The position numbers and the translations under genes were made by a program. A stretch of DNA of 64,000 nucleotides from Teretinema zuelzerae (GTDB lineage: Bacteria > Spirochaetota > Spirochaetia > Treponematales > Treponemataceae), in the NCBI RefSeq assembly GCF_021021555.1, contig NZ_JAINWA010000003.1:434001-498000 (forward strand), read 5' to 3'. Shown here piece after piece: positions 1 to 64,000 of the stretch. The stretch's first letter is position 1, and every line of letters begins with the position of its first letter. The notes under the pieces are model-generated. The model was not told where the DNA came from, searched no databases, and worked only from the letters and a program-made list of their open reading frames with translations.

Positions 1-1
1 G

Positions 2-17
2 CTCCGGCTAGCCGGAG
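2..17. repeat. Perfect 16-bp palindrome at left edge
   Basis: CTCCGGCTAGCCGGAG is its own reverse complement. A second perfect palindrome of 14 bp, CGGCAGCGCTGCCG, lies at 57-70. No T-run follows either on either strand, so neither is a textbook intrinsic terminator. They sit downstream of the minus-strand miaA/COX24-like genes. Their role is unknown. Confidence 0.5.
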
Positions 18-97
18 GCATACCGCTAGAAGCTGTTACCCGAAAAGAACAATTCCCGGCAGCGCTGCCGTCGGGCCGCCCTAGCACGGGATTCGGA

Positions 98-187
98 TTA
101 TTTCTTCTTGTGCCGGTTCTTTCTGAGTTTTTTCTTCCGCTTATGCGTCGCGATTTTCTGGCGTTTTCTTTTTTTTCCGCAGGGCAC
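98..187 (-). CDS. Very small basic protein, AURKAIP1/COX24-domain-like (29 aa)
   Basis: A 29-codon reading frame starts at GTG 187 with an excellent Shine-Dalgarno, AAGGAG, 7 nt upstream (195-200). Fifteen of its residues are Lys or Arg, and the C-terminal half (KKLRKNRHKKK) resembles the COX24/AURKAIP1 C-terminal signature found in mitochondrial ribosome-associated proteins and in tiny bacterial ribosomal-type proteins. The frame stays open much further upstream, but that part only overlaps miaA in another frame and the SD decides the start. It begins 26 nt after the miaA stop, so it is probably co-transcribed with miaA. Role inferred: ribosome or RNA-associated. It could be missed by automated annotation because of its length and GTG start. 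Confidence 0.6.
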   Translation of the reverse strand: MPCGKKRKRQKIATHKRKKKLRKNRHKKK

Positions 188-212
188 GGCCGCACTCCTT
201 ATCAAATAAACT

Positions 213-1196
213 TTACGAAGTATGCACAGAATCCCTAAAGGCGTCAAGTACCGCGTTATAAATTGACGGGAGATCTTCGGGATTCCAGCGCTCCACGCCG
301 GGAATAGAGGACATGAACACCTCCTGCCGCTTGGCGTATTTTCTGCTGTTCCGGGCGATTTCCTCACGGATGCGCGAAGGGTCGGCGCCGGGCGGATCCG
401 TGAGGAAAAACTCGCGGTAGCCGATCGCCTGCATGCCGGGCTCAGCCTTATCGTGCCCCGCTTCCAAAAGCCGCGCGAATTCTTCCGGCAAGCCCTGTTC
501 GAACATCTCGGCGACGCGGAGATTAATCCGGTCGTAGAGCTGCGCGCGCGGACGGTCAAGAAAGATCACCTTGAACCGATATCCCGGGCGCAGACGCGAT
601 GACAGATCGTGAGCGCTGCGGGGCTTGCCCGATTGCAGGAACACCTCAAGGGCGCGAAGTATGCGGTATTCGTCGTTGGGATGGATTTTAGCCGCGCTTT
701 CGGGATCGACCGCCGACAGCTCGCGGTGCATAGCCGCCGTCCCCTCTATTTCGGCCCTGTCCTGAAGATTCTTTCTGAGGATCGGGTCCGATTCGGGAGT
801 GGAAGGCAGGCCGCAGAGAAAATTTCTGATGTAAAAGCCGGTTCCGCCGAGAATTACGGGAAGACGGCCTCTCCCGGAGATCGAACGGCACAGTTCGTCG
901 GCTAAGCGAACGAAGTCGCCGGCGGAAAACTGTTCGCGGGGATCGCGGATATCGAAGAGATGATGGGGGAGACGCTCGAGAAGGGAGCGCGGCGGCTTTG
1001 CCGTTCCGATATCCATGCCGCGGTATACTTGCATGGAGTCGGCGCTGACGATTTCGGCCCGGCCTTTAAAAAAAGAAAAATCTTCTCCCGGGCAGGGAGA
1101 AGAGCTCTGTGAAAAAAGGGTGTCCGCAAGAGAGGTTTTTCCGGATGCGGTCGCGCCGAAAACGACGAGAACAGGAATATCCCGCGCATCGGTCAT
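213..1196 (-). CDS. miaA: tRNA dimethylallyltransferase
   Basis: 327 aa, the usual MiaA length. It transfers a dimethylallyl group from DMAPP to N6 of A37 in tRNAs reading UNN codons. Visible motifs: P-loop GATASGKTS near residues 14-22, the substrate-binding ISADS-type block VSADSMQVYRGMDIGTAKP, the GGTGFYIRNFLCG block, IHPNDEYRILRALEVF, and the C-terminal KYAKRQEVF. It lies 15 bp downstream of the omega-like gene and shares its direction. There is no clear Shine-Dalgarno, so translation may be coupled to the upstream gene. A second MiaA-family gene lies at 9969-10895; this copy matches the canonical motifs better and is the likely housekeeping enzyme. Confidence 0.95.
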   Translation of the reverse strand: MTDARDIPVLVVFGATASGKTSLADTLFSQSSSPCPGEDFSFFKGRAEIVSADSMQVYRGMDIGTAKPPRSLLERLPHHLFDIRDPREQFSAGDFVRLADELCRSISGRGRLPVILGGTGFYIRNFLCGLPSTPESDPILRKNLQDRAEIEGTAAMHRELSAVDPESAAKIHPNDEYRILRALEVFLQSGKPRSAHDLSSRLRPGYRFKVIFLDRPRAQLYDRINLRVAEMFEQGLPEEFARLLEAGHDKAEPGMQAIGYREFFLTDPPGADPSRIREEIARNSRKYAKRQEVFMSSIPGVERWNPEDLPSIYNAVLDAFRDSVHTS

Positions 1197-1211
1197 ATGG
1201 AAGAAAAAGCC

Positions 1212-1406
1212 TTATTTGTCTTCGATCTGGTACTCGACGTTGCGGGTAAAAACCTGCCGCGCGGCGAGAGAAACGACTTTTCCGTCATTTTCTTCGATCT
1301 CGGGATCGCGAACCATGGAAAGCTGATAGGCGCGCCTGATCGAAGCGCAGGTGATTTCGTATACGTTGCCCGTAAATTCTACAAGATGTTCCAATGGAAA
1401 TATCAT
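1212..1406 (-). CDS. Putative RNA polymerase omega subunit (RpoZ-like), 64 aa
   Basis: A short protein whose pattern (EHLVEFTGNVYEITCASIRRAYQL, then a gap, then GKVVSLAARQVFTRNVEYQI) matches the spacing of omega: an N-terminal 'NRYELVLVAAKRARQL' helix followed by 'KPTVIALREI'. Omega binds the beta-prime C-terminus and helps RNA polymerase assembly. The similarity is weak and by eye only, so it could equally be a spirochaete-specific small protein. No Shine-Dalgarno precedes ATG 1406; a -10 hexamer ends 6 nt upstream, suggesting a leaderless mRNA. First gene of a probable rpoZ-miaA-COX24-like unit, divergent from hflK. Confidence 0.5.
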   Translation of the reverse strand: MIFPLEHLVEFTGNVYEITCASIRRAYQLSMVRDPEIEENDGKVVSLAARQVFTRNVEYQIEDK

Positions 1407-1412
1407 AGTTCG

Positions 1413-1441
1413 ACTATACCCAAATTACGGCGATTATTCAA
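1413..1441 (-). promoter_or_regulatory. Promoter of omega-like/miaA unit (predicted leaderless)
   Basis: On the minus strand, -35 TTGAAT (1436-1441), exactly 17 bp spacer, -10 TATAGT (1413-1418). The start codon begins 6 nt after the -10, so the expected transcription start falls at or next to the A of ATG 1406. No SD is present. Confidence 0.6.
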
Positions 1442-1448
1442 GAGAAAC

Positions 1449-1477
1449 TTGCCCTGGACCCGTAAAATGGATAAATT
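1449..1477 (+). promoter_or_regulatory. Promoter of hflKC operon
   Basis: -35 TTGCCC (1449-1454), 17 bp spacer, -10 TAAATT (1472-1477). The predicted start near 1484 gives an 18-nt leader carrying the SD AAGGAGG. It is divergent from the omega-like promoter. Confidence 0.5.
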
Positions 1478-1501
1478 AGAATGATGTTTCAAGGAGGATC
1501 T

Positions 1502-2467
1502 ATGGAAAATAATGCCCGACGGCCTGAATGGTTGAGTCCGACCTTAGTGCTGACGCTGGGAGTATTGATTGCTGTTCTGGCGGTAGGCTTCACCGGCTTC
1601 ATCGTCGTCGATCAGACGGAAGAGGCGGTCATTACGAGATTTGGAAAATATAACCGGACGGCAGGACCCGGACTGCATTTCAAAGTTCCGTTGGGAATTG
1701 AAAAAAGCTGGAATGTTCCGACAAAACGGATTCAAACCGAACAATTCGGCTTCCGCACCGTAAAGGGCGGCATCAACAACACCTACGAAAACAATCTGAC
1801 CCGAGAGTCGACGATGCTGACCGGCGACTTGAACATAGTAGACGTTGAATGGATTATCCAATACCGGATACACGATCCGCGCGCCTGGCTTTTCAACGTG
1901 CACGAAAGCGTGCGGAACTCGACCATCAGGGACATTTCCCAATCGGTCATCAACATGCTCGTGGGAGACCGCGCGATCCTCGACGTAATCGGACCGGAAA
2001 GAACCGCGATAGAGAACAACGCGATAGTCATGATGAACGAGATTCTCAAGCAATTCGAGCTCGGAGTGACGATAACCACCGTGCAGCTCCAGAACATAGT
2101 GCCTCCTCCCGGAGTGCAGCCGGCCTTCGAAGACGTCAACAAGGCGATTCAGGATATGAACCGCTTGATAAACGAAGGAAAGGAATCCTACAACGCTCAG
2201 ATACCGAAGGCGTCCGGCGAGGCGGAAAAGCTGATTCAGCAGGCGCAGGGATACGCGGCGGAACGCGTAAACCGGGCTCGCGGAGACGTTGCCCGATTCA
2301 ACTCGGTGTACGACGAATACCGGAAGGCTCCGGAGGTAACAAGAAAACGCTTGTATCTGGAAACGATAGAAACCCTCTTTTCAGGCACTACGGGAACCAC
2401 TCTGGTCGATAAAAAACTGGACAACTTCCTTCCGTTACAGAACATCTCTAAAGGAGGCGCTCAATGA
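1502..2467 (+). CDS. hflK: HflK-like SPFH/band-7 membrane protein
   Basis: 321 aa from ATG 1502, chosen because AAGGAGG lies just upstream; an in-frame ATG at 1481 lacks an SD. One N-terminal transmembrane helix (about residues 12-36) is followed by the SPFH domain beginning VDQTEEAVITRFGKYNRTAGPGLHFKVPLGIE. The rest is a charged Ala/Gln/Glu-rich helical region. HflK pairs with HflC in a large periplasmic cage that limits FtsH access to membrane substrates. The stop overlaps the hflC start (ATGA at 2464-2467), consistent with an obligate pair. Confidence 0.9.
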   Translation: MENNARRPEWLSPTLVLTLGVLIAVLAVGFTGFIVVDQTEEAVITRFGKYNRTAGPGLHFKVPLGIEKSWNVPTKRIQTEQFGFRTVKGGINNTYENNLTRESTMLTGDLNIVDVEWIIQYRIHDPRAWLFNVHESVRNSTIRDISQSVINMLVGDRAILDVIGPERTAIENNAIVMMNEILKQFELGVTITTVQLQNIVPPPGVQPAFEDVNKAIQDMNRLINEGKESYNAQIPKASGEAEKLIQQAQGYAAERVNRARGDVARFNSVYDEYRKAPEVTRKRLYLETIETLFSGTTGTTLVDKKLDNFLPLQNISKGGAQ

Positions 2468-3447
2468 AGCAGGCAACAACCCGAATTTTAATCGCCGCAG
2501 GCGCTATGCTCGCACTTTTTTTGATAGCAAATCCTCTCTATATCGTTAACGAAGGCGAGCAGGTAGTGGTAACCCGCTTCGGAGAAATCGTCGATTCGAC
2601 CGACGAAGCGGGCTTGCACGTTCGCCTTCCCTTCGCCGATTCGGTGATTACCTATCCCCGCAAGGTGATGGCGCTCGACGGAGACTCGCAGCGCATACCG
2701 ACTAAAGAAAACCAGTTCATCATCGTGGATACGACGAGCCGATGGAAAATCACCGATCCGGTGAAGTTCTACGAATCGGTCACTTCCATTGAAGGAGCCT
2801 ACTCGCGCTTGAGCGACATCATCGATTCCGCCGTGCGCACCGTCATCACCTCCTCGAGTTTGAACGACGTTGTGCGGAATACGAACCTCATCAACGAACT
2901 CCAGCATACGGAAAACTTCGCGCTTGGAGCGGACGCCGAAGAAGTGCAGCTCAGCCAGATCACCGGAGAGAAGATCAATTACGAGGCGATCTCGCGGGGC
3001 CGGCAGGAGCTCAGCAAGGAAATGGCCGCGGCCGCGAGCGAGAAGGTCGCGGGATTCGGAATCGAGCTGCTGGACATCGTGCTGAGGCAGATCAAATATT
3101 CGGACGAGCTGACCGAAAGCGTGTATAACCGCATGATAAAGGAACGGAATCAGATCGCGCAGACCTTCAGATCGACCGGAGAGGGAAAAAAAGCCGAGTG
3201 GCTGGGAAAGCTCGAAAACGAGCAGAAAACCCTCCTCTCGAGCGCATACAACCGCGCCGAAACGATCAAGGGAACCGCCGACGCCGAAGCTTCGCGCATC
3301 TACGCAGACGCGTATTCGCGCGATTCCGAGTTCTACGGATTCTGGAAGAGCATAGAATCGTATAAGTCGACGCTCGGCAGCTTCGACAAGGTTCTTACCA
3401 CAGACATGGACTTCTTCAAGTACCTGTATTCTCCGAACGGAAGATGA
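2464..3447 (+). CDS. hflC: HflC-like SPFH/band-7 membrane protein
   Basis: 327 aa. N-terminal membrane anchor (about residues 8-25), then an SPFH domain starting IVNEGEQVVVTRFGEIVDSTDEAGLHVRLPFAD. HflC-type features include the IPTKENQFIIVDTTSRWKI segment and the RQIKYSDELTESVYNRMIKERNQIAQTFRSTGEGKKAEW block, which is highly characteristic of HflC. Partner of HflK in modulating FtsH. Translationally coupled on both sides: it overlaps hflK by 4 bp and the next gene by 4 bp. Confidence 0.93.
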   Translation: MKQATTRILIAAGAMLALFLIANPLYIVNEGEQVVVTRFGEIVDSTDEAGLHVRLPFADSVITYPRKVMALDGDSQRIPTKENQFIIVDTTSRWKITDPVKFYESVTSIEGAYSRLSDIIDSAVRTVITSSSLNDVVRNTNLINELQHTENFALGADAEEVQLSQITGEKINYEAISRGRQELSKEMAAAASEKVAGFGIELLDIVLRQIKYSDELTESVYNRMIKERNQIAQTFRSTGEGKKAEWLGKLENEQKTLLSSAYNRAETIKGTADAEASRIYADAYSRDSEFYGFWKSIESYKSTLGSFDKVLTTDMDFFKYLYSPNGR

Positions 3448-5030
3448 TGAAACAGCTGATACGAAGAACCGTTCACAACGGAGAGCCGGTGCTTGCAGTC
3501 GACGCGGCTCTCTCTCCGAGGGCCTTCGCTCAAAGCGGACTGCCCCGGCTCCAGACAGAGTCGGGGTATCTCATCGGAGCCGACGACTCGCTGCAGCCCT
3601 GGAACATGAACGGAACCAGATGCGTCGAGGAAGACGGCAGGGAAACCATGGAGTTTTTCGGTCCCGATATGCAGGGGAAACCTCTTCTGGAGGCGATCGA
3701 AGGGGAACCCTGCGAAACGGCGTGGCCGAAGCTGCACTCTGCTTTTTCAAAGATTCATCGCGCGCTAATGAACGGGAACATTCCGCGGTCCGCCGCGGCT
3801 CATCTCGGTTCCGCCGGTCCGGCCGCGGTGTTTTGCGGCGACGACGGCTCGGTTCTTGTTCTTCCGCCGCAGCTGATTATCAGGTGCGCCGGAAACAGGG
3901 GCGAGCAGGAAGAAATAGATCTCCGCCTTAAATGGATACATCCGGACGCCCACGCGCAGGATCCGCTGAGGGCCTTCGCCTTCGCTGCGGGAACAGCCGC
4001 GTACCGGGCATTATCCGGATCATCCGCGTTCAGCGCGGACGGGGACAAGAAAAGCGAAAATCTTGCGGAGAAGCAAAGACTGGGCCTTTTCGAATCCCTG
4101 GATTTCGCAGCGCCCGGCTATTCAGGCGTATGCGCCCGGGCTGTGGATTCGCTCGTCACCGCGGATAAGGCGGCTTCGCTCGATACCCTCCTCGCCTTCG
4201 GACCCGATCCTTCAGCCTTCGTCGACGCTAGCCGGTCGGAATACGCGGGCACTCAGGCTTTTGCGACGGCCCGCGAAGCCGCTCGAAGCAAGCGCGAGGG
4301 CATCGTCAAACGACGCCGTTTCGCGCGCAAGCATAAAACCGCGTTCATCGCGGCGGCTGGTTTGGCGGTCGTCGCGGCACTGGTTGGAGCGACCGTCGCC
4401 GGGGATATGAAATCCAAGCCGACGACGCTCGGAAAAGAGCCCCTGACGATCGTACAGGAGTATTACCGCGGGCTTCATCAGCTCGACCAGGAAATACCCC
4501 GGGCGTACTCGCAGAAGGGCGTCAGAACCGATTACGACGAATATGTGACGAATCTCTATGTGACGTCCCGGATGAGGGACGCCTACGAACGGAACGGCGG
4601 CATTCTTGCTCCTGCGGAACTTTTCTTGCGAAAGGAAACGAACAACCGCATGATTTGGGGCCTGACCAAACTGAAAATCGAAGGCGAAAATACATCCTCG
4701 GACGGAACAGGCAGTGCCGCAGCCGCGACCGAAGTCCGGCCCGGCGAAACACGGGAATTTATCGTGTCATTCTGGCTGTGGATGCCGAATACGCCCGGAA
4801 TGGAGGAAGGATATCCGCTTTCAGTCTGGAGATACGTAGATCGGGTAATTCTGGAATACGGCAAGGACCGCTGGCTCATCCGTGAAGTGATTCCGGAAAC
4901 GAGAGAGATGCGGGAAAGCGATCCCGAGGATATTCTGAAACGAACCTTCGCGCCGGAGGGTCTTTCAGAGCCATGGGCGCCGGACGAGGCAGAATTGGCC
5001 GAAGCGCGCGTTTTGCTCGGAATAGACTGA
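3444..5030 (+). CDS. Membrane protein with a pseudokinase-like N-terminal region, unknown function
   Basis: 528 aa, third gene of the hflKC operon (ATGA overlap). Not recognised as a named family. Residues about 1-290 are cytosolic in character. A block reading FCGDDGSVLVLPPQLI, then WIHPDAHAQDPLRAFAFAAGTAAYRALSG, then CARAVDSLVTADKAASLDTLL resembles the C-lobe layout of Ser/Thr kinases (strand before the activation loop, 'D-x-W-S-x-G-x-x-x-Y-x-L-L-T-G', final helices). However, no VAIK lysine, HRD or DFG motif is visible. A basic stretch and one transmembrane helix (about 297-317) precede a 200-residue extracytoplasmic C-terminal domain. Inference: an inactive kinase-like scaffold linked to the HflKC complex. 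Confidence 0.5.
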   Translation: MMKQLIRRTVHNGEPVLAVDAALSPRAFAQSGLPRLQTESGYLIGADDSLQPWNMNGTRCVEEDGRETMEFFGPDMQGKPLLEAIEGEPCETAWPKLHSAFSKIHRALMNGNIPRSAAAHLGSAGPAAVFCGDDGSVLVLPPQLIIRCAGNRGEQEEIDLRLKWIHPDAHAQDPLRAFAFAAGTAAYRALSGSSAFSADGDKKSENLAEKQRLGLFESLDFAAPGYSGVCARAVDSLVTADKAASLDTLLAFGPDPSAFVDASRSEYAGTQAFATAREAARSKREGIVKRRRFARKHKTAFIAAAGLAVVAALVGATVAGDMKSKPTTLGKEPLTIVQEYYRGLHQLDQEIPRAYSQKGVRTDYDEYVTNLYVTSRMRDAYERNGGILAPAELFLRKETNNRMIWGLTKLKIEGENTSSDGTGSAAAATEVRPGETREFIVSFWLWMPNTPGMEEGYPLSVWRYVDRVILEYGKDRWLIREVIPETREMRESDPEDILKRTFAPEGLSEPWAPDEAELAEARVLLGID

Positions 5031-5054
5031 TTCAAGTACTTTTTTGATGTAACA

Positions 5055-5089
5055 AGGGCTGGCTCGACATCGGGCCGGCCCTTTTTTTT
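5055..5089 (+). terminator. Intrinsic terminator after hflKC operon
   Basis: Stem AGGGCTGGC (5055-5063) with GCCGGCCCT (5074-5082), 10-nt loop, one G-T pair, followed by eight T (5082-5089). Confidence 0.85.
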
Positions 5090-5160
5090 AGGGGTTCGAT
5101 CGACAATGAAAACGATCATTCGCGCGCGGGCGCCGACGCGCGAAGGCCGAAGGGCGTCCG

Positions 5161-6828
5161 TTACCGGGGAATGCCGATGCGGGAAAGCGGCCAGAACCGG
5201 AGCGCGGCCGATCCGAGAATCGAGGACGCGTGAACGTATCTCGGGTCGAGATTTGATCGATACCGGAATGAAGACGGATCGCCTGAATCGACCGGAATCA
5301 AACGGCTTTTATAGGAATGCCTCATATCAAGCGAATTGAAGCGGTTGTCTCCCATCATAAAATAGCTGTCCTCGGGGATGAACTCGTCTCCGGAAGGAAA
5401 TTCGAACATATTGCGCTGGTCGTGTACAGCCATGAAGAAATACCAGGAATCCGCCTCGGAAAGCAGGGAGAGGCGAACCTCGTCGTTCATGTAGGCGGAA
5501 GAAGGCGTTCCTGCCGCTATCATCTCGGCGTTCCGGACAACGAGTTTTCCGAAGGTTAACTTCAGCAGGATGTTCATCTGCATCGATCTTGTTTCAAACA
5601 GAGTGTCCCGTTCGGCAGAAGACGCCCAGCCGGTCATAAACTCGCGGAACCAGAGAGCTCCGCCGTTCGTAGTCAACAGAAGCCGGGTGACGTCGTCGAC
5701 GGCAAGAAAGACGGAAGATATCTCGAGTTTCGCGGAGGGGATCAGATCGGGAGCGGTAGTCACCGTATCGGGCGCGCTCTTCAGCGCGTCAAAGCGGTCC
5801 GCGAGAGCGCGCGCTTCGGCGGCTGCTGCAGGGGCATCCACCGACGAGCGGATGGATTCTACCGACTGGAGAATGTCGAACTGCTCCGAGCTCAGCGGAA
5901 CGTTTTTAACGAGGGCAAGCTCGGAACGGGGCAGAGATGCGACATTCCAGGCGGCCCATCCCGAATCCTCGGCCACCGGCTGAAACTCGGCCGATTCCCT
6001 GGTGCGGGAGTAAAGAACCCCGTCGACCATCATCAGTTTTTCTCCGGGAACGCCGGTCACCCTCTTTACCAGAGGGTCAGCCTTCGGCTGTCCGAATTCG
6101 TCCCGGTTGATCTGAACCTGGGTAAAGGTAAGCATATATACGAACTGGGAAAGAAAAGACTTTACCCGGGCTTCTTTTGAGTCGTTGTAATGCGGATTGC
6201 TGAAGATGACGATGTCTCCGCGCTCATAATCCTTCATGCGCGGAACGCCGACGGACGAGAGCGGAAATTTTGGGCCTGAGGGGGTTTTGATCACCACGAC
6301 GCGGTCCTTCACCATGAACTCGGGAACCATGGATTCGGAAGGGATGACATAGAGCTGAAAGAAAAAAAGCTGGATGAGAAGCACCAGACAGGCAGCCTGC
6401 ACGAGGGCGTCGATCCATTCGACAGCCTGCGTCAACAGGCCTTTTTTTCGGGGCTTGGCTGCTTCGATGCCGGGAAAGGTTATCGCGATTCTTTTCTCCG
6501 AAAGCTGCCTGAGCACGGCCAGGTTAACGCCCGCCGACGCGAGCCACAAGAGAACGGAAGCGAGGTCGAGCAGAAAAAAACCGTCGGCTTCGCCGGTGCG
6601 CCGCAGGATAAAACCGGCGAACAGGACGAAGGGAAGATACTCGAGTATTTTACGCAGCCGGAGAGCCCGGAAACGGGACGGATTCTTTTTCAGAGAAATC
6701 GTACAGAACAGGACTATCAGGGAAAAGGACAATACCGCGAGGAATCCGAAAAAAGCGGGAGTCGGAGGAAGATACACGCAGGATGCGGAATACAGAATCG
6801 CCAGAAGAGCGTTAAGAACAGGCAACAT
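5161..6828 (-). CDS. lepB: Signal peptidase I, large form
   Basis: 555 aa from ATG 6828; a GTG two codons upstream (6834) is only 4 nt from the SD GGGAGG, so ATG is preferred. Membrane serine protease that cleaves signal peptides after Sec or Tat export. Box B IPSESMVP carries the nucleophile Ser (about residue 166), and VKRVTGVPGE carries the general-base Lys (about 256). The C-terminal MMGDNRFNSLDMRHS is box E. Three to four N-terminal hydrophobic segments precede the catalytic part, where most LepB have one or two. Between the Lys box and the GDN box there is a long insertion of roughly 180 residues, making it about twice the usual size. Single gene, convergent with the hflKC operon. Confidence 0.93.
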   Translation of the reverse strand: MLPVLNALLAILYSASCVYLPPTPAFFGFLAVLSFSLIVLFCTISLKKNPSRFRALRLRKILEYLPFVLFAGFILRRTGEADGFFLLDLASVLLWLASAGVNLAVLRQLSEKRIAITFPGIEAAKPRKKGLLTQAVEWIDALVQAACLVLLIQLFFFQLYVIPSESMVPEFMVKDRVVVIKTPSGPKFPLSSVGVPRMKDYERGDIVIFSNPHYNDSKEARVKSFLSQFVYMLTFTQVQINRDEFGQPKADPLVKRVTGVPGEKLMMVDGVLYSRTRESAEFQPVAEDSGWAAWNVASLPRSELALVKNVPLSSEQFDILQSVESIRSSVDAPAAAAEARALADRFDALKSAPDTVTTAPDLIPSAKLEISSVFLAVDDVTRLLLTTNGGALWFREFMTGWASSAERDTLFETRSMQMNILLKLTFGKLVVRNAEMIAAGTPSSAYMNDEVRLSLLSEADSWYFFMAVHDQRNMFEFPSGDEFIPEDSYFMMGDNRFNSLDMRHSYKSRLIPVDSGDPSSFRYRSNLDPRYVHASSILGSAALRFWPLSRIGIPR

Positions 6829-6881
6829 AGTCACAGAACCTCCCTAATCAGGAAAGTATAGCAAAAAGGATATCGGACGGC

Positions 6882-6887
6882 TATACT
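6882..6887 (+). promoter_or_regulatory. -10-like element immediately before fumarase
   Basis: TATACT ends 7 nt before ATG 6895; no SD is present. The -35 region (TAGCAA at 6859-6864) is weak. Suggests a leaderless transcript. Confidence 0.4.
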
Positions 6888-6894
6888 GAAACGC

Positions 6895-8496
6895 ATGGAC
6901 TTCGATTTGATACCCAATACGGCTCCGGAAGCGGCGGCGAATAGCGCGATTTCGGTAGGCGATGAAACGCTCTCGCTGCTCGCGGAAAAAGCCTTCGAGC
7001 GTCTCTCCTTTACCTTTACCGAAACCCATTTGAAGCATATGCTGGACGCGGCGGCCGATTCCCGTTCAAGCGAGAACGACCGGTTCGTCTGCTCGTTCCT
7101 GCTGAAAAACGCGATCATAGCGGCCCGGGGAGAACTGCCTCTGTGCCAGGATACCGGAACCGCACAGATTTTCGCGTGGAAGGACGAAGGCGTGCTGTCG
7201 ACCGGCGATCCCTACGCCGCTCTCGAACGGGGAGCCAAGAAAACCTGGGCGGACAGAAATCTGAGAAATTCTACGAACATCCCGCTGTCCCTGTTCGAGG
7301 AAACCGATCCGGGCGACAACATGCCTGCCCAGATCGCCCTGTTCGCGGGCAGAGGCGCAGAAAAGTCCAGCGGAAATCCCGCCTGGCATTTTCTGTTTTG
7401 CGCGAAGGGCGGCGGCTCATCCAATAAAACGCAGCTCTTTCAGGCTACGAAGGCTCTCCTCGAGCCGAAGGCCTTCGACGCTTTTCTGAGCCGCCAGGTG
7501 CCGGCTCTCGGAACCTCGGCGTGTCCGCCGTACACCGTCTCGGTGGTAGTCGGAGGGCTGAGCCCCGAACAAAACCTGACGGCGCTCAAGCTCGCGACCG
7601 CCGGCTTCTTCGACGCCGACAGCCCGGTGCCCGACCGGCAGGTGTTCGGCTTCTCCCCGCAACGCTGCCCGGACTGGGAGAACAGAGTCATGGAGATCGC
7701 GCAGGGCTGCGGCCTGGGGGCCCAGTTCGGAGGCCGGGCGTTCGCCTCCGGAGCGGTCGTGCTCAGGCTTCCCCGACACGGAGCGAGCTGTCCCGTGTCG
7801 ATCGGCGTATCATGCTCGGCCCACCGCAACCTCTTCGGCAGAATCGATTCCGAGGGCGCGTGGCTCCAGACGACTGTCGATAATCCTCTTTCGATTCCCG
7901 GACTGAAAGAAGCGGCGGCTCTCTGCGAAAAGCCCGCGGAATCTGCAGTCGATATCGATATGGATAAGGGAATTCCCCATATGCAGGACAAGCTCCGGGC
8001 CCTGCCTCCGGGTACGCCGGTCCTGCTGACCGGCACCCTGCTGGTCGCCCGCGACGCGGCCCACGCGCGATGGAGAGCCCTCATCCGCTCCGGTGAACCA
8101 CTCCCCTCCTACATCGGCCTCCATCCCATTTTGTACGCGGGCCCCGCGAAAACGCCCGAAGGAAAGCCGACCGGAAGCTTCGGTCCGACTACAGCCGGCA
8201 GAATGGATGAATACGCGGAGGAGCTGATGAGCCGGGGAGCGGCCCTCGTCACCCTCGCGAAGGGAAACAGGAGCGAAACCTGGAGATCCGCCTGCCGGCA
8301 ATGGGGAGGCACCTATCTGGGAACGGTCGGAGGTGGAGCGGCTCTTCTCGCGGAGGAACACATCCGGTCGAGCGAGATCGTCGACTATCCGGAACTCGGC
8401 ATGGAAGCGGTGAGAAAAATCGTCGTCGAGAAAATGCCCGCCTTCGTCCTGATCAACGATTCAGGCGAAGACTTTTATGCTCCGCGGCCGACATAA
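6895..8496 (+). CDS. fumA: Class I fumarate hydratase (iron-sulfur, alpha-beta fusion)
   Basis: 533 aa, the length of single-chain class I fumarases. Interconverts fumarate and malate using an oxygen-sensitive [4Fe-4S] cluster. Likely cluster cysteines: LPLCQDTGTA (Cys84), ALGTSACPPY (Cys210) and GCGLGAQFGG (Cys272). The alpha-type domain runs to about residue 330; the beta-type swivelling domain follows, with GTLLVARDAAHARW and the GPTTAGRMDEYAEELMSRGA block. Class I enzymes also include tartrate dehydratase and related lyases, so fumarate is the likely but not proven substrate. The stop is followed within 7 nt by the HPt gene. Confidence 0.88.
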   Translation: MDFDLIPNTAPEAAANSAISVGDETLSLLAEKAFERLSFTFTETHLKHMLDAAADSRSSENDRFVCSFLLKNAIIAARGELPLCQDTGTAQIFAWKDEGVLSTGDPYAALERGAKKTWADRNLRNSTNIPLSLFEETDPGDNMPAQIALFAGRGAEKSSGNPAWHFLFCAKGGGSSNKTQLFQATKALLEPKAFDAFLSRQVPALGTSACPPYTVSVVVGGLSPEQNLTALKLATAGFFDADSPVPDRQVFGFSPQRCPDWENRVMEIAQGCGLGAQFGGRAFASGAVVLRLPRHGASCPVSIGVSCSAHRNLFGRIDSEGAWLQTTVDNPLSIPGLKEAAALCEKPAESAVDIDMDKGIPHMQDKLRALPPGTPVLLTGTLLVARDAAHARWRALIRSGEPLPSYIGLHPILYAGPAKTPEGKPTGSFGPTTAGRMDEYAEELMSRGAALVTLAKGNRSETWRSACRQWGGTYLGTVGGGAALLAEEHIRSSEIVDYPELGMEAVRKIVVEKMPAFVLINDSGEDFYAPRPT

Positions 8497-8503
8497 GGAG
8501 ACC

Positions 8504-8860
8504 ATGCTTTTACAAATCAAGGATATAACAGAGCGGTTTTCCTCCGAGATCGGGCTCTATAAGGAGCTTGCCGCACTGTTGTGCGAACGCGAAGGGGAAA
8601 TCGAATCGCTGAATGCTCTTGCGACCGGTAGAGACGCCGCGCGGATAGCCTATATCGCTCATAAGCTTAAAGGCGCTGCGGGAATTCTGGGAGCGGAGCT
8701 TTTGGCGGACACAGCGGGAGAACTCGAGGAAGCCGCGAGAAGCCGGACGGAAATCGATTATGATCTTGTGTCCGAACGGATTCGGGAACTGAAAAAAAAC
8801 TATAGGGAAACCTGCGAAGCGATTCGCGAGTTCGTCAGGGAAAACGAAAAACCGTCGTAA
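8504..8860 (+). CDS. Histidine phosphotransfer (HPt) protein
   Basis: 118 aa from ATG 8504 (SD AAGGAG overlaps the fumarase stop). All-helical. IAHKLKGAAGILGA carries the phosphorylatable His53 of an HPt domain, which relays phosphate between a hybrid kinase receiver and a response regulator. A stand-alone HPt with no kinase or regulator next to it is an orphan, so its partners are elsewhere. It is co-transcribed with the fumarase gene. Its last 26 bp overlap the 3' end of the convergent tatD gene. Confidence 0.8.
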   Translation: MLLQIKDITERFSSEIGLYKELAALLCEREGEIESLNALATGRDAARIAYIAHKLKGAAGILGAELLADTAGELEEAARSRTEIDYDLVSERIRELKKNYRETCEAIREFVRENEKPS

Positions 8861-9581
8861 AATTGGTTTTGATCCGAGAAACGAAGGCCGAAAGGTCGGT
8901 TCCCGCAATGCCGGCGGCTGCCCGGGCCACCGCATCGATATCGGCGGGCTGGGTGCTTTTCTCACCCCGAAGCGTCATGTACGGAGCATCGGTTTCAGTG
9001 AGAATCCTGTCAAGCGGCAGCGCGGCGACTGTTTCCGCGGCGGACCGGTCGCCCCGAAGCAAGGCCTTCCCGATTGAAAAATACGCGTTTATTCCGCGCG
9101 ACAAAAGCGAGCGGGCTTCGTTCGCCGATCCCGGCCATCCGTGAAAAACAACCGCAGAGATTTTTTTAAGCCGGCGAAAATCAGCGAAAATCAAAGGAAG
9201 CCCTTTTCTGCAATGGACGACAAGAGGAAGGCCGTTGTCGGCTGCGAGCGAAACTTGAGCGTCCCACGCGCGTTTCTGCTCGTCCTTCCGGGCCGAAAAG
9301 CGTTCCTCGTAAAAGTCGAAACCGCATTCGCCTATCGCCTGCACTCTCCGGTCGCGGACGAGCCCTGCAAGAAATTCGAGACGGGATTCGTCTGGGTCCT
9401 GCGGATGAATGCCGAAGGACAGAAAGATTCTGCCCGGGCGGGAAGCGGCATACGATTCCTGCCAGAGGAATTCGTCCGGCCGGCAGGAGCTCGCGCACAG
9501 CAGGTTTTGCCCGCCCGAGTCCGGTTCGATTCCGCTTTGAACAAAGCAGTCGTATAAATGAATATGCGCGTCGGTATACAC
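8835..9581 (-). CDS. tatD: TatD-family metal-dependent hydrolase/DNase
   Basis: 248 aa from GTG 9581. Metal-binding residues of the TatD TIM barrel are in order: DAHIHL (His6, His8), GECGFD (Glu), LVVHCRKG (His), VVFHGWPG (His) and LTETDAPYM (Asp). Family members act as 3'-5' exonucleases or D-aminoacyl-tRNA deacylases. No SD precedes the GTG; a perfect -10 TATAAT (9588-9593) ends 6 nt upstream, pointing to a leaderless message. It overlaps the convergent HPt gene tail-to-tail. Confidence 0.85.
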   Translation of the reverse strand: MYTDAHIHLYDCFVQSGIEPDSGGQNLLCASSCRPDEFLWQESYAASRPGRIFLSFGIHPQDPDESRLEFLAGLVRDRRVQAIGECGFDFYEERFSARKDEQKRAWDAQVSLAADNGLPLVVHCRKGLPLIFADFRRLKKISAVVFHGWPGSANEARSLLSRGINAYFSIGKALLRGDRSAAETVAALPLDRILTETDAPYMTLRGEKSTQPADIDAVARAAAGIAGTDLSAFVSRIKTNFTTVFRFP

Positions 9582-9587
9582 AAATGA

Positions 9588-9593
9588 ATTATA
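9588..9593 (-). promoter_or_regulatory. -10 element of tatD (predicted leaderless)
   Basis: TATAAT on the minus strand, 6 nt from GTG 9581. No convincing -35 hexamer at 17 bp. Confidence 0.4.
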
Positions 9594-9646
9594 TCCCTAA
9601 AGGCCAGGGCCGCGAAACCCGAAAATAGATGCAACGGGAGGTTTTG

Positions 9647-9862
9647 ATGAAAAACTACTATATCAGGAGCGGCAACGGCTGCGCGGATTATCTGAGGGTT
9701 CTCAGCGAAACCGAAGAAGGGTACATGGTTCGCATTTATCGGGATATGGACGGATATGAAAAAATCATCGACGACTTCATGAGTCTGTCTCTCTTTGAAA
9801 GCTGCCTCCGAACCGGCTACATCGCGGAAATGGAAGAACAGAAAGAAGTCGCCACCGCGTAG
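9647..9862 (+). CDS. Small conserved-looking protein of unknown function (71 aa)
   Basis: Start ATG 9647 is set by the SD GGGAGG 5 nt upstream; a longer frame from 9629 has no SD. Acidic, soluble, no signal peptide: MKNYYIRSGNGCADYLRV, then a central EEGYMVRIYRDMDGYEKIIDDFM block. Monocistronic, flanked by a terminator at 9925-9959. I do not recognise the family. Confidence 0.7.
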   Translation: MKNYYIRSGNGCADYLRVLSETEEGYMVRIYRDMDGYEKIIDDFMSLSLFESCLRTGYIAEMEEQKEVATA

Positions 9863-9924
9863 AAGCCGGCATGCCGGAGAATGAAAAATATTCTTCCGCA
9901 ATCGCATCAACACAAAAAGAAGAC

Positions 9925-9959
9925 AAGCCGTGAGGACCTCGTGCCGAACGGCTTTTTTT
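9925..9959 (+). terminator. Intrinsic terminator after the 71-aa gene
   Basis: AAGCCGT (9925-9931) pairs with ACGGCTT (9948-9954), followed by a T-run to 9959. It lies just before the end of the convergent miaA paralogue. Confidence 0.65.
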
Positions 9960-9968
9960 ATCGGCAGG

Positions 9969-10895
9969 CTATAAAAGTTCCGCCTCGACGATAGCCCGCG
10001 CCTCATCGTAGTTTCCGCGCTCGATCCAGCGGACGGCAACGCCCTTGCGCTCCATGCCCCTGAACCAGGTTTCCTGGCGTTTCGCGAACTGGCAAATCGC
10101 CGTGTACAGCGAATCGATCCATTCCTGCCTGTTCTGGATGAGTCCCTGAAGATATCGTGCGGTGTAGCGGTACTCAAGACCGAGCCGGTCCAAGCGGTCC
10201 CATGAATAGCCTTCGCCGTGAAGGCGCTCCACTTCCTCCGCGAGGCCTTCCTCGACGCGGGAAAGAAGACGGCTTCGTATCCGTTCGCGCAGCTCGTCCC
10301 GCGGATAGCGCACGCCGAGAGTAAGCGGCCGCAATACGGGACGGCTTTCGGCTTCTTCTTCTGCTGGCGAATCGCGCTCGTATTCGGCGATTTCAATTGC
10401 GCGCACAAGACGCGCTCTGTCTTCCAGATCCGTCCGATTGTGAATTTCCGCCTTGACGCTCAAAAGGCGGCGTGCGAGTTCGTCCAGCGTCAAAGGCGCA
10501 AGCTCTTCCCGCAGCGGCGGATTTTCAGGAACCTCGACGAGCGGATACGAGCGGAGAATAGAATCGAGATACATCCCCGTGCCGCCGACCATCAGCGGAA
10601 ACGCCGAACGATCCGAAAGGCTCCGATACGTCCTGTAGAAATCTCGTTGAAAGGAAAACACGTTATATTCTTCGGCCAGGGTCGCCACATCGACCAAATG
10701 ATAGGGAACTTCTCCGTATTCGGCGAGGTCCTTGCCTGAACCGATGTCGAGCCCACGGTACACCTGACGGGAATCTGCGGAGATTATTTCGCAGGGCCTT
10801 CCCCTGCCCGCCAGATCCCGCGCGAGGCGGACGCCCAGCGAGGTTTTTCCGCAGGCGGTGGCTCCGAGCACTACGAGAATATCGAAGGAGCTCAT
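9969..10895 (-). CDS. miaA: Second MiaA-family tRNA prenyltransferase (paralogue)
   Basis: 308 aa. P-loop GATACGKTS, then IISADSRQVYRGLDIGSGKD, GGTGMYLDSILRSYP and a C-terminal QFAKRQETWFRGM: the same order of blocks as MiaA. It differs from the copy at 213-1196 in details. The region normally reading 'DPxAAxxIHPNDxxRIIRALEV' is IHNRTDLEDRARLVRAIEI, and the lid region is shorter. SD AAGGA lies 9 nt before ATG 10895. It follows rlmI by 19 bp, so the two form an RNA-modification operon. It may act on a different tRNA subset or substrate, or be a diverged spare; the sequence cannot decide. Confidence 0.85.
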   Translation of the reverse strand: MSSFDILVVLGATACGKTSLGVRLARDLAGRGRPCEIISADSRQVYRGLDIGSGKDLAEYGEVPYHLVDVATLAEEYNVFSFQRDFYRTYRSLSDRSAFPLMVGGTGMYLDSILRSYPLVEVPENPPLREELAPLTLDELARRLLSVKAEIHNRTDLEDRARLVRAIEIAEYERDSPAEEEAESRPVLRPLTLGVRYPRDELRERIRSRLLSRVEEGLAEEVERLHGEGYSWDRLDRLGLEYRYTARYLQGLIQNRQEWIDSLYTAICQFAKRQETWFRGMERKGVAVRWIERGNYDEARAIVEAELL

Positions 10896-10914
10896 GGATT
10901 CGAATCCTTTGCCG

Positions 10915-12105
10915 TCACCATACTCTGCAGAGGGCGCATTTCAGATAATCCGATTCAGGATACCCCGAAAGAGCGGGGTGGTCGGGCCCGGGTCCGCGCT
11001 TCTCGAGCACCTGGACCGTGCGATGCGCGTCGCGCGCCGCGTTCTGAATCATCCGGTAGAAATGATCCGAGGTAAAAAAATGCGAACACGAACAGGTCAT
11101 CAAAAATCCGCCAGGGCGGAGAATCTTCATCGCGCGCAGATTGATTTCCTTATAGCCGCCGTAGGCCTTGTCTATCATCTTCGCGCTTTTGGTAAAGGCC
11201 GGAGGATCAAGGATAATGAAGTCGTACTTCTTTCCGTCTTTTTCCTGCGCCTTGAGAAAATCGAACACGTCGTGGGTTTCAGCCCGCATAGCGGCTTCTG
11301 CCCCGTTGCGGGCGATGTTCCCTCTGATTCCTGCAACCGCATCCTCCGAGATATCTATCGCCAGAACGGAAGATGCTCCGCCTTTCCATGCGTTGAGTCC
11401 GAATGCGCCGGTGTGGGAGCAGGTATCGAGCACTTCCCTGCCCTTCGATATCCGGGCGGCGAGGGCGCGGTTGTCCTTTTGATCGAGAAAATATCCGGTT
11501 TTCTGGCCGTTTTCGAGGTCGACCGTCAATTCGATTCCGTTTTCGCGGATGACGATGCGGGGATCGAATTCAGCGCCGATCCAGCCTTTCCGTTCGGAAA
11601 GTCCCTCGAGGGCACGTACGTGGACGTCGCTTCGTTCGAATATTCCGGCAGGGCGGATCACTTCCTCAAGGGCGGCGACGATATCGTCGCGGAAAGAATC
11701 CACCGCAAGGGTCAAAAACTGAACAACCAGGAAAACCCGGCCTTCAAGATCGACGAAGCGTTCGACGACCAGTCCGGGCAAAAGATCGGATTCCGCGAAC
11801 AACAGGCGGTACGAATCGCCTTCGCCGTAAAAAAAGGAACGGGTTTCAGCCGCGGCTCGAATGCGCGAGGCGAAAAAGGCGCGGTTAATCTGTTCGTCTT
11901 TATTCCGGGTAAACAGCCTGACCGTTATGCGGGACGAACGGTTAATCACGCCCCTGCCGAGAAAATGGCCGGACTTCGTCAACACATCCACCGGAGAACC
12001 GTCGGGACAATCAGCCGGCAAACGGCCGATTTCATTATCGAAAATCCACGGATGACCCAGGAGAATTCTGTCCTCTTCCCCTTCTTTCAGAAAAAGCTTG
12101 TGCAT
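10915..12105 (-). CDS. rlmI: 23S rRNA (cytosine-C5) methyltransferase RlmI-like
   Basis: 396 aa from ATG 12105, exactly the length of E. coli RlmI; the open frame continues upstream but only through the divergent gene. An N-terminal PUA domain (MHKLFLKEGEEDRILLGHPWIFDNEI) is followed by a linker domain and a class I SAM methyltransferase. Motif I is LDTCSHTGAFGL, the catalytic block YDFIILDPPAF is present, and MTCSCSH follows. It modifies 23S rRNA (C1962 in E. coli). Operon with the miaA paralogue; divergent from the M48-like gene. Confidence 0.9.
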   Translation of the reverse strand: MHKLFLKEGEEDRILLGHPWIFDNEIGRLPADCPDGSPVDVLTKSGHFLGRGVINRSSRITVRLFTRNKDEQINRAFFASRIRAAAETRSFFYGEGDSYRLLFAESDLLPGLVVERFVDLEGRVFLVVQFLTLAVDSFRDDIVAALEEVIRPAGIFERSDVHVRALEGLSERKGWIGAEFDPRIVIRENGIELTVDLENGQKTGYFLDQKDNRALAARISKGREVLDTCSHTGAFGLNAWKGGASSVLAIDISEDAVAGIRGNIARNGAEAAMRAETHDVFDFLKAQEKDGKKYDFIILDPPAFTKSAKMIDKAYGGYKEINLRAMKILRPGGFLMTCSCSHFFTSDHFYRMIQNAARDAHRTVQVLEKRGPGPDHPALSGYPESDYLKCALCRVW

Positions 12106-12162
12106 GGGCGCAGTATAGACCTTTCGTTGCCTTTTAGCCAACTGGTGTGTTATTGTCAGTAT

Positions 12163-13962
12163 ATGAAGACTTTTGCATCGCTCGCTCTTGTTAGCGCCGT
12201 AGCCCTCTTCGGCATCCGTCCCGTCCAAGCTCAAAACACGGGCCTTCAGGAACAACTGAAGATGCTTCAGACCAAGGCTGTGCGGAGCGGTGATCTGGGA
12301 GACTGGGAAGCAGTTCTGGATTCGGCCGCTTTCAAGCTCTACCGGATGACCGAGCTCTGGAGAGGCGTCATCGATATACTCCCGCTGAAGGACGACTCCA
12401 TCGATACCGGCGTTTTCGCAAACGCTACCGTAGTCGTCACGACAGGACTGCTCGATCATATCGACGCTGAGATCTTCGAGTCCTCTGCCGCCTCGGGAAG
12501 ACGCATCAGATCCCTGGAAAAAGAACGGGAGGAACGCCTTATCGGATGGCTCGCCGCTGACGCCGCCCGTTTCGCCCTGGGCTTGCACGAAGCCGGATCA
12601 ATGACCGACGAGCAATGGCATCAAGCGGACGCCTTCGCGGCGGCGCTGTTCGCCGTATTAGGGAAAAACCCCGAATCCTACGCCCGCTGGGTCTCGTCGC
12701 TGGGAGAACTGTACTCGCCCGGGAACGAGGCCGCGCGCTCGTATTTTCTGCAGCGGCCCTCGGTGGAAAACAGAATCGCCGAATTGGCGAAGCGGGAAGA
12801 AGAGACAGACGTCTGGACATCGTCGCTTTCAACGCTTCTGATCTGCCTTAAAACGGGAACGGTTTCAGCAGAAAATCTCGACTCCCTCGCGGCGCTCAGG
12901 GAAGCATGGCCCCGATCCCCCTACCTCGCCCGCCTTGAAGCGCTTTGCGCCCATCAAGCCTGGCTCGCCGGACTGCAGCCTGAAACGCAGGGGATAAAAA
13001 CCGTTCTTCCGATAGCGGCCGACCGGGACCCGGCGGCGGCCATGTTCAAAGAATACCTGCAAAACAACCAACCGCTCTTCCCGTCTTCCGGCTTTCTGGA
13101 TGACGAAACCGCCATTCCCGGAGACTCGCTCTTGTTCATGAAGGCGGCTAACGCGTATAAGGCGGCCCTCGCGGAGAGGCCGGATTTTCTGCTCGAGTCG
13201 GCCGAGGCGATGCTTCTCGCCAGATCGGGAAACACCCAAATGAGAAACTACGCGTTCAAGAGGGCCGAGTCCGCCGCGGCGGCAGAGGAAGGAACACAGT
13301 CCTTCGCGGCCCGGGCAAATTTCGCGGCCCTTCTCTATCTCTCCGGCAGGGACTACGTACGCTCGCAGTTCATGCTGGAAGCCTTGGCCGCGGCAAGCCG
13401 GGGCGGAAAAGAACGGCAGGGGCTCAGGTCCTACCCGGGCGCCCCGGGCAACGAACTTGATCTTCTGATTAATCTCGCGTGGATGCAAAAAGCCCTCGGC
13501 GAAGAAACACGCGCGCAGGCGACTCTCGACGCAGAGCGGAACCTGGCCGCCGCCGGGCGCAAAGCGGAGAACGCTTCCGTCGACGAGGCAAGAGTATCTT
13601 TCAGAGGCCTTTCGACCGGCATGACACAGGAGAATCTCCTTGAAACATGGGGCGAGCCCGACGAGATACTCTATACGTATTACATGGAAAGCTGGACATA
13701 CCGATCTCTGGGCGCGATTGTTCTTCTGCGTCCTGCCGAAAACTCGAACGCCGGACGCATCATTGCGATAAAACTGCTTGAGGAATCCCCGATATCGCCG
13801 GGCGCCGACATACGGCTCGGCGACGATTCTGAAGAACTGGAAAAAGCATTCGGTCCTGCGCGCTACCGCGCCCACGACGCTCTGGTGTTTTACGGAACCG
13901 GCTACTCAATCAGGGCAGTCGTGCGCGGAGGAAGAATCCTGGGAATCAGCGCGGTCGAATGA
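12163..13962 (+). CDS. Secreted M48/BepA-like protein lacking zinc ligands, with BamE/SmpA-like C-terminus
   Basis: 599 aa from ATG 12163; the frame is open from 10858 but only antisense to rlmI. Signal peptide (about residues 1-23, cleavage after PVQA). Residues 85-180 follow the M48 metalloprotease plan: GVFANATVVVTTGLLDHI, then LIGWLAADAARF where HExxH belongs, then DEQWHQADAFAAALFAVLGKNPESYARW in place of the 'EYEADRFAV' block. The HExxH residues His, Glu and His are replaced by Ala132, Asp133 and Arg136, and the third ligand Glu is also gone. An Ala-rich TPR-like helical region follows. The last 110 residues hold GMTQENLLETWGEPDEI and a second similar unit, resembling SmpA/BamE folds. 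Inference: a non-proteolytic outer-membrane assembly chaperone. No SD precedes the start. Confidence 0.6.
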   Translation: MKTFASLALVSAVALFGIRPVQAQNTGLQEQLKMLQTKAVRSGDLGDWEAVLDSAAFKLYRMTELWRGVIDILPLKDDSIDTGVFANATVVVTTGLLDHIDAEIFESSAASGRRIRSLEKEREERLIGWLAADAARFALGLHEAGSMTDEQWHQADAFAAALFAVLGKNPESYARWVSSLGELYSPGNEAARSYFLQRPSVENRIAELAKREEETDVWTSSLSTLLICLKTGTVSAENLDSLAALREAWPRSPYLARLEALCAHQAWLAGLQPETQGIKTVLPIAADRDPAAAMFKEYLQNNQPLFPSSGFLDDETAIPGDSLLFMKAANAYKAALAERPDFLLESAEAMLLARSGNTQMRNYAFKRAESAAAAEEGTQSFAARANFAALLYLSGRDYVRSQFMLEALAAASRGGKERQGLRSYPGAPGNELDLLINLAWMQKALGEETRAQATLDAERNLAAAGRKAENASVDEARVSFRGLSTGMTQENLLETWGEPDEILYTYYMESWTYRSLGAIVLLRPAENSNAGRIIAIKLLEESPISPGADIRLGDDSEELEKAFGPARYRAHDALVFYGTGYSIRAVVRGGRILGISAVE

Positions 13963-13981
13963 CCGCTTCTTCAAGCATCTT

Positions 13982-14761
13982 TCAGACTTCGCTGAATACG
14001 TCGTTCATGGTGTACACGCCTATCCTGGCATGGCCGTCGGGACCGGGACTCGCCAGCCATTCCAGGGCGCGGACAGCTCCCAGCGCGAAGCCTTCGCGGG
14101 TTCTCGCGGTATGCGTCAACTCGATCGTATCGGCCGCTGAGTCGAAATACACGGTGTGAGTTCCGGGAACGGATCCTACCCGAACGCTCGCGAGATGCAG
14201 CTCGGACGGCTCAGGACGGCGCGTGAACGAATCGGTGAACAGCGTAGTCTTTCGGGGAAGATTCTCCATAATTCTCCGGGCGATATCGAGTCCCGTGCCG
14301 GAAGGGCTGTCGGCTTTCTGATTATGGTGCGATTCGAACACCGCGACGTCGTATTCCTCGAATTCGGCCATAAGACGGGCGGCTTCCGAAACCATTTTAT
14401 AAAAGAGATTCACGCCGACGGAAAAATTGGACGAATACAAAAAGGCCGTTCTCGTATCGTCTACGAGACGGCGGACTTCCTCGAGGCGGTCCACCCATCC
14501 GGTCGTTCCCACCACGAGGGGGATGCCGGTAGGCACAAGCGAGAAAATATTGTTCGTAACCGAGGCTGGATGCGAGAACTCGATGATCCCCTCGGCTCCG
14601 GAATCGCCGATAGCCTTCAGCATCTCTTCCGAAACGGCTGTTACGCAGGAGGCGTCTTTTGCGTAGGGATCGACGGTGCAGACGACCTCGTGGCCTCGCA
14701 TCAATGCGGCCTTTTCGATCATATGCCCCATCTTTCCGTAACCGACAAGCGCTATTTTCAT
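13982..14761 (-). CDS. dapB: 4-hydroxy-tetrahydrodipicolinate reductase
   Basis: 259 aa from ATG 14761. Reduces hydroxy-tetrahydrodipicolinate with NAD(P)H in lysine/diaminopimelate synthesis. An N-terminal Rossmann motif VGYGKMGHMI is followed by VVGTTGW and the DapB signature ESHHNQKADSPSGTGL with the catalytic His-His and Lys. The start overlaps the lysC stop as ATGA (14758-14761), so the two are coupled. Together with dapL at 61287 it supports the aminotransferase variant of the pathway. Confidence 0.95.
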   Translation of the reverse strand: MKIALVGYGKMGHMIEKAALMRGHEVVCTVDPYAKDASCVTAVSEEMLKAIGDSGAEGIIEFSHPASVTNNIFSLVPTGIPLVVGTTGWVDRLEEVRRLVDDTRTAFLYSSNFSVGVNLFYKMVSEAARLMAEFEEYDVAVFESHHNQKADSPSGTGLDIARRIMENLPRKTTLFTDSFTRRPEPSELHLASVRVGSVPGTHTVYFDSAADTIELTHTARTREGFALGAVRALEWLASPGPDGHARIGVYTMNDVFSEV

Positions 14762-16140
14762 TGATCTGCTCCCTCGGGCGTCCAGAGTCCCGGCTTGTCG
14801 GGCGTTCCGAAATATCGGGCATGGAGGGCCTTGACCACAATATCGGCCTCGTCGGAGTCGCAGATGAAGCTGATATTCACCTTTGAGGCTCCCTGGCTGA
14901 TCATCTGGACGTTGATTCCTTCCTGATTGAGCGCGTCGAAGGTCGCGGAAAGGATTTCGCTCGAACGCTTGACGTCGCAAATAACGGTCACTATCGCCTT
15001 GCTCTTCCTGATGTCTATGCTCGCGTATTTTTCAAGATCATGGCGGAGGCCTGAAAAGTTCGCCTTGCTGCTGTCGACGGTAAGGGACACGGACACCTCG
15101 GAAGTAGCGACCACGTCTACGCTGATGCTGTGAGAGGCGAAGGATTCGAACACCTTCGCGAGAAAACCGTATTGGCCGAGCATGCGGGTGGAAACGATAT
15201 CGATCAGGGTCACGTTCTTTTTCGACGTAATCGCGCGAACGGGAACCGGCTTGGTTTCATGGCTGGTTACGATGATCGAACCGGGAGCCTCGATGTTATA
15301 GGAGTTTTTCACGCGGACAGGGGTTCCCGTCTGGAGGCAGGGCTGCATCGAGCGGGGATGCAGAACCTGAGCGCCGAAATACGCCAGCTCTGCCACCTCG
15401 TCGTAGGTCGCGACCGGCACGGTGCGGGCCTCCTTGACGATGCGGGGATCGGTCGTGAGTATTCCGTCGACGTCCTTCCAGGTCTGTACTTCTTCCGCCA
15501 TCAAAGCCGCGCCGATGAGCGTCGCGGTCAGATCGCTTCCTCCGCGTCCGAGTGTGGTGATGAAGCCCTTGGCATCTTTCGCGATGAAGCCTGTAACGAT
15601 CGGCATCGGCATGCCGTCGCCCTTTTTGCCTTCGGCATAGGGAGTCAGGTTTTTGCGGATGTTTTCCCATGTCTCCGGGAGAAGATCTGCTCCGGTATAT
15701 TGAGAATCGCTGATAAAGCCGATATCCCAGGCATCCTTGAATTCGGCCCGCACATTCAGCGTATTCAGATACGACGCCATCAGGCGGACGGAAAGACGCT
15801 CGCCGAAGGAGACAAGGTAATCACGCGAACGGGGAGTCACTTCGCGGAGCATGGAAATGCCCGTGAGAAGAGTCCTCAGCTCTGCGAGAAGAAAATCGAT
15901 TTCCGAAACAGGGATGCCGAGTTCAGCGGCTGTGGTTTTATGGAGTTTTTCGATCGCGTCGACACTCACCTTGCCGTTCAAGGCATCGTCCGCCGCGGCG
16001 AGAAGGTCGTCGGTGGTGTCGCCCATTGCCGAAAGCACGACGATCGGACGGCGATTTTCAAAACTGCGGATGATTCCCGCGACATGACGGATCCGCTCTG
16101 CATTTGCAACGGACGACCCGCCGAATTTCATAACAATCAT
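14758..16140 (-). CDS. lysC: Aspartate kinase (LysC/ThrA type)
   Basis: 460 aa from ATG 16140 (IVMKFGGSSV right at the N-terminus; a purine-rich GGGGGAAG lies upstream). Phosphorylates aspartate, the first step towards lysine, threonine and methionine. Kinase core: KFGGSSVANAERI, VSFGERLSVRLMASYL, TTLGRGGSDLTATLIGAAL and TTDPRIV. Two C-terminal ACT domains (about residues 305-460, with LIDIVSTRMLGQYGFLAKVFE and INVQMISQGASKVNISFI) are expected to bind an amino acid for feedback control. Coupled to dapB. Confidence 0.95.
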   Translation of the reverse strand: MIVMKFGGSSVANAERIRHVAGIIRSFENRRPIVVLSAMGDTTDDLLAAADDALNGKVSVDAIEKLHKTTAAELGIPVSEIDFLLAELRTLLTGISMLREVTPRSRDYLVSFGERLSVRLMASYLNTLNVRAEFKDAWDIGFISDSQYTGADLLPETWENIRKNLTPYAEGKKGDGMPMPIVTGFIAKDAKGFITTLGRGGSDLTATLIGAALMAEEVQTWKDVDGILTTDPRIVKEARTVPVATYDEVAELAYFGAQVLHPRSMQPCLQTGTPVRVKNSYNIEAPGSIIVTSHETKPVPVRAITSKKNVTLIDIVSTRMLGQYGFLAKVFESFASHSISVDVVATSEVSVSLTVDSSKANFSGLRHDLEKYASIDIRKSKAIVTVICDVKRSSEILSATFDALNQEGINVQMISQGASKVNISFICDSDEADIVVKALHARYFGTPDKPGLWTPEGADQ

Positions 16141-16192
16141 GACTTCCCCCGAAATCTTATAATTATTCACTGTAAAGCAAAACTTATGAATA

Positions 16193-16221
16193 AATATACC
16201 AAACTGCGGCAAGTTATACAA
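16193..16221 (-). promoter_or_regulatory. Promoter of lysC-dapB
   Basis: -35 TTGTAT (16216-16221), 17 bp spacer, -10 TATATT (16193-16198) on the minus strand. The predicted start near 16186 gives a leader of about 45 nt. The divergent RNase promoter lies at 16229-16257. Confidence 0.5.
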
Positions 16222-16228
16222 TACCATC

Positions 16229-16257
16229 TTGTACCCGCATTACGCACATGGTAGAGT
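16229..16257 (+). promoter_or_regulatory. Promoter of RNase II gene (predicted leaderless)
   Basis: -35 TTGTAC (16229-16234), 17 bp spacer, -10 TAGAGT (16252-16257). ATG 16263 is only 5 nt further and has no SD. Confidence 0.5.
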
Positions 16258-16262
16258 AGCGT

Positions 16263-18131
16263 ATGAAAATTTCGGAACGCAGCCTCGTACTGTATAAAAC
16301 CCAAGCCGCAGTCGTAACCGGCTTATCTGGAGATAAAATCGATATTGAAACGCCGGGAGGATCGAAAAAAGTCCGCGAAAAGGACGTCGAACTCCTCCAC
16401 ATCGGCCCGGTGAAGAATCTCGACTCCGTTCTTCGCTCGAAAGTTCCTGAAGCCGACCTGACGGAAGCTTTTCTTTTTTTTCAGGGAGAAAGTCCTGCGC
16501 TGCAGGATATTATCGAGCTGGTCTGGGGCGCCTGCCCCGCTGAACAATGGTGGCCGATATGGCAATATCTCAGCGCATCATTCGAGTTCGTCTGCAAAAG
16601 TCCTGAATCACCCGTTTCAACGAGAACACCGGATGAAGTCCAGACGCTGAAAAACCGCTCTCGCGCGAAAGAAATGGAAGAAACGGAACGGGCAGCCTTC
16701 CTCGCGCGGCTCAAGGAAGTGCAAAACGGCAAACGGGAAACCCTCGATGCCGACGATTTCAGATATCTTCAGGAAGTCGAAGCGTTCGCCCTCGGGAAAA
16801 CCGATAAATCCAAAATTTTGAAAGACTCGGGCATCGCCGAAGATCAAGCGTCGGCCCACGATATTATGTTGAAAACAGGCTACTGGAAGACTCACTTTAA
16901 TCCCTGGCCCGCGCGCCATGGCTGCAGTTTGAAATCCGCATCGGTTCCGGTCAGCGCGCCGGATGATTCAAAAGAGCGCCTCGATTTGACCGCCCTCGAT
17001 TCATGGGCGATCGATAACGAATGGAGCAGCGATCCGGACGACGCAGTTTCAATAGAAGGCGACATTCTGTGGGTTCACGTCGCCGATCCTGCGGCCACAG
17101 TCGTTCCCGACTCGAGCGCCGACAAGGAAGCCCGTTCCCGGGGATCTACCCTCTATGTTCCCGAAGGCGCCTCGCGCATGCTCCATGAAGACTCTCTCGG
17201 GTTTTACGCCCTCGGTTTGACGGAAACATCGCGGGCTCTTTCATTCAGAATACGCTTCACCGAAACCGGCGCAATAGAAGAAGCCTCGATCCATAGAACT
17301 CTGGTGAAAGTAACCCGCCTCACCTACCGCCAGGCCACGGAAAGAAAGGACGAAAGCGGCCTGGCTCCCTTATTCGCCATAGCCAGAAGGAACATCGAAA
17401 GACGCAACGCCGCGGGAGCCGTTCAAATAGATTTGCCTGAGGTGCATTACTCGGTGAAGATGCCGGATGAGGGCGAACCGATCGTTTCGATAGAGCCTGT
17501 AGCGGAAGAAGAAGCGGCGGACATGGTCAGGGAAATGATGCTGCTCGCCGGCGAAGCTGCTGCCCGCTTCGCCTTTAAAAACAAGATTCCGTTTCAATAT
17601 GTGAGCCAGGAAGCTCCTGAAATCCCCAAAGACCTGCCGGAAGGGCTCGCCGGAGAATACCGGAAACGCCGCGGAATGAGGTCGAGAAAGGTCGGAACAA
17701 TCCCCGCGGATCACGCAGGCCTCGGCCTGGGAATGTACAGCCAGGTGACCAGCCCCTTGCGGCGGTACGGAGACCTGGTCTCGCACCAGCAGCTCCATCT
17801 GTTTCTGGACAAAAAGCCCCTCATGGATACCGACGATATGCTGACCCGAATCGCCGCGGGCGATTCGGCCGCCCGCGAATGCACGCTGGCTGAACGCGAA
17901 AGCAATATGCATTGGACTCTTGTCCGCCTATCACAAAACCCGCAATGGACGGGAACCGCCGTCGTTGTCGAGAAAAACGGCCCGCAGGCCGTAATCATGA
18001 TTCCCGAACTTGCCCGGGAAGCGCGAATCAATCTCAGAGATGACGCGCCCTTGAACAGCACGCTTGCCGTTCGTGCGGGCAACATACATCTATCTTCGCA
18101 AAGCGTAACTTTCATCCCCGTAGAAGACTGA
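16263..18131 (+). CDS. RNase II/RNB-family exoribonuclease
   Basis: 622 aa. The central RNB domain starts around residue 240 with DLTALDSWAIDNEWSSDPDDAVSIEGD, which supplies the aspartates that hold the catalytic magnesium in 3'-5' hydrolytic exoribonucleases. YVPEGASRMLHEDSLGFYALGL, RKVGTIPADHAGLGLGMYSQVTSPLRRYGDLVSHQQL and the final small beta region complete the family pattern. The N-terminal cold-shock-like domains are not typical of E. coli RNase II or RNase R, so it is better called RNB-family. Monocistronic; its 3' end faces the terminator of the ugpC-type gene. Confidence 0.88.
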   Translation: MKISERSLVLYKTQAAVVTGLSGDKIDIETPGGSKKVREKDVELLHIGPVKNLDSVLRSKVPEADLTEAFLFFQGESPALQDIIELVWGACPAEQWWPIWQYLSASFEFVCKSPESPVSTRTPDEVQTLKNRSRAKEMEETERAAFLARLKEVQNGKRETLDADDFRYLQEVEAFALGKTDKSKILKDSGIAEDQASAHDIMLKTGYWKTHFNPWPARHGCSLKSASVPVSAPDDSKERLDLTALDSWAIDNEWSSDPDDAVSIEGDILWVHVADPAATVVPDSSADKEARSRGSTLYVPEGASRMLHEDSLGFYALGLTETSRALSFRIRFTETGAIEEASIHRTLVKVTRLTYRQATERKDESGLAPLFAIARRNIERRNAAGAVQIDLPEVHYSVKMPDEGEPIVSIEPVAEEEAADMVREMMLLAGEAAARFAFKNKIPFQYVSQEAPEIPKDLPEGLAGEYRKRRGMRSRKVGTIPADHAGLGLGMYSQVTSPLRRYGDLVSHQQLHLFLDKKPLMDTDDMLTRIAAGDSAARECTLAERESNMHWTLVRLSQNPQWTGTAVVVEKNGPQAVIMIPELAREARINLRDDAPLNSTLAVRAGNIHLSSQSVTFIPVED

Positions 18132-18160
18132 CCTTCCGAAAACGAACGAAACCGGACATA

Positions 18161-18192
18161 AAAAAACCGGGACCCCGTAAAGGGTCCCGGTT
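18161..18192 (-). terminator. Intrinsic terminator of the UgpC/MsmX-type ATPase gene
   Basis: Perfect 11-bp stem, AACCGGGACCC (18165-18175) with GGGTCCCGGTT (18182-18192), 6-nt loop. The minus strand ends in a run of T (the A-run at 18161-18166 on the plus strand). Confidence 0.9.
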
Positions 18193-18294
18193 CGACAGGA
18201 ACGCGCTTTTTTGCAATTTCTATTCAGAATATCTGCCGCCGGGGGATCGCTTGGCTTACCCCCGGAAAACCGAAAATCCGAACAATCTATCAGC

Positions 18295-19407
18295 TTATTC
18301 CGATTTTACGTCGTCGCAGATGCTGCGCTCGGTTTCTTTGTCGAAGAACTTCGCCTTCTCCATAAGAGGTTCGAAGTTGACAGTGTCGCCGATCTGGAAA
18401 ATGATGTCGGGAGAGCAGCGGGCGATAACTTGCTGGTTCTTGGTAGCAAGATACAGGTGGGTTTCGGCTCCGAGGGGCTCCTTGACGGAAACCTTCATCT
18501 GCATATTGTTCTTTCCTGCGGGTGACTTGAGATAGGTCATGTCTTCCGGGCGGATTCCGAAATATACTTCCTTGCCGATGTAGTCCTTGAGGATCTTCTG
18601 TTGGTCTGCGGTAGGAACGAGCTCGAAAGAGCCTTCGTCTGCGACCAGCTGTCCGCCCTTCTCGAGGATCTTCACGGAGAGGAAGTTCATGGGCGGGGAT
18701 CCGATGAATCCGGCTACGAACTTGTTGATAGGATGATTGTAGAGATACAGCGGAGAGCCGATCTGCTGAACTTTTCCGTCCTTCATAACGACGATCTTGT
18801 CGCCCATGGTCATGGCTTCTACCTGATCGTGGGTTACGTAGATCATGGTTGCCTTGAGGCGGTTGTGAAGATCGGAGATCTCCGCGCGCATCTGAACGCG
18901 GAGCTTCGCGTCGAGGTTGGAAAGGGGCTCGTCGAAAAGGAATACCTTGGGATTGCGCACGATCGCGCGGCCTACGGCGACGCGCTGGCGCTGACCGCCG
19001 GAAAGAGCCTTCGGCTTGCGGTCGAGGAGCTTTTCGATATCGAGGATGCGGGCGGCTTCGTTAACGCGGCGCTCGATTTCCTTCTTGTCGGTCTTGCGGA
19101 TCTTGAGACCGAAGGCCATGTTGTCGTATACGGTCATGTGGGGATACAAGGCATAGTTCTGGAAAACCATCGCGATGTTGCGGTCTTTGGGAGGAACATC
19201 GTTCATCCTCTCGCCGTCGATGAACAGTTCGCCTTCGGAAATTTCTTCCAGACCGGCAACCATTCGAAGGGTTGTGGACTTTCCGCAACCGGACGGTCCG
19301 ACGAATACGACGAATTCCTGATCGTCGACCACGATGTTGGCATTATCCACGGCGCGCACGTTGCCATCGTACACTTTGCCGATGCCTTTAAGTTCTACCT
19401 TTGCCAT
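18295..19407 (-). CDS. ugpC: Sugar ABC transporter ATP-binding protein (UgpC/MsmX/MalK type)
   Basis: 370 aa. Walker A VGPSGCGKST (about 37-46), Q-loop FQNYALYPHM, signature LSGGQRQR, Walker B VFLFDEPLSNLD and H-loop VTHDQ. A C-terminal TOBE/OB region (about 245-370, with GIRPEDM) is typical of the carbohydrate-uptake CUT1 family. No permease or binding-protein gene is adjacent, so it is probably a shared ATPase serving several sugar transporters, as MsmX does in Bacillus; that is inference. SD AAGGAGG precedes ATG 19407. Own strong promoter and terminator. Confidence 0.9.
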   Translation of the reverse strand: MAKVELKGIGKVYDGNVRAVDNANIVVDDQEFVVFVGPSGCGKSTTLRMVAGLEEISEGELFIDGERMNDVPPKDRNIAMVFQNYALYPHMTVYDNMAFGLKIRKTDKKEIERRVNEAARILDIEKLLDRKPKALSGGQRQRVAVGRAIVRNPKVFLFDEPLSNLDAKLRVQMRAEISDLHNRLKATMIYVTHDQVEAMTMGDKIVVMKDGKVQQIGSPLYLYNHPINKFVAGFIGSPPMNFLSVKILEKGGQLVADEGSFELVPTADQQKILKDYIGKEVYFGIRPEDMTYLKSPAGKNNMQMKVSVKEPLGAETHLYLATKNQQVIARCSPDIIFQIGDTVNFEPLMEKAKFFDKETERSICDDVKSE

Positions 19408-19441
19408 TTAAGGCCTCCTTGGGAGTTATCTTATTAGGACT

Positions 19442-19470
19442 ATTTTACGGTCAATATCGCCGGTTGTCAA
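19442..19470 (-). promoter_or_regulatory. Strong sigma-70-type promoter of the ABC ATPase gene
   Basis: -35 TTGACA (perfect, 19465-19470), 17 bp spacer, -10 TAAAAT (19442-19447). The -35 overlaps the stop codon of the upstream DUF554 gene. Confidence 0.75.
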
Positions 19471-20249
19471 ACAAAAAGTTCGGCAATTCTTGAAATGAAC
19501 GGATCGAGCAGCACGAACAGGGTAAGGATGATCAGGCCGGGCAGATAGTTCGCCGTTTTCAGTTTTTTCAGTTCGAGAAGGTTGATTCCGATCATGATGA
19601 CCAGAGCGCCTCCGAGTCCGGTCAGTTCAGAAATCATCTGCTCCGAGACCCAGGGCTTGATCCATTCTGAAAGCAGCGTCAACGCGCCCTGATACGCTAA
19701 CAGGGAAAGAGCCGAGAAAGCGGTGCCGATTCCCATCGCGGCGCTGAATACGATCGCCATGAAGCCGTCAAGAACTGATTTGGTGTACAAGATCGTATAG
19801 TCGCCCTCGGTACCGGCCTTGAACGAACCGACTATAGCCATCGCTCCGACGCAGAAGAGCACCGACGCGTTGAGAAACGCGTAGGCGAACCGGGATTCTT
19901 CCGGAACCGCCGCGGAATCTGAAGAAAGCTCGCCCTCGGACTGCGCGGATGCTTTTGCCCGAGCCTTCTTTTTACCTCCCCCGAAATGGTATTCGAGGAA
20001 TCTGCCGAAGGCGAGGATCTTTCCGTCGATGTCCCACCATGCGCCCAACAGCCCGCCGATGATCAGCGAGAGCGCCATATAGATGATGTTCTGGGTTTTA
20101 AAGGCCATCTGCATGCCGATAACCAGGGTGATTACGCCCGCGGCTGATGAGATGACCGACGAAATTTCGGCAGTGATTTTACGGGCGAACAGAATACCGG
20201 CCATTGTGCCTAAAATGACGGCAATGCAGTTTACGAATGTAGCTATCAT
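19467..20249 (-). CDS. DUF554-family integral membrane protein
   Basis: 260 aa. The N-terminus MIATFVNCIAVILGTMAGILFARKI and the glycine-rich GGLLGAWWDIDGKI block match the DUF554 (YdfK-like) family. About six to seven hydrophobic segments flank a charged cytosolic loop (about residues 92-125, GGGKKKARAKAS...). Molecular function is not established for the family; an uptake role is sometimes suggested. No SD. The promoter and a 16-bp palindrome run right up to the start codon (20251-20288). The stop overlaps the promoter of the ABC ATPase gene. Confidence 0.8.
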   Translation of the reverse strand: MIATFVNCIAVILGTMAGILFARKITAEISSVISSAAGVITLVIGMQMAFKTQNIIYMALSLIIGGLLGAWWDIDGKILAFGRFLEYHFGGGKKKARAKASAQSEGELSSDSAAVPEESRFAYAFLNASVLFCVGAMAIVGSFKAGTEGDYTILYTKSVLDGFMAIVFSAAMGIGTAFSALSLLAYQGALTLLSEWIKPWVSEQMISELTGLGGALVIMIGINLLELKKLKTANYLPGLIILTLFVLLDPFISRIAELFV

Positions 20250-20250
20250 G

Positions 20251-20288
20251 ATACTATCGATAGTATCGAGGGGCTATCGAACTGTCAA
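20251..20288 (-). promoter_or_regulatory. Promoter plus operator-like palindrome of the DUF554 gene
   Basis: -35 TTGACA (perfect, 20283-20288), 17 bp spacer, -10 TACTAT (20260-20265). The perfect palindrome ATACTATCGATAGTAT (20251-20266) covers the -10 and the predicted start and ends 1 bp before ATG 20249. TCGATA occurs three times in the upstream strand. A repressor or self-folding site is likely. Confidence 0.6.
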
Positions 20289-20314
20289 TGCGAGAGCCGT
20301 CGATGAGAGAGCCG

Positions 20315-21472
20315 TCAAGCCCTGGAGAACCTCTTGCGGGAAGCGAAAAAGATTCCGATTCCGACGAGGGGACACAAACTGAACAGCACGAACAGAGGCC
20401 GGTAACCAAGGGAGTCAATGATGATTCCGCCGCCGATATTTCCCAGAACCGAAGCGAGTCCGACCGAGACCGATGTATACAGAGTCAGGCCGACCACCAT
20501 GAGCCGCTTGGGAGCGCGTTCGGAGACGAAAACCACCGCTGCCGGATGGAAAAGGCCGAAACAGACGGAGTGAAACAGCTGTCCAGCAACCGCGCCTCCA
20601 AAGGATGGGAACACGGCGTATACCAGATTCCGCACGGTAATAGCCGCGAGCGAAAGCAGCAGAATCCGCTTGGTGCCCCACCGCCGGATGAACCAGCCTG
20701 AAAGAAACATGAACGGCACTTCTGCCGCGGCCGACAGCGCCCAAAGACCGGCGTAGGACTGCAGATGAAGGTATTCCTGCACATACAGCGAAAAGAAGCG
20801 CTGGGTCGGCGTCATGCCGAGAAAACCGAAAAAGATAAGTGAAATGCCGGCCCAGAAAGCGGGAGGAAATTCTGAAAGCATTTTCACCCCCCGTTCTGAA
20901 GCGGGAGATTCAATGCTTACGGGGGCTTCAGGATATTTCTTCAGCAAACCGGGCAGCAGGAGAACCGACAGAGAAAAGAGAATCGCCGGGAAGCCTATCC
21001 AAAAGGCGATCGAAGCCGGGGATTCGGCATTCACTAATGGAGTGAACTGGAGAAGGAGGGTGATGCAGACGAAGCCGATGCTTCCCATAACCCGCACTTT
21101 TCCGTAATTGACGCCGTCGTGGGCGAGGATGCGGTTTACCAGGGCGTCGGCGACGGGAACGGCGCCCTTATAGCCAAGAGCGAACAGAGACAAAACAAGG
21201 GCGGTCGCCCATGCGTTCCTGAAGGCAACCAGAGGAGGCAATACTGCGGCCATTAGCAGCCCCAGGAGGATCATCACCTGGCCGTAGTTTCCTTTCCGGT
21301 CCACGCGGGAACTGATGAATATCGGGAAGACGAGTCCAGCGGCTTCGAAAAGCCCCTGCAAAAAACCGATCATGGTGGCTGTATAGCCCAAGCGGAATAA
21401 AAGAATCGGGAGATATGCGTTCACCACGCCGTAGACGCTGAAAAGAAGAAACAGAGGCAAACCCATCAACAT
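20315..21472 (-). CDS. Major facilitator superfamily transporter
   Basis: 385 aa from ATG 21472 (SD GGAG 8 nt upstream). About 12 hydrophobic segments in two halves. It starts MLMGLPLFLLFSVYGVVNAYLPILLFRLGYTATMIGFLQGLFEAAGLVF, and the loop FISSRVDRKGNYGQVMIL sits in the position of the MFS 2-3 loop. The general layout resembles the LacY-like/MFS_1 'nucleoside/sugar symporter' group, but the substrate cannot be read. It begins 2 bp after the stop of the ferritin/VIT1 gene, so the two form an operon. Confidence 0.82.
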   Translation of the reverse strand: MLMGLPLFLLFSVYGVVNAYLPILLFRLGYTATMIGFLQGLFEAAGLVFPIFISSRVDRKGNYGQVMILLGLLMAAVLPPLVAFRNAWATALVLSLFALGYKGAVPVADALVNRILAHDGVNYGKVRVMGSIGFVCITLLLQFTPLVNAESPASIAFWIGFPAILFSLSVLLLPGLLKKYPEAPVSIESPASERGVKMLSEFPPAFWAGISLIFFGFLGMTPTQRFFSLYVQEYLHLQSYAGLWALSAAAEVPFMFLSGWFIRRWGTKRILLLSLAAITVRNLVYAVFPSFGGAVAGQLFHSVCFGLFHPAAVVFVSERAPKRLMVVGLTLYTSVSVGLASVLGNIGGGIIIDSLGYRPLFVLFSLCPLVGIGIFFASRKRFSRA

Positions 21473-21474
21473 GC

Positions 21475-22359
21475 TTAAATCTCCACTCCGAGAAACTGTT
21501 TCACGAGAACGCCGACGCCGAAGGAAAGCAGAGTGACGCCGAGGCTCACCGCAAGCATTTCGAGGAAATGCCGGCGGAACGGGAGATCCCTCGCGGTGCA
21601 CAAATAGAAATTGAAGCCGAGAATAATGACGACGACGATCGCCAGGGTGATCGCAAGGGCTGCGATAAAGTTTGCGGTCAGAAAGAACGGCAGAACGAGC
21701 AGAACCACGGTAACCAGATACGCGCCGCCGGTATAAAGGGCGGACTTGCCCGGCTTCACCGAACCGTCGCCCTCGGATCTTTGCGAAAGATATTCCGAAG
21801 ACGCCATTGAAAAGGCGGCGGAAATGCCGGTGATCAAACCGGTCATCGCGATGAGGCGCGTGTTCTGGAAGGCGAAGGTGAAGCCCGCCAGGGCTCCGGT
21901 TAATTCGACGAGGGCGTCGTTCAATCCGAGGACGACGGAACCGGCGTAGCGCAGGCGCTCCTCGTCGATCATGGCCATCAGCTCCTGTTCATGGCGGTGT
22001 TCCTCATCGATGATCTGCTGGACGTCGGGAAATTCCTCAAGAACGGTCAAATATCCGCCCTGGGCTTCGGATTCGCTTTTTTCAAGAAGTTTAATCGCGA
22101 AGGTCAGGCCGATAAAACGAGCCAGAAAAACGAAAAACGACACGAATAAAAAGGACGGCGCAATGCGTTTGCCGGTGACTGCTTCCCAGCGGGCTGCGTG
22201 TTTTTGTTCTTCCGCGGCTATTTGAATCAGGACATCGGCGTTAGCCCTGTCCGGTATTATTTTTGCGATTCTGTTATAAATTGCCGCGCTGTTGACCTCG
22301 TCTTTTTGGAACGTGATCAGTTTGTCGAGTACATCGCGAGAAAGATTCTGTTTTGTCAT
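21475..22359 (-). CDS. Ferritin-like/VIT1 fusion membrane protein (MbfA-like iron or manganese transporter)
   Basis: 294 aa from ATG 22359 (SD GGAG). The N-terminal rubrerythrin-like diiron domain (about residues 1-130) shows FQKDEVNSAAIY, AAEEQKHAARWE and IIDEEHRHEQELM, giving the E, ExxH, E, ExxH ligand pattern. The C-terminal CCC1/VIT1 domain (about 135-294) has GSVVLGLNDALVELTGALAGFTFAF and several transmembrane helices. Proteins with this architecture (MbfA) export iron and protect against peroxide in alpha-proteobacteria; here the role is inferred by architecture. Operon with the MFS gene. Confidence 0.85.
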   Translation of the reverse strand: MTKQNLSRDVLDKLITFQKDEVNSAAIYNRIAKIIPDRANADVLIQIAAEEQKHAARWEAVTGKRIAPSFLFVSFFVFLARFIGLTFAIKLLEKSESEAQGGYLTVLEEFPDVQQIIDEEHRHEQELMAMIDEERLRYAGSVVLGLNDALVELTGALAGFTFAFQNTRLIAMTGLITGISAAFSMASSEYLSQRSEGDGSVKPGKSALYTGGAYLVTVVLLVLPFFLTANFIAALAITLAIVVVIILGFNFYLCTARDLPFRRHFLEMLAVSLGVTLLSFGVGVLVKQFLGVEI

Positions 22360-22494
22360 ATGAAGCTCCTCTCCGCACAGGGTAACGGAAGGCCGGCAAG
22401 CTTGCAAGACCCGGCGGAAAGGACTGTCCGCAGGAGCCTGCAGCAGCTGCAAGCTCCGTACGGAAAACTGCTTAACGCAACGATTCGGAGCGGA

Positions 22495-22941
22495 TTAAAA
22501 CACTGCTTCGCTTTCGATTTCGCTTTCTTCGGGAATTTCCGCGACCATATACGATATCAGGTCTGAATCGTCCTTCGAGGCTGAAGAGCCCGGCTTGCCG
22601 GCGTCCGGCGTCTTGAAACGGGGCTTGAATTCGACATGCTCTGCGACGACCTTCACCTTGCTGTAGTTTTTTCCGTCGGCGCCTGTCCAGCGGTCCTGCT
22701 TCAAACGGCCGACAACGCGCACGCCGCGTCCCTTGCCGCAATTCTTTCCGCATGCTTCGGCCAGCTTCGACCAGCTTTCAACCTCGAAAAACGAAGTTTC
22801 CTGTTCGTACTCGTCGTCTTGTTTGAAATAACGATTCGAAGCAATGGAAAAGTTGCAGACCGAGCTGCCCCGCGGGGTTTCCTTCAAAACAGGATCGCGC
22901 ACGACGTTACCTTCGATCAAAATAGAATTAAGAGCATTCAT
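22495..22941 (-). CDS. ssb: Single-stranded DNA-binding protein
   Basis: 148 aa from ATG 22941 (GGAGG 7 nt upstream; the TTG one codon earlier is less likely). OB fold: MNALNSILIEGNVVRDPVLKETPRGSSVCNFSIASNRYF, then FFEVESWSKLAEACGKNCGKGRGVRVVGRLKQDRW. The C-terminal tail is acidic but ends SEAVF rather than the classic DDDIPF tip; the hydrophobic-terminal acidic character is still there. A hairpin-forming leader precedes it. Confidence 0.9.
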   Translation of the reverse strand: MNALNSILIEGNVVRDPVLKETPRGSSVCNFSIASNRYFKQDDEYEQETSFFEVESWSKLAEACGKNCGKGRGVRVVGRLKQDRWTGADGKNYSKVKVVAEHVEFKPRFKTPDAGKPGSSASKDDSDLISYMVAEIPEESEIESEAVF

Positions 22942-22965
22942 CAATATTCCTCCGAGATAGTATTG

Positions 22966-23009
22966 CCGGAAGCGAAGGACATCGGGCCCAATGCGTTTCT
23001 TCGCTCCGG
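22966..23009 (-). promoter_or_regulatory. Hairpin in the ssb 5' region
   Basis: CCGGAAGCGAAG (22966-22977) and CTTCGCTCCGG (22999-23009) can pair over 11 bp with one bulge, between the argH stop and the ssb SD. No T-run follows on the minus strand, so it is more likely a leader structure than a terminator. Confidence 0.4.
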
Positions 23010-23053
23010 CTTACCGGTTCTATAGGAGGATATCTGGTTTTCTGCCCGGCGGA

Positions 23054-24460
23054 TCACAGAGGAAGGCGGTTTTTTATCACGAAATCGTTCAAGGCGGCGA
23101 TCTGTTCGCGGACGCGGTCGGGATTCGGGCCGCCGGGAAGATCGCGGGCCTTCACGCAAGAGGCCGGTTCGAGCAAAGGATACACGTCGGGCTCTATGAG
23201 ATCCGAATGAATCTTCATGCGGTCGAGGGGCAGATCGATCATGTCAGGGATTCCGGAATCGATGCACTCGCGGACGACTCCCGCGGCCGCGGCATGAGCT
23301 TTCCGGAACGGCAGGCCTTTGCGCACCAGATAATCTGCAAGATCGGTAGCGTTCGCGTGGCCCCCCGTGCAGGAGGACTCGAGGCGCTCCGTATTCCAGC
23401 GGATCGATGCGACCATGTGGGTGAATATTCTCAGGCAGGAAAAAGCCGTGTCGTACGCGTCGAAAAGATTTTCCTTGTCCTCCTGCATATCCTTGTTGTA
23501 GGAAAGCGGCAGGCCCTTCATCATGGTGAACAGGGCTATCAGATCGCCGTACACCCTGCCCGTCTTGCCGCGGATGACTTCCGCGAAATCGGGATTCTTT
23601 TTTTGAGGCATGATGCTCGAACCGGTGGACCACTTTTCCGAAAGCTCGATGAATTTGAACTCTTCGGTCGACCAGATGATGATCTCTTCGCAGTAGCGGG
23701 AAAGATGGGTCATCAGGATCGCGATGGCGGAGGCAAGCTCGAGGCAGTAGTCCCGGTCCGATACGGCGTCGAGGGAGTTTTCCGTGAGGGCGGAAAAGCC
23801 CAGTTCGTCGGCGACGAGGCGCCTGTCCAAGGGCAACCCGGTGCCGGCGAGAGCGCCCGACCCAAGAGGCATGCGGTCGATGCGCGCGAGAGCGTCGGAG
23901 AAACGGCCGTAGTCGCGCACGAGGGGCCACGACCAGGCGCACAGATGATGGGCGAGCGTCACGGGTTGCGCGCGCTGAAGATGGGTGTAGCCCGTCATCA
24001 GGGTTTCCGTGTGTTTCGAGGCGATGGACGAGAGAGTCTCGACGAGAGAGAGAATTCCGGTTTGAAGCTCGGGCACGATCCTTCTGAGATAGAGCCGTTC
24101 GTCCAGGGCGACCTGGTCGTTCCGGCTGCGGCCGGTGTGCACCTTGCGTCCTGCGTCTCCGAGCCGTTCGGTCAGCACGCCTTCGACGAAGCTGTGAATA
24201 TCCTCGGCCGCCCAGTCGATCTTTAGGGAGCCTGATTCGAGTTCTCCGTATATGGAGCGGAGCTCCTTGACTATGGCCGCCGATTCATCTGCCGGAATTA
24301 TTCCCGCCTTTCCGAGCATGAGGGCATGCGCGATGCTGCCGCGAACATCGTCCAGGGCCATGCGGGAATCGATCCCGATCGATGATTGAAACGCCAGCGC
24401 GTCGGCGTCGGGTCCGTCTGAAAAACGACCATGCCACAGGGGAGATTTTTTTTCGCTCAT
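23054..24460 (-). CDS. argH: Argininosuccinate lyase
   Basis: 468 aa. Splits argininosuccinate into arginine and fumarate, the last step of arginine synthesis. Signature GSSIMPQKKNPDFAEV of the fumarase/aspartase superfamily is present, plus HTGRSRNDQVALDERLYLR and TGYTHLQRAQPVTLAHHL. The start overlaps the flavin-reductase-like stop (ATGA, 24457-24460). It is separated from argG by three non-arginine genes but transcribed the same way. Confidence 0.96.
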   Translation of the reverse strand: MSEKKSPLWHGRFSDGPDADALAFQSSIGIDSRMALDDVRGSIAHALMLGKAGIIPADESAAIVKELRSIYGELESGSLKIDWAAEDIHSFVEGVLTERLGDAGRKVHTGRSRNDQVALDERLYLRRIVPELQTGILSLVETLSSIASKHTETLMTGYTHLQRAQPVTLAHHLCAWSWPLVRDYGRFSDALARIDRMPLGSGALAGTGLPLDRRLVADELGFSALTENSLDAVSDRDYCLELASAIAILMTHLSRYCEEIIIWSTEEFKFIELSEKWSTGSSIMPQKKNPDFAEVIRGKTGRVYGDLIALFTMMKGLPLSYNKDMQEDKENLFDAYDTAFSCLRIFTHMVASIRWNTERLESSCTGGHANATDLADYLVRKGLPFRKAHAAAAGVVRECIDSGIPDMIDLPLDRMKIHSDLIEPDVYPLLEPASCVKARDLPGGPNPDRVREQIAALNDFVIKNRLPL

Positions 24461-25017
24461 TTTGCAGTCCTCGCTTCGTCGTTGCCCGCAGCCGGAGTCC
24501 AGCAGCGGAGAATTTCGCAGATGTACATCCGGTGATAATCCTTCAGTTCGTAAAAGGAATCCAGGCCTTTATCGATAAAACAGGCAGGGCTCATATCCTG
24601 CGCGTAGATTTTACGGCAGACAAGGGAAAACCTCGCCTGGGAAAATCCGACGGCGCCCGGCTCGAGCACAACCGGTTCGATTCCGGCGGCCTCAGCTTTG
24701 TCCGTATCCCGGCCGCTTACGCTCCCGCAGATCTGCAGGGCTTTTTTATGTTCAGGACCGAAAAACGAAAAAGTCAGAAGGGGCTCGCGTTCAGCAAACG
24801 GAAAGGTATGGCGGGTCGGCCTGATGACGCAGGAGACGGTTCTGCGGTTCCAGTGCACCCCGAACCCTCCCCATGACGCGGTCATGGCGTTCCATTCGTT
24901 TCTCGAGGTTCCGGTTCCGGCGCTTATCAGCATCCACTCATGGCCGATTGAGGTAAACGGCTGTACAAGAGATTCCAGCAAAGGGCCGGAGGCGTCGCAG
25001 CTTGCGAATCGAGCCAT
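24457..25017 (-). CDS. Flavin reductase-like FMN-binding split-barrel protein
   Basis: 186 aa. The segment MLISAGTGTSRNEWNAMTASWGGFGVHWNRRTVSCVIRPTRHTFPF follows the pattern of flavin reductase-like domain proteins (strand with N-x-M-T-x-x-W, then the RPTR/T-block that contacts FMN). KKALQICGSVSGRDTDKAEAAGI and PACFIDKGLDSFYELKDYHRMYICEI complete the fold. It likely binds FMN; substrate unknown. It overlaps both neighbours (TGATG with the DUF368 gene, ATGA with argH), so it is tightly coupled inside the arginine cluster without an obvious arginine role. Confidence 0.75.
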   Translation of the reverse strand: MARFASCDASGPLLESLVQPFTSIGHEWMLISAGTGTSRNEWNAMTASWGGFGVHWNRRTVSCVIRPTRHTFPFAEREPLLTFSFFGPEHKKALQICGSVSGRDTDKAEAAGIEPVVLEPGAVGFSQARFSLVCRKIYAQDMSPACFIDKGLDSFYELKDYHRMYICEILRCWTPAAGNDEARTAK

Positions 25018-25844
25018 CAGGAGGCCTCCGGCGAAGCAGATTCGGAACGGCTGAAAAACCAGGAGAGCGCCGTGCCTGCGATCAAAGAGGCCAGGGAAAT
25101 GAGCGTTGAAGCGATTCCGGATGGCAGACCCGGATACACGGGAAGAACGGAACCGGCCACGAGGCCGAGGATCAGCGCGTAAGTCGCTTTCGGGAACCGG
25201 GTCATGAGAAAGCGGACGAGTCCGGCTCCAGCGAGAAGGCCTGCGATAATGCCGAATCCGATGGGAAGCAGCAGGGGAATATTAAAATCGGAGATCGCGG
25301 ATATCACCGTGCGGTAGCCGCCGAGTATCAACAATACAAGGGAACCGGATATTCCGGGAATTATCATCGCGACTGCTCCGACCGCTCCAAGAAAAAAGAG
25401 CCAAAAAAACACCGGAACGGACAGCGACGTAATCGCGGAAACCGACTCATCGGCCTGAACGACGGCCATCACTATCATGACGGCCAACCCCGCGGCGATG
25501 AAAACGGCTGCTCCGGGAGAGAAGGAATCGCCTTTGGCCCGCTTGAAAATAAAGGGGACGCTTCCCAGAATAATGCCGGTAAAAAAGAAAGCGGTAGGCG
25601 TCGGATGGGAGGCGAAAAGCCAATCGACGAGGTTTGCGAACAAAAGCACGCCGGTGGCGAGTCCGGCGGCAAGAAGCAACAGGAAAAGGATATTCTTTTT
25701 AATCCTGGAAAAATCCAGGGAAATGACTTCGAGTATTTTATCGTACACATTGAATACGACGGCCATAGTCCCGCCGGATACTCCGGGAATGACGTTCGCG
25801 ATGCCGAGAATAATCCCGACTAAATACGTTTTCAAGTTATTCAT
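25017..25844 (-). CDS. DUF368 membrane protein (PopT-like undecaprenyl phosphate transporter)
   Basis: 275 aa from ATG 25844 (AGGAG upstream; an earlier in-frame start at 25874 lacks SD). About eight hydrophobic segments. The DUF368 hallmark GIANVIPGVSGGTMAVVFNVYDKI sits near the N-terminus, and a second inverted-repeat copy, AMIIPGISGSLVLLILGGY, lies mid-protein. DUF368 members (PopT) have been shown in other bacteria to recycle undecaprenyl phosphate across the membrane; that role is inferred here. Coupled to the flavin reductase-like gene by TGATG. Confidence 0.85.
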   Translation of the reverse strand: MNNLKTYLVGIILGIANVIPGVSGGTMAVVFNVYDKILEVISLDFSRIKKNILFLLLLAAGLATGVLLFANLVDWLFASHPTPTAFFFTGIILGSVPFIFKRAKGDSFSPGAAVFIAAGLAVMIVMAVVQADESVSAITSLSVPVFFWLFFLGAVGAVAMIIPGISGSLVLLILGGYRTVISAISDFNIPLLLPIGFGIIAGLLAGAGLVRFLMTRFPKATYALILGLVAGSVLPVYPGLPSGIASTLISLASLIAGTALSWFFSRSESASPEAS

Positions 25845-25870
25845 TAAAGCTCCTGTTGCGTAAAAGTCTA

Positions 25871-26737
25871 TCATAAAGGCCGATCCGCGGACAACAGAGA
25901 CGAACAGCCGTCCGGTGAGAGGAGAGAGGAAAGCTCGAGATCCGTTTCAAGAAAGCGGCTGAAAGCGGTCGGCACAGGCTTTCCGACTGCGCCGAGCCAC
26001 CTTTCGAGAAATTCCTTCCTCGGAGTGACGCGGGCTCCCAGGTCCCGCTTGTACTGCATTTGCGGCTGGCCCAGATTCCAAAAGGAAAAACCGGACCGTT
26101 CCAGCAATACCGCAAGCGCGTGGAGCTGGAGCTTTCCGCAGTTGTTCCAGGCTCGTCTGTCAGGATGCATGAAGCCCGAAAGGCTCGTGTAGACGGAGCC
26201 GGTAATATAGCCGAGCTCTCCGGCGACGGGACGATCGCAGCGAGAAGACCAGAGTTCTACGCCGACCGGAATGAGGGGCGGCGAAGGAGAATCGCCGGAA
26301 AACGAATACTCGCGAGTGCGCGAAGCAAGTTGGTTCATAACCTTCCGATATGGCGCGTGGAGCCAGGATTCGCCCTCCCAGCATTCGCCGAGGCACCGCA
26401 TCGCAAGCCCGGGATCGCGGGTAACGCGGAGGGTCAGCGACAGACGATCGCAAATTCCCGAGCGGATTGCGGAGAAAAGGGAGCGGGACAAGCGGCGATC
26501 CCTCCAGTCGAGAACGGCGGACTCGATATGCATCTGAGGAAGCAACAGCATCCTGCCGTCGAAATGATCGGAACAAATCGATATGAACCCCGCTCGAGCA
26601 AGGGAAATGTAAAAATCGGGGTCCCAGTCGTCGGACCAATACCAGGCCTGCGTTTCATTGCCGTAGATGTAGGGAACCAAAAAAACAGGGTTAAGCCATT
26701 CGGGACTTATCGGAAGAATCGTGTTTTCGCTGCTCAT
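25871..26737 (-). CDS. Divergent leucyl/phenylalanyl-tRNA-protein transferase-like (Aat-like) protein
   Basis: 288 aa. The middle and C-terminal region follows the L/F-transferase (GNAT-type) order: SAIRSGICDRLSLTLRVTRDPGLAMRCLGECWEGESWLHAPYRKVM, then IPVGVELWSSRCDRPVAGELGYITGSVYTSLSGF, then LQLHALAVLLERSGFSFWNLGQPQMQYKRDLGARVTPRKEFLERW. These match 'F-x-x-V-I-x-x-C-A', 'W-I-x-x-x-M-x-x-A-Y', 'SVE-x-W', 'L-x-G-G-x-Y-G' and 'D-x-Q-x-x-x-x-x-L-G-A-x-x-x-x-R-x-x-F' of Aat, which adds Leu or Phe to N-terminal basic residues for N-degron degradation. The substitutions are extensive, so specificity may differ. No SD. A hairpin lies between it and argG. Confidence 0.6.
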   Translation of the reverse strand: MSSENTILPISPEWLNPVFLVPYIYGNETQAWYWSDDWDPDFYISLARAGFISICSDHFDGRMLLLPQMHIESAVLDWRDRRLSRSLFSAIRSGICDRLSLTLRVTRDPGLAMRCLGECWEGESWLHAPYRKVMNQLASRTREYSFSGDSPSPPLIPVGVELWSSRCDRPVAGELGYITGSVYTSLSGFMHPDRRAWNNCGKLQLHALAVLLERSGFSFWNLGQPQMQYKRDLGARVTPRKEFLERWLGAVGKPVPTAFSRFLETDLELSSLLSPDGCSSLLSADRPL

Positions 26738-26759
26738 ATCGCTCTGATGATAACGGAAA

Positions 26760-26788
26760 CGGCGCCGAACGCATAACGCCCGGCGCCG
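26760..26788 (-). other. GC-rich hairpin between argG and the Aat-like gene
   Basis: CGGCGCCG at 26760-26767 and again at 26781-26788 (each self-complementary) form an 8-bp stem with a 13-nt loop. Only a short broken T stretch follows on the minus strand, so it may be a leaky terminator or an mRNA stability element that lowers expression of the genes after argG. Confidence 0.45.
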
Positions 26789-26796
26789 CTTACTCG

Positions 26797-28053
26797 TTAT
26801 TCAGTAGGCCGCTGCTTCAAGGCCTTGGCCTCGACGGCCTGGCCCTGGCCGGTGGCCTGCTCCATCATGGCGCGTACTTTCAGCGGAAGGCCGAAAAGCG
26901 TGATGAAACCTTCGGCGTCGTGATGATCGTAGAGATCGCCGGTAGTGAAGCTGGCGATATTCGCGTTGTAGAGGCTGTACGGCGAACTCGAGCCGGCGCC
27001 CCTGATGGAGCCCTTATACAGTTTCATTTTGACGGTGCCGGTGACGTTCTGCTCGGCCGTATCCATGAAGGCCATCAGCGATTCCATGAGCCGGGTGTAC
27101 CAGCGGCCGTTGTATATGAGCTCGCTCATCTTGAGCGAAGCCTGCTGCTTGAAGAAGTAGGTATCCCGGTCGAGGCACAGATGGTCCATCTGCTCGTGGG
27201 CGAAGTAGAGAATCGCTCCGCCGGGAGTTTCGTAGACGCCGCGGCTTTTCATGCCGACAACGCGGTTCTCAACGATGTCGACAAGGCCGACTCCGTTCCT
27301 TCCGCCGATCTTGTTCAGCTCCTTCATCAGCTCGAGGGCTCCCATCTTCTTTCCGTTGACGGAAACAGGAATGCCGTGTTCGAAGCCGACTTCCACGTAC
27401 TCGCCGGCCTCCGGCGCTTCCTCGGGAACGACGGTGAGCTGGAGCATGTGCTTCCAGTTCGGCTCGTTTTCTGTTTCCTCGAGCTCGAGCCCTTCGTGGG
27501 ACAGGTGCCAGATGTTCTCGTCGCGGCTGTAGGATTGATCTTTCTTCATCGGAACGGGGATGTTCCGTTTTTCGAGATACTCGATTTCCTCTTCGCGGCT
27601 CTGGATATCCCAGATCCGCCAGGGGGCGATGATTTTCAGATCGGGAGCGAAGGCCTTGATGGTGAGCTCGAAGCGGATCTGGTCGTTACCCTTTCCCGTC
27701 GCGCCGTGGCAGATGGCGGTAGCGCCTTCCTGCCGGGCGTAATCCACGAGAATTTTCGCGATCAGGGGACGAGCAGTGGAGGTTCCGAGAAGATAGCGGT
27801 CTTCGTAGATCGCGTTCGCCTTGAGAGCCGGCCAGATGAAGTCCGTGATATATTCTTCCCGGGCGTCTACGACGTAGCAGGATGAAGCTCCCGTGTCCAG
27901 GGCGCGCTGCTTGATCTTGCCCCAATCGTCGCCCTGTCCGACGTCGATGCATACGGCTACCACATCGTAGTCGTAGTTTTCTTTCAGCCAGGGAATGATG
28001 ACGGTGGTGTCCAAACCGCCGGAATACGCCAAGATAACCTTTTCTTTGCTCAT
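26797..28053 (-). CDS. argG: Argininosuccinate synthase
   Basis: 418 aa, with the PP-loop AYSGGLDTTV at the N-terminus and the family blocks ATGKGNDQIRFE and SREEEIEYLEKRNIPVP. Condenses citrulline and aspartate using ATP. SD AAGGAG before ATG 28053. It lies 33 bp downstream of argD in the arginine cluster. The C-terminal EAKALKQRPTE tail extends slightly past the usual end. Confidence 0.96.
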   Translation of the reverse strand: MSKEKVILAYSGGLDTTVIIPWLKENYDYDVVAVCIDVGQGDDWGKIKQRALDTGASSCYVVDAREEYITDFIWPALKANAIYEDRYLLGTSTARPLIAKILVDYARQEGATAICHGATGKGNDQIRFELTIKAFAPDLKIIAPWRIWDIQSREEEIEYLEKRNIPVPMKKDQSYSRDENIWHLSHEGLELEETENEPNWKHMLQLTVVPEEAPEAGEYVEVGFEHGIPVSVNGKKMGALELMKELNKIGGRNGVGLVDIVENRVVGMKSRGVYETPGGAILYFAHEQMDHLCLDRDTYFFKQQASLKMSELIYNGRWYTRLMESLMAFMDTAEQNVTGTVKMKLYKGSIRGAGSSSPYSLYNANIASFTTGDLYDHHDAEGFITLFGLPLKVRAMMEQATGQGQAVEAKALKQRPTE

Positions 28054-28086
28054 GTAATGCTCCTTGCTAATCTATCTTCGATAAAA

Positions 28087-29295
28087 TCACTGATTACTGT
28101 TCGAACCGGTCAATACGCTGTGCAGAATCTCGAGGCCTTCGTCGATTTCTTCCATAGTTACAACGAGAGGAGGAAGAAAGCGCAGCGTCTGGACGCCCGC
28201 CGTCGATATGCACAGGCCCCTGCCGCCGGAACCCGGGAAGCCGAGACAGGCCTTTTGTATGTCCGAAGCGGGCGAATCGATGTCTACGCCGACCATCAAG
28301 CCGCGTCCCCGTATTTCCCGAATGCAGGGAAGCTTCCAGGCTGCGATCTTGGCGCGGATATAGTCGCCCTTTTCCGCGGCCTTCGAAAGGAAGCCCGGCT
28401 TTGCCAATTCAGCCATCACAGCAAGAGACGCCGCGCAGGCAAGGGGATTTCCGCCGAAGGTCGACTGGTGGTCGCCGGCGACGAAAACATCCGCCGCCGC
28501 GCCTTTGGAGAGGCAGGCTCCCATAGGAACTCCCCCGGCGATTCCCTTGGCGAGGGTGACGACGTCGGGATCGAGGCCCAGCTGTTCGCAGGCGAGAAAG
28601 GTTCCCGTCCGCCCTACTCCGGTTTGCACTTCGTCGATCATGACGAGGGCTCCGGCCTTCTTCGCCGCAGCGCAGGCGGCCCGGGCCCATTCGCGGTCCA
28701 CGAGGTTCACGCCGCCTTCGCCCTGTACGACTTCCATGAAGAAGGCGCACACGGTTCCGTCGAAGGCCGTTTCAAGGGCGGAAAAATCGTTCGCGTCGAT
28801 ATGCCGGAAGCCCGCGATGTACGGAGCGAAGGCTGGCGCATGGAATTTCTCCTGCCCGGTCGCTGCAAGGGTTGCGAGCGTTCTGCCGTGGAAGGACTTT
28901 TGCAGGGTAACGATGACGTGGCGGGTTCCCGCCTGTTTTCCCTCTTTCGCGTCGGACTGAGATCCGAACTTTCTGGCGAGCTTGATCGCCGCCTCGTTCG
29001 CCTCCGCTCCGGAATTGCCGAAAAACACCTTGTCCATCTTTGTGCGGGACAGGAGGGCCTCAGCGCAGGCTAGCCCCGTATCCGAATTATAGTAATTGGA
29101 AATATGAATCTGCTTCGCGGCCTGGTCGCAAACCGCCTTCACGAGGGCCGGATGATTGTGGCCCAGACAGTTCACCCCGATCCCCGAGACGAAATCTATA
29201 TACTTCTTTCCCTGGTCGTCCGCGAGGATGCTTCCGTTTCCGGAAACGAACACTACCGGCAGACTTCCCAGATTGTTGATTATCTTTCCCGCCAT
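28087..29295 (-). CDS. argD: Acetylornithine aminotransferase
   Basis: 402 aa class III PLP aminotransferase. GNSGAEANEAAIKLAR, VMIDEVQTGVGRTG and the PLP-lysine block TLAKGIAGGVPMGA are present. Converts N-acetylglutamate semialdehyde to N-acetylornithine; related enzymes also make succinyldiaminopimelate, but the arginine-operon position argues for ArgD. SD AAGGAG precedes ATG 29295. Confidence 0.95.
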   Translation of the reverse strand: MAGKIINNLGSLPVVFVSGNGSILADDQGKKYIDFVSGIGVNCLGHNHPALVKAVCDQAAKQIHISNYYNSDTGLACAEALLSRTKMDKVFFGNSGAEANEAAIKLARKFGSQSDAKEGKQAGTRHVIVTLQKSFHGRTLATLAATGQEKFHAPAFAPYIAGFRHIDANDFSALETAFDGTVCAFFMEVVQGEGGVNLVDREWARAACAAAKKAGALVMIDEVQTGVGRTGTFLACEQLGLDPDVVTLAKGIAGGVPMGACLSKGAAADVFVAGDHQSTFGGNPLACAASLAVMAELAKPGFLSKAAEKGDYIRAKIAAWKLPCIREIRGRGLMVGVDIDSPASDIQKACLGFPGSGGRGLCISTAGVQTLRFLPPLVVTMEEIDEGLEILHSVLTGSNSNQ

Positions 29296-29322
29296 TCAAG
29301 GCTCCTTTCCCTGTTCCAGGGA

Positions 29323-30195
29323 TTATACGATCATAGTTCCTATGCCCCGGTCGGAGAACATCTCTATCAGCAAGGCGTGGGGAACCCGGCCGTCGATGAT
29401 GTAGGTTCGGGGAACTCCGCCCTTGATAGCCTCAAGATTGCATTCGATCTTGGGAATCATTCCCTCGGAGATTACTCCTGTCGCTATCATCGAGGGTACC
29501 GCCACATGGTCGAGGCGGCTGATGAGGCTCGAAGGGTCGTTCACATCCCTGAGCAGACCGGGGACGTTGGTAAGCTGCACGAATTTCTCGGCCTTGAGAG
29601 CCACGGCGATCTTCGCGGCGGCGGTGTCGGCGTTGATGTTGTATCGGCTCATGTCTCCCTGCTCGCCGAGCGCTACGGTAGAGACGACCGGGATGTATCC
29701 CTTGTCGAGGAGGGTTTCCAGAATCTCCGGATGCACCTCGGTCACGTCTCCGACGAAGCCGAGATCGACTCCGTCCTTGTCGATTTTCTTAGCGCGCAGA
29801 AGGCCCGAGTCCACGCCTGAAAGACCGACAGCCTTTCCGCCCGCCTGCAACAGGAGCCCGACGATGTCCTTGTTCAGCTTGCCGGTGAGCACCATCTGGA
29901 CGATTTCCATGGTCTCCGCGTCGGTGTAGCGCAAGCCGTTGATGAACTTCGATTCCTTGCCGGTTTTCTCCAGCATCGCGTTGATTTCAGGACCGCCGCC
30001 GTGAACCAGGACGGTGCGGATTCCGATGGTTGAAAGAAGGACAAGATCCTCCATCACCGCGGCTTTCAGGGTTTCGTTGAGCATGGCGTTTCCGCCGTAC
30101 TTCACCACGATCGTCTTTCCCACGTACTGTTTGAAGTACGGGAGAGCCTGAACCAGAATATCGGCCCAATCCTTGTTGCTTATCGCTTCGCTCAT
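29323..30195 (-). CDS. argB: Acetylglutamate kinase
   Basis: 290 aa from ATG 30195; the longer frame to 30249 lies inside argJ. Amino-acid kinase fold with VVKYGGNAM, TVLVHGGGPEINAML, GLSGVDSGLLRAKK and INADTAAAKIAVALKA. Phosphorylates N-acetylglutamate, usually the arginine feedback point. The start overlaps the argJ stop (ATGA). Confidence 0.95.
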   Translation of the reverse strand: MSEAISNKDWADILVQALPYFKQYVGKTIVVKYGGNAMLNETLKAAVMEDLVLLSTIGIRTVLVHGGGPEINAMLEKTGKESKFINGLRYTDAETMEIVQMVLTGKLNKDIVGLLLQAGGKAVGLSGVDSGLLRAKKIDKDGVDLGFVGDVTEVHPEILETLLDKGYIPVVSTVALGEQGDMSRYNINADTAAAKIAVALKAEKFVQLTNVPGLLRDVNDPSSLISRLDHVAVPSMIATGVISEGMIPKIECNLEAIKGGVPRTYIIDGRVPHALLIEMFSDRGIGTMIV

Positions 30196-31409
30196 GTGCG
30201 GTAGTCTCCGTTGATCTTCACGTAATCGTAGGTAAGGTCGCAGCCCCACGCGGTTCCGTTTTCCTTTCCGTCTTTCAATTCGATCCTGATTTTCACTTCG
30301 GTTTCGCCGAGAATTTCCTTTGCCTTCGGTTCGTCGAAATCGAGCGGAACGCCGTTATGGAACACTTCGATTTCCCCGGCGCCCGAATCGAAGAACACGC
30401 TCGTTCCCTCCTGAGAGAAATGCTCTCCCGAGTATCCCATCGCGCAAAGGATTCTTCCCCAATTCGCGTCCTTGCCGAAAAAGGCCGCCTTGACGAGGCT
30501 CGACGAAATAACGGCCTTCGCGAGGTTCCTCGCAGCCTCCGCGGACTTCGCGCCGTTCACGACGCACTCGAGAAGATGGGTCGCGCCTTCTCCGTCTGCC
30601 GCGATCATCCGGGCCATCCGCGTGTTCACCGCGTTCAGGGCCGAGACGAAGGCGCGATAGTCCGCGTTTTTCGAAGCGATCAACGGATTTCCCGCCAACC
30701 CGTTCGCCAGGGCGCACAGTGTGTCGTTCGTGCTGGTGTCCCCGTCGACGCTTACGCAGTTGTAGGTTTGATCCGCGCTTTCCCGCAGAGCCGCGTCCAG
30801 CATCTTCGGGGTGATAGCAGCGTCGGTGGTAATGAAGCCGAGCATGGTACCCATGTTTATGTGGATCATTCCCGAGCCCTTGGCCATAGTGCCGATCCTG
30901 GCTTTCTTTCCGCCGAGCTCGAATTCTACGGCCGTTTCCTTATGCTTTGTGTCGGTAGTCATGATGGCTTCCCGGGCCGCCGCATTGCCGGATTTCGACA
31001 GGCCTTCGCACAGGGCTTCCATGCCGGATTCGATCGCGCCGATGTTGATCTGCTGGCCGATGACTCCGGTCGAACAGACCAGAACGTCTTCTGTATTCAG
31101 CCCGAGAAGCGAAGCGGCGAGTTCCGCCGTCCGCTCGGCGTTCGCATAGCCCTGCTCTCCCGTGCACGCGTTCGCGTTTCCGGAATTGGCGACAATCGCC
31201 TGGGCTGCGCCGTTCGCAATATGCTTTTTCGTCAGTTTTACCGGTTCAGCCTTCACCAGGTTTTTCGTAAATACCGCGGCAGCCGAGCAGGGAACTTCGG
31301 ATTCGATGAGAGCAAGATCGTTCTTTGTGCGGCCTTTCTTGATTCCGCAGAGAACTCCGTTCGCCGTAAAACCGGCGGGGGCGCATACGCCGCCTTCTAT
31401 AAAAGTCAT
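30192..31409 (-). CDS. argJ: Glutamate N-acetyltransferase/amino-acid acetyltransferase
   Basis: 405 aa. Self-cleaving Ntn-type enzyme that recycles the acetyl group from N-acetylornithine to glutamate. Blocks: NSGNANACTGEQG, KGSGMIHINMGTMLGFITTDA with the nucleophilic Thr of the MGTML motif retained, and FGKDANWGRILCAMGYSG. SD AAGGAG. Having ArgJ, no separate ArgE would be needed; none is seen in the window. Confidence 0.95.
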   Translation of the reverse strand: MTFIEGGVCAPAGFTANGVLCGIKKGRTKNDLALIESEVPCSAAAVFTKNLVKAEPVKLTKKHIANGAAQAIVANSGNANACTGEQGYANAERTAELAASLLGLNTEDVLVCSTGVIGQQINIGAIESGMEALCEGLSKSGNAAAREAIMTTDTKHKETAVEFELGGKKARIGTMAKGSGMIHINMGTMLGFITTDAAITPKMLDAALRESADQTYNCVSVDGDTSTNDTLCALANGLAGNPLIASKNADYRAFVSALNAVNTRMARMIAADGEGATHLLECVVNGAKSAEAARNLAKAVISSSLVKAAFFGKDANWGRILCAMGYSGEHFSQEGTSVFFDSGAGEIEVFHNGVPLDFDEPKAKEILGETEVKIRIELKDGKENGTAWGCDLTYDYVKINGDYRT

Positions 31410-31440
31410 AGATTCTTCTCCTTCCGCATGCTCGCGGCGG

Positions 31441-32490
31441 TTAAAAAGCGGCGGGAATCGCGTCGATTCCCATTGTTTCCGGGAAACCGGAAATCAGGTT
31501 CATATTCTGCACCGCTTGTCCGGCGGCGCCCTTTACCATGTTGTCGATGGCGGAAACAATCTCGACGGTGTTTCCCCCGTTCACCACATGGATCGAAAGA
31601 TCGCACCAGTTGGAAAGCCGCACGTTTTTAGTCGTAGCGGTGTCTCCGAGGGGAAGCACCCGGACGAAAGGCTCTTCGGCGTAGCGCTCCGCAAAAATGG
31701 CGAACACCTCTTCTTCAGTCACCGGCCGGACCGTCTGAGCGTATACGGTCGCTATGATGCCGCGGCTCATCGGCAAAAGATGCGGAGTGAAAAGGACGTT
31801 CACGGGCTTCCCCGCAGCCTTCGAGCAGTTCCTCGCGATCTCGGGCTGATGCCGGTGCTTGCCCACATTGTACGGAGCAAAGGACTCTCCCGATTCGGAA
31901 TAGTTGTTCTTCTCGCTCGGATTCCGGCCAGTTCCGGTAATTCCGCTTTTCGCGTCGACGATTACGCAGTCCGTTTTCGCCAAACCCTTTTCCAGCAGGG
32001 GAAGAAGGGCAAGGGTCGCCGCGGTCACATAGCAGCCGGGATTCCCGATCACCCTGGCCTTGCGAATTTTCTCCCGATTCATTTCCGGAAGCCCGTAGAC
32101 CGACTCGCTGTGCATCGCGGGAAATGCGTACGGTTTTTTATACCATTCCACGAAGGTCGCCTCATCCTCGTCGAACCGGAAATCAGCCGAAAGATCGATC
32201 AGCTTTTTCCCCTGTTTTACGCAGGCGTCCGCGTACTGCTCGGCGACTCCGTGCGGAAGAGCGGTGAACACCACGTCTGCGGCGGCGACAACCGCGTCGG
32301 CGCCGGTGAGCACGCCGTCGGTTTTCCCCCGGAGCATTCCGCGCAGGTTCGGATACACGTCGACGATGTTCTGCCCCTCGAAACTGACGGAGCTGAGGGC
32401 CAGGGAAGAAACTTCAGGGTGCGCCAAAAGGAGGCGGACCAATTCGACGCCGACATATCCTGTCGCGCCGATAATACCGGCAACAATCAT
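31441..32490 (-). CDS. argC: N-acetyl-gamma-glutamyl-phosphate reductase
   Basis: 349 aa. Rossmann start VAGIIGATGYVGVELVRLLLAHPE and the active-site Cys in VIGNPGCYVTA; KSGITGTGRNPSEKNNYSE and the HRHQPEI block match ArgC. First structural gene of the argC-J-B-D-G cluster. SD GGAG precedes ATG 32490. Transcribed from an upstream promoter through an Arg-rich leader peptide and a hairpin region. Confidence 0.95.
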   Translation of the reverse strand: MIVAGIIGATGYVGVELVRLLLAHPEVSSLALSSVSFEGQNIVDVYPNLRGMLRGKTDGVLTGADAVVAAADVVFTALPHGVAEQYADACVKQGKKLIDLSADFRFDEDEATFVEWYKKPYAFPAMHSESVYGLPEMNREKIRKARVIGNPGCYVTAATLALLPLLEKGLAKTDCVIVDAKSGITGTGRNPSEKNNYSESGESFAPYNVGKHRHQPEIARNCSKAAGKPVNVLFTPHLLPMSRGIIATVYAQTVRPVTEEEVFAIFAERYAEEPFVRVLPLGDTATTKNVRLSNWCDLSIHVVNGGNTVEIVSAIDNMVKGAAGQAVQNMNLISGFPETMGIDAIPAAF

Positions 32491-32506
32491 ATGCTACTCC
32501 AATTCA

Positions 32507-32592
32507 AATAATGTATTGTGTTAGGAAAATAAAACCGGAAAGGCCTCGAACGAGGCTGACCCTGACCGGACAGGGGCGATGGAAGAAGTTCT
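32507..32592 (-). promoter_or_regulatory. Candidate attenuator hairpins between leader peptide and argC
   Basis: Reading the minus strand after the leader stop, two competing structures are visible. One is CCCTG/CAGGG enclosing TCCGGT. The other is a longer hairpin whose outer CCGG arms flank an inner GCCTC-GTTC-GAGGC stem and which is directly followed by TTTTATTTT. The 5' CCGG arm of the second lies in the loop of the first, so they cannot both form. The argC SD follows. Confidence 0.55.
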
Positions 32593-32679
32593 TTACGCCT
32601 GACGGCGACGGAGGGCGCGGAAAAGATGGAAACCGGATAGACACAGTGCGGAAAACGTTTCGCAGCATTGATCAGTCAT
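32593..32679 (-). CDS. Arginine-rich leader peptide upstream of argC (28 aa)
   Basis: ATG 32679 to TAA 32593, preceded by a perfect AAGGAG SD with 7-nt spacing. It encodes 28 residues, with Arg at positions 21, 24, 25 and 26, so the peptide ends FRALRRRQA. The arginine codons (CGC, CGT, CGC, CGT) sit just before the stop and 102 nt before the argC start, with hairpins between. This is the layout of ribosome-mediated attenuation leaders such as those for his, trp or leu, here specific for arginine. Too short for most gene finders. Confidence 0.65.
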   Translation of the reverse strand: MTDQCCETFSALCLSGFHLFRALRRRQA

Positions 32680-32714
32680 TTCTCTTCTCCTTACCAAGGA
32701 TGAACTTTAGCAAA

Positions 32715-32744
32715 AGTGTAACTACTTTAGCTGCCGATGGTCAA
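32715..32744 (-). promoter_or_regulatory. Promoter of the arginine operon leader
   Basis: -35 TTGACC (32739-32744), 18 bp spacer, -10 TACACT (32715-32720) on the minus strand. The predicted start near 32708 leaves about 28 nt before the leader peptide ATG. Confidence 0.55.
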
Positions 32745-32761
32745 GAAGAGAAATGCAAAAA

Positions 32762-32789
32762 TATGCAGAATTCTTTCAAAAACTGCATA
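32762..32789 (-). terminator. Weak terminator after the acyl-CoA synthetase gene
   Basis: TATGCAG (32762-32768) and CTGCATA (32783-32789), 14-nt loop, with T-rich sequence on both sides (TTTTT on the minus strand). Probably ends the gene at 32816-34747. Confidence 0.45.
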
Positions 32790-32815
32790 CTTTTTCTTCC
32801 TGGAGCTGCCTTCCG

Positions 32816-34747
32816 TCAATCTTCCTTAAACAACCCTTCAATTACCTCGCCGTACAGTTCAGCCATAACATGGCGCTTGATCTCCTGTTTGGCGGAAAGC
32901 TCTTTCCCGAGTTCGAACGTTCTATCGAGAAGGGCGAAGCGTCCGATCCGCTCGAAGGGCCTGAATCCGTTTCGAGCGTTGATTCTGAGCGAGATTTCCT
33001 CGTTGATGAGCTCCCTGACCTCGGGCATCGCGGCAAGAGTGTCGCGGGCTATGTAGGGCACGGCGTTCGCTTTCAAATACTGCTCGACCGCCTTCGTATC
33101 GATCTGTATAAGGGCGCCGAGGAACTTTTTATCCTGTCCGACCACCATCGCGTGTTCGATGAATTCGCTTTCCCTGAGCTTCGCCTCGATGGGAACCGGC
33201 TCCACGTTTTCTCCGCCCATCAGCACGATGGTATCCTTGGCGCGTCCGCGGATCGCGAAATTGCCGTCATGCGTCCACACGCCGAGGTCTCCGGTATTGA
33301 ACCAGCCGTCCGCGTCCAGAACCTTCGCGGTAGCTTCGGGATTCCGGTAGTAGCCCTTCATCACCTGCTTTCCCCGGGCGAGAATCAAACCGCGCACGCC
33401 CGGCGGGCAGTCCCTGCCTGAGTCGTCTACGATGCGTATCTCGGTTCCCGGAAGGGGCGCGAGGGTCAGGCGCACCGGGCGGAAAAAGTTGCGGATCGCG
33501 ATGACCGGCGCCGTCTCAGTCAAACCGTAGCCGTTCAGCAGCGTGATGCCCGCCGCCGCGAAAAACTCGTCTATATCTGCAGGAAGGCTTCCGCCTCCTG
33601 AAATGCCCGCCTTGAACCTGCCGCCGAGCTTCGCCTTCACCTTCGAAAATACCAGGGCGTCTCCCAGCTTTTTCAACGGCCACAGAACTATCAGCGGCAC
33701 AATGGAAAGAAGCCGATCGAGAACGGCCGAACGTTTTTCGAATTGCGGCATGAGGCCCTTGTTCATGGCAGTCAAACGCGCATAAAAAGAACCGAAAGCG
33801 ACGAAGAAGAGGAAAATCGCAGCCTTCGCTCCGCCGTGCTCCGTCGCGTTTTTATACACTCCCGCCTTGATCGCTTCCCAGATTCGGGGAACAGAGGCCA
33901 TCCAGGTCGGCCGAACGAGCGCGAAATCGTGCAGCATGATCTTGCCGATAGGCTTCGAGTACGCGAGCGTGCTTGCCGAAATGAGCGCGATATACTGGAC
34001 GATGCGTTCAAAAACGTGCCACACCGGCAGAACCGAAAGGAAAATGTCGCCGGGACGGATATCGATCACCTGTGGAATAGCCTCGAGCTGGTGGCAGAAG
34101 TTCTGATGCGTCAGAGGAACTCCCTTGGGTTCTCCCGTAGTTCCCGACGTGAAAATAACAGTGGCTACATCGTCGGGTTCGACCTGCGAAAGGGATCGCT
34201 CCCAGAAGTCCTTATCCTCCGAACGATAGCTGACGCCCCTGTCGAGGATCGAGCGGTAACTCAGAATTTCTGTTTTTCGGCCTGGGGTTGCCCCGTCCGG
34301 CAGGGCGGACTGCGGATCGAGAACTATGACCCGCTCAAGCAGCGGAAGCGACTCGAGTATTCCAAGAACTTTCTCGGCCTGCTCGAGATTCTCCGCAAGC
34401 ACCGTTTTGCATTCTGCCCTTGAAAGTATGTACGACAATTCTATGGGAAGGGTATCGCGGCCTCTGGGCACATCGGCGGCGCGCAATCCCAACACTGCCA
34501 AATCGGCGACCAGCCATTCGCGACGGTTGTCGGAAACGAGACCGACGCGGTCCCCCGCCCCGATGCCCAGGGTATGAAGCCCCGCGGCGAAATCTCCCGC
34601 TTCCCCGTAGAGATCAAGGAAGGTGCTGGGCTTATACTGGCCCCAGGCATTCTTGGAAAGCTGGGCAATACCGTCGGGATGCTTCTCTGCTGTCTGTTTC
34701 AGAACCGCGGCGATTGTGCCGGGGCTGGACAATGTTTCGTTGTGCAT
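32816..34747 (-). CDS. Long-chain acyl-CoA synthetase (AMP-binding)
   Basis: 643 aa adenylate-forming enzyme of the FadD/ACSL type. TVIFTSGTTGEPKGVPLTH is the AMP-binding signature, followed by GGGSLPADIDEFFAAAGITLLNGYGLTETAP, WFNTGDLGVWTHDGNFAIRGRAKDTIVLMGGENVEPVPIE and the C-terminal lysine region. It activates fatty acids to acyl-CoA through acyl-AMP. A hydrophobic stretch (LLSIVPLIVLWPLKKLG) may associate with the membrane, as in ACSL enzymes. No SD; a good promoter ends 6 nt before ATG 34747. Confidence 0.92.
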   Translation of the reverse strand: MHNETLSSPGTIAAVLKQTAEKHPDGIAQLSKNAWGQYKPSTFLDLYGEAGDFAAGLHTLGIGAGDRVGLVSDNRREWLVADLAVLGLRAADVPRGRDTLPIELSYILSRAECKTVLAENLEQAEKVLGILESLPLLERVIVLDPQSALPDGATPGRKTEILSYRSILDRGVSYRSEDKDFWERSLSQVEPDDVATVIFTSGTTGEPKGVPLTHQNFCHQLEAIPQVIDIRPGDIFLSVLPVWHVFERIVQYIALISASTLAYSKPIGKIMLHDFALVRPTWMASVPRIWEAIKAGVYKNATEHGGAKAAIFLFFVAFGSFYARLTAMNKGLMPQFEKRSAVLDRLLSIVPLIVLWPLKKLGDALVFSKVKAKLGGRFKAGISGGGSLPADIDEFFAAAGITLLNGYGLTETAPVIAIRNFFRPVRLTLAPLPGTEIRIVDDSGRDCPPGVRGLILARGKQVMKGYYRNPEATAKVLDADGWFNTGDLGVWTHDGNFAIRGRAKDTIVLMGGENVEPVPIEAKLRESEFIEHAMVVGQDKKFLGALIQIDTKAVEQYLKANAVPYIARDTLAAMPEVRELINEEISLRINARNGFRPFERIGRFALLDRTFELGKELSAKQEIKRHVMAELYGEVIEGLFKED

Positions 34748-34753
34748 ACAATC

Positions 34754-34782
34754 ATTGTACGCTAGTACTTTTCAGGAATCAA
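34754..34782 (-). promoter_or_regulatory. Promoter of acyl-CoA synthetase (predicted leaderless)
   Basis: -35 TTGATT (34777-34782), 17 bp spacer, -10 TACAAT (34754-34759) on the minus strand. Six nt separate the -10 from ATG 34747 and there is no SD. Confidence 0.6.
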
Positions 34783-34830
34783 GCAAAATATAAGACATTT
34801 CGACACTATTCGCAATTTTGTCGCAATTAT

Positions 34831-35982
34831 TTACAACTCGATCGGACGGTGATTATCCGAAAGCCTGCGGGACAAATACTCGCGGTCAAGATCGAGGCGC
34901 TCGGCGAGCAGCCTGGTCTGGTCTGCCGAAAGCAGGTTCTGTTCCGCAAAAAGATATACGACGGCGCGCTCGGCGATGCAAGGAACGTTCAGCGCGTTCA
35001 AATGCTCGCGGGAGGGTTTCGGACCTTCGAGATATTGCTGGCGGAACGATTTATGAAGCTCGGATTTTTCCGGCTCGTACTTGATTGCGCGCAATTCCGC
35101 CTCGAGCCGGGAGAGGTCTCCGATGCTCGCCCGCTCGCCGAGCGGCTTCAGCGTGAAATACGTGTACTGCTTTCCGGGGAGATAATGATGCTGATCGCAT
35201 CTGGTGCAGTAATTCGGCTCCCTCGGATCGGTTTTTTCCCTGTCTCCCCCGACTATGATCAGCGGATCGAAAAAGAGGGCCGGGCATTCGACTCCGTCGA
35301 CCAGGTAATAACGGTAGGTGTTGTAGGCGCTTTCCAGGCATTCGGGATGCTCGCAGTAGGCCGAGAGGGGATAGATGTCCGTGGACGTTTCCATTAAAAG
35401 CCGCGCTGTTTCGTTGAACATCTCGCCGCGGAAATTAAGGAGAAGGGTCGGCATGACGAAGACAAGGCCGCGTTGTTCCGATTCCCGTTTCACCAGGTAC
35501 GCGAGCCGTTCGTCGTAGAAAGCCGCTTCGTCGATTATCCAGGTACCGACCTCCGGATGGGCGTGTATGGTCTGTTCAAGATCGAAGGAATTGCTGATGG
35601 TCGCTATGTTTTTCCCGCACCGTTCGTATCCTCCGCGATAGGCGAGAGCGTCCTCCGGATAATCGGCGAAGCGTTCCTTATCCAGAGAGTAGCGAACGAA
35701 AAACGTATTCCTGCGGTCGGCGTAGCCTATGCCGCTTTCAGGCTCGAACAGCTCTTTTTGATTGCCGCCGCCGCTGGTGAGCCAGGCGATGGCCAGACCC
35801 TTTCTGCGGGCGACAGCCGCGTCGCGCCACAGGCGGGCGGCGTATTCGGTCTTCCCGGAACCCATCGGTCCGATGACGAGGATGGTCCGGGAAGGTTCCA
35901 CGAAATCGAAGTGCGAATTCGCTTCGTGCACGGTTACGGAGGGAAATCCGAGACTTTTATATAATCCTGTATGAGTATCCAT
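34831..35982 (-). CDS. Enlarged thymidine-kinase-like (type II TK) P-loop protein
   Basis: 383 aa from ATG 35982 (a GTG two codons earlier is possible). Walker A VIGPMGSGKTEYAARLW (about 36-52), WIIDEAAFYDERL as the TK1 'DEAQFF' block, and MPTLLLNFRGEMFNETARLL as the 'G-L-D-x-D-F-R-G-x-P-F' block. A zinc-ribbon-like CEHPEC...CTRC with TYRYYLVDG and VGGDREKTDPREPNYC matches the TK lasso and zinc domain. Normal type II TKs have about 200 residues. Here there are large insertions between the P-loop and Walker B and a C-terminal helical extension of about 100 residues. Probably a nucleoside kinase, but substrate and activity are uncertain. Confidence 0.7.
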   Translation of the reverse strand: MDTHTGLYKSLGFPSVTVHEANSHFDFVEPSRTILVIGPMGSGKTEYAARLWRDAAVARRKGLAIAWLTSGGGNQKELFEPESGIGYADRRNTFFVRYSLDKERFADYPEDALAYRGGYERCGKNIATISNSFDLEQTIHAHPEVGTWIIDEAAFYDERLAYLVKRESEQRGLVFVMPTLLLNFRGEMFNETARLLMETSTDIYPLSAYCEHPECLESAYNTYRYYLVDGVECPALFFDPLIIVGGDREKTDPREPNYCTRCDQHHYLPGKQYTYFTLKPLGERASIGDLSRLEAELRAIKYEPEKSELHKSFRQQYLEGPKPSREHLNALNVPCIAERAVVYLFAEQNLLSADQTRLLAERLDLDREYLSRRLSDNHRPIEL

Positions 35983-35990
35983 AAGCACTC

Positions 35991-35996
35991 AGTATA
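35991..35996 (-). promoter_or_regulatory. -10-like element before the TK-like gene
   Basis: TATACT on the minus strand, 8 nt before ATG 35982; no SD and no clear -35. Confidence 0.35.
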
Positions 35997-36011
35997 TCAT
36001 ACAGTTCCGGT

Positions 36012-38609
36012 TTAGACCGCTGAAAAATCCAGTCCATGACCGTCTGCGCGGAGGTCCGCCCGTATCCTGGAGCCGTCGGGGAAGCGGCCTGAAAGAACCG
36101 CTTTGGCCAGAGGATTCTCCAATTCGCTCTGAATAGCCCGTTTTAACGGCCGCGCGCCGAAGAGCGGATCATAGCCGACCTCCGCGAGGTACTGCCGGGC
36201 AGCGTCGGTAATATCGAGGGTTAAACGCCTTCCTTCCAACCGGCGAGCGACGGAGGCGAGCTGTATATCGGCGATTTTAACGATATGATCGCGGCCCAGA
36301 CGGTTGAAGGTGAGGATTTCATCGATGCGGTTCAACAGCTCGGGACGGAAGCTCGCTTTCAGAATCTCCTGAATCTTCGGCTTCGCTTCGTCCATGGTCT
36401 TGGCGGTCAGAATATAGTCGGAGCCAAGATTGCTCGTCATGATGACGATGCAGTTCCTGAAGTCCACCACCCTGCCCTGTCCGTCCGTTAAGCGTCCGTC
36501 GTCCAGCAGCTGAAGGAGGACGTTGAATACGTCGGGATGAGCTTTTTCAATCTCGTCGAAGAGAACCACGCTGTACGGTCTTCTTCTGACGGCTTCCGTG
36601 AGCTGTCCGCCCTCCTCGTACCCGACGTAGCCGGGAGGAGCGCCGATGAGCCTGCTTACCGCGTGCTTTTCCATATATTCGCTCATATCGATCCGGGTAA
36701 GGGCTTTTTCATCGTTAAATAGAAAATCCGCCAGAGTTCGGGCGAGCTCGGTTTTTCCGACGCCGGTCGGACCGATGCACAGGAAACTTCCGAGCGGGCG
36801 GTTCATATCTGAAAGGCCGGCTTTGTTTCTGCGGATCGCGTCCGATACGGCGGTGACCGCTTCGTCCTGTCCCACGACCCGTTTAGCGAGTACGGATTCA
36901 AGCTCCAGATACTTTTGCATCTCGCTGGCGAGCATTTTAGCTACCGGAATTCCGGTCCATACCGACACGACGCGGGCGATATCCTCTTCCGACACCTCTT
37001 CCCGTAAAAGCTGGGTGCCGCCTGCGCTTCCCGCTTCCGCCGCCCGCGTGAGAGCCTCTCCTACTGCCGCTATTTTTTTCTCAAGCTCAGGAATCCGGCC
37101 GTATTTGATTTCTGCGGCCTTGTTCAAATCGCCTTCGCGGGTATATCGGGTTTCTTCTATTCTGAGCTGTTCAAGGGCTTCCTTGAGCTTGCGGGATTCG
37201 TCGATGCGGCTTTTTTCGTTCGTCCACTGCATCTTCATGGCGTCGCGGCGGGCGGAAAGTTCGGCAAATTCCTTCTCCAGCTTGGACAGCCGCTCAAGGG
37301 ACGCAGGATCCTTTTCCTTCGAAAGCGAGACCTTTTCAATAGTCAGCTGGAGAATCTTCCGTTCAACCTGATCAAGCTCGGTCGGCTGGCTTTCGATTTC
37401 CATCTTGAGCCGGCTCGCCGCTTCGTCTACCAGATCTATTGCCTTGTCCGGCAAAAAGCGGTTGGTGATGTAGCGGTTAGAAAGAGAGGCCGCGGCCACC
37501 AGCGCGTCGTCTCGTATGCGAACGCCGTGGTGAACCTCGTATTTTTCCTGCAAGCCGCGCAGGATCGCGATCGTATCCTCGACGCTCGGCTCCGGGCAAT
37601 ATACCTGCTGGAAACGGCGTTCAAGAGCCGCGTCCTTCTCGATGTATTTGCGGTATTCGTTCAAGGTGGTGGCGCCGATCGCCCGAAGCTCTCCGCGCGC
37701 GAGAGCGGGCTTAAGCAGATTGGACGCGTCCATCGATCCTTCGCTCGCTCCGGCTCCGACCAGTGTATGAAGTTCGTCGATAAAAAGTATGATGCTTCCG
37801 TTCGACTGCTGAACCTCGTGAATGACGGCCTTGAGCCGTTCTTCGAATTCTCCCCGAAATTTCGCTCCGGCTACCAGAGCCCCCAGATCGAGGGAAAGGA
37901 GGCGCTTCCCGGAAAGGCTTTCAGGAACGTCGCCGGAAACGATTCGCCGTGCGAGACCTTCTACAATGGCCGTCTTGCCGACTCCCGGCTCTCCGATCAA
38001 AACCGGGTTGTTTTTCGTTCTCCGCGAGAGAACCTGCATGACGCGCCTGATTTCCTCATCGCGTCCGATTACCGGATCGATTTTTTCCTGTTTGGCGAGC
38101 GCGGTGAGATCCCGGCAATATTTCTCCAAACTCTGAAAGGTCGCTTCCGGATCTTCGGTAGTTACGCGTTGGTTCCCGCGAATCTCCTTCAACGCTGAAA
38201 GGATGGCGTTGCGGTCTATCCGCTTGGAGCGCAGCAATTCGCCTGAGGAATCTTCAGCCTGGCTGAGCGCCATCAATATATGTTCGGTTGAAACGTAGTC
38301 GTCTTTGAGACTCGAAGCCTCGCTCTCCGCGCGGGCCAACACCTTGGCGGCGGATTGGGAAAAATGAAGCTGCGAGGATTCGCCTTTGACGCGAGGCTTG
38401 CGGTCGAGTCTGTCCAAAACCTCCGAACGAAGCGAATCCGGAGAAACGCCGATGCGTTCGATGAGAGGAGTTACAATTCCGTCTTCCTGTTCAAGAAGAG
38501 CGGCCAGGATATGATCGGTTTCCACCTGCGCATGATCTTCGCGCTGAGCAATGGAAGTCGCTTCCTGTACCGCTTCCCGGGTTTTTACCGTGCATTTATC
38601 AAAATTCAT
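36012..38609 (-). CDS. clpB: ClpB disaggregase
   Basis: 865 aa. An N-terminal Clp-N repeat domain (about 1-145) is followed by NBD1 with Walker A GEPGVGKT and [12 protein letters not shown]. The ClpB/Hsp104 coiled-coil middle domain (about 400-525) separates it from NBD2 with GPTGVGKTE and LFDEIEKAH. The middle domain and the absence of a ClpP-binding IGF loop identify ClpB, which works with DnaK to rescue aggregated proteins. No CIRCE element is visible upstream. A TATATT lies 6 nt before ATG 38609 and there is no SD. Confidence 0.97.
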
Positions 38610-38615
38610 ACTCTA

Positions 38616-38621
38616 AATATA
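38616..38621 (-). promoter_or_regulatory. -10-like element before clpB
   Basis: TATATT on the minus strand, 6 nt before ATG 38609, without SD; no convincing -35, so an alternative sigma factor cannot be excluded. Confidence 0.4.
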
Positions 38622-38650
38622 GCGATAAATGCCGTTAATCGTCCAGATTA

Positions 38651-38854
38651 TCAAAACTTCGGCAGGTTGTCTTGATCCTTGTCCTTCGGAAAGTTTTTAT
38701 CGATATATTCAAGACATTTGATCGCTACCTGCTGCGCATGCTCGTACCATATCCGGTAGAGCTCGTTTTCTATCACATTCGGATACGGAGCGCCCTGTAC
38801 GTCCGAGACAAGCTGTTTCATTATAACGTAACCTTCATGGTCCATTTTTTTCAT
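38651..38854 (-). CDS. Small protein of unknown function (67 aa)
   Basis: ATG 38854 with AGGAG 7 nt upstream. Charged and soluble: MKKMDHEGYVIMKQLVSDVQ, then YPNVIENELYRIWYEHAQQVAIKCLEYIDKNFPKDKD. No signal peptide or membrane segment. It sits between the M16C peptidase gene and clpB and is read in the clpB direction. I do not recognise the family. Confidence 0.65.
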   Translation of the reverse strand: MKKMDHEGYVIMKQLVSDVQGAPYPNVIENELYRIWYEHAQQVAIKCLEYIDKNFPKDKDQDNLPKF

Positions 38855-38886
38855 GATCACACTCCTGTTGTCCAAGTCCTATCCTA

Positions 38887-41886
38887 TTATATGGTATAGG
38901 CGCGCACATTTCCATAGAATTCCGATACCGAATCGCGCGGAAGCGCTTTTTTTCCCGCAAGGGCCACGACGCGGGCGGAAGACCAGCAATCAAGAAGCCT
39001 CGACGCGGCAAACGAAAGGCTTTCCGGTGTTACGCGCAAGATTCCCTCGATTTTCGCTTTTCTCACTTCGTCGGTGATTCCGTACAACGAGCGGATAAAA
39101 GCAGTGAAACCCTTGTCGGAAGGAGAACGCGGCTGGACTTCGCGGCTGTAGCAGCCGGTTATCGTCTTGGCAAGCTCGAGCGCGTCCACGCGTTCCGAAG
39201 CGGCCTGTTCGAGCGCCTCCCTGAAAACTTCGACAGAACGGAGAGGCTGAGGATCGCGGTAGGAACTGAAGGCGAAGACCCGCTCGACATAATCGGGGTA
39301 CGCGAAGGTTCCGTAAGCGCCGCCGGTCGTGCGGATCTTTTCCCACAGGGGGCCGCTCGCAAGCCAATGGCCGAGCACGATTTCCACCGGCTGGCCCGGA
39401 TCGCCGAACGGGAGGGCGGGAATAACGGCGGAAGCGAAGCCTACCTGAAGGGACGAGGAAAAAAGTTCGACGGAAGGGGCGCCGATGCGGGAGGCGTCAG
39501 GATTCGCCAGATCGAGGAATTCCGCGAAACGGTCCTTCCCGGACGGCGGAGTCGGCGAGGCAAACCCGGAGAGCTCTTTTGCGAGAATAGTTTTCACCTG
39601 CGCGAGTATCTCTTCGGTTCCGGTAGCGTTTACGATCATTCCTGCGCCCAAAAGCCGCGAGCGCATGTCGTCGAAGCGGGCGGCAAGGCGATTCATCGCT
39701 TTTGAGTCTCCCGCTCCGGCGGATATCTCCCGCACGAAGCGTATCTGCGCGAAACCGTTCCAAATTTCGTCCACGGCCTTGGTGCGGCTGAAATAACTGG
39801 CCGCGCGGCTCGACGCGTATTGATGTCCGGCGGGAGCCAGGGACGAATCGAGATCGTTCCGGTATTCGAGGAGGAGGTCTCCCAGGCGCTTGGCGTCCGA
39901 AAAATCGGCATCGCGCAAAAAGCGGATCGCCAGAGGCAGGGCGTCTTCCGCGAGCTCTGCGAGCATCTTCACCCTGACGACCATGAGGTCGCGTCCGCAG
40001 GCGTTCGGATCAAGGCCGGGCGTCGGCGCTGAGCCGGGAATAGAGGAGCTTGCGAAGAGCATCGCTCCGAGGCCTCCGGTGAGACGCGCCGAAAGGGCCG
40101 ACGTTTCTACCCATCCCAGTCCCGGCAAAGCCATGCCGGTGAGAGCCGAGGTGAAAAGCGGAAGGTACGGGTAATCTTCAGGTTCGAGCGCGTCCACAGG
40201 AAGGGCGATATCGACGTACGCAATGCCGTTCGTCGACTGCTCATGGCACAATAGAGGAACTTCGCCTGCCCGATCGACAATCGTCGGTATGCGGTCGGCA
40301 AGGGCGGGCAGATCCTCGGTTTCAAGATGGGGAATGCGCGCAAGATTTTCAGGGCTGTCGGTCTCTTTCTGCCAGGCGAAAAATTCTTTTTGAGCGATCC
40401 CGAGGCGCTCTTTCTTTTCGGGCGTCAGCGTCGATTCGAAAAGCCTGACGCGGGAGGCCAGGGATTCCTCGAGCCTCTTTTCGTACTGGGAGTCCGGATA
40501 CACGGTCACAAAACTGCGATGCGGATTCTGAAGGAACCAGGAACGCAGCAGATCCTGAATATACGAAGGATTGCCGGATAGCCGGCGCTTAATCTCCTCG
40601 AAGGCGGGAACATAGCGAAGGGTCGCCATGGGCGAAAGGCCGTGTATCCAGCCGCGCAGGGACCGGCGCATCAAAGTAAGGGCGAAGGGGCCGCCTGAAC
40701 GGCGAATCTCCCTATTGCTGAAATCGATGGACCGGACGGCAGTCTCGACTTCCTCAGGATCGATGCCGGACTCCGCCAAACCTCTGATCGTCTTGAAGAC
40801 AAGAGCCTCGAAGTCTTCCTTAACAGAGCGGTCTGCGCCTCGCAGTCCGATGGTGAAGCACAGATGTCGCATCTCGGTCTCCAATCCGGTGGAAGGCGCG
40901 AGATCCTCGCCGAGCCCGGACTCCATGATCGCGCGGCTCAGCGGCGCGCCGTCGTGGCCGAGAAGAATTTCCGAAACGAGATTCGCCTCCATGAGAGAAA
41001 CCACGTCGGTGGCGTCCGGAAGGAGCCAATTCAACATAAAGGTGACTTTATTCTTATCCTGCTCGGCGCCGGCGGGAGCGGGCACTTCCAGTTCGCGGGG
41101 AGAATCGAATTCCGGGACGGGTGCTATCAACTCGGGCTTTTGCGCCGGCGCGAAGCGATTGAGGAATCGGTCCTGAAGGAAGGCCAGCTGTTCTTCAGTA
41201 GAAATATTTCCGGAAAGAAAAACCCGGCAATTCACGGGATGATAGTATTTTTTGTGAAAGGCGCAAAACTGTTCGTAAGTCAGGGCGGGAATGTCGGCGG
41301 GGTCGCCGCCTGAATCATGCTCGTAGGGCGTGCCGGAAAGAAGGGAGCGCACGGACCAGTCTCCTGCGACCGAATCGAAGGAGGAGTAATTCCCGCGCAT
41401 TTCGTTGAATACGACTCCCTGTATCGAAACCGCGCCGTCTTCCGCGAATTCGAACCGATGGCCTTCCTGGCGGAACACCTTCTCGTCGAGCAAGGGAAAG
41501 AAGACCGCGTCGCCGTAGACGGACATGAGATTGAAGTAGTCCTTGCGCACCATCGAACTGGCGGGATACACGGTTTTATCGGGAAAGGTCATGGCATTGA
41601 GAAAGGTTTTAACGCTTTGCTTCGCCAGCACGAGGAAGGGATCCTTAAGGGGATATTGTTCGGAACCGCAGAGAACCGAATGTTCAAGGATATGAGCGAC
41701 TCCGGTCGAGTCTTCGGGGGGAGTCATGAACGCATAGGCGAACAGATTTTCCTCGTCGTCGGTAACGATATGAAACACCTCGAGGCCGGTGGCTATGTGG
41801 CGCGCGAAAACCCCGGTTCCCTTCATTTCGGGAATTTCGGAGATATCCAGAATTTCAAACCCGTGCATCAGCTGACCTTTAATCAT
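38887..41886 (-). CDS. M16C metallopeptidase (presequence protease/Cym1-like)
   Basis: 999 aa from ATG 41886. The inverted zinc motif HILEH (65-69) lies in GVAHILEHSVLCGSEQYPLKDPFLVLAKQSVKTFLNAMTFPDKTVYP, a stretch highly typical of PreP/Cym1. The distal Glu lies in GVVFNEMRGNYSS. A second M16-like half and the M16C-associated domain follow. The size is right for a single-chain, two-lobed clamshell protease that degrades short unstructured peptides. No signal peptide, so cytosolic. The start overlaps the FliG1-like stop (ATGA). Confidence 0.92.
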   Translation of the reverse strand: MIKGQLMHGFEILDISEIPEMKGTGVFARHIATGLEVFHIVTDDEENLFAYAFMTPPEDSTGVAHILEHSVLCGSEQYPLKDPFLVLAKQSVKTFLNAMTFPDKTVYPASSMVRKDYFNLMSVYGDAVFFPLLDEKVFRQEGHRFEFAEDGAVSIQGVVFNEMRGNYSSFDSVAGDWSVRSLLSGTPYEHDSGGDPADIPALTYEQFCAFHKKYYHPVNCRVFLSGNISTEEQLAFLQDRFLNRFAPAQKPELIAPVPEFDSPRELEVPAPAGAEQDKNKVTFMLNWLLPDATDVVSLMEANLVSEILLGHDGAPLSRAIMESGLGEDLAPSTGLETEMRHLCFTIGLRGADRSVKEDFEALVFKTIRGLAESGIDPEEVETAVRSIDFSNREIRRSGGPFALTLMRRSLRGWIHGLSPMATLRYVPAFEEIKRRLSGNPSYIQDLLRSWFLQNPHRSFVTVYPDSQYEKRLEESLASRVRLFESTLTPEKKERLGIAQKEFFAWQKETDSPENLARIPHLETEDLPALADRIPTIVDRAGEVPLLCHEQSTNGIAYVDIALPVDALEPEDYPYLPLFTSALTGMALPGLGWVETSALSARLTGGLGAMLFASSSIPGSAPTPGLDPNACGRDLMVVRVKMLAELAEDALPLAIRFLRDADFSDAKRLGDLLLEYRNDLDSSLAPAGHQYASSRAASYFSRTKAVDEIWNGFAQIRFVREISAGAGDSKAMNRLAARFDDMRSRLLGAGMIVNATGTEEILAQVKTILAKELSGFASPTPPSGKDRFAEFLDLANPDASRIGAPSVELFSSSLQVGFASAVIPALPFGDPGQPVEIVLGHWLASGPLWEKIRTTGGAYGTFAYPDYVERVFAFSSYRDPQPLRSVEVFREALEQAASERVDALELAKTITGCYSREVQPRSPSDKGFTAFIRSLYGITDEVRKAKIEGILRVTPESLSFAASRLLDCWSSARVVALAGKKALPRDSVSEFYGNVRAYTI

Positions 41887-43223
41887 CGTATCCATTCCTC
41901 CGCATCGTCGCGATCGTCTATCCCGCACCGGCCTTCTTCCCAACCCTTTCTGACCGCGGCGAAAAAAGCCGCGGTAACGCTTACCGCTTCCGGCCCGGGC
42001 AGCGGGACGAGCAGCTTCTCCTCCTCGAGGACGAGAGCTCCCCTCGTGCGGGAAATATTGTCGAATATTTTTTTCCTGAACGCTTCGTCCTTGCGGGCGA
42101 CGAGGAGGGCGATATCCCTGTCGTCGAGAGTTCGAAGGCGTTCCTGGATGAACCGGTCGTCGCATCTGACGACGTCGGCCAAGGTAAAGAGCCTCTCGCG
42201 GATATCCTTTCCCAATTCGGGATCTGCTTCTATCAGGCCGGATAGAATGGAACTTTCCTTCCCCGGATCGAGTTTTCTCAAGATTTCAGCCAGGGCGGAG
42301 CGGCCGTCTACCGATTCCGAATCTACGGCGCCCGCGGATTGAACCTTCTCGCGTATCGCGTCGTCCACGCGTCGCAGCACATCCGGATTGATATCCTTCA
42401 ATTTCGCGAGCCTGATTATCGTTTCGGTTTTTTCGCCTTCGGCCATTGCTTTAATGATCCCGGCGGCTTGCGCGGGAACCAGCTTCGAGAGAACCAGAGC
42501 CTTGACTGCCGGCAGCTCATCGGCGATCAGTCGATATACGCGCGCCGGATCCATCCCGTCGAGGTAATCGAAGGGACGGCCTATAACCTGGGGGACGGCC
42601 TTTTGAAGCATCGCTTCCGCGCGTTCAGGACCGAATGCGGCTTCAAGAATGGAACGCGCAGTGTCGACTCCGCCGGAAGGCTCGCGCGCCTTTCGGAACA
42701 AAGCTTCGAATTCGGCAAGGACAAGAGACGCTTCATCCTTTTCCACCCTTCGAATCGATGCGAGTTCAAGAACGACCTTTTCAACCTGATCAGGGGACAG
42801 TTTAGACAGCACTTTCGCGGCTTCGTCTACTCCGATGATTAAAAGAAATTTCGCCACTCTGCGGAAGGGACTGTCCCTTCCGCCGCTGGAGGAATCGGGA
42901 ACCTTGATGAGGCCCGGCAGCTCATTGCCGCGGGCAGAACCCGGTCCGGAATTCGCTTGTCCGGATCGGCCGCTCGCTTGCTTGGATCCGCCGTTCGACT
43001 GTCCGGACCGGCCGCTTGCTTGTGCAGATCCGCCGTTCGACCGTGCGGACCCGCCATTCGACCGTGCGGGCCCGTCGTTCGCTTGTTTGGATCCGCCGTT
43101 CGACCTTTCGGACAGCGGCTTCGATTCACCAGGCCGGGAGTCAGGTTGAGATCCGGAGCTTGAAGGGTTTTCGGTGTTCAGTATTTTCTTGTACGCGCCG
43201 AGGCGTCTATCGTTCAAATTCAT
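41883..43223 (-). CDS. FliG1-type second FliG homologue with low-complexity linker
   Basis: 446 aa from ATG 43223. After a short head (MNLNDRRLGAYKKIL), residues about 38-95 are a Ser/Gly/Asn/Arg/Gln repeat. The FliG-like helical core then runs from about residue 120: AKFLLIIGVDEAAKVLSKLSPDQVEKVVLELASIRRVEKDEASLVLAEFEAL and RPFDYLDGMDPARVYRLIADELPAVKALVLSKLVPAQAAGII. Spirochaetes carry two FliG proteins; FliG1-type paralogues are needed at one cell pole in Borrelia. The EHPQ-type charged torque helix is not obvious. It overlaps both neighbours by ATGA; no SD. Confidence 0.78.
   Translation of the reverse strand: MNLNDRRLGAYKKILNTENPSSSGSQPDSRPGESKPLSERSNGGSKQANDGPARSNGGSARSNGGSAQASGRSGQSNGGSKQASGRSGQANSGPGSARGNELPGLIKVPDSSSGGRDSPFRRVAKFLLIIGVDEAAKVLSKLSPDQVEKVVLELASIRRVEKDEASLVLAEFEALFRKAREPSGGVDTARSILEAAFGPERAEAMLQKAVPQVIGRPFDYLDGMDPARVYRLIADELPAVKALVLSKLVPAQAAGIIKAMAEGEKTETIIRLAKLKDINPDVLRRVDDAIREKVQSAGAVDSESVDGRSALAEILRKLDPGKESSILSGLIEADPELGKDIRERLFTLADVVRCDDRFIQERLRTLDDRDIALLVARKDEAFRKKIFDNISRTRGALVLEEEKLLVPLPGPEAVSVTAAFFAAVRKGWEEGRCGIDDRDDAEEWIR
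42950..43112. repeat. Imperfect tandem repeat (about 21-24 bp units) in the FliG1-like gene
   Basis: Units around GATCCGCCGTTCGAC alternate with CGGCCGCTTGCTTG-type units, coding the repeated SNGGSKQA / SGRSGQA / SNGGSAR residues. Several copies are nearly identical, so the repeat number could vary between strains. Confidence 0.65.
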
Positions 43224-44347
43224 GTGAGGTCCATCATACCAATGCCGGTATCCGGGGTCAACCGAACAGCGGAGAGCCAGGTTCTTCTCTTTTCCGCCTG
43301 CCGGAAGAGCTCGTCTTCCAACGGAAAAGGATCCACCCACTTAACGATTCCGGTAAGGCCGTCGTCTCCGCATACGCCGAGGCACTCGTTTCCGACAAGG
43401 GAGGCGATCTCCGCAGGGGTCGAAACCGCCAGCGACGGCGAAAGGCCGGGCGAGCCGTTGTTTGAAAAAAGCATGCCGGTTTCCGGCCCGAAAACAGCAC
43501 AGAGCAGTTTCGACGCGGATTCGACAGCGAGGCCAAACAAATCCTCGACGGATTCGGTATGAACTGCGCCGGAAACGGGATGCATCCATTGCGCATGAGC
43601 GATATTCGCCCAATCAATCGAAGAATCAACCTCATCAGGATGAAGCAGAGCCGCGCCCTCGAGACCCAAAGAAGCATAACGCTCGACGGTTTCGATGGAA
43701 TTACGGGTTCGGACCGCGAGTACCGCGGGATTCGTGACCGAATAAAAATGCACCGCGTCGTCGAAGGCGTTGCGGACGCGGAGAGAAAGCTGTTCGTCTC
43801 CGTCAGCCTCCCGGGGATACGCACAGGAGAGAGCCTCGGAGATTTCCGGAACCAGCAGGCGAAGAGAATCCTCGCCCGGCGAAAACGCATGCCCGGTATC
43901 GAAAGACGAGAGGCGGGCGCCGGCGATCGCTTGAAGCACGCACACATCGATGATGCGCTCGAAAAACGCATGATACCGAGCGGGATTCACTTTGCGGGTT
44001 CGCCGTTCCTGAACGCCCGACGAGCGGTACACGATATAGGGATGGAAAATTCGGTCCGAAATTTGATGAGTTAAAAAACCGACATACCACGGCAATCCCG
44101 CGCGCACAAAATCGGGACTCCCTTTGAGAAGCCGATCGTAAAAGGCCCCGCAGAAAACGCCGTAATCGCGGCGATGCAGCAGCCGCGCGTAGGCAAGAGC
44201 GAAGGGTCTGGTTCTCCTGTTGTGCGCGAACAAGTCGGGACCCTGGCAACCGAGGCGGAATTCGGGAGAATCGACGATCCCGGCGGGCATACCCGCCTGA
44301 AGAGCCGCTCTTTCGCCTGTCAACACATGGAGAATCTGGGAGGGCAT
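43220..44347 (-). CDS. Zinc-dependent phospholipase C-like domain protein
   Basis: 375 aa. The N-terminus MPSQILHVLTGERA, then FRLGCQGPDLFAHNRR, then LHRRDYGVFCGAFYDRLL and WYVGFLTHQISDRIFHPYIVYRSS match the zinc-dependent phospholipase C/S1-P1-like fold (conserved His and Asp). That fold binds zinc and occurs in phospholipase C and in many uncharacterised proteins. No signal peptide, unlike secreted phospholipases. The C-terminal half is unassigned. It starts 4 bp after the response-regulator stop and overlaps the FliG1-like start. Confidence 0.65.
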   Translation of the reverse strand: MPSQILHVLTGERAALQAGMPAGIVDSPEFRLGCQGPDLFAHNRRTRPFALAYARLLHRRDYGVFCGAFYDRLLKGSPDFVRAGLPWYVGFLTHQISDRIFHPYIVYRSSGVQERRTRKVNPARYHAFFERIIDVCVLQAIAGARLSSFDTGHAFSPGEDSLRLLVPEISEALSCAYPREADGDEQLSLRVRNAFDDAVHFYSVTNPAVLAVRTRNSIETVERYASLGLEGAALLHPDEVDSSIDWANIAHAQWMHPVSGAVHTESVEDLFGLAVESASKLLCAVFGPETGMLFSNNGSPGLSPSLAVSTPAEIASLVGNECLGVCGDDGLTGIVKWVDPFPLEDELFRQAEKRRTWLSAVRLTPDTGIGMMDLT

Positions 44348-44351
44348 GCTG

Positions 44352-45167
44352 TTATTGAGAGAGCCTTTCGAGGGGGATCATCATTCCGTGAGCGCCCTTC
44401 TCCCCTGCTTTGCGGAGACCGATCAGAGAGTACAAACGCGTTGTTCCGTCGGAATGAGAAAGATCGATGCACGCAGAAATGATCGAATCGGATCCCGATG
44501 AGGGGACCCTCGAATCCTCCCCGAAAAAGGTTCCAAGCGCTTTGTTCAATGCGGTAACGGCTTCTGAGCTTTTCAATTCTGCGAACGGTCGCGAATCGGC
44601 CGCGGGACTGGCGGCCTCGATTGATCGAGGATCTTGAAAAACCGGAATCGAAACGCCGGAATCGGGAGCCCACAGCCATTCGCAGGCTGCATTGCCGTCG
44701 AACAGCTGTTTGATGATTCCGCATTCGTCGGCAAGAAGGCGATACCGCTCCTCGGCTTTTTGAACCCTTTTTTCGAGCTTGAATTTATACAACACCGTAT
44801 CCAAGGTGGTGGAAAGAGTGTCGGGGTTGATGGGTTTGAGAAGGTAGCTGGAAAACGAGACTTCCTTTGCCCTGACCAGAACGGAAAGGTCGGGAGACGC
44901 TACGCAAAAAATAACCGGAACTTCTTCGTTCCTGTGGATTTCACGCGCTGTTTGAACGCCGTCCATCGATCCGCTCAGCATCATATCGATGATGATGATA
45001 TCCGGCTTGAACTGAACTGCGGCGGCGACCGCGGACGGTCCGTTATCGACGATCGAAACGACGTCGTATCCCAGGCGCATGACCATTCCCTGCAGATCCA
45101 GAGCGACGATGGCATCGTCTTCGGCGATGAGAATCTTCGCGCGGGAATTAGTCGTGGGCTCAGCCAT
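44352..45167 (-). CDS. Response regulator with unassigned C-terminal domain
   Basis: 271 aa from ATG 45167 (GGAG 8 nt upstream). Receiver domain 11-130 with acidic pocket AEDD, phospho-acceptor Asp61 in DIIIIDMML, and Lys in YLLKPI. Residues 140-271 do not match a DNA-binding, GGDEF or HD-GYP output; KRVQKAEERYRLLADECGI suggests a coiled-coil linker leading to a PAS-like or novel domain. First gene of an operon with the phospholipase-like, FliG1-like and M16C genes. Confidence 0.85.
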   Translation of the reverse strand: MAEPTTNSRAKILIAEDDAIVALDLQGMVMRLGYDVVSIVDNGPSAVAAAVQFKPDIIIIDMMLSGSMDGVQTAREIHRNEEVPVIFCVASPDLSVLVRAKEVSFSSYLLKPINPDTLSTTLDTVLYKFKLEKRVQKAEERYRLLADECGIIKQLFDGNAACEWLWAPDSGVSIPVFQDPRSIEAASPAADSRPFAELKSSEAVTALNKALGTFFGEDSRVPSSGSDSIISACIDLSHSDGTTRLYSLIGLRKAGEKGAHGMMIPLERLSQ

Positions 45168-45272
45168 CAGGGTGTCTCCGATAAGAATAATATCTCCTCT
45201 TAGTCTAGACGTTTTTCCCGGTTCAATCAACCTGATTTTTCTCCAGCCTAAAAAGACTTTTCAGCAATCTGC

Positions 45273-45278
45273 TTGACA
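45273..45278 (+). promoter_or_regulatory. Perfect -35 hexamer upstream of tRNA-Pro
   Basis: TTGACA, with a weaker -10 candidate TAAGTT at 45296-45301 (17 bp spacer). It would give a precursor with a 5' leader of about 65 nt before the tRNA. Confidence 0.4.
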
Positions 45279-45371
45279 CTGCTACTCCAATCTGATAAGT
45301 TCTTACTCGCAACTTCAATGACGGCTCCCCGCCGTATTGCACAGCGAAGTGCGGAGTCAAGCTTCTTAGGT

Positions 45372-45445
45372 CGGGCAATAGCGCAGTTGGTTAGCGTACA
45401 AGTCTGGGGGACTTGGGGTCCCCGGTTCAAATCCGGGTTGCCCGA
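45372..45445 (+). tRNA. tRNA-Pro (anticodon GGG)
   Basis: A complete cloverleaf can be drawn. Acceptor CGGGCAA pairs with TTGCCCG, the D arm is GCGC-AGTTGGTTA-GCGT, and the anticodon stem CAAGT/ACTTG carries loop CTGGGGG (anticodon GGG, codon CCC). The T arm is CCCGG-TTCAAAT-CCGGG with discriminator A. The CCA end is not encoded. Confidence 0.95.
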
Positions 45446-45464
45446 CCGAATAAGCTTGCCGAAT

Positions 45465-45495
45465 AAAAAACCCCGGTTTCCCCGGGGTTTTTTTT
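45465..45495. terminator. Bidirectional intrinsic terminator after tRNA-Pro
   Basis: CCCCGG (45471-45476) pairs with CCGGGG (45482-45487), flanked by six A on the left and eight T on the right. It can stop the tRNA transcript and the convergent Fe-ADH/kinase/receiver operon. Confidence 0.85.
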
Positions 45496-45536
45496 ATGCC
45501 TCTACGGAACACCGCCGCATCTGTGCCTGCGCGCCG

Positions 45537-45962
45537 CTATGCTTGGACAATCTGTAAAAACAAACCCAAACGACGAAGCGTTTCCGCGAACTGGGAGAAA
45601 TCCACCGGCTTCGTCACATACGCATTGCAGCCGAGCTCATAGCATTTTTGAATCTCCCGAGGATCGTCCGTCGTGGTGAGCATGATAACCGGGAAGCTCC
45701 TCAAATCGGGGGACTGCTTGATACGCTTGAGAACATCCAATCCATCCATTCTGGGCATATTTATGTCGAGCAACAGAAGAAAGGCTTCATTCGGTTTTCG
45801 GCCGGGAACCGACCGAGATTCGCCATTTAAATACGCCCACAGCTCTTCTCCATTCGAAAAACGGATTATAGGATTGGTGACTCCGGAATTCTCCAAACCT
45901 TCGCGGATCAACTCCGCATGGCCGTCGTCGTCTTCTGTGATGATTACCGTAATACGCTTCAT
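45537..45962 (-). CDS. Single-domain response regulator (Rcp1-like)
   Basis: 141 aa, receiver domain only. Acidic EDDD (about 10-13), Asp66 in LLLLDINMPRMDGLDVL, Thr in MLTTTDD, Lys in YVTKPV. The long loop around GESRSVPGRKPNEAF before the phospho-acceptor is typical of Rcp1/phytochrome-type receivers. It follows the sensor kinase by 9 bp and is very likely its partner. SD GAGGGG. Confidence 0.92.
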   Translation of the reverse strand: MKRITVIITEDDDGHAELIREGLENSGVTNPIIRFSNGEELWAYLNGESRSVPGRKPNEAFLLLLDINMPRMDGLDVLKRIKQSPDLRSFPVIMLTTTDDPREIQKCYELGCNAYVTKPVDFSQFAETLRRLGLFLQIVQA

Positions 45963-45971
45963 TTCATCCCC

Positions 45972-47291
45972 TCATTTCTCTTCTTCTGCCGCATCGAAGG
46001 GCTCCGCGGGAAGTTCAACATAAAAAGTCGAGCCGAGCCCTTCCGTTGATTCGTACCATGCTCTGCCGTTATGCTTATCGGCTATTCGTTTCACGATGCT
46101 GAGCCCCAAGCCCTCGCCGCTTGCCGGCGAAGACGGATCCACCCGATAAAAGACATCCCATATCCGTTCGCTGTATTTCTCGGCAATTCCGATTCCGTTG
46201 TCTCTTATATGATACACAACAAATCCGTTTTGCGCATGAGATTCCAGAATAATCTCGCATGCGCGGTCAGGATGCCGGTATTTAAGCGCGTTTCCGATCA
46301 AATTAGAAAAAAGCTGATGCAGAAGGCTTTCGTCGCCGTAACAGGACAAGACATTTCCTTGACTTACCTGAGCGCCCGCCTGTTCGATCTGATAAGAAAA
46401 TTCCCCCACAATCTGTGAAAAAAGAGACGACATATTCACTTTTCGTATTTGGGGAGTTATTCTTCCTGTTCTGGATATTTTGAGAAGACCGGAAATGAGA
46501 CGATCCATCTTTTCGACATTCCCGAGTACGACGGTAAGCGCTTTCGGCATTTCCTTATTTAACACCGCAAGAACTTCTTCAGATTCTTCTTCGGTCAAGA
46601 GACCCTGCATAAATCGACGAGCAAGGATTTCTGTAAATTTAGCGAGCCTGTTGCTGAACCCCTGAATATTCACAAGGGGAGAACGAAGATCATGAGAGGC
46701 TACATAAAGATAATTTTCAAGCTCCTTGTTTTTTGCCAGCAATTTTTCCTTAACCTGTTCAAGATCCGTTATATCGGTGGCAACCACCGTGAGCTGATCT
46801 TTTTGAAGAGGCACAATGGACACGCGGAATATCTTTTTTTTGGAGCTCCTGATTTCACCGTTCCAGGATAATAATCCCCGGGATATGAGTTCGAGATCTG
46901 ATAGATGCGGCAATCCGCGATTCAAGGGTGATTCGCTCAGCCTCGTGTTCTTGATGCTATCAGAAGAAATTCCGAAACAATCGGACGCCGCCGGATTGGA
47001 TTCCGCGATTCTGAAATCTGTCAGGATTCCCTCGGAATTCCGCTCAGCTTCGCAAAATAAAATCAATTCCGGAGTAGAGACAAAAAGAGCGCTCAAGCGT
47101 TCGTGCATTACCTTGAGAGACCTGTCCAAAGCCGCACGGGCGTCCATTTCGGTTCGAAGGAGTTCGTTGGTGTGTTCCAGTTCGAGAATTCGCTGCTGAA
47201 GCTCGGGATAATAGCTTTTCTTCAAAGACTTCTCTCCGAGGCCGATGATTTTCTGCCGCAGCTGTTCGATATCCTGAACTTCAGAGGGCAT
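45972..47291 (-). CDS. Soluble PAS-containing sensor histidine kinase
   Basis: 439 aa. N-terminal coiled coil (about 1-60), a PAS domain (about 65-178), HisKA with His200 in YVASHDLRSPLVNIQGFSNRL, and HATPase_c with LIGNALKYRHPDRA, RDNGIGIAEKYSERIWDVFYRV and GEGLGLSIVKRIA. No transmembrane helix, so the signal is cytosolic. The architecture resembles phytochrome-type kinases without a GAF chromophore domain. The start overlaps the Fe-alcohol dehydrogenase stop by 11 bp, which suggests the kinase senses something linked to that enzyme's metabolism. Confidence 0.92.
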   Translation of the reverse strand: MPSEVQDIEQLRQKIIGLGEKSLKKSYYPELQQRILELEHTNELLRTEMDARAALDRSLKVMHERLSALFVSTPELILFCEAERNSEGILTDFRIAESNPAASDCFGISSDSIKNTRLSESPLNRGLPHLSDLELISRGLLSWNGEIRSSKKKIFRVSIVPLQKDQLTVVATDITDLEQVKEKLLAKNKELENYLYVASHDLRSPLVNIQGFSNRLAKFTEILARRFMQGLLTEEESEEVLAVLNKEMPKALTVVLGNVEKMDRLISGLLKISRTGRITPQIRKVNMSSLFSQIVGEFSYQIEQAGAQVSQGNVLSCYGDESLLHQLFSNLIGNALKYRHPDRACEIILESHAQNGFVVYHIRDNGIGIAEKYSERIWDVFYRVDPSSPASGEGLGLSIVKRIADKHNGRAWYESTEGLGSTFYVELPAEPFDAAEEEK

Positions 47292-48432
47292 TACGGAACA
47301 CCTCCCTGATTTCCGTAAGCACGGGTATTCGCGGGTTCGTCACCATGCAAGGGTCCGAGAGGGCGTTTTCCGCTAATTGGGCGATGAATGCTTCCTCCAT
47401 GCCCCTCGACGAGAGGCTTCCGGTTATCCCGACTTCTTCGCGCAGGGACTCTATCTTTTCCGCGAGGGCCGAAGCAATCCCGGACGAGGACAGCTTATCT
47501 ACGGGTATGTTCATCGCCGAAGCGACAAGCCTATACCGTTCAGGGGCGCTCGAATAATTGAACTCGACCACCGATCTCAGCAGCAGGGCATTGCATTCGC
47601 CGTGCGGTATGTCGAGCAAGCCGCCGAGGCTGTGAGCCATTGCGTGAACCGCTCCAAGGCTAGCGTTTGAAAAGGCGAGCCCCGCCTGCATGCTTGCGAA
47701 CATCATCTTTTCCCGATGCTCGGCGTTTTTCGGATCATTCATAACCAGCGGCAGATGCGCGCAGATAAGCCGTATTGCTTCGAATGCATGCAAATCGGTA
47801 ATCGGAGAGCTCGCCGTTGACACGGCCGCTTCTACGGCATGAACCAGCGCGTCCATTCCGGTACAGGCAGTCAGATACGGATCCATGGTGAAGGTCGTAT
47901 CGGGATCTATCAACGCGACATCGGGAACCATGGTTTTGCTGATAATCGCGAATTTTTTCCGTAAATCGGTATTATTGATAATCGAGAATTGAGAGACATC
48001 GGCAGAGGATCCCGCAGTGGTAGGAATGCAGATTAGAGGAGGCCCGGGAACCTCGACATTATCTACACCTTCGAAATCCCTCACGCCGCGCTCATTCGTG
48101 GAAAGAATGCCGACGGCCTTCGCGCAGTCCATCGGGCTGCCGCCTCCGAGAGCCAGAATGACGTCGCATTTATTTTCGCGATAAAAAGAGGCGCCCTCCG
48201 ATGCTTGAAAATCCCGGGGATTCTGGGAAACCGCGGCAAAGATTTTCGGATTCAAACCTTCTTCGGACAGCTCATTGGACAGCATATCGACCCAACCGGC
48301 TTTTGCGACGCCCTCGTCTGTAACGATCATAGGATTCCGTGCGCCGAAATTAACGGCGTAGCGGGCCGCAAGAGACAAGGCGCCGGAACCGAACACGATT
48401 TCCGGAGCGACGAATTTGCGCAAGTTTTGCAA
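47281..48432 (-). CDS. Iron-containing alcohol dehydrogenase
   Basis: 383 aa from a TTG start at 48432, chosen because GGGAGG lies 7 nt upstream. Group III NAD(P)-dependent dehydrogenase. GGGSPMDCAKAVGIL binds the nucleotide; the metal ligands lie in TGMDALVHAVEA and GAVHAMAHSLGGLLDIPHGECNALLL. Similar to 1,3-propanediol or lactaldehyde dehydrogenases, and to ErcA, an Fe-ADH associated with sensor kinases in Pseudomonas. Substrate unknown. First gene of the ADH-kinase-receiver operon. The SD lies inside one arm of a 10-bp inverted repeat. Confidence 0.9.
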   Translation of the reverse strand: MQNLRKFVAPEIVFGSGALSLAARYAVNFGARNPMIVTDEGVAKAGWVDMLSNELSEEGLNPKIFAAVSQNPRDFQASEGASFYRENKCDVILALGGGSPMDCAKAVGILSTNERGVRDFEGVDNVEVPGPPLICIPTTAGSSADVSQFSIINNTDLRKKFAIISKTMVPDVALIDPDTTFTMDPYLTACTGMDALVHAVEAAVSTASSPITDLHAFEAIRLICAHLPLVMNDPKNAEHREKMMFASMQAGLAFSNASLGAVHAMAHSLGGLLDIPHGECNALLLRSVVEFNYSSAPERYRLVASAMNIPVDKLSSSGIASALAEKIESLREEVGITGSLSSRGMEEAFIAQLAENALSDPCMVTNPRIPVLTEIREVFRNAL

Positions 48433-48440
48433 TTATCTAC

Positions 48441-48497
48441 CTCCCGCTTCTCTTGGTCATTGCACTGTTCAATTAAGAATACTGCATGAAGCGGGAG
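48441..48497 (-). promoter_or_regulatory. 10-bp inverted repeat overlapping promoter and SD of the Fe-ADH operon
   Basis: CTCCCGCTTC (48441-48450) and GAAGCGGGAG (48488-48497) are perfect complements 37 nt apart. The arm nearest the gene contains most of the GGGAGG SD. The distal arm lies in the spacer of a possible promoter (TTGTGT, 17 bp, TATTCT). It is either an operator pair or an SD-sequestering switch. Confidence 0.55.
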
Positions 48498-48517
48498 AAC
48501 ACAAACAGGAGGGGAGT

Positions 48518-49948
48518 TCAGCGAATTTGCAGGTAGAATTGGCGGAGATAGCGAATTCTGGCGTCGGCGTCCTTCCAGCGCACGCTGGCCGGATACGCCT
48601 TCGTAAGCGTTTCGTAGGCCTGAATGGCCTTTCGTATATCGCGGTCGGGCGAGGCAGCTTCGAACGATTGTCCGCGCAGGAACCAGCCTTCATCGAGAGA
48701 TTCAGTGGCGTTCATGAAAAATGAATCAAGCGCGGCGAGGGCTTCCCAGGGTTTACCGGCCGCAAGACTGGCGCGCGCCTGCGCTAGAAACTCAGCGGCC
48801 GAGGATGCAGAAGAAGAAGCAGCGACGGGAGCGTCGGATGCAGTCGGGGTTGCGCCGGTCGACAGCGCCGATGCGGTAGATGTCGACACAGGCGCAGAGG
48901 ACGGGCTGGCGGTCGAGGGAGGAGGAGAGAAAGTTCGCAGGGAAGGCTCGTCGGAAATGCTCGACGGCGGAGCGATTTTTTGAATCGGTTCCGTTGATTC
49001 CCGGACGACCCGCCAGGAGGGAGCCCGTACAGCCCCTGTCTTCCTTTCGGAAGGCTCCGTTACAGTCACGCTCAAGGCGTCGGGCACGTAGGCGTCGGTC
49101 AATAAATCGAAACGCGAAAACTCCAGCACATAATCGCCGGGATTCCGGGCGCGGAAGGAAAACAGGGTGTCCTTGCCATCGAGTTTGCGTTGCAGATAGG
49201 AAAGTCCGTTGCGCGACGACGAGTCTCCGAGAAACACCCATCCCGTGCCGGGATACGACACCTCGAGGGTCTGTCCGCTTGAGAGAGAAACAGTCCGGGA
49301 CGGAGGGGGGGCCGATTTATTGGAAGACGGTTTCAGCGAAGGGCTTTCAGGCTCGACAGGGCGGATTTCAGGAATAGGCGTTTCGGCTTTCGCATCTGAA
49401 GAATCGGAATCGTCTGCTGAATCGGCATCGCCGGTTTCGTCGTTGTCTTTTGGTTCCTTCACGGAAGCGTCTGCGACCGCTTTTTCTGCCGAAGCATCGA
49501 CAGGGGCCGGCGGGGCGTCATCCGTCATACCAGAGCCTTCGGCAGGAGGCGCGTCGGAAACGACAGGAGGCAAGGCTGTCTGCTCCGTCACGACGACAGC
49601 TTCGGGTTCGGGATAAAAATATAGTAATTTCTGAGGATCGGGCGACGAAGGCGGCTCTACCGGCTTCGAAGGCATCGATTGGTCTTCAGGAGAGAATGAA
49701 TCCATCAGAGGAGGGACAGCGGCAACGCTTGAATCGGCAACGATTGATACGGCATCGTCTGTTTCAACTTCGCCGGCATTCAAAAACCCGGAGTCTGCAG
49801 ACGCGGCCGAAGAATCTGTTTCGTCGCCGCCAGCCTCCGGAGCCGCGGAAGGAGGCAAAGGCGTCGCCGGTGCGGCAGGCGTCGAAAGACAGGAGGCAAG
49901 AAATTGAACGGATACGCACAGCAACATGCAGGAAAGAAGCCTTTTCAT
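48518..49948 (-). CDS. Lipoprotein with low-complexity linker and C-terminal TPR-like repeats
   Basis: 476 aa. Signal peptide with lipobox LASC (Cys20). A long Pro/Ala/Ser/Asp/Glu-rich region (about 21-225) is predicted disordered. A compact beta-type domain follows (about 230-310; VSLSSGQTLEVSYPGTGWVFLGDS...DYVLEFSRFDLL). A second Ser/Ala-rich linker leads to a C-terminal helical segment, FLAQARASLAAGKPWEALAALDSFFMNATESLDEGWFLRGQSFE, resembling TPR/YfiO-type repeats. The start overlaps the upstream 122-aa gene by ATGA. Function unknown; perhaps cell-envelope structure. Confidence 0.7.
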   Translation of the reverse strand: MKRLLSCMLLCVSVQFLASCLSTPAAPATPLPPSAAPEAGGDETDSSAASADSGFLNAGEVETDDAVSIVADSSVAAVPPLMDSFSPEDQSMPSKPVEPPSSPDPQKLLYFYPEPEAVVVTEQTALPPVVSDAPPAEGSGMTDDAPPAPVDASAEKAVADASVKEPKDNDETGDADSADDSDSSDAKAETPIPEIRPVEPESPSLKPSSNKSAPPPSRTVSLSSGQTLEVSYPGTGWVFLGDSSSRNGLSYLQRKLDGKDTLFSFRARNPGDYVLEFSRFDLLTDAYVPDALSVTVTEPSERKTGAVRAPSWRVVRESTEPIQKIAPPSSISDEPSLRTFSPPPSTASPSSAPVSTSTASALSTGATPTASDAPVAASSSASSAAEFLAQARASLAAGKPWEALAALDSFFMNATESLDEGWFLRGQSFEAASPDRDIRKAIQAYETLTKAYPASVRWKDADARIRYLRQFYLQIR

Positions 49949-50313
49949 GGGACCGACTCCAATATATCGTCAATTTGTTTTTGAGCGCTCAGCCTCAACG
50001 CTTCCTGAGCTTCAGGTTCGGGAAGGGAAAAGTAAGAAGCAGCTTCCTCAAGGGTCCATATATGATCAACATCGCGGGAGAGAATAACGCCGGGCGGAGT
50101 AAGCGGCTCCGGGGGAAGGAACAACTCGCCTGCCCTGAACGCCCGGCTTTTGTGAAGCCGGCTAACCCGCTCCGCTTCCCTGGAAACGGCATTGTTCTTC
50201 ATCACTGACACCGCCAACACGGCAATGAGCAAAAGCAAAACCGCGCCCAGGACAGCGGCAATCTTAATCCGATGGGTATCGATAAAATCGGCAACCCATT
50301 CACGATCAAGCAT
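49945..50313 (-). CDS. Single-pass membrane protein of unknown function (122 aa)
   Basis: Start ATG 50313 with GGAGG 9 nt upstream; a TTG three codons earlier has no room for an SD. Short cytosolic head (MLDREWVADFIDTHRIK), one transmembrane helix (IAAVLGAVLLLLIAVLAVSVM, about 17-37), then an extracytoplasmic tail. It overlaps the end of smc by 8 bp and the lipoprotein start by 4 bp, so the three genes form one coupled operon. Family not recognised. Confidence 0.7.
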   Translation of the reverse strand: MLDREWVADFIDTHRIKIAAVLGAVLLLLIAVLAVSVMKNNAVSREAERVSRLHKSRAFRAGELFLPPEPLTPPGVILSRDVDHIWTLEEAASYFSLPEPEAQEALRLSAQKQIDDILESVP

Positions 50314-53300
50314 CCGGTTCAACCTCCGCCGAGTCTATCATATTCGCAGTTGATGCAGATTCGTCCGCGGCTGCCGGTTCAGTCTCCAGCGCCGGTTCAG
50401 TCTCCAGCGCCGATTCAGTCTCCAGTGCCGGTTCAGTCTCGGCCGCCGGTTCAGTCTCCAGCGCCGGTTCAGTCTCGGCTGCCGGTTCGCCGCTTTTTTC
50501 AGAGCGCTGACGGCGGGGAGGCCGGGGAGGAACGACGATGCCCTCTTCGGGCGCGACATCTTCATCTTCGAAATTTTCGATATCGGGCAGATTGTCGTCG
50601 TTATGGCGATCCGCCTCGTTTTCAAGCTTGATGGTGATAACCTTGGTGATTCCGGATTCTTCCATGGTTACGCCGAGCATGGTGCTGGCGCCCATTACGG
50701 TCTTTTTATTGTGCGTTATGACGATGTACTGGCTGACGTTCGCGAACTCCCTCAGCGCGTTTACAAAACGGGTGACGTTCTGTTCGTCGAGGGCGGCGTC
50801 GATCTCGTCCAAGAGGCAGAAGGGAGACGGCTTGACCATGTAGGTCGCGAAAAGAAGCGATACTGCCGTCATGGACTTTTCGCCGCCGGACAGGAGGCTG
50901 ATATTCTCGAGCCGTTTTCCTGGAGGCTGGGCGAATATATCGATTCCCGATTCCAGCACGTTCGAGGGATCGGAAAGCCTGATTTCGCCGCGTCCGCCGC
51001 CGAAAAGGCGCCTGAACATATTGTGGAAATTCTTCTTTATCTTGTTGTACGTCGCAAGGAACAATTCCGTCGACTCGGCGCGGATCTCTTCAGTGATTCG
51101 GCGCAGGTCGTCCCTGGCCTTCTGAAGATCGGCGATCTGGCCGTTCAGAAAGTCGTAGCGCTCTTTCGTTTCGGCGAATTCCTCGACCGCCATGAGGTTG
51201 ACGCTTCCGAGATCCTTCAACGCCTGGCGCGCCGAGGCGAGGCGCTCGCGGAGCTCGCCGGCAGGAGTATTGATCGCGAACATCCGCTCCTCGAATTCCA
51301 TCAGGTCGCGGGAATGAGCTTCGCGGAAATTATCCTTGATGTTTCTGATCTCGGTTTCGCTCATAGCCAGATCCATGTGGTACTTTTCGAGCTGGCCCTG
51401 AATCTTCGCCATCTCCGAGGTTCGGTTTTTAAGCGCATTCTGCTTGCTGGAAACGTCGGTATTCCGGCTGGAAATATCGCTTTCCAGCTTCTCCAGCTCC
51501 GAAGTAAGGGTCCGGCCTCGATGTTCGATGGAGGCGATTTCGCCTTCGATTTCGTCGATCTGCTCGCGTATGTCTTCAAGGCGCTTGCTTTCGGTAAAAA
51601 GCTCGTTTTCGAGCTCGCGGAGGGCCGCTTCCTGCGAAGCGAGTTCTCTTCGGATGAGGCGGGCCTGTTCTTCGGCAGCTTCGGACTGGGTCTTCATCTG
51701 AACCCGGTTCAATCGCAATCCTTCAAGCGTTTTGCGGTATTCATCGATCTTTTTGACAAGCTCGGTATTCTCGGCCTTCAATCCCTGGATGAGTTCGCGC
51801 TTTTCCACGATCGAAGCCCGGTTCCGCTGAATGCTTTCGTCGATAGATCTCTTGCGGGTGATTATTCCCTCGGGCGACAAAAACTCGTCGATAAAGAGCG
51901 GAGACGTTTTCCGGTACCGCTCGATGCCCTCCTCCAAACGAAGAAGCTGGGATTCGAGCTCGGTGAAGGTGGCTACGGCGTTTTCGGCGAAACGTCGCGT
52001 ATCCTGGGCCGAAGGATCATGCAGCCTGGAAAAGTCTGTAAAAATATTCTTTCTTCCGCCGACTAATACCTTCAGCTGGCCCAAGGCCTCGGCGACTTCA
52101 GCCTCGGCATCGGATCGGGAACGAGAGGAATATCCGGCGTCCCTGAGCTTGCTGTCCAATTCGGTGACAATGTCTTCGGTAATAGATTGAAGCTCGGCTT
52201 CCATAACGGAACGTTCAGAGTCGAGACGGACTATCGAATCCTCATGGCGCGCCGCCGCGATGTCGTTATCGGAAATCCGGTTTCCTGCAACGGCTACGCT
52301 TTCTTCGAACGAGGCGATGTTTTTTTCGATTTCGCCCAAGCGGCGGTTCAAGTCGCGAACGGTTTCATCCTGGCCGTCGGCGTCCTCGCGAAGGCTTTCT
52401 ACGCGATTTTCGACCGCCTGCTTGCGGCCTTCAAGCTGAGCCAGCTTTGACTTCACCTCGTTCTGGCGTTCTATAAGAAGCTTAGCCTGCTTGTCTTTTT
52501 CGTTTTTTTCAACGGCGAGGCCGTACACCTGCTTCTGGCACTCCACGAGCTTTTCTTCCATGGAGTTCACCTGATCAAGGTTCTGTTCCAAAGACTCGTT
52601 TATGCGGTCGATCTCGTCTTTGATGGAGTCGCGCTTGCGCCTGATTTCCTCGATGTCCGAAGAACGCCTGTCGCGTTCCTGCGTAAAACCCTTGAGGCGG
52701 AGAAGCTGAATATCGAGTTCGTTTTCAAACACAGACTCCCTGAGGCTTCTGTAGCGTATCGTTTTATCGGCCTGAACCTTGAGCGTGTCGTAGGATCGTT
52801 TGACCTCTCCCAGGATGCCCTCGATCTGGCGCATGTTTTCTTCGGTTTTTTCAAGTTTCCGCTCGGCTTCGGCTCCGCGCACCTTAAAACGGGTAATTCC
52901 GGCGGCTTCCTCGAAGATATAGCGGCGTTCTTCCGGTTTGCTCGAAAGAATCTGGTCGATTTTTCCCTGTTCCATGACGGAGTAAGCGGTTTTACCGACG
53001 CCGGTATCCCAGAACAGCTCGCGGATATCCTTTAATTTGACCGGGGTATTATTTATATAGTATTCGCTTTCTCCTGAACGGTACAAACGGCGTTTAATAG
53101 CTATTTCGCTCATTTCAAGATTCAACAAACCGTTTTCATTGGCTATCGTAAGGGTTACTTCCGCCACATTAAGGGGTTTGCGCGATTCGGTGCCGTTGAA
53201 GATGACGTCTTCCATCTTGTCCGCCCGCATCGCCTTGGACGCCTGCTCGCCGAGAACCCATTTAACCGCGTCTACTACGTTGCTCTTCCCGCAACCGTTC

Positions 53301-53395
53301 GGACCGAGCAGGGCGGTAATACCGTCGGCGAACTCAATCCGGGTGCGGTCTGCGAATGATTTAAAACCGAAGACTTCAAGACTTTTCAGAAACAC
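50306..53395 (-). CDS. smc: Chromosome segregation ATPase SMC (short form)
   Basis: 1029 aa from GTG 53395. N-terminal head with Walker A LGPNGCGKSNVVDAVKWVLGEQ (about 31-52), then long coiled coils. The C-terminal head has the ABC signature ISLLSGGEKSMTAVSLLFA and Walker B FCLLDEIDAALDEQNVTRF. The middle (about 430-560) lacks the usual glycine-rich hinge sequence and is shorter than in typical SMC of about 1180 residues. A C-terminal acidic tail (about 940-1029) contains ETEPALETEPAAE repeats. It compacts and segregates the chromosome with ScpA/ScpB, not seen here. Confidence 0.93.
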   Translation of the reverse strand: MFLKSLEVFGFKSFADRTRIEFADGITALLGPNGCGKSNVVDAVKWVLGEQASKAMRADKMEDVIFNGTESRKPLNVAEVTLTIANENGLLNLEMSEIAIKRRLYRSGESEYYINNTPVKLKDIRELFWDTGVGKTAYSVMEQGKIDQILSSKPEERRYIFEEAAGITRFKVRGAEAERKLEKTEENMRQIEGILGEVKRSYDTLKVQADKTIRYRSLRESVFENELDIQLLRLKGFTQERDRRSSDIEEIRRKRDSIKDEIDRINESLEQNLDQVNSMEEKLVECQKQVYGLAVEKNEKDKQAKLLIERQNEVKSKLAQLEGRKQAVENRVESLREDADGQDETVRDLNRRLGEIEKNIASFEESVAVAGNRISDNDIAAARHEDSIVRLDSERSVMEAELQSITEDIVTELDSKLRDAGYSSRSRSDAEAEVAEALGQLKVLVGGRKNIFTDFSRLHDPSAQDTRRFAENAVATFTELESQLLRLEEGIERYRKTSPLFIDEFLSPEGIITRKRSIDESIQRNRASIVEKRELIQGLKAENTELVKKIDEYRKTLEGLRLNRVQMKTQSEAAEEQARLIRRELASQEAALRELENELFTESKRLEDIREQIDEIEGEIASIEHRGRTLTSELEKLESDISSRNTDVSSKQNALKNRTSEMAKIQGQLEKYHMDLAMSETEIRNIKDNFREAHSRDLMEFEERMFAINTPAGELRERLASARQALKDLGSVNLMAVEEFAETKERYDFLNGQIADLQKARDDLRRITEEIRAESTELFLATYNKIKKNFHNMFRRLFGGGRGEIRLSDPSNVLESGIDIFAQPPGKRLENISLLSGGEKSMTAVSLLFATYMVKPSPFCLLDEIDAALDEQNVTRFVNALREFANVSQYIVITHNKKTVMGASTMLGVTMEESGITKVITIKLENEADRHNDDNLPDIENFEDEDVAPEEGIVVPPRPPRRQRSEKSGEPAAETEPALETEPAAETEPALETESALETEPALETEPAAADESASTANMIDSAEVEPDA
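50373..50490. repeat. 18-bp tandem repeat in the 3' end of smc
   Basis: About 6.5 copies of GGTTCAGTCTCCAGCGCC-type units, coding the repeated six-residue (ETEPAL/ETEPAA) acidic tail of SMC on the minus strand. Two unit variants (CTCCAGCG and CTCGGCCG/CTCGGCTG) are interleaved. Confidence 0.8.
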
Positions 53396-53522
53396 AGTTA
53401 TTGAGCCCCTTGCATAGCATTTTTTCGAAAATCCGTCTTTCAGTTTACAGTACTTGAAAGCAGCGGGTCAATGGAAAACGATTGATGGTCAAGTTTTGAG
53501 AAATTACTCCGTAATAGTGGAT

Positions 53523-54263
53523 ATGAGCATAAAAGTGATGGTGTTTGTTTCGCGAAAGAAGCGCGACAGGGCGCTTCTCCGCATGCTGGAAAAAGAAAAA
53601 ATCGAGGCATCTTTCACCCGTTGGATAGGTCCGTTTCATACCGCATTGGCAAGACATGAATACGACGCGGTGCTGGTAAGCAGAAGTGCATTGCTTTCGC
53701 GGTTCACAGATCCGGTAGTCCATCTTGCCGCGGCTAAATCGCGGCATACGCTTATCGTCTACGGAGTATCGAAGGACAGAAAAAAAATAAGCGTAAAGGC
53801 TATCCGCTATCCAGGCTCTGATTACGATGACGGCATACTTGAAAATAGCGTCGATGCAAGAAAACGGAAAACTGATACGCTATGCGCGTTGATAACGCGA
53901 TTCCTCGCTGAATATCATGCCGAAACCGGATACGACGTACGCGAAGCCTGCCCGCCTTATAGTAATAGCGGCGAATCATCAGAAACGAATGAAGAAAGCC
54001 CCGGGATTCGCGCCAAGCTCTCCGAAATGCATAAGAAAATTGCTGACTTATTGCAAAAGGCGGAATCCCGGGGCTGCGCGAACGACGAAATACAGGACTA
54101 TCTTTGGCAAGACCGCGCAAGAAACAGAAAAAAAGACGTGCAAAGCTATATCTCTACGCTGAAGAAAAAAATGCATATCTTGTACCCTCACGCAAAATCG
54201 GCCGGCATCGAATACCGAAACGGCAGATACTATCTAAAAACTACAGAGCGTGACGAAAAGTGA
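53523..54263 (+). CDS. Degenerate response regulator with winged-helix-like C-terminus
   Basis: 246 aa from ATG 53523; the frame is open earlier but has no better start. N-terminal part (SIKVMVFVSRKKRDRALLRMLEKEKIEASFTRWIGPFHTALARHEYDAVLVSRSAL) has the alternating strand/helix plan of a receiver, but the phospho-Asp position reads DAVLVS and the acidic pair is missing. After a linker, IRAKLSEMHKKIADLLQKAESRGCANDEIQDYLWQDRARNRKKDVQSYISTLKKKM...EYRNGRYYL matches the OmpR-type winged helix layout. Probably a DNA-binding, phosphorylation-independent regulator. Convergent with the chemotaxis operon. Confidence 0.6.
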   Translation: MSIKVMVFVSRKKRDRALLRMLEKEKIEASFTRWIGPFHTALARHEYDAVLVSRSALLSRFTDPVVHLAAAKSRHTLIVYGVSKDRKKISVKAIRYPGSDYDDGILENSVDARKRKTDTLCALITRFLAEYHAETGYDVREACPPYSNSGESSETNEESPGIRAKLSEMHKKIADLLQKAESRGCANDEIQDYLWQDRARNRKKDVQSYISTLKKKMHILYPHAKSAGIEYRNGRYYLKTTERDEK

Positions 54264-54277
54264 ATAGTTCCGGCAAT

Positions 54278-54307
54278 AAAAAACCGGCACCCGAAGGATG
54301 CCGGTTT
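54278..54307 (-). terminator. Terminator of the chemotaxis operon
   Basis: AAACCGGCA (54281-54289) pairs with TGCCGGTTT (54299-54307), 9-nt loop. On the minus strand the stem ends in a T-run (A-run at 54278-54283). It may also serve the convergent regulator gene. Confidence 0.85.
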
Positions 54308-54317
54308 GCATCGGTAA

Positions 54318-54755
54318 TTACTTGCCGAGAACGCTGGAAATGCGTTCCAAAACCTTTTTTCTATCCAAGGGCTTAACAATATAGTTTTTCGCGCCGAGCA
54401 GAAGAGCTTTTTTAACCAACTCTTCCTTCCCCAGAGCGCTGATCATTACGACCCGGGCGTTCTTGTCGAAGGCCATAATCTGCTCAAGGGCGGTAATTCC
54501 GTCCATTTTCGGCATCGTTATATCCATGGTAACGAGATCTACATTCGGACACAGTTCCTTGTACTTTTCAACTCCGTCCAACCCGTCGCCTGCCGTGGCT
54601 ACGATCTCGTATCCTTCGCTTGTGAGGATCTGACCGATTTGCTTTGCGACGAACATAGAATCATCGACAACGAGAACCCGGAACGGGGATCCGTCGGCCT
54701 TAACGCCTTCAGGAGCGCGCTCGTTGATAGATGGAAAATCCTGCTTTGAAATCAT
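54318..54755 (-). CDS. cheY: Chemotaxis response regulator CheY
   Basis: 145 aa. Receiver with VVDDSMFV (Asp31, Asp32), phospho-acceptor Asp78 in LVTMDITMPKMDGITAL, Ser/Thr in VMISAL, Lys in YIVKPL. An N-terminal extension of about 24 residues (MISKQDFPSINERAPEGVKADGSP) precedes the fold. SD GGGAG. Last gene of the cheA operon, as in Treponema. Phosphorylated CheY binds the flagellar switch. Confidence 0.95.
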   Translation of the reverse strand: MISKQDFPSINERAPEGVKADGSPFRVLVVDDSMFVAKQIGQILTSEGYEIVATAGDGLDGVEKYKELCPNVDLVTMDITMPKMDGITALEQIMAFDKNARVVMISALGKEELVKKALLLGAKNYIVKPLDRKKVLERISSVLGK

Positions 54756-54773
54756 ATCTTACTCCCTTATCCT

Positions 54774-55238
54774 CTACATTCTGTCTCGAATGGCCACATT
54801 CACTTCAACCAGTCCAAGCGATGTCTCCATCGGAACGATCAAAGCCTCGACTTCATGATCGGAAATTTCCATGTTTTCTCCAGTAAATAATGCCGGAGGA
54901 GTGAGATCAAATCTAAACCCGAGATCGTGCAGCTTAGTCACCGCCTGGGCGGTTATAAGGTTCGCAAGCTCGGTAATTGTCGCCTTTGCCAAGTCGTCGA
55001 ACGATTTTAAATCTTCCTGATTCATCTGAGACGCGATCTTCATAGCCGTTTTCATGTCCATGTCGAAAATAACGCGTCCTTCAACGTCGCCCGCAAGACC
55101 GACAAGAGCGGCGACGCCCATCACCGGCATGGAAGTCGATTTCAAATACAACTCCCCGCGCCGTATTTCTCCGCCCAAGACCTCGGTTAAAATATTATAC
55201 GCAGCCTCAACAAACGGATTGATATACTCTACACGCAT
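54774..55238 (-). CDS. cheX: CheY-P phosphatase CheX
   Basis: 154 aa from ATG 55238 (AAGGAG). MRVEYINPFVEAAYNILTEVLGGEI is typical of CheX, and the phosphatase signature E-x-x-N occurs in ITELANLITAQAV. CheX dephosphorylates CheY-P; spirochaetes use it instead of CheZ. Between the CheW-CheR gene and cheY. Confidence 0.95.
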   Translation of the reverse strand: MRVEYINPFVEAAYNILTEVLGGEIRRGELYLKSTSMPVMGVAALVGLAGDVEGRVIFDMDMKTAMKIASQMNQEDLKSFDDLAKATITELANLITAQAVTKLHDLGFRFDLTPPALFTGENMEISDHEVEALIVPMETSLGLVEVNVAIRDRM

Positions 55239-55264
55239 CAGATACTCCTTGTTATGTTGAACCC

Positions 55265-56599
55265 TTATTCTTTGCTGAAAGCCGTCAGTCCATCGTGGAC
55301 GATTCTCGACCAACCGCTGTTCCGGGGCATCGCTTCGTTTTGCCCCAAAACAATAATACCATTATCCTTTATTTTCTCGGAAAAGTCAGCAAGCAAGGCG
55401 GCTTGCTGCTTCGGATTCAAGTAAGAAATCACATCTCGCGCGACGATCAGATCAATGTTCGGAATCGAATTCTGATTGGTGCAATCATGATACTCGAACA
55501 GAATCATGTCTCGGATGGTTTGATTAAAAGTCCAGGAACCGCCGGTGCCCTGGACCAGATAGGGTTTGTACAGCGAGCTGATTCTGGACTCGGGAACCGA
55601 GAGCATCGGGGCATTGGATATCGCGAGCAGGTCCGAATCGTTCGCGTATATTCGTATTCTCGCGTTCGGGTAGCGCTCTTTCAGCAAGACCGCGAGGCTG
55701 TAGGTTTCTTCTCCCTTGCCGCAGCCGATATTCCAAACATTGATCTGCTTCGCCTGGTTTTGTGGCAGCATTGAAGCGAATTTCGAGGAAAAGGAATCGC
55801 TCCAGATGGTTCCGGTTTCCGGGGACGGAAAGGTAGACAGATACTGTCGGGCATCTTCTTCCGAACGGAGTTGAACGTCGCCGGCCGAACGCGAATCACG
55901 CCATTCCCGATATCTGGCGGCCACCCAATCCTGATTAATCTGCGAAACGTGGAATTTCGCGAGGGCGGCAAGAGTATCGCTGATAAAGGAGATATCGAGT
56001 TCGTCGCGCGATTTTTTTTCTTTTTCTTTCAGGGGTGGCTGTATTACGGCTTCCTCGATCGCTTCTTTCTCTGCCTCAACCTGCCGGGTGCGGGAGCCGA
56101 AGATGCGCGTAACGTCGAGAATGATGTATAGACGTCCCTGGTTCTCTACTACGCCGTGGATATACTTGATGTTTATATCGCCGAATATCGGATGAGGAGG
56201 CTGTATAGAGGATTTGGAGATTCCGACAACCTTATCGATCCCATCAACTACGATGCCGAAGGTCTGCTCCTCTACATGAATGATAATCATGCTTTCAAGG
56301 GCATCGTCTTCTCTCGCCTTCGTCGGTATATTGAAGAATATTCTCAGATCGATGATCGGAATGATGTCTCCGCGGAGATTATACACTCCGAGCACAAAAG
56401 GAGACGTATTCGGCACATAGGTGAACCGTCCGGCTTTCGCGATCTCCTTCACCTGCATGATGTCTATTGCGTAGTCCTTCCCCGCGAGGGAAAAGGTAAC
56501 CATCTTAAAATCTATAACGGCTATGCGCTCAGCCTTGTTCTGCGTCTCCTGAGCCTGCGCTTCCATTTGAGCCAGGGTGTTCGTTTCAGTCACTGCCAT
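55265..56599 (-). CDS. cheW: CheW-CheR-like fusion protein
   Basis: 444 aa. N-terminal CheW domain (about 25-180): KMVTFSLAGKDYAIDIMQVKEIAKAG, VLGVYNLRGDIIPIIDLRIFF, YIHGVVENQGRLYIILDVTRIF. After a charged linker, residues about 230-444 resemble the CheR methyltransferase catalytic domain. INVWNIGCGKGEETYSLAVLL matches the SAM-binding 'CSSGEEPYS' loop; IYANDSDLLAISNA and DLIVARDVISYLNPKQQAALLADFSEKIKDNGIIVLGQNE match later motifs. A CheW-CheR-like fusion is described in Treponema denticola arrays. Whether this one is catalytically active is unknown. Confidence 0.93.
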   Translation of the reverse strand: MAVTETNTLAQMEAQAQETQNKAERIAVIDFKMVTFSLAGKDYAIDIMQVKEIAKAGRFTYVPNTSPFVLGVYNLRGDIIPIIDLRIFFNIPTKAREDDALESMIIIHVEEQTFGIVVDGIDKVVGISKSSIQPPHPIFGDINIKYIHGVVENQGRLYIILDVTRIFGSRTRQVEAEKEAIEEAVIQPPLKEKEKKSRDELDISFISDTLAALAKFHVSQINQDWVAARYREWRDSRSAGDVQLRSEEDARQYLSTFPSPETGTIWSDSFSSKFASMLPQNQAKQINVWNIGCGKGEETYSLAVLLKERYPNARIRIYANDSDLLAISNAPMLSVPESRISSLYKPYLVQGTGGSWTFNQTIRDMILFEYHDCTNQNSIPNIDLIVARDVISYLNPKQQAALLADFSEKIKDNGIIVLGQNEAMPRNSGWSRIVHDGLTAFSKE

Positions 56600-56608
56600 A
56601 TCTCCCTC

Positions 56609-59026
56609 TTACCACACTGATGCTTCGCGACGTTCGCGGGCCATTAATTCCTGTTTGAGCCCGAGATCAAGAAGCTGGCTGACATCTATAATCAGAGAGA
56701 CTGATCCGTCTCCGAGGATTGAAGCTCCGGCGATTCCCGGCGAATTGGTGAATTGATCGCGCAGGGGCTTGATTACCACGTCTTCTTCCCCTATTAAACT
56801 GTCCACCATGAGGCCGACTTTTTTTTCGGCCGTTCCGACGATGACGATGTAACTGTATTCCTGGGATTCGTTCGATTTGATGCCGAAAAGCCTGTTCAGG
56901 CGCAGAAGGCTGATTACCTCGTTGCGCACATTGAATACCTCGTAGTTGTCGATCCGGTTGATCTCTTCTGCTTTCACCCGATGGCTTTCGATGACGGAGG
57001 TTATCGGAATCGAGTATACCTCTTTTCCGACTCGTACCAAAAGACCCTGAATGATCGCAAGCGTGAGGGGCAGCCGTATCGTAAAGCGGGAGCCGATATT
57101 CGGCTGGGACGATATAGTGACCGTTCCGTTGAGTTTTTCTATGTGCGTCCGCACAACGTCGAGGCCGACGCCGCGCCCGGATACGTTGGTGATCTTGTCG
57201 GCTGTCGAAAAACCGGGCTCGAACACGAGCTGGAAGGCTTCGACATCGGTAAGATTCTTTCCGGGATGGATGATTCCCTTTGAAACGGCCTTTCTCTTGA
57301 CCGATTCGACGTCGATTCCATGGCCGTCGTCGGAAATCTCGATGACGATCATGTTTCCTTCGTTGCTCGCCTTCAGGAGAACCCTGCCCTCCTCCGGCTT
57401 GCCGAGCTCGCTGCGGCGCTCGGGCGATTCGATTCCATGATCCAAGGCGTTCCGCACGCAGTGCATGATGGGATCGAGCAAATCTTCTATAACGGATTTA
57501 TCGAGCTCTGTTTCCTCTCCCTCGATGACGAGCTGCACTTTCTTGTTCAGATCATGGGAAAGATCCCGTACCAATCGGGGAAACCGGCTGAAAATCTGGC
57601 TGATCGGAACCATCCTGATCTTCATGACGCCTTCCTGAAGTTCGCCGGTGATTCGGCCGAGGTTCTGCGCCGCGGAACGGAATTTAGAGACGGAGCCCTT
57701 CATTGAAACTTCAAAGGTGGAAAAGAGTTCGAAAATATCCGAATACTCGGCATTCAATTCCTTTTTCAGTTCCTTGATGCTGTAGCCGTTTTGAACCTGT
57801 TCAAGATAATCAGGGATGTGGTCGAGCAGTTTTCTCAGTTTTTCCTTGTACAAGGCTTCCGACTGCTGGAATTCGGATATGAGTTCGGTGAACTGCATTC
57901 CGCTCTGATTAAAGGAGGCCTTGGTGATGACGGTTTCGCTGACCAGATTCAGCAGATAATCGATGCGGCGGGAATCTACGCGGAGAACCGAACCGGAGGA
58001 ATGCCCGCTCGACGAAGGAGACGCGGCTTTTCTGGGAGCTTCCGATCGTTCGGGAATCGCTGTTTCAGCCTGCGTTTCCGATTCGTCGCTTTCATCGACC
58101 GAAGGAGAGGCTTCCGCCGAAGGGCGGACCGCCTGGGGCGCAGGAACCGGAGAAGGCGCGGTTTGAACCGGAGCGCTCTGAGGCGCCGGCGCCGACGCTT
58201 TGCGGAATTCGAAAAGTGCGACTTCAACCTTCGTGGTCACATCGGAAATGCTCGCCACCTTTTGAATTCTTCCAACCTGTTCGGATGAGGCTAAAAAGTA
58301 AATTACCGTTTCATGAAACTGGTCTTCGTAGAGGGCATCGAAGTCCGGGATGGTCTTTAAAACCTGGCCGGCCTGTTTCAAGGAGGCGAAAACCTGGATT
58401 CCGCCGACAGAATTCATCGGATTCGATTCGTCGAAGAATACCTTGACCATATATACGTTCGAACCGGAGGGAACCGCTTCGCCGAGTTCAAGAACCTCGT
58501 ACTCAGACAGCAAGCCGGCGCCGTCTGTGATAGGCACTGATGCATCGGGAGCGCGGGCAACCGGAGCGGGAGCGGCTGGTGCGGATTCAGCCTTCGCTTT
58601 TTTAGCGGGAGTTTTCTGCTTCGGCTCCTTGGCGGGAATCAGAGAGACCAGTTTGTTTTTTATGTCAGAAACATCCTTGGAATACACAGAGCCGGACGCC
58701 CGGGCTTCGAGCATGGCCTTGATAATGTCAAGGGATTTTAACAGAACATCCACGACCGGACCGTTTACTGCGAGGGCTCCTTCGCGGATAACATCGAGGA
58801 GATCTTCCACGATATGAGTAAATCCGGACAGTTCATGCATTTCCACAGTGGCGGAACCGCCTTTCAGGGTGTGGGCCGCCCGAAAGATCTCATCGATAGC
58901 GTCATGATTGGACGGATCGTTCTCGATGATTAAAATGTTGCTTTCGAGGGTAAATACCTGCTGTTCCGCTTCGCTGAAAAAGTCCTTCAGCAGTTCTTCG
59001 TTGTTGATATCCAGATAATCACTCAT
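56609..59026 (-). CDS. cheA: Chemotaxis histidine kinase CheA
   Basis: 805 aa from ATG 59026. P1 HPt domain with His52 in FRAAHTLKGGSATV; P2 region and Ala/Pro linkers (about 125-380); dimerisation P3 (about 360-490). The P4 kinase has HCVRNALDHGIESPERR, ISDDGHGID and VSGRGVGLDVVRTHIE, and the P5 CheW-like domain is C-terminal. Autophosphorylates P1 and passes phosphate to CheY. No SD; a promoter ends 8 nt before the start. Confidence 0.97.
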   Translation of the reverse strand: MSDYLDINNEELLKDFFSEAEQQVFTLESNILIIENDPSNHDAIDEIFRAAHTLKGGSATVEMHELSGFTHIVEDLLDVIREGALAVNGPVVDVLLKSLDIIKAMLEARASGSVYSKDVSDIKNKLVSLIPAKEPKQKTPAKKAKAESAPAAPAPVARAPDASVPITDGAGLLSEYEVLELGEAVPSGSNVYMVKVFFDESNPMNSVGGIQVFASLKQAGQVLKTIPDFDALYEDQFHETVIYFLASSEQVGRIQKVASISDVTTKVEVALFEFRKASAPAPQSAPVQTAPSPVPAPQAVRPSAEASPSVDESDESETQAETAIPERSEAPRKAASPSSSGHSSGSVLRVDSRRIDYLLNLVSETVITKASFNQSGMQFTELISEFQQSEALYKEKLRKLLDHIPDYLEQVQNGYSIKELKKELNAEYSDIFELFSTFEVSMKGSVSKFRSAAQNLGRITGELQEGVMKIRMVPISQIFSRFPRLVRDLSHDLNKKVQLVIEGEETELDKSVIEDLLDPIMHCVRNALDHGIESPERRSELGKPEEGRVLLKASNEGNMIVIEISDDGHGIDVESVKRKAVSKGIIHPGKNLTDVEAFQLVFEPGFSTADKITNVSGRGVGLDVVRTHIEKLNGTVTISSQPNIGSRFTIRLPLTLAIIQGLLVRVGKEVYSIPITSVIESHRVKAEEINRIDNYEVFNVRNEVISLLRLNRLFGIKSNESQEYSYIVIVGTAEKKVGLMVDSLIGEEDVVIKPLRDQFTNSPGIAGASILGDGSVSLIIDVSQLLDLGLKQELMARERREASVW

Positions 59027-59034
59027 ATGGTCTA

Positions 59035-59062
59035 AGTTTATACGGTTTTTTTTATTAGTCAA
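59035..59062 (-). promoter_or_regulatory. Promoter of the che operon (predicted leaderless)
   Basis: -35 TTGACT (59057-59062), 16 bp spacer, -10 TAAACT (59035-59040) on the minus strand, 8 nt before ATG 59026. A TATAAA overlaps at 59037-59042 with a shorter spacer. Confidence 0.5.
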
Positions 59063-59145
59063 GCTATATTCCCCGTACTTGTTTTCCTAAATAACAAAGA
59101 TGACAGTCTGGAGCCTATTGGTATATACTCGAATAAGGAGTATTC

Positions 59146-60258
59146 ATGAGAATCAGGATTTCAGGCATGCTGGCGTGTGTACTTATGTGTTCCAACCTCG
59201 GCTCCCAGGCAGTGTCGCTGTCGAATTTCAATGTCGAATCGATTCTATCGATACAGGAAGACTCCTTCATGCCCAACGCCGACACCGAGGTATCCGCAGG
59301 CGCCCGCTTCGCGCCGGCCGCTTCGGTGCTGCTTGAAGCCGCCTTTACCCTGGAAATCTCCGATATGGCCGATTTTCTGCATCCGCTGCCCGAATACCGC
59401 GAGCCGGGAAATTTTTATTTCGACGGAGCTTCCCTTCAATTTCCGCGCAGGAGCGAAACAGGCGCGAGCTGGGGAGTATTCACCGGTTTTTTCGACGACC
59501 CATCGTCGGATTCGCTTTTAAAAAGAGAACTTAAAACATCGGTCTCGCCGCCCGAATTCCGCGCCATGCCGGCAGGTTCGGTTTTCGATCCTGATCCCGT
59601 TATCGCCGGAAACGGATTGGTTTTTTGGGGAGTTCCCGGAGACGGAAGCCTTGCGCTGGCGGGATACGGATATTGGAATTCGCTGCTGGGAAGCGACACC
59701 GCGCTTACCTGGGACGTACGCGCCTCCAGAACCGATGTGTTTTTTACGTATAACATGTACGGCGGTTTTCTCGCGGAGATGGCGACCGGAGTACCGTATC
59801 TGAGAGCGGGATTTACGGGTCTATTCTCCTCCGAACAGGGAAACAGCCTTTTTATCGAAGGAATTTTAAAGGACTACGCGCCGGGCTCTAAAAAAAGAAT
59901 CGACCGAAACATCCATGTTCTGTTCGAACCGCGCATACAGCTTCGCCCCGCGGACATTGCGCTTTCATTTTTTTATTCGCCGCTCGAGGAAGAAAACACC
60001 AACTACATCGGCGGAAATCTGTTGATCGGATTCGGCGACCTGAAAAAAAACCGAATGAGAGGCGGCATGAGCGTCCTCGCTTCGATCGATCCGAATAATC
60101 CGGGAACGATCAGCCCGTTTTCGTTCTCGCTCACTCCGTTTTATGCCGTCGCGAAGGGCGATTTCGCTATCGAATCCGCTGCGGTTATACACCCGCTCAG
60201 CTTTGACGAGTGGAGAAGCGCAGTTCAATTACAATTACGCGTGAAGGCGGTGTACTGA
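59146..60258 (+). CDS. Putative outer-membrane beta-barrel protein
   Basis: 370 aa. Cleavable signal peptide (about residues 1-23). The rest alternates short amphipathic strands with turns rich in Gly, Asp and Asn, for example NNYIGGNLLIGFGDLKKNRMRGGMSVLASI-type stretches, and ends with an aromatic residue (LQLRVKAVY), as outer-membrane barrels often do. SD AAGGAG 5 nt before ATG 59146; a TATACT -10 lies upstream. Coupled to the next gene by TGATG. Family not recognised; probably treponeme-specific. Confidence 0.65.
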   Translation: MRIRISGMLACVLMCSNLGSQAVSLSNFNVESILSIQEDSFMPNADTEVSAGARFAPAASVLLEAAFTLEISDMADFLHPLPEYREPGNFYFDGASLQFPRRSETGASWGVFTGFFDDPSSDSLLKRELKTSVSPPEFRAMPAGSVFDPDPVIAGNGLVFWGVPGDGSLALAGYGYWNSLLGSDTALTWDVRASRTDVFFTYNMYGGFLAEMATGVPYLRAGFTGLFSSEQGNSLFIEGILKDYAPGSKKRIDRNIHVLFEPRIQLRPADIALSFFYSPLEEENTNYIGGNLLIGFGDLKKNRMRGGMSVLASIDPNNPGTISPFSFSLTPFYAVAKGDFAIESAAVIHPLSFDEWRSAVQLQLRVKAVY

Positions 60259-61103
60259 TGAAAAAAATCGTTGCAATATTCCAGATTGCCGTATTAACGG
60301 CGGGACTTTCCGCGACTGACGTCGTTATCGAGGCGCTCGGAAGCAACCAGGCCTTCGATGAGAACGGAGAAACGAAGGCAGAACTGCCCTCGTTCGGAGC
60401 GGCCATACGCATTTCTGATAAAATTCAGGAAAACCTGGAAGGCAGCATCTCGTACGAGAGCGATCCTGCCTACGGCAACACCCTTTCCGCGCGAGCGTCC
60501 CTGAGAACCTCGTATATGGAAGTATCGGCGGGACCGTCGTTCGGAGTGATGAATCAGGGTTCTACGGAAGGAGCCGTCGGCGTGCTCTTTCAGCCGGGGC
60601 TGGGAATAGGATTCAGCGTGACGGTTCCGGGAATCGTCGTTGCCCGCGCGGATACGGACTTCGCCCTTCCCGCTCCGGGAGACACCGGAGGCAAGGTATA
60701 TCTCCAGAGAAGCAGCGCGACCGCGGGATTCTACCTTCCGAACGTGTTGTGCTCCGCCGGAATACACCAGCGGATTAATACTGAATCAGGCAATCGCATC
60801 TCCGGAACGACCGACTACGGCTTTTACGCTGAAGCGTTCCGGAAAGGGTCTTCGTTCAGAATCGGCATGGATTTCATCTATCGGGTCATGGATTATTACG
60901 TCGCGCCGGATCATGCCGATAACAGGAAACTGGGAAATCTGGTGATCGGAGGCGGCCTCACCTGGGCGCCGAAGGCGGACTTCAGCGTCTTCGCAAAGGG
61001 AAGCGGGGCTCTGTATACCTTCTCGCTCGGCGATCCCGTAGACGGACTGGAACAGTTTCTCTTTGATTTCAGGGGCGGCGTGCGCTTCCAGATCGGAAAC
61101 TGA
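60258..61103 (+). CDS. Second putative outer-membrane beta-barrel protein
   Basis: 281 aa from ATG 60258, which overlaps the previous stop (TGATG). Short signal peptide (MKKIVAIFQIAVLTAGLSA). Repeated amphipathic strands such as LEGSISYESDPAYGNTLSARASLRTSYMEVSAGPSFGV, and a final RGGVRFQIGN. Likely forms a barrel or pair with the upstream protein. Function unknown. Confidence 0.65.
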   Translation: MKKIVAIFQIAVLTAGLSATDVVIEALGSNQAFDENGETKAELPSFGAAIRISDKIQENLEGSISYESDPAYGNTLSARASLRTSYMEVSAGPSFGVMNQGSTEGAVGVLFQPGLGIGFSVTVPGIVVARADTDFALPAPGDTGGKVYLQRSSATAGFYLPNVLCSAGIHQRINTESGNRISGTTDYGFYAEAFRKGSSFRIGMDFIYRVMDYYVAPDHADNRKLGNLVIGGGLTWAPKADFSVFAKGSGALYTFSLGDPVDGLEQFLFDFRGGVRFQIGN

Positions 61104-61169
61104 CGAGGCGAAAAAGCGGACCGCCGCCTCCTTCGCGAAGAAGAAGGCGGTTCAGGCCCGGATGATTGT

Positions 61170-61281
61170 AGGGCACCTCGAAAAACTCGGTTAGTTTTCC
61201 TCGGTGCCCTTGTAAATCCTTACAGGATTTACACCTATATTAAGGTAGACCTCTAAAAACTGAAGTTTTTAGAGGTGCCCT
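61170..61281. mobile_element. 112-bp MITE-like palindromic element with 18-bp terminal inverted repeats
   Basis: Ends AGGGCACCTCGAAAAACT and, inverted, AGGGCACCTCTAAAAACT match at 17 of 18 positions. Inside are three hairpins: GGGCACC/GGTGCCC (61171-61209), TGTAAATCCT/AGGATTTACA (61211-61233, perfect 10 bp) and ACCTCTAAAAACT/AGTTTTTAGAGGT (61249-61276, perfect 13 bp). It lies between convergent genes and has no coding potential. No clear target duplication is seen. It may also work as a terminator. Confidence 0.65.
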
Positions 61282-61286
61282 GTATA

Positions 61287-62519
61287 TCAAGACAGAATCA
61301 GTTTGGACAATCTGCTGCAAGCCTCTGAAACCTGAGCGCGGTGGCCGAAAGAACTGAAGCGGATGAACTCTTCGCCCGCGGGCCCGAATCCGGCGCCGGG
61401 GGTGCACACGACGTGGCAGGAATCCAGAATCAGATCGAATATTTCCCAGCTCTTCCGTCCCGGAAATCTTGCCCACACGTACGGAGCGTTGTCTCCTCCG
61501 AAAATTGATACGCCCGCGTTGCGGAAGTTCTCTCCCGAAAGGGTTTCGCGGATGAGGCGGGCGTTTTCAAGATAGTAATCCGTGAGCGCGAGCGTTTCGG
61601 CAATGCCCTGTTCGTCCAGGGACGCGAGTCCGCCCTGTTGGGCAATGTTCGAGGCGCCGTTGAATATAGTCGTCATGAGGCGGGTCCAATCGGCGGCGAC
61701 GGGTGTTCCGTCCGCGAAAGAAAGTTCGCGGGGAACGATCGACCAGCCCAAACGCACGCCGGTGAAGCCGATCGGCTTGGAGAACGAGTTCACTTCGATG
61801 GAGCACTCTCTTGCTCCCGGGATCTCGAAAATCGAACGGGGAAGAGCCGGGTCGCGGATGAAGGCCGAGTAGGCGGAATCGAAAATGATGATGGAAGATT
61901 TTTCCCTGGCGACGCGCACGAGGGAAGTCAGCTGTTCGCGCGTCGCGACGGCTCCGGTCGGATTGTTCGGAGAACAGAAATAAATGAGCGAGTTTTCAGG
62001 AACCAGCGCGAGATCCGGAAAAAAGCCGTTCGCCGCTGTACAGGGCATATAAACGATGCCCGCGTAACCGCTCGCGCCGGATGCGGCCGGGCCGGCGGCT
62101 CCCGCCATGACAGAGCCGTCGACATAGACCGGATAGGCCGGATCCTGAACGCATACCTTCGCGTCCGGCCCGAAAAGATACTGCAGCCTGCCGATGTCGC
62201 ATTTCGCTCCGTCGGAAATAAAAACTTCGTCAGCGCTTACGCGGTTTTCATATAATACTTCTGCGATTTTCGCTCGAAGGGCCGCAAGCCCGGTTTCGTC
62301 GCCGTAGCCTGAATAGCCTTCGGGTGTGCCCAGGCGGGAAACCTCCGCATGAAGAGCCGAGACGATATGGGGAGTGAGAGGCTCCGTTGTGTTTCCGATC
62401 CCGAGACTGATGATCTTCGCCTCAGGATGCGCTTTCGCGTATGCGGCGCGGCGTTTCGAGATCTCGGGGAAGAGGTAGCCGGATGAAAGATTCGCGATCC
62501 GGGGATTTCGTTTCAGCAT
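61287..62519 (-). CDS. dapL: LL-diaminopimelate aminotransferase
   Basis: 410 aa class I/II PLP aminotransferase. The DapL-specific blocks LGIGNTTEPLTPHIVSAL, GYGDETGLAALR, ISDGAKCDIGRLQYLFG and CSPNNPTGAVATREQL are present, with the PLP lysine in NSFSKPIGFTGVRLGWS. Converts tetrahydrodipicolinate directly to LL-diaminopimelate, so no acylated intermediates are needed; fits with dapB and lysC at 13982-16140. SD GGAG before ATG 62519; promoter TTGCCC (62577-62582), 18 bp, TATATT (62553-62558). Confidence 0.93.
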   Translation of the reverse strand: MLKRNPRIANLSSGYLFPEISKRRAAYAKAHPEAKIISLGIGNTTEPLTPHIVSALHAEVSRLGTPEGYSGYGDETGLAALRAKIAEVLYENRVSADEVFISDGAKCDIGRLQYLFGPDAKVCVQDPAYPVYVDGSVMAGAAGPAASGASGYAGIVYMPCTAANGFFPDLALVPENSLIYFCSPNNPTGAVATREQLTSLVRVAREKSSIIIFDSAYSAFIRDPALPRSIFEIPGARECSIEVNSFSKPIGFTGVRLGWSIVPRELSFADGTPVAADWTRLMTTIFNGASNIAQQGGLASLDEQGIAETLALTDYYLENARLIRETLSGENFRNAGVSIFGGDNAPYVWARFPGRKSWEIFDLILDSCHVVCTPGAGFGPAGEEFIRFSSFGHRAQVSEACSRLSKLILS

Positions 62520-62562
62520 GGGACTCTCCGTATTATTTCAAGATTTGAGCGAAATATACCAT

Positions 62563-63756
62563 CTATTCCGGAAGATGGGCAACTGGCAGTTCCGAGAAGG
62601 CGAAGTCTGCCGAGAGGCGTTTGAACAGCGGGCTCATGGCAAGCTGGCCTCCTTCAACCGTAAAGTGGCTGCCGTCTTCCGACATGATCCGGATAATCTT
62701 GCCTTTAAAATCGACAGAATCGGTATAGGGTATTTCGTTTTTACCCAAAAATTCCCGCAGAGAAACGCGGGTGACGAGATCGGGGCTGTATTCGGAGGCG
62801 ACCTCTGCCTGCACCCGGTCAACGGCGGCCAGATTCTGCGCGTAGGCTTGGCTTTTCACCAGAGGCATTTCTATCCAGTAGAGGCGAGAACCATAGAGCA
62901 GCGCGACGTCGATCAAATCTCGGCATTTTTTGCGGTAGGCCTCGTTCCATTCTTCCGTGCCCTTCACCATCACCCGGCCTTCGTCGTTCCAGAAATTCTG
63001 CCAGTCGTTCATTCCGAGCATCATGATCACCGCGTCGCGGGGGGAGGAAGAGAGCGTATCGGCGAGCTTCGATTTCCAATTATAATAATCGCCGCGGATT
63101 ATGCCCGACGAGTGGATCGCGAGAAATTCGACGTCTACGGGAGAATCCTTTCCGGCGAGGCGGGAAAGCCCCGAGCCGAGGCTGAAAACCTGAGAATCGC
63201 CGAACATGAAAACGCTTAAGGGATTTTGGGACGAATGGACAAAGGATTTCGATCTTTCAACCGGTGAGGCGGGCGGGTTTTCAGCGTTTGAGATCGGAAG
63301 CGAGCCTGAGGAAGACTGTTCCGCGGGACTCTGCAGGACGGTTTCAGGGGATGACAGCTCACCTTGCCGGGCGGGCGGAGACAGCACGTCCGGGGAGAAG
63401 GAAGAGGAGGCGTTTGTTTCGATTGAAGCCGCCGATGAAGAAGGAAGGCTTTCTGCCGGCTGCCTCCGGTTGAAGTAGCGCGAATCCCAGGAGGGATGAT
63501 TTTCCAGGCCGGCGGTTTTCAAATACGCGGAGCGAACGAGCGGCACCGCGCAGTCTAAAGTGGTTTTGCCGGCATGGTGAGAGATAAGATCCGTGAGCGA
63601 AAGCAGGACTGCGCGAACGTGAAGGTCGCTGATCCGGGAAGCGGGAATCCAAAGATCCTTCGCGCAGAATAGTGAAGCGAAAACCGCGGTCAACAGCGCG
63701 AAAAGAAGGGTTTTATTTACGGAATAGAAGCCGTCTGAAGGAGCGATTATGCGCAT
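62563..63756 (-). CDS. Membrane-anchored SGNH-hydrolase-like protein (AlgJ/PatB/DUF459 type)
   Basis: 397 aa from ATG 63756 (AAGGAG). N-terminal anchor helix (about residues 13-32), a Ser/Pro-rich low-complexity linker (about 100-180), then an SGNH domain: VFMFGDSQVFSLGSGL (nucleophile Ser), MMLGMNDWQNFW (Asn block) and EDGSHFTVEGGQLAMSPLF (catalytic Asp and His, D-x-x-H). Such proteins take acetyl groups from a partner MBOAT and place them on polysaccharide or peptidoglycan. The MBOAT partner lies just upstream at the window edge. Confidence 0.8.
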   Translation of the reverse strand: MRIIAPSDGFYSVNKTLLFALLTAVFASLFCAKDLWIPASRISDLHVRAVLLSLTDLISHHAGKTTLDCAVPLVRSAYLKTAGLENHPSWDSRYFNRRQPAESLPSSSAASIETNASSSFSPDVLSPPARQGELSSPETVLQSPAEQSSSGSLPISNAENPPASPVERSKSFVHSSQNPLSVFMFGDSQVFSLGSGLSRLAGKDSPVDVEFLAIHSSGIIRGDYYNWKSKLADTLSSSPRDAVIMMLGMNDWQNFWNDEGRVMVKGTEEWNEAYRKKCRDLIDVALLYGSRLYWIEMPLVKSQAYAQNLAAVDRVQAEVASEYSPDLVTRVSLREFLGKNEIPYTDSVDFKGKIIRIMSEDGSHFTVEGGQLAMSPLFKRLSADFAFSELPVAHLPE

Positions 63757-63772
63757 GGATAACTCCTTGAAC

Positions 63773-64000
63773 CTAGAATTGGAAATAAATGAACGGGGCA
63801 ATTCCCGCCATCGAAACAACGGACAGGAAGGCGAAGAAAAGGGCCGCGGCGAGAGCCTTCACCGGAAGAGGCAGCGCGCGGTATGCGCGGAACATGACGG
63901 AGAGTACAGACCGGGGGACTGCGTGCATGGCGAGTCCCGCCGTGACGAGAATCACGTTGACAGGCGAAAACTGAAGCGGCGAGAAGCCCTTGAAATTGAG
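63773..64000 (-). CDS. MBOAT-family O-acyltransferase, C-terminal fragment (cut by window end)
   Basis: Only the last 75 codons are visible; the frame is open to base 64000. The text LNFKGFSPLQFSPVNVILVTAGLAMHA and the ending VSMAGIAPFIYFQF are characteristic of the C-terminus of AlgI/DltB-type MBOAT membrane acyltransferases. It precedes the SGNH gene by 16 bp, matching the usual MBOAT-SGNH pair that O-acetylates a cell-surface glycan. Confidence 0.8.
   Translation of the reverse strand, partial: LNFKGFSPLQFSPVNVILVTAGLAMHAVPRSVLSVMFRAYRALPLPVKALAAALFFAFLSVVSMAGIAPFIYFQF

Follow-up and report, generated by a model that had tools for sequence, protein, structure and literature searches.

Layout of the argC upstream region

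The window analysed, a 64,000-nt stretch of the Teretinema zuelzerae genome, carries on its minus strand an arginine biosynthesis operon in which argC (31441–32490) is the first gene, followed by argJ, argB, argD and argG. The argH gene is located further down on the same strand (23054–24460). The interval between argG and argH (24457–26737, minus strand) contains genes for a VCA0040-like undecaprenyl-phosphate translocase and a flavin reductase, together with an ORF of 288 aa that matches no Pfam family and by eye resembles a divergent Leu/Phe-tRNA-protein transferase; the arg operon may run through these genes as far as argH. The upstream neighbour of the leader region is an AMP-binding (acyl-CoA synthetase-like) gene, the end of which is at 32816.

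All features described below are on the minus strand. Transcription is predicted to start from a sigma-70-type promoter, TTGACC-18-TACACT (32715–32744), which is followed by a Shine–Dalgarno (SD) sequence, AAGGAG (32692–32687), and, after a spacing of 7 nt, by a leader ORF of 28 codons (32679–32593), MTDQCCETFSALCLSGFHLFRALRRRQA, with an ATG at 32679 and a TAA at 32595–32593. Its final eight sense codons are CGC GCC CTC CGT CGC CGT CAG GCG, four of which encode Arg. Three form an uninterrupted run (CGT CGC CGT, 32610–32602), the proposed stall site, and the fourth, CGC, occupies 32619–32617. The start of argC, at 32490, is 102 nt past the leader stop codon. The original prediction had described this ORF with its SD, the four Arg codons, the promoter and the distance to argC, and all of its coordinates were confirmed. 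Thus, as in codon-counting leaders, a short ORF with its own initiation signals lies between the promoter and the first gene of the operon.

Arginine operons are textbook targets of ArgR. A putative ArgR-binding palindrome, TGCATATTTTTGCA (32767–32754), is located directly upstream of the −35 element and is the sole site in the 64 kb within one mismatch of TGCATWWWWWTGCA; similar ATGCA/TGCAT boxes are found upstream of argC in congeners. Since ArgR is encoded in this genome and the ArgR-box-like palindrome adjoins the −35 element, the leader would work beside ArgR and not instead of it. The original account, which named ArgR only as the usual regulator of arginine operons, was incomplete in this respect, both argR and the box being present.

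Conservation of the leader within the genus

The congeneric set comprised seven genomes with an argC locus, including that of the window; the other six are 72–80% identical to it in ArgC. The leader ORF is present at 7/7 of these loci, and it recurs in other families. In every congener it is preceded by a strong SD and by a promoter of the form TTGACC, 17–18 nt and TA(N)3T in the same place. The peptides end in LRRR, LRRRQA or LRRRRA and their N-terminal parts are unrelated between species, a free divergence of the kind found in codon-counting leaders. At locus L016 (G028), argC is split between two adjacent frames (query matches 1–252 and 252–349), owing to a frameshift or a sequencing error.

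The nucleotides CTCCGTCGCCGTNNGGCGTA are also invariant in the genus; each genome contains a single exact copy of the motif, at argC. The window's own genome has no second copy within two mismatches. Distant genomes match no more often than chance predicts, and none of the ORFs at the best such match (L036) is an arg gene.

Arg-ending leaders across Spirochaetota

Arg-ending leaders precede argC in several other families, the names of which were inferred, in part from a few named contigs. They were found at 21/23 loci of a Rectinema-like family (f3) that includes Rectinema subterraneum, at loci of f2 and some of f5 (termite-gut treponemes) and at 17/20 loci of f30, a family with AT-rich genomes that we take to be Brachyspira-like; the f5 and f30 leaders were chosen by eye from computed lists, and some have no strong SD. 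Most termite treponemes have no Arg-ending leader. In a number of termite-treponeme loci (L147, L149, L164, L204 and L206) the leader ATG is close downstream of the −10 region and no SD precedes it, and the regulatory peptide is apparently encoded by leaderless mRNAs. Three Brachyspira-like species of f30 (L223, L225 and L230) have a short ORF in the same place without the Arg-Arg ending, an apparent case of sensor decay.

Negative controls were loci of other Treponemataceae genera, f13-, f20- and f52-type loci and Clostridia loci fetched by similarity. An SD-preceded Arg-ending ORF was found at 0/29 argC loci of the other Treponemataceae genera, and no Arg-ending leader in the sampled f13, f20, f52-type and Clostridia loci. 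Within the window's own genome, no leaders were seen before argF, argH or leuA.

In 31/85 spirochaete upstream regions there is an ORF that follows an SD and has two or more Arg among its last four codons, compared with 2.5% of dinucleotide shuffles; three Arg in the last four codons occur in 17/85 regions and in 0.2% of shuffles. The frequency of Arg at codons −1, −2 and −3 from the stop is 0.79, 0.83 and 0.42, and 0.08 in the remaining peptide, values that are partly circular because the leaders were gathered by their Arg-ending ORFs, which does not apply to the shuffle test or to the base-composition test described below. The last six positions of the leaders contain 84 CGT, 26 CGC, 20 AGG, four CGA, three AGA and one CGG. 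This use of six different Arg codons indicates that it is the amino acid that is conserved and not the nucleotides alone; a cluster of codons for the end product is thus kept through synonymous change. In eight genes of the window, 6% of the Arg codons are CGT, the codon that predominates in the leaders.

These comparisons bear on the claim that an Arg-codon leader precedes the arg operon. Relatives retain both the ORF and its Arg codons, which shows that the arrangement is no accident; the leader ORF is real. A peptide that senses Arg-tRNA is, with high confidence, the best description of it. Two other explanations of the conservation can be weighed against the same data. The first is that of a conserved RNA or DNA element, such as a protein site or a hairpin, in which the ORF is incidental; it would account for the invariance of CTCCGTCGCCGTNNGGCGTA in the genus and for a 17-mer of f30, TCAAGGCGTTAAGCCTC, that likewise occurs once per genome, in 17/29 genomes of the family. 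Across families, however, the nucleotides differ, whereas the Arg codons, start signals and stop are retained. Moreover, an Rfam search of the window and its relatives returned only a tRNA and a meaningless miRNA match, so that no curated covariance model for a T-box or another RNA matches the leader. Such an element is very improbable.

The second explanation is a nascent-peptide sensor of the TnaC or fungal arginine attenuator peptide type, in which free arginine would cause the peptide to stall the ribosome. The short peptide, with a genus-conserved C-terminal LRRR and an adjoining stop codon, is compatible with this. Tunnel-sensing peptides, however, require conserved upstream residues, and those before the Arg codons are not conserved; L004 has a stop in place of QA, and the core common to all families is only Arg(-Arg). 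A sensor of this type is therefore hardly to be expected here.

RNA structures between the leader and argC

Two hairpins are predicted 3′ of the leader ORF, P2 (CCCUG-UCCGGU-CAGGG, 32575–32560) and GCCUC-GUUC-GAGGC (32556–32543). An extended, imperfect hairpin (32569–32535) is mutually exclusive with P2 and is followed by UUUUAUUUU, the whole terminator-like element spanning 32569–32526. The original prediction had proposed that these structures form a classical attenuator, in which ribosome stalling chooses between hairpins, one of them being an intrinsic terminator. The inverted repeats do exist, and the extended hairpin with its U-rich tail offers such a terminator in the window. A simple terminator scan, however, reported none in the leader–argC interval, and 51/53 leader loci, that of the window among them, have no hairpin followed by a U-tract between leader and argC; the rule applied does recover the trp attenuator of E. 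coli, as well as very strong terminators in other parts of the window. With internal loops permitted, the window has one terminator candidate, the 32569–32535 hairpin, at −13.1 kcal/mol; its rivals, P2 and the GCCUC/GAGGC hairpin, together reach −16.1 kcal/mol and are 3 kcal/mol more stable. The leader RNA as a whole folds only marginally better than its own shuffles (z −1.29).

Alignment of argC leaders points the same way. The ORF and Arg codons are kept, but the GCCUC/GAGGC hairpin and the terminator are not: no congener has a U-tract at the position of the window's candidate, which is absent from relatives. The distances are also unfavourable. The arms of the competing hairpins begin at least 18 nt past the leader stop codon, and the 5′ arm of the terminator candidate begins more than 20 nt past it, so that, given the established 3′ reach of the ribosome, this arm is beyond a ribosome at the Arg codons or at the stop codon. 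An antiterminator dependent on the position of the stalled ribosome is thus missing, as is a GC-rich hairpin directly before a U-tract that is kept in relatives; what remains is one imperfect, unconserved and out-competed candidate, and the 32569–32535 hairpin with UUUUAUUUU is probably not the operative switch. Stalling-dependent attenuation through an intrinsic terminator is not supported by these computations as an account of the arg leader and deserves little credence.

In favour of the classical reading, this type of attenuation does seem to be at work in the same cell. Upstream of hisG (L290, G000:C3 near 1578870) the genome encodes a His leader peptide of textbook form, MSTVAMLNHHHHLHAEDIPG, with its stop codon 165 nt before the hisG match; a hairpin of −29.5 kcal/mol and T6 come next, and the his operon appears to be under classical attenuation. 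The his leader has a strong terminator and the arg leader has none, which means that the arg leader is built differently.

Other structures are conserved in the genus. P1, a mini-hairpin (CGCC-GUCA-GGCG, 32607–32596) found by RNAalifold in the seven congeners, spans Arg codons and finishes at the stop codon; since the stem is invariant, it has no support from covariation. A CGCC directly 5′ of P2 (32578–32575), kept in 7/7 congeners, could pair with the GGCG of P1 in a putative alternative helix. Most congeners have CCGUU...AACGG at the site of P2, both sides of the stem changing together. Differing forms of a small GC hairpin recur at the stop codon: P1 in the genus, AGGC-GUUAA-GCCU in f30 and, after the stop, GGCG-NNGAC-CGCC in part of f3. 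In f30, the leader stop codon is located in the loop of this conserved hairpin (L116, L118, L217–L222, L224, L226–L229 and L231–L233).

The genus-wide conservation of P1, the alternative GGCG:CGCC helix and P2 would suit control of translation or mRNA stability, in which the position of the leader ribosome refolds the RNA and thereby masks or exposes either the ribosome-binding site of argC or a site for an RNase, in the manner of Salmonella speF. The minimum free energy fold of the window also pairs the argC SD with upstream sequence, and stalling raises SD accessibility in three termite-treponeme loci. These folding and accessibility estimates are thermodynamic only, and within them stalling makes no difference to the mean accessibility of the argC SD in the genus, in f3 or in f30; an SD-sequestration switch was rejected, as stalling has no consistent effect on accessibility in silico. 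The structures, furthermore, vary between families, whereas the Arg codons and a biased base composition persist. Control at this level is unlikely.

A C-rich, G-poor stretch at the end of the leader ORF

The persistent compositional feature is a zone rich in C and poor in G (a C>G bubble) that covers the 3′ half of the leader ORF and the first ~20 nt past its stop codon. The best 80 nt of the window (32652–32573), which include the ORF end and the stop codon, have an excess of C over G of 17 and fall within the top 0.4% of the 80-nt windows on both strands of the 64 kb. Of 26 leader-positive loci, 21 have a bubble in the top 1% of their own locus and 16 have one in the top 0.1%, whereas 0/31 leader-negative spirochaete loci and 0/30 Clostridia loci reach the top 0.1% (Mann–Whitney P about 3e-9 and 2e-10, respectively). 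The his leader has no such bubble. At four-fold degenerate third positions of leader codons, the G fraction falls from 0.38 to 0.16 in the genus and from 0.35 to 0.15 in f3, and this synonymous avoidance of G means that the bias is imposed on the RNA and not by the peptide.

Rho-utilisation sites are characterised by unstructured RNA that is C-rich and G-poor, and rho is encoded in this genome. The conserved bubble with its synonymous avoidance of G suggests a rut-like signature, and the stretch at 32652–32573, upstream of the presumed termination zone, is a candidate rut region. The bubble is no proof of a rut site and could serve solely to prevent structure in the leader. The case for Rho is weaker in f30, whose AT-rich genomes have a stretch that is poor in G (7% G, 15% C) but not rich in C. 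Overall, we regard Rho as the likely terminating agent.

Proposed mechanism

From the features described we infer translation, stalling, the action of Rho and the direction of the response, as follows. The leader ORF would be translated, and, when charged tRNA-Arg is scarce, the ribosome would stall at the Arg codons beside the stop. The stalled ribosome would cover a Rho-utilisation site lying across the last part of the ORF and the ~20 nt beyond it; with the rut site shielded, RNA polymerase would reach argC. When arginine is plentiful, the ribosome would finish and depart, leaving the stretch bare, and Rho would end transcription ahead of argC or in its early part. A second, repressor layer would come from ArgR at the promoter. 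The arg leader is thus probably a ribosome-mediated arginine sensor that shields a Rho site in the 5′ leader of argCJBDG. P1 and P2, the conserved hairpins of the genus, are not needed by this Rho-shielding model.

Comparison with known systems

The arg leader has the sequence features tested for codon-counting leader peptides but lacks the defining property of a classical intrinsic-terminator attenuator. With the his, trp and leu attenuators it shares a codon-counting peptide for the end product of the operon; these use an intrinsic terminator, as does the his leader of this genome, and the arg leader is without one. In E. coli tna, a ribosome held at the end of the leader ORF shields an adjacent rut site, as is well established. 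A stop-proximal Arg stall site inside a C>G stretch has, by analogy, the geometry of tna with the stall signal swapped for Arg codons; the TnaC stall differs in arising from free tryptophan with the nascent chain, and the operon that is induced is catabolic (tna is cited in PMC1262725).

Nearest in design are the Cys leaders of actinobacterial cys operons, for which Rho was suggested (PMC1262725). They share a run of codons for the regulated amino acid near the stop and the lack of a conserved terminator; they differ in concerning cysteine and actinobacteria, and their pyrimidine motifs are unconserved, whereas the arg leaders have a strong signature in common, the C>G bubble. No conserved RNA element was found at actinobacterial arginine operons (PMC1262725).

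The nearest described Arg-codon leaders are orf34 of Salmonella speF (SpeFL in E. coli; PMC6386406) and rbfL of S. aureus (PMC13009471), neither of which governs arginine synthesis. In orf34, an upstream ORF with consecutive Arg codons senses arginine, an Arg codon is beside the stop and termination in the leader is Rho-dependent. However, orf34 governs ornithine decarboxylase, its important Arg pair is internal to a conserved peptide domain, its translation opposes Rho while arginine works via RNase G and folding, and it is a gamma-proteobacterial sequence unrelated to the arg leader (PMC6386406). The core of that domain (DUF2618), HIRRT*HIMM (PMC6386406), is absent by inspection from all the leader peptides listed. 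The rbfL upstream ORF, with an Arg-codon end (MVLKYRKR), senses arginine limitation via stalling, but the paused ribosome blocks the downstream ribosome-binding site of a biofilm regulator, so that control is translational and of opposite sign (PMC13009471).

A structured-RNA and upstream-ORF survey that includes Spirochaetes does not mention argC, and the literature searched, outside which most subscription papers fell, describes no Arg leader at argC. To our knowledge, no codon-counting leader for arginine operons has been described in any bacterium.

Significance

On balance, we lean slightly towards the view that an arginine-specific leader controls arginine biosynthesis via Rho-site shielding across no fewer than four or five Spirochaetota families, that of Brachyspira among them, beside ArgR and a classical his attenuator in the same cell. 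The leader offers a testable amino-acid sensor in spirochaetes, a group in which control by RNA has received little study. With a his and an arg leader in one genome, intrinsic-terminator and putative Rho-type attenuation also lend themselves naturally to comparison side by side.
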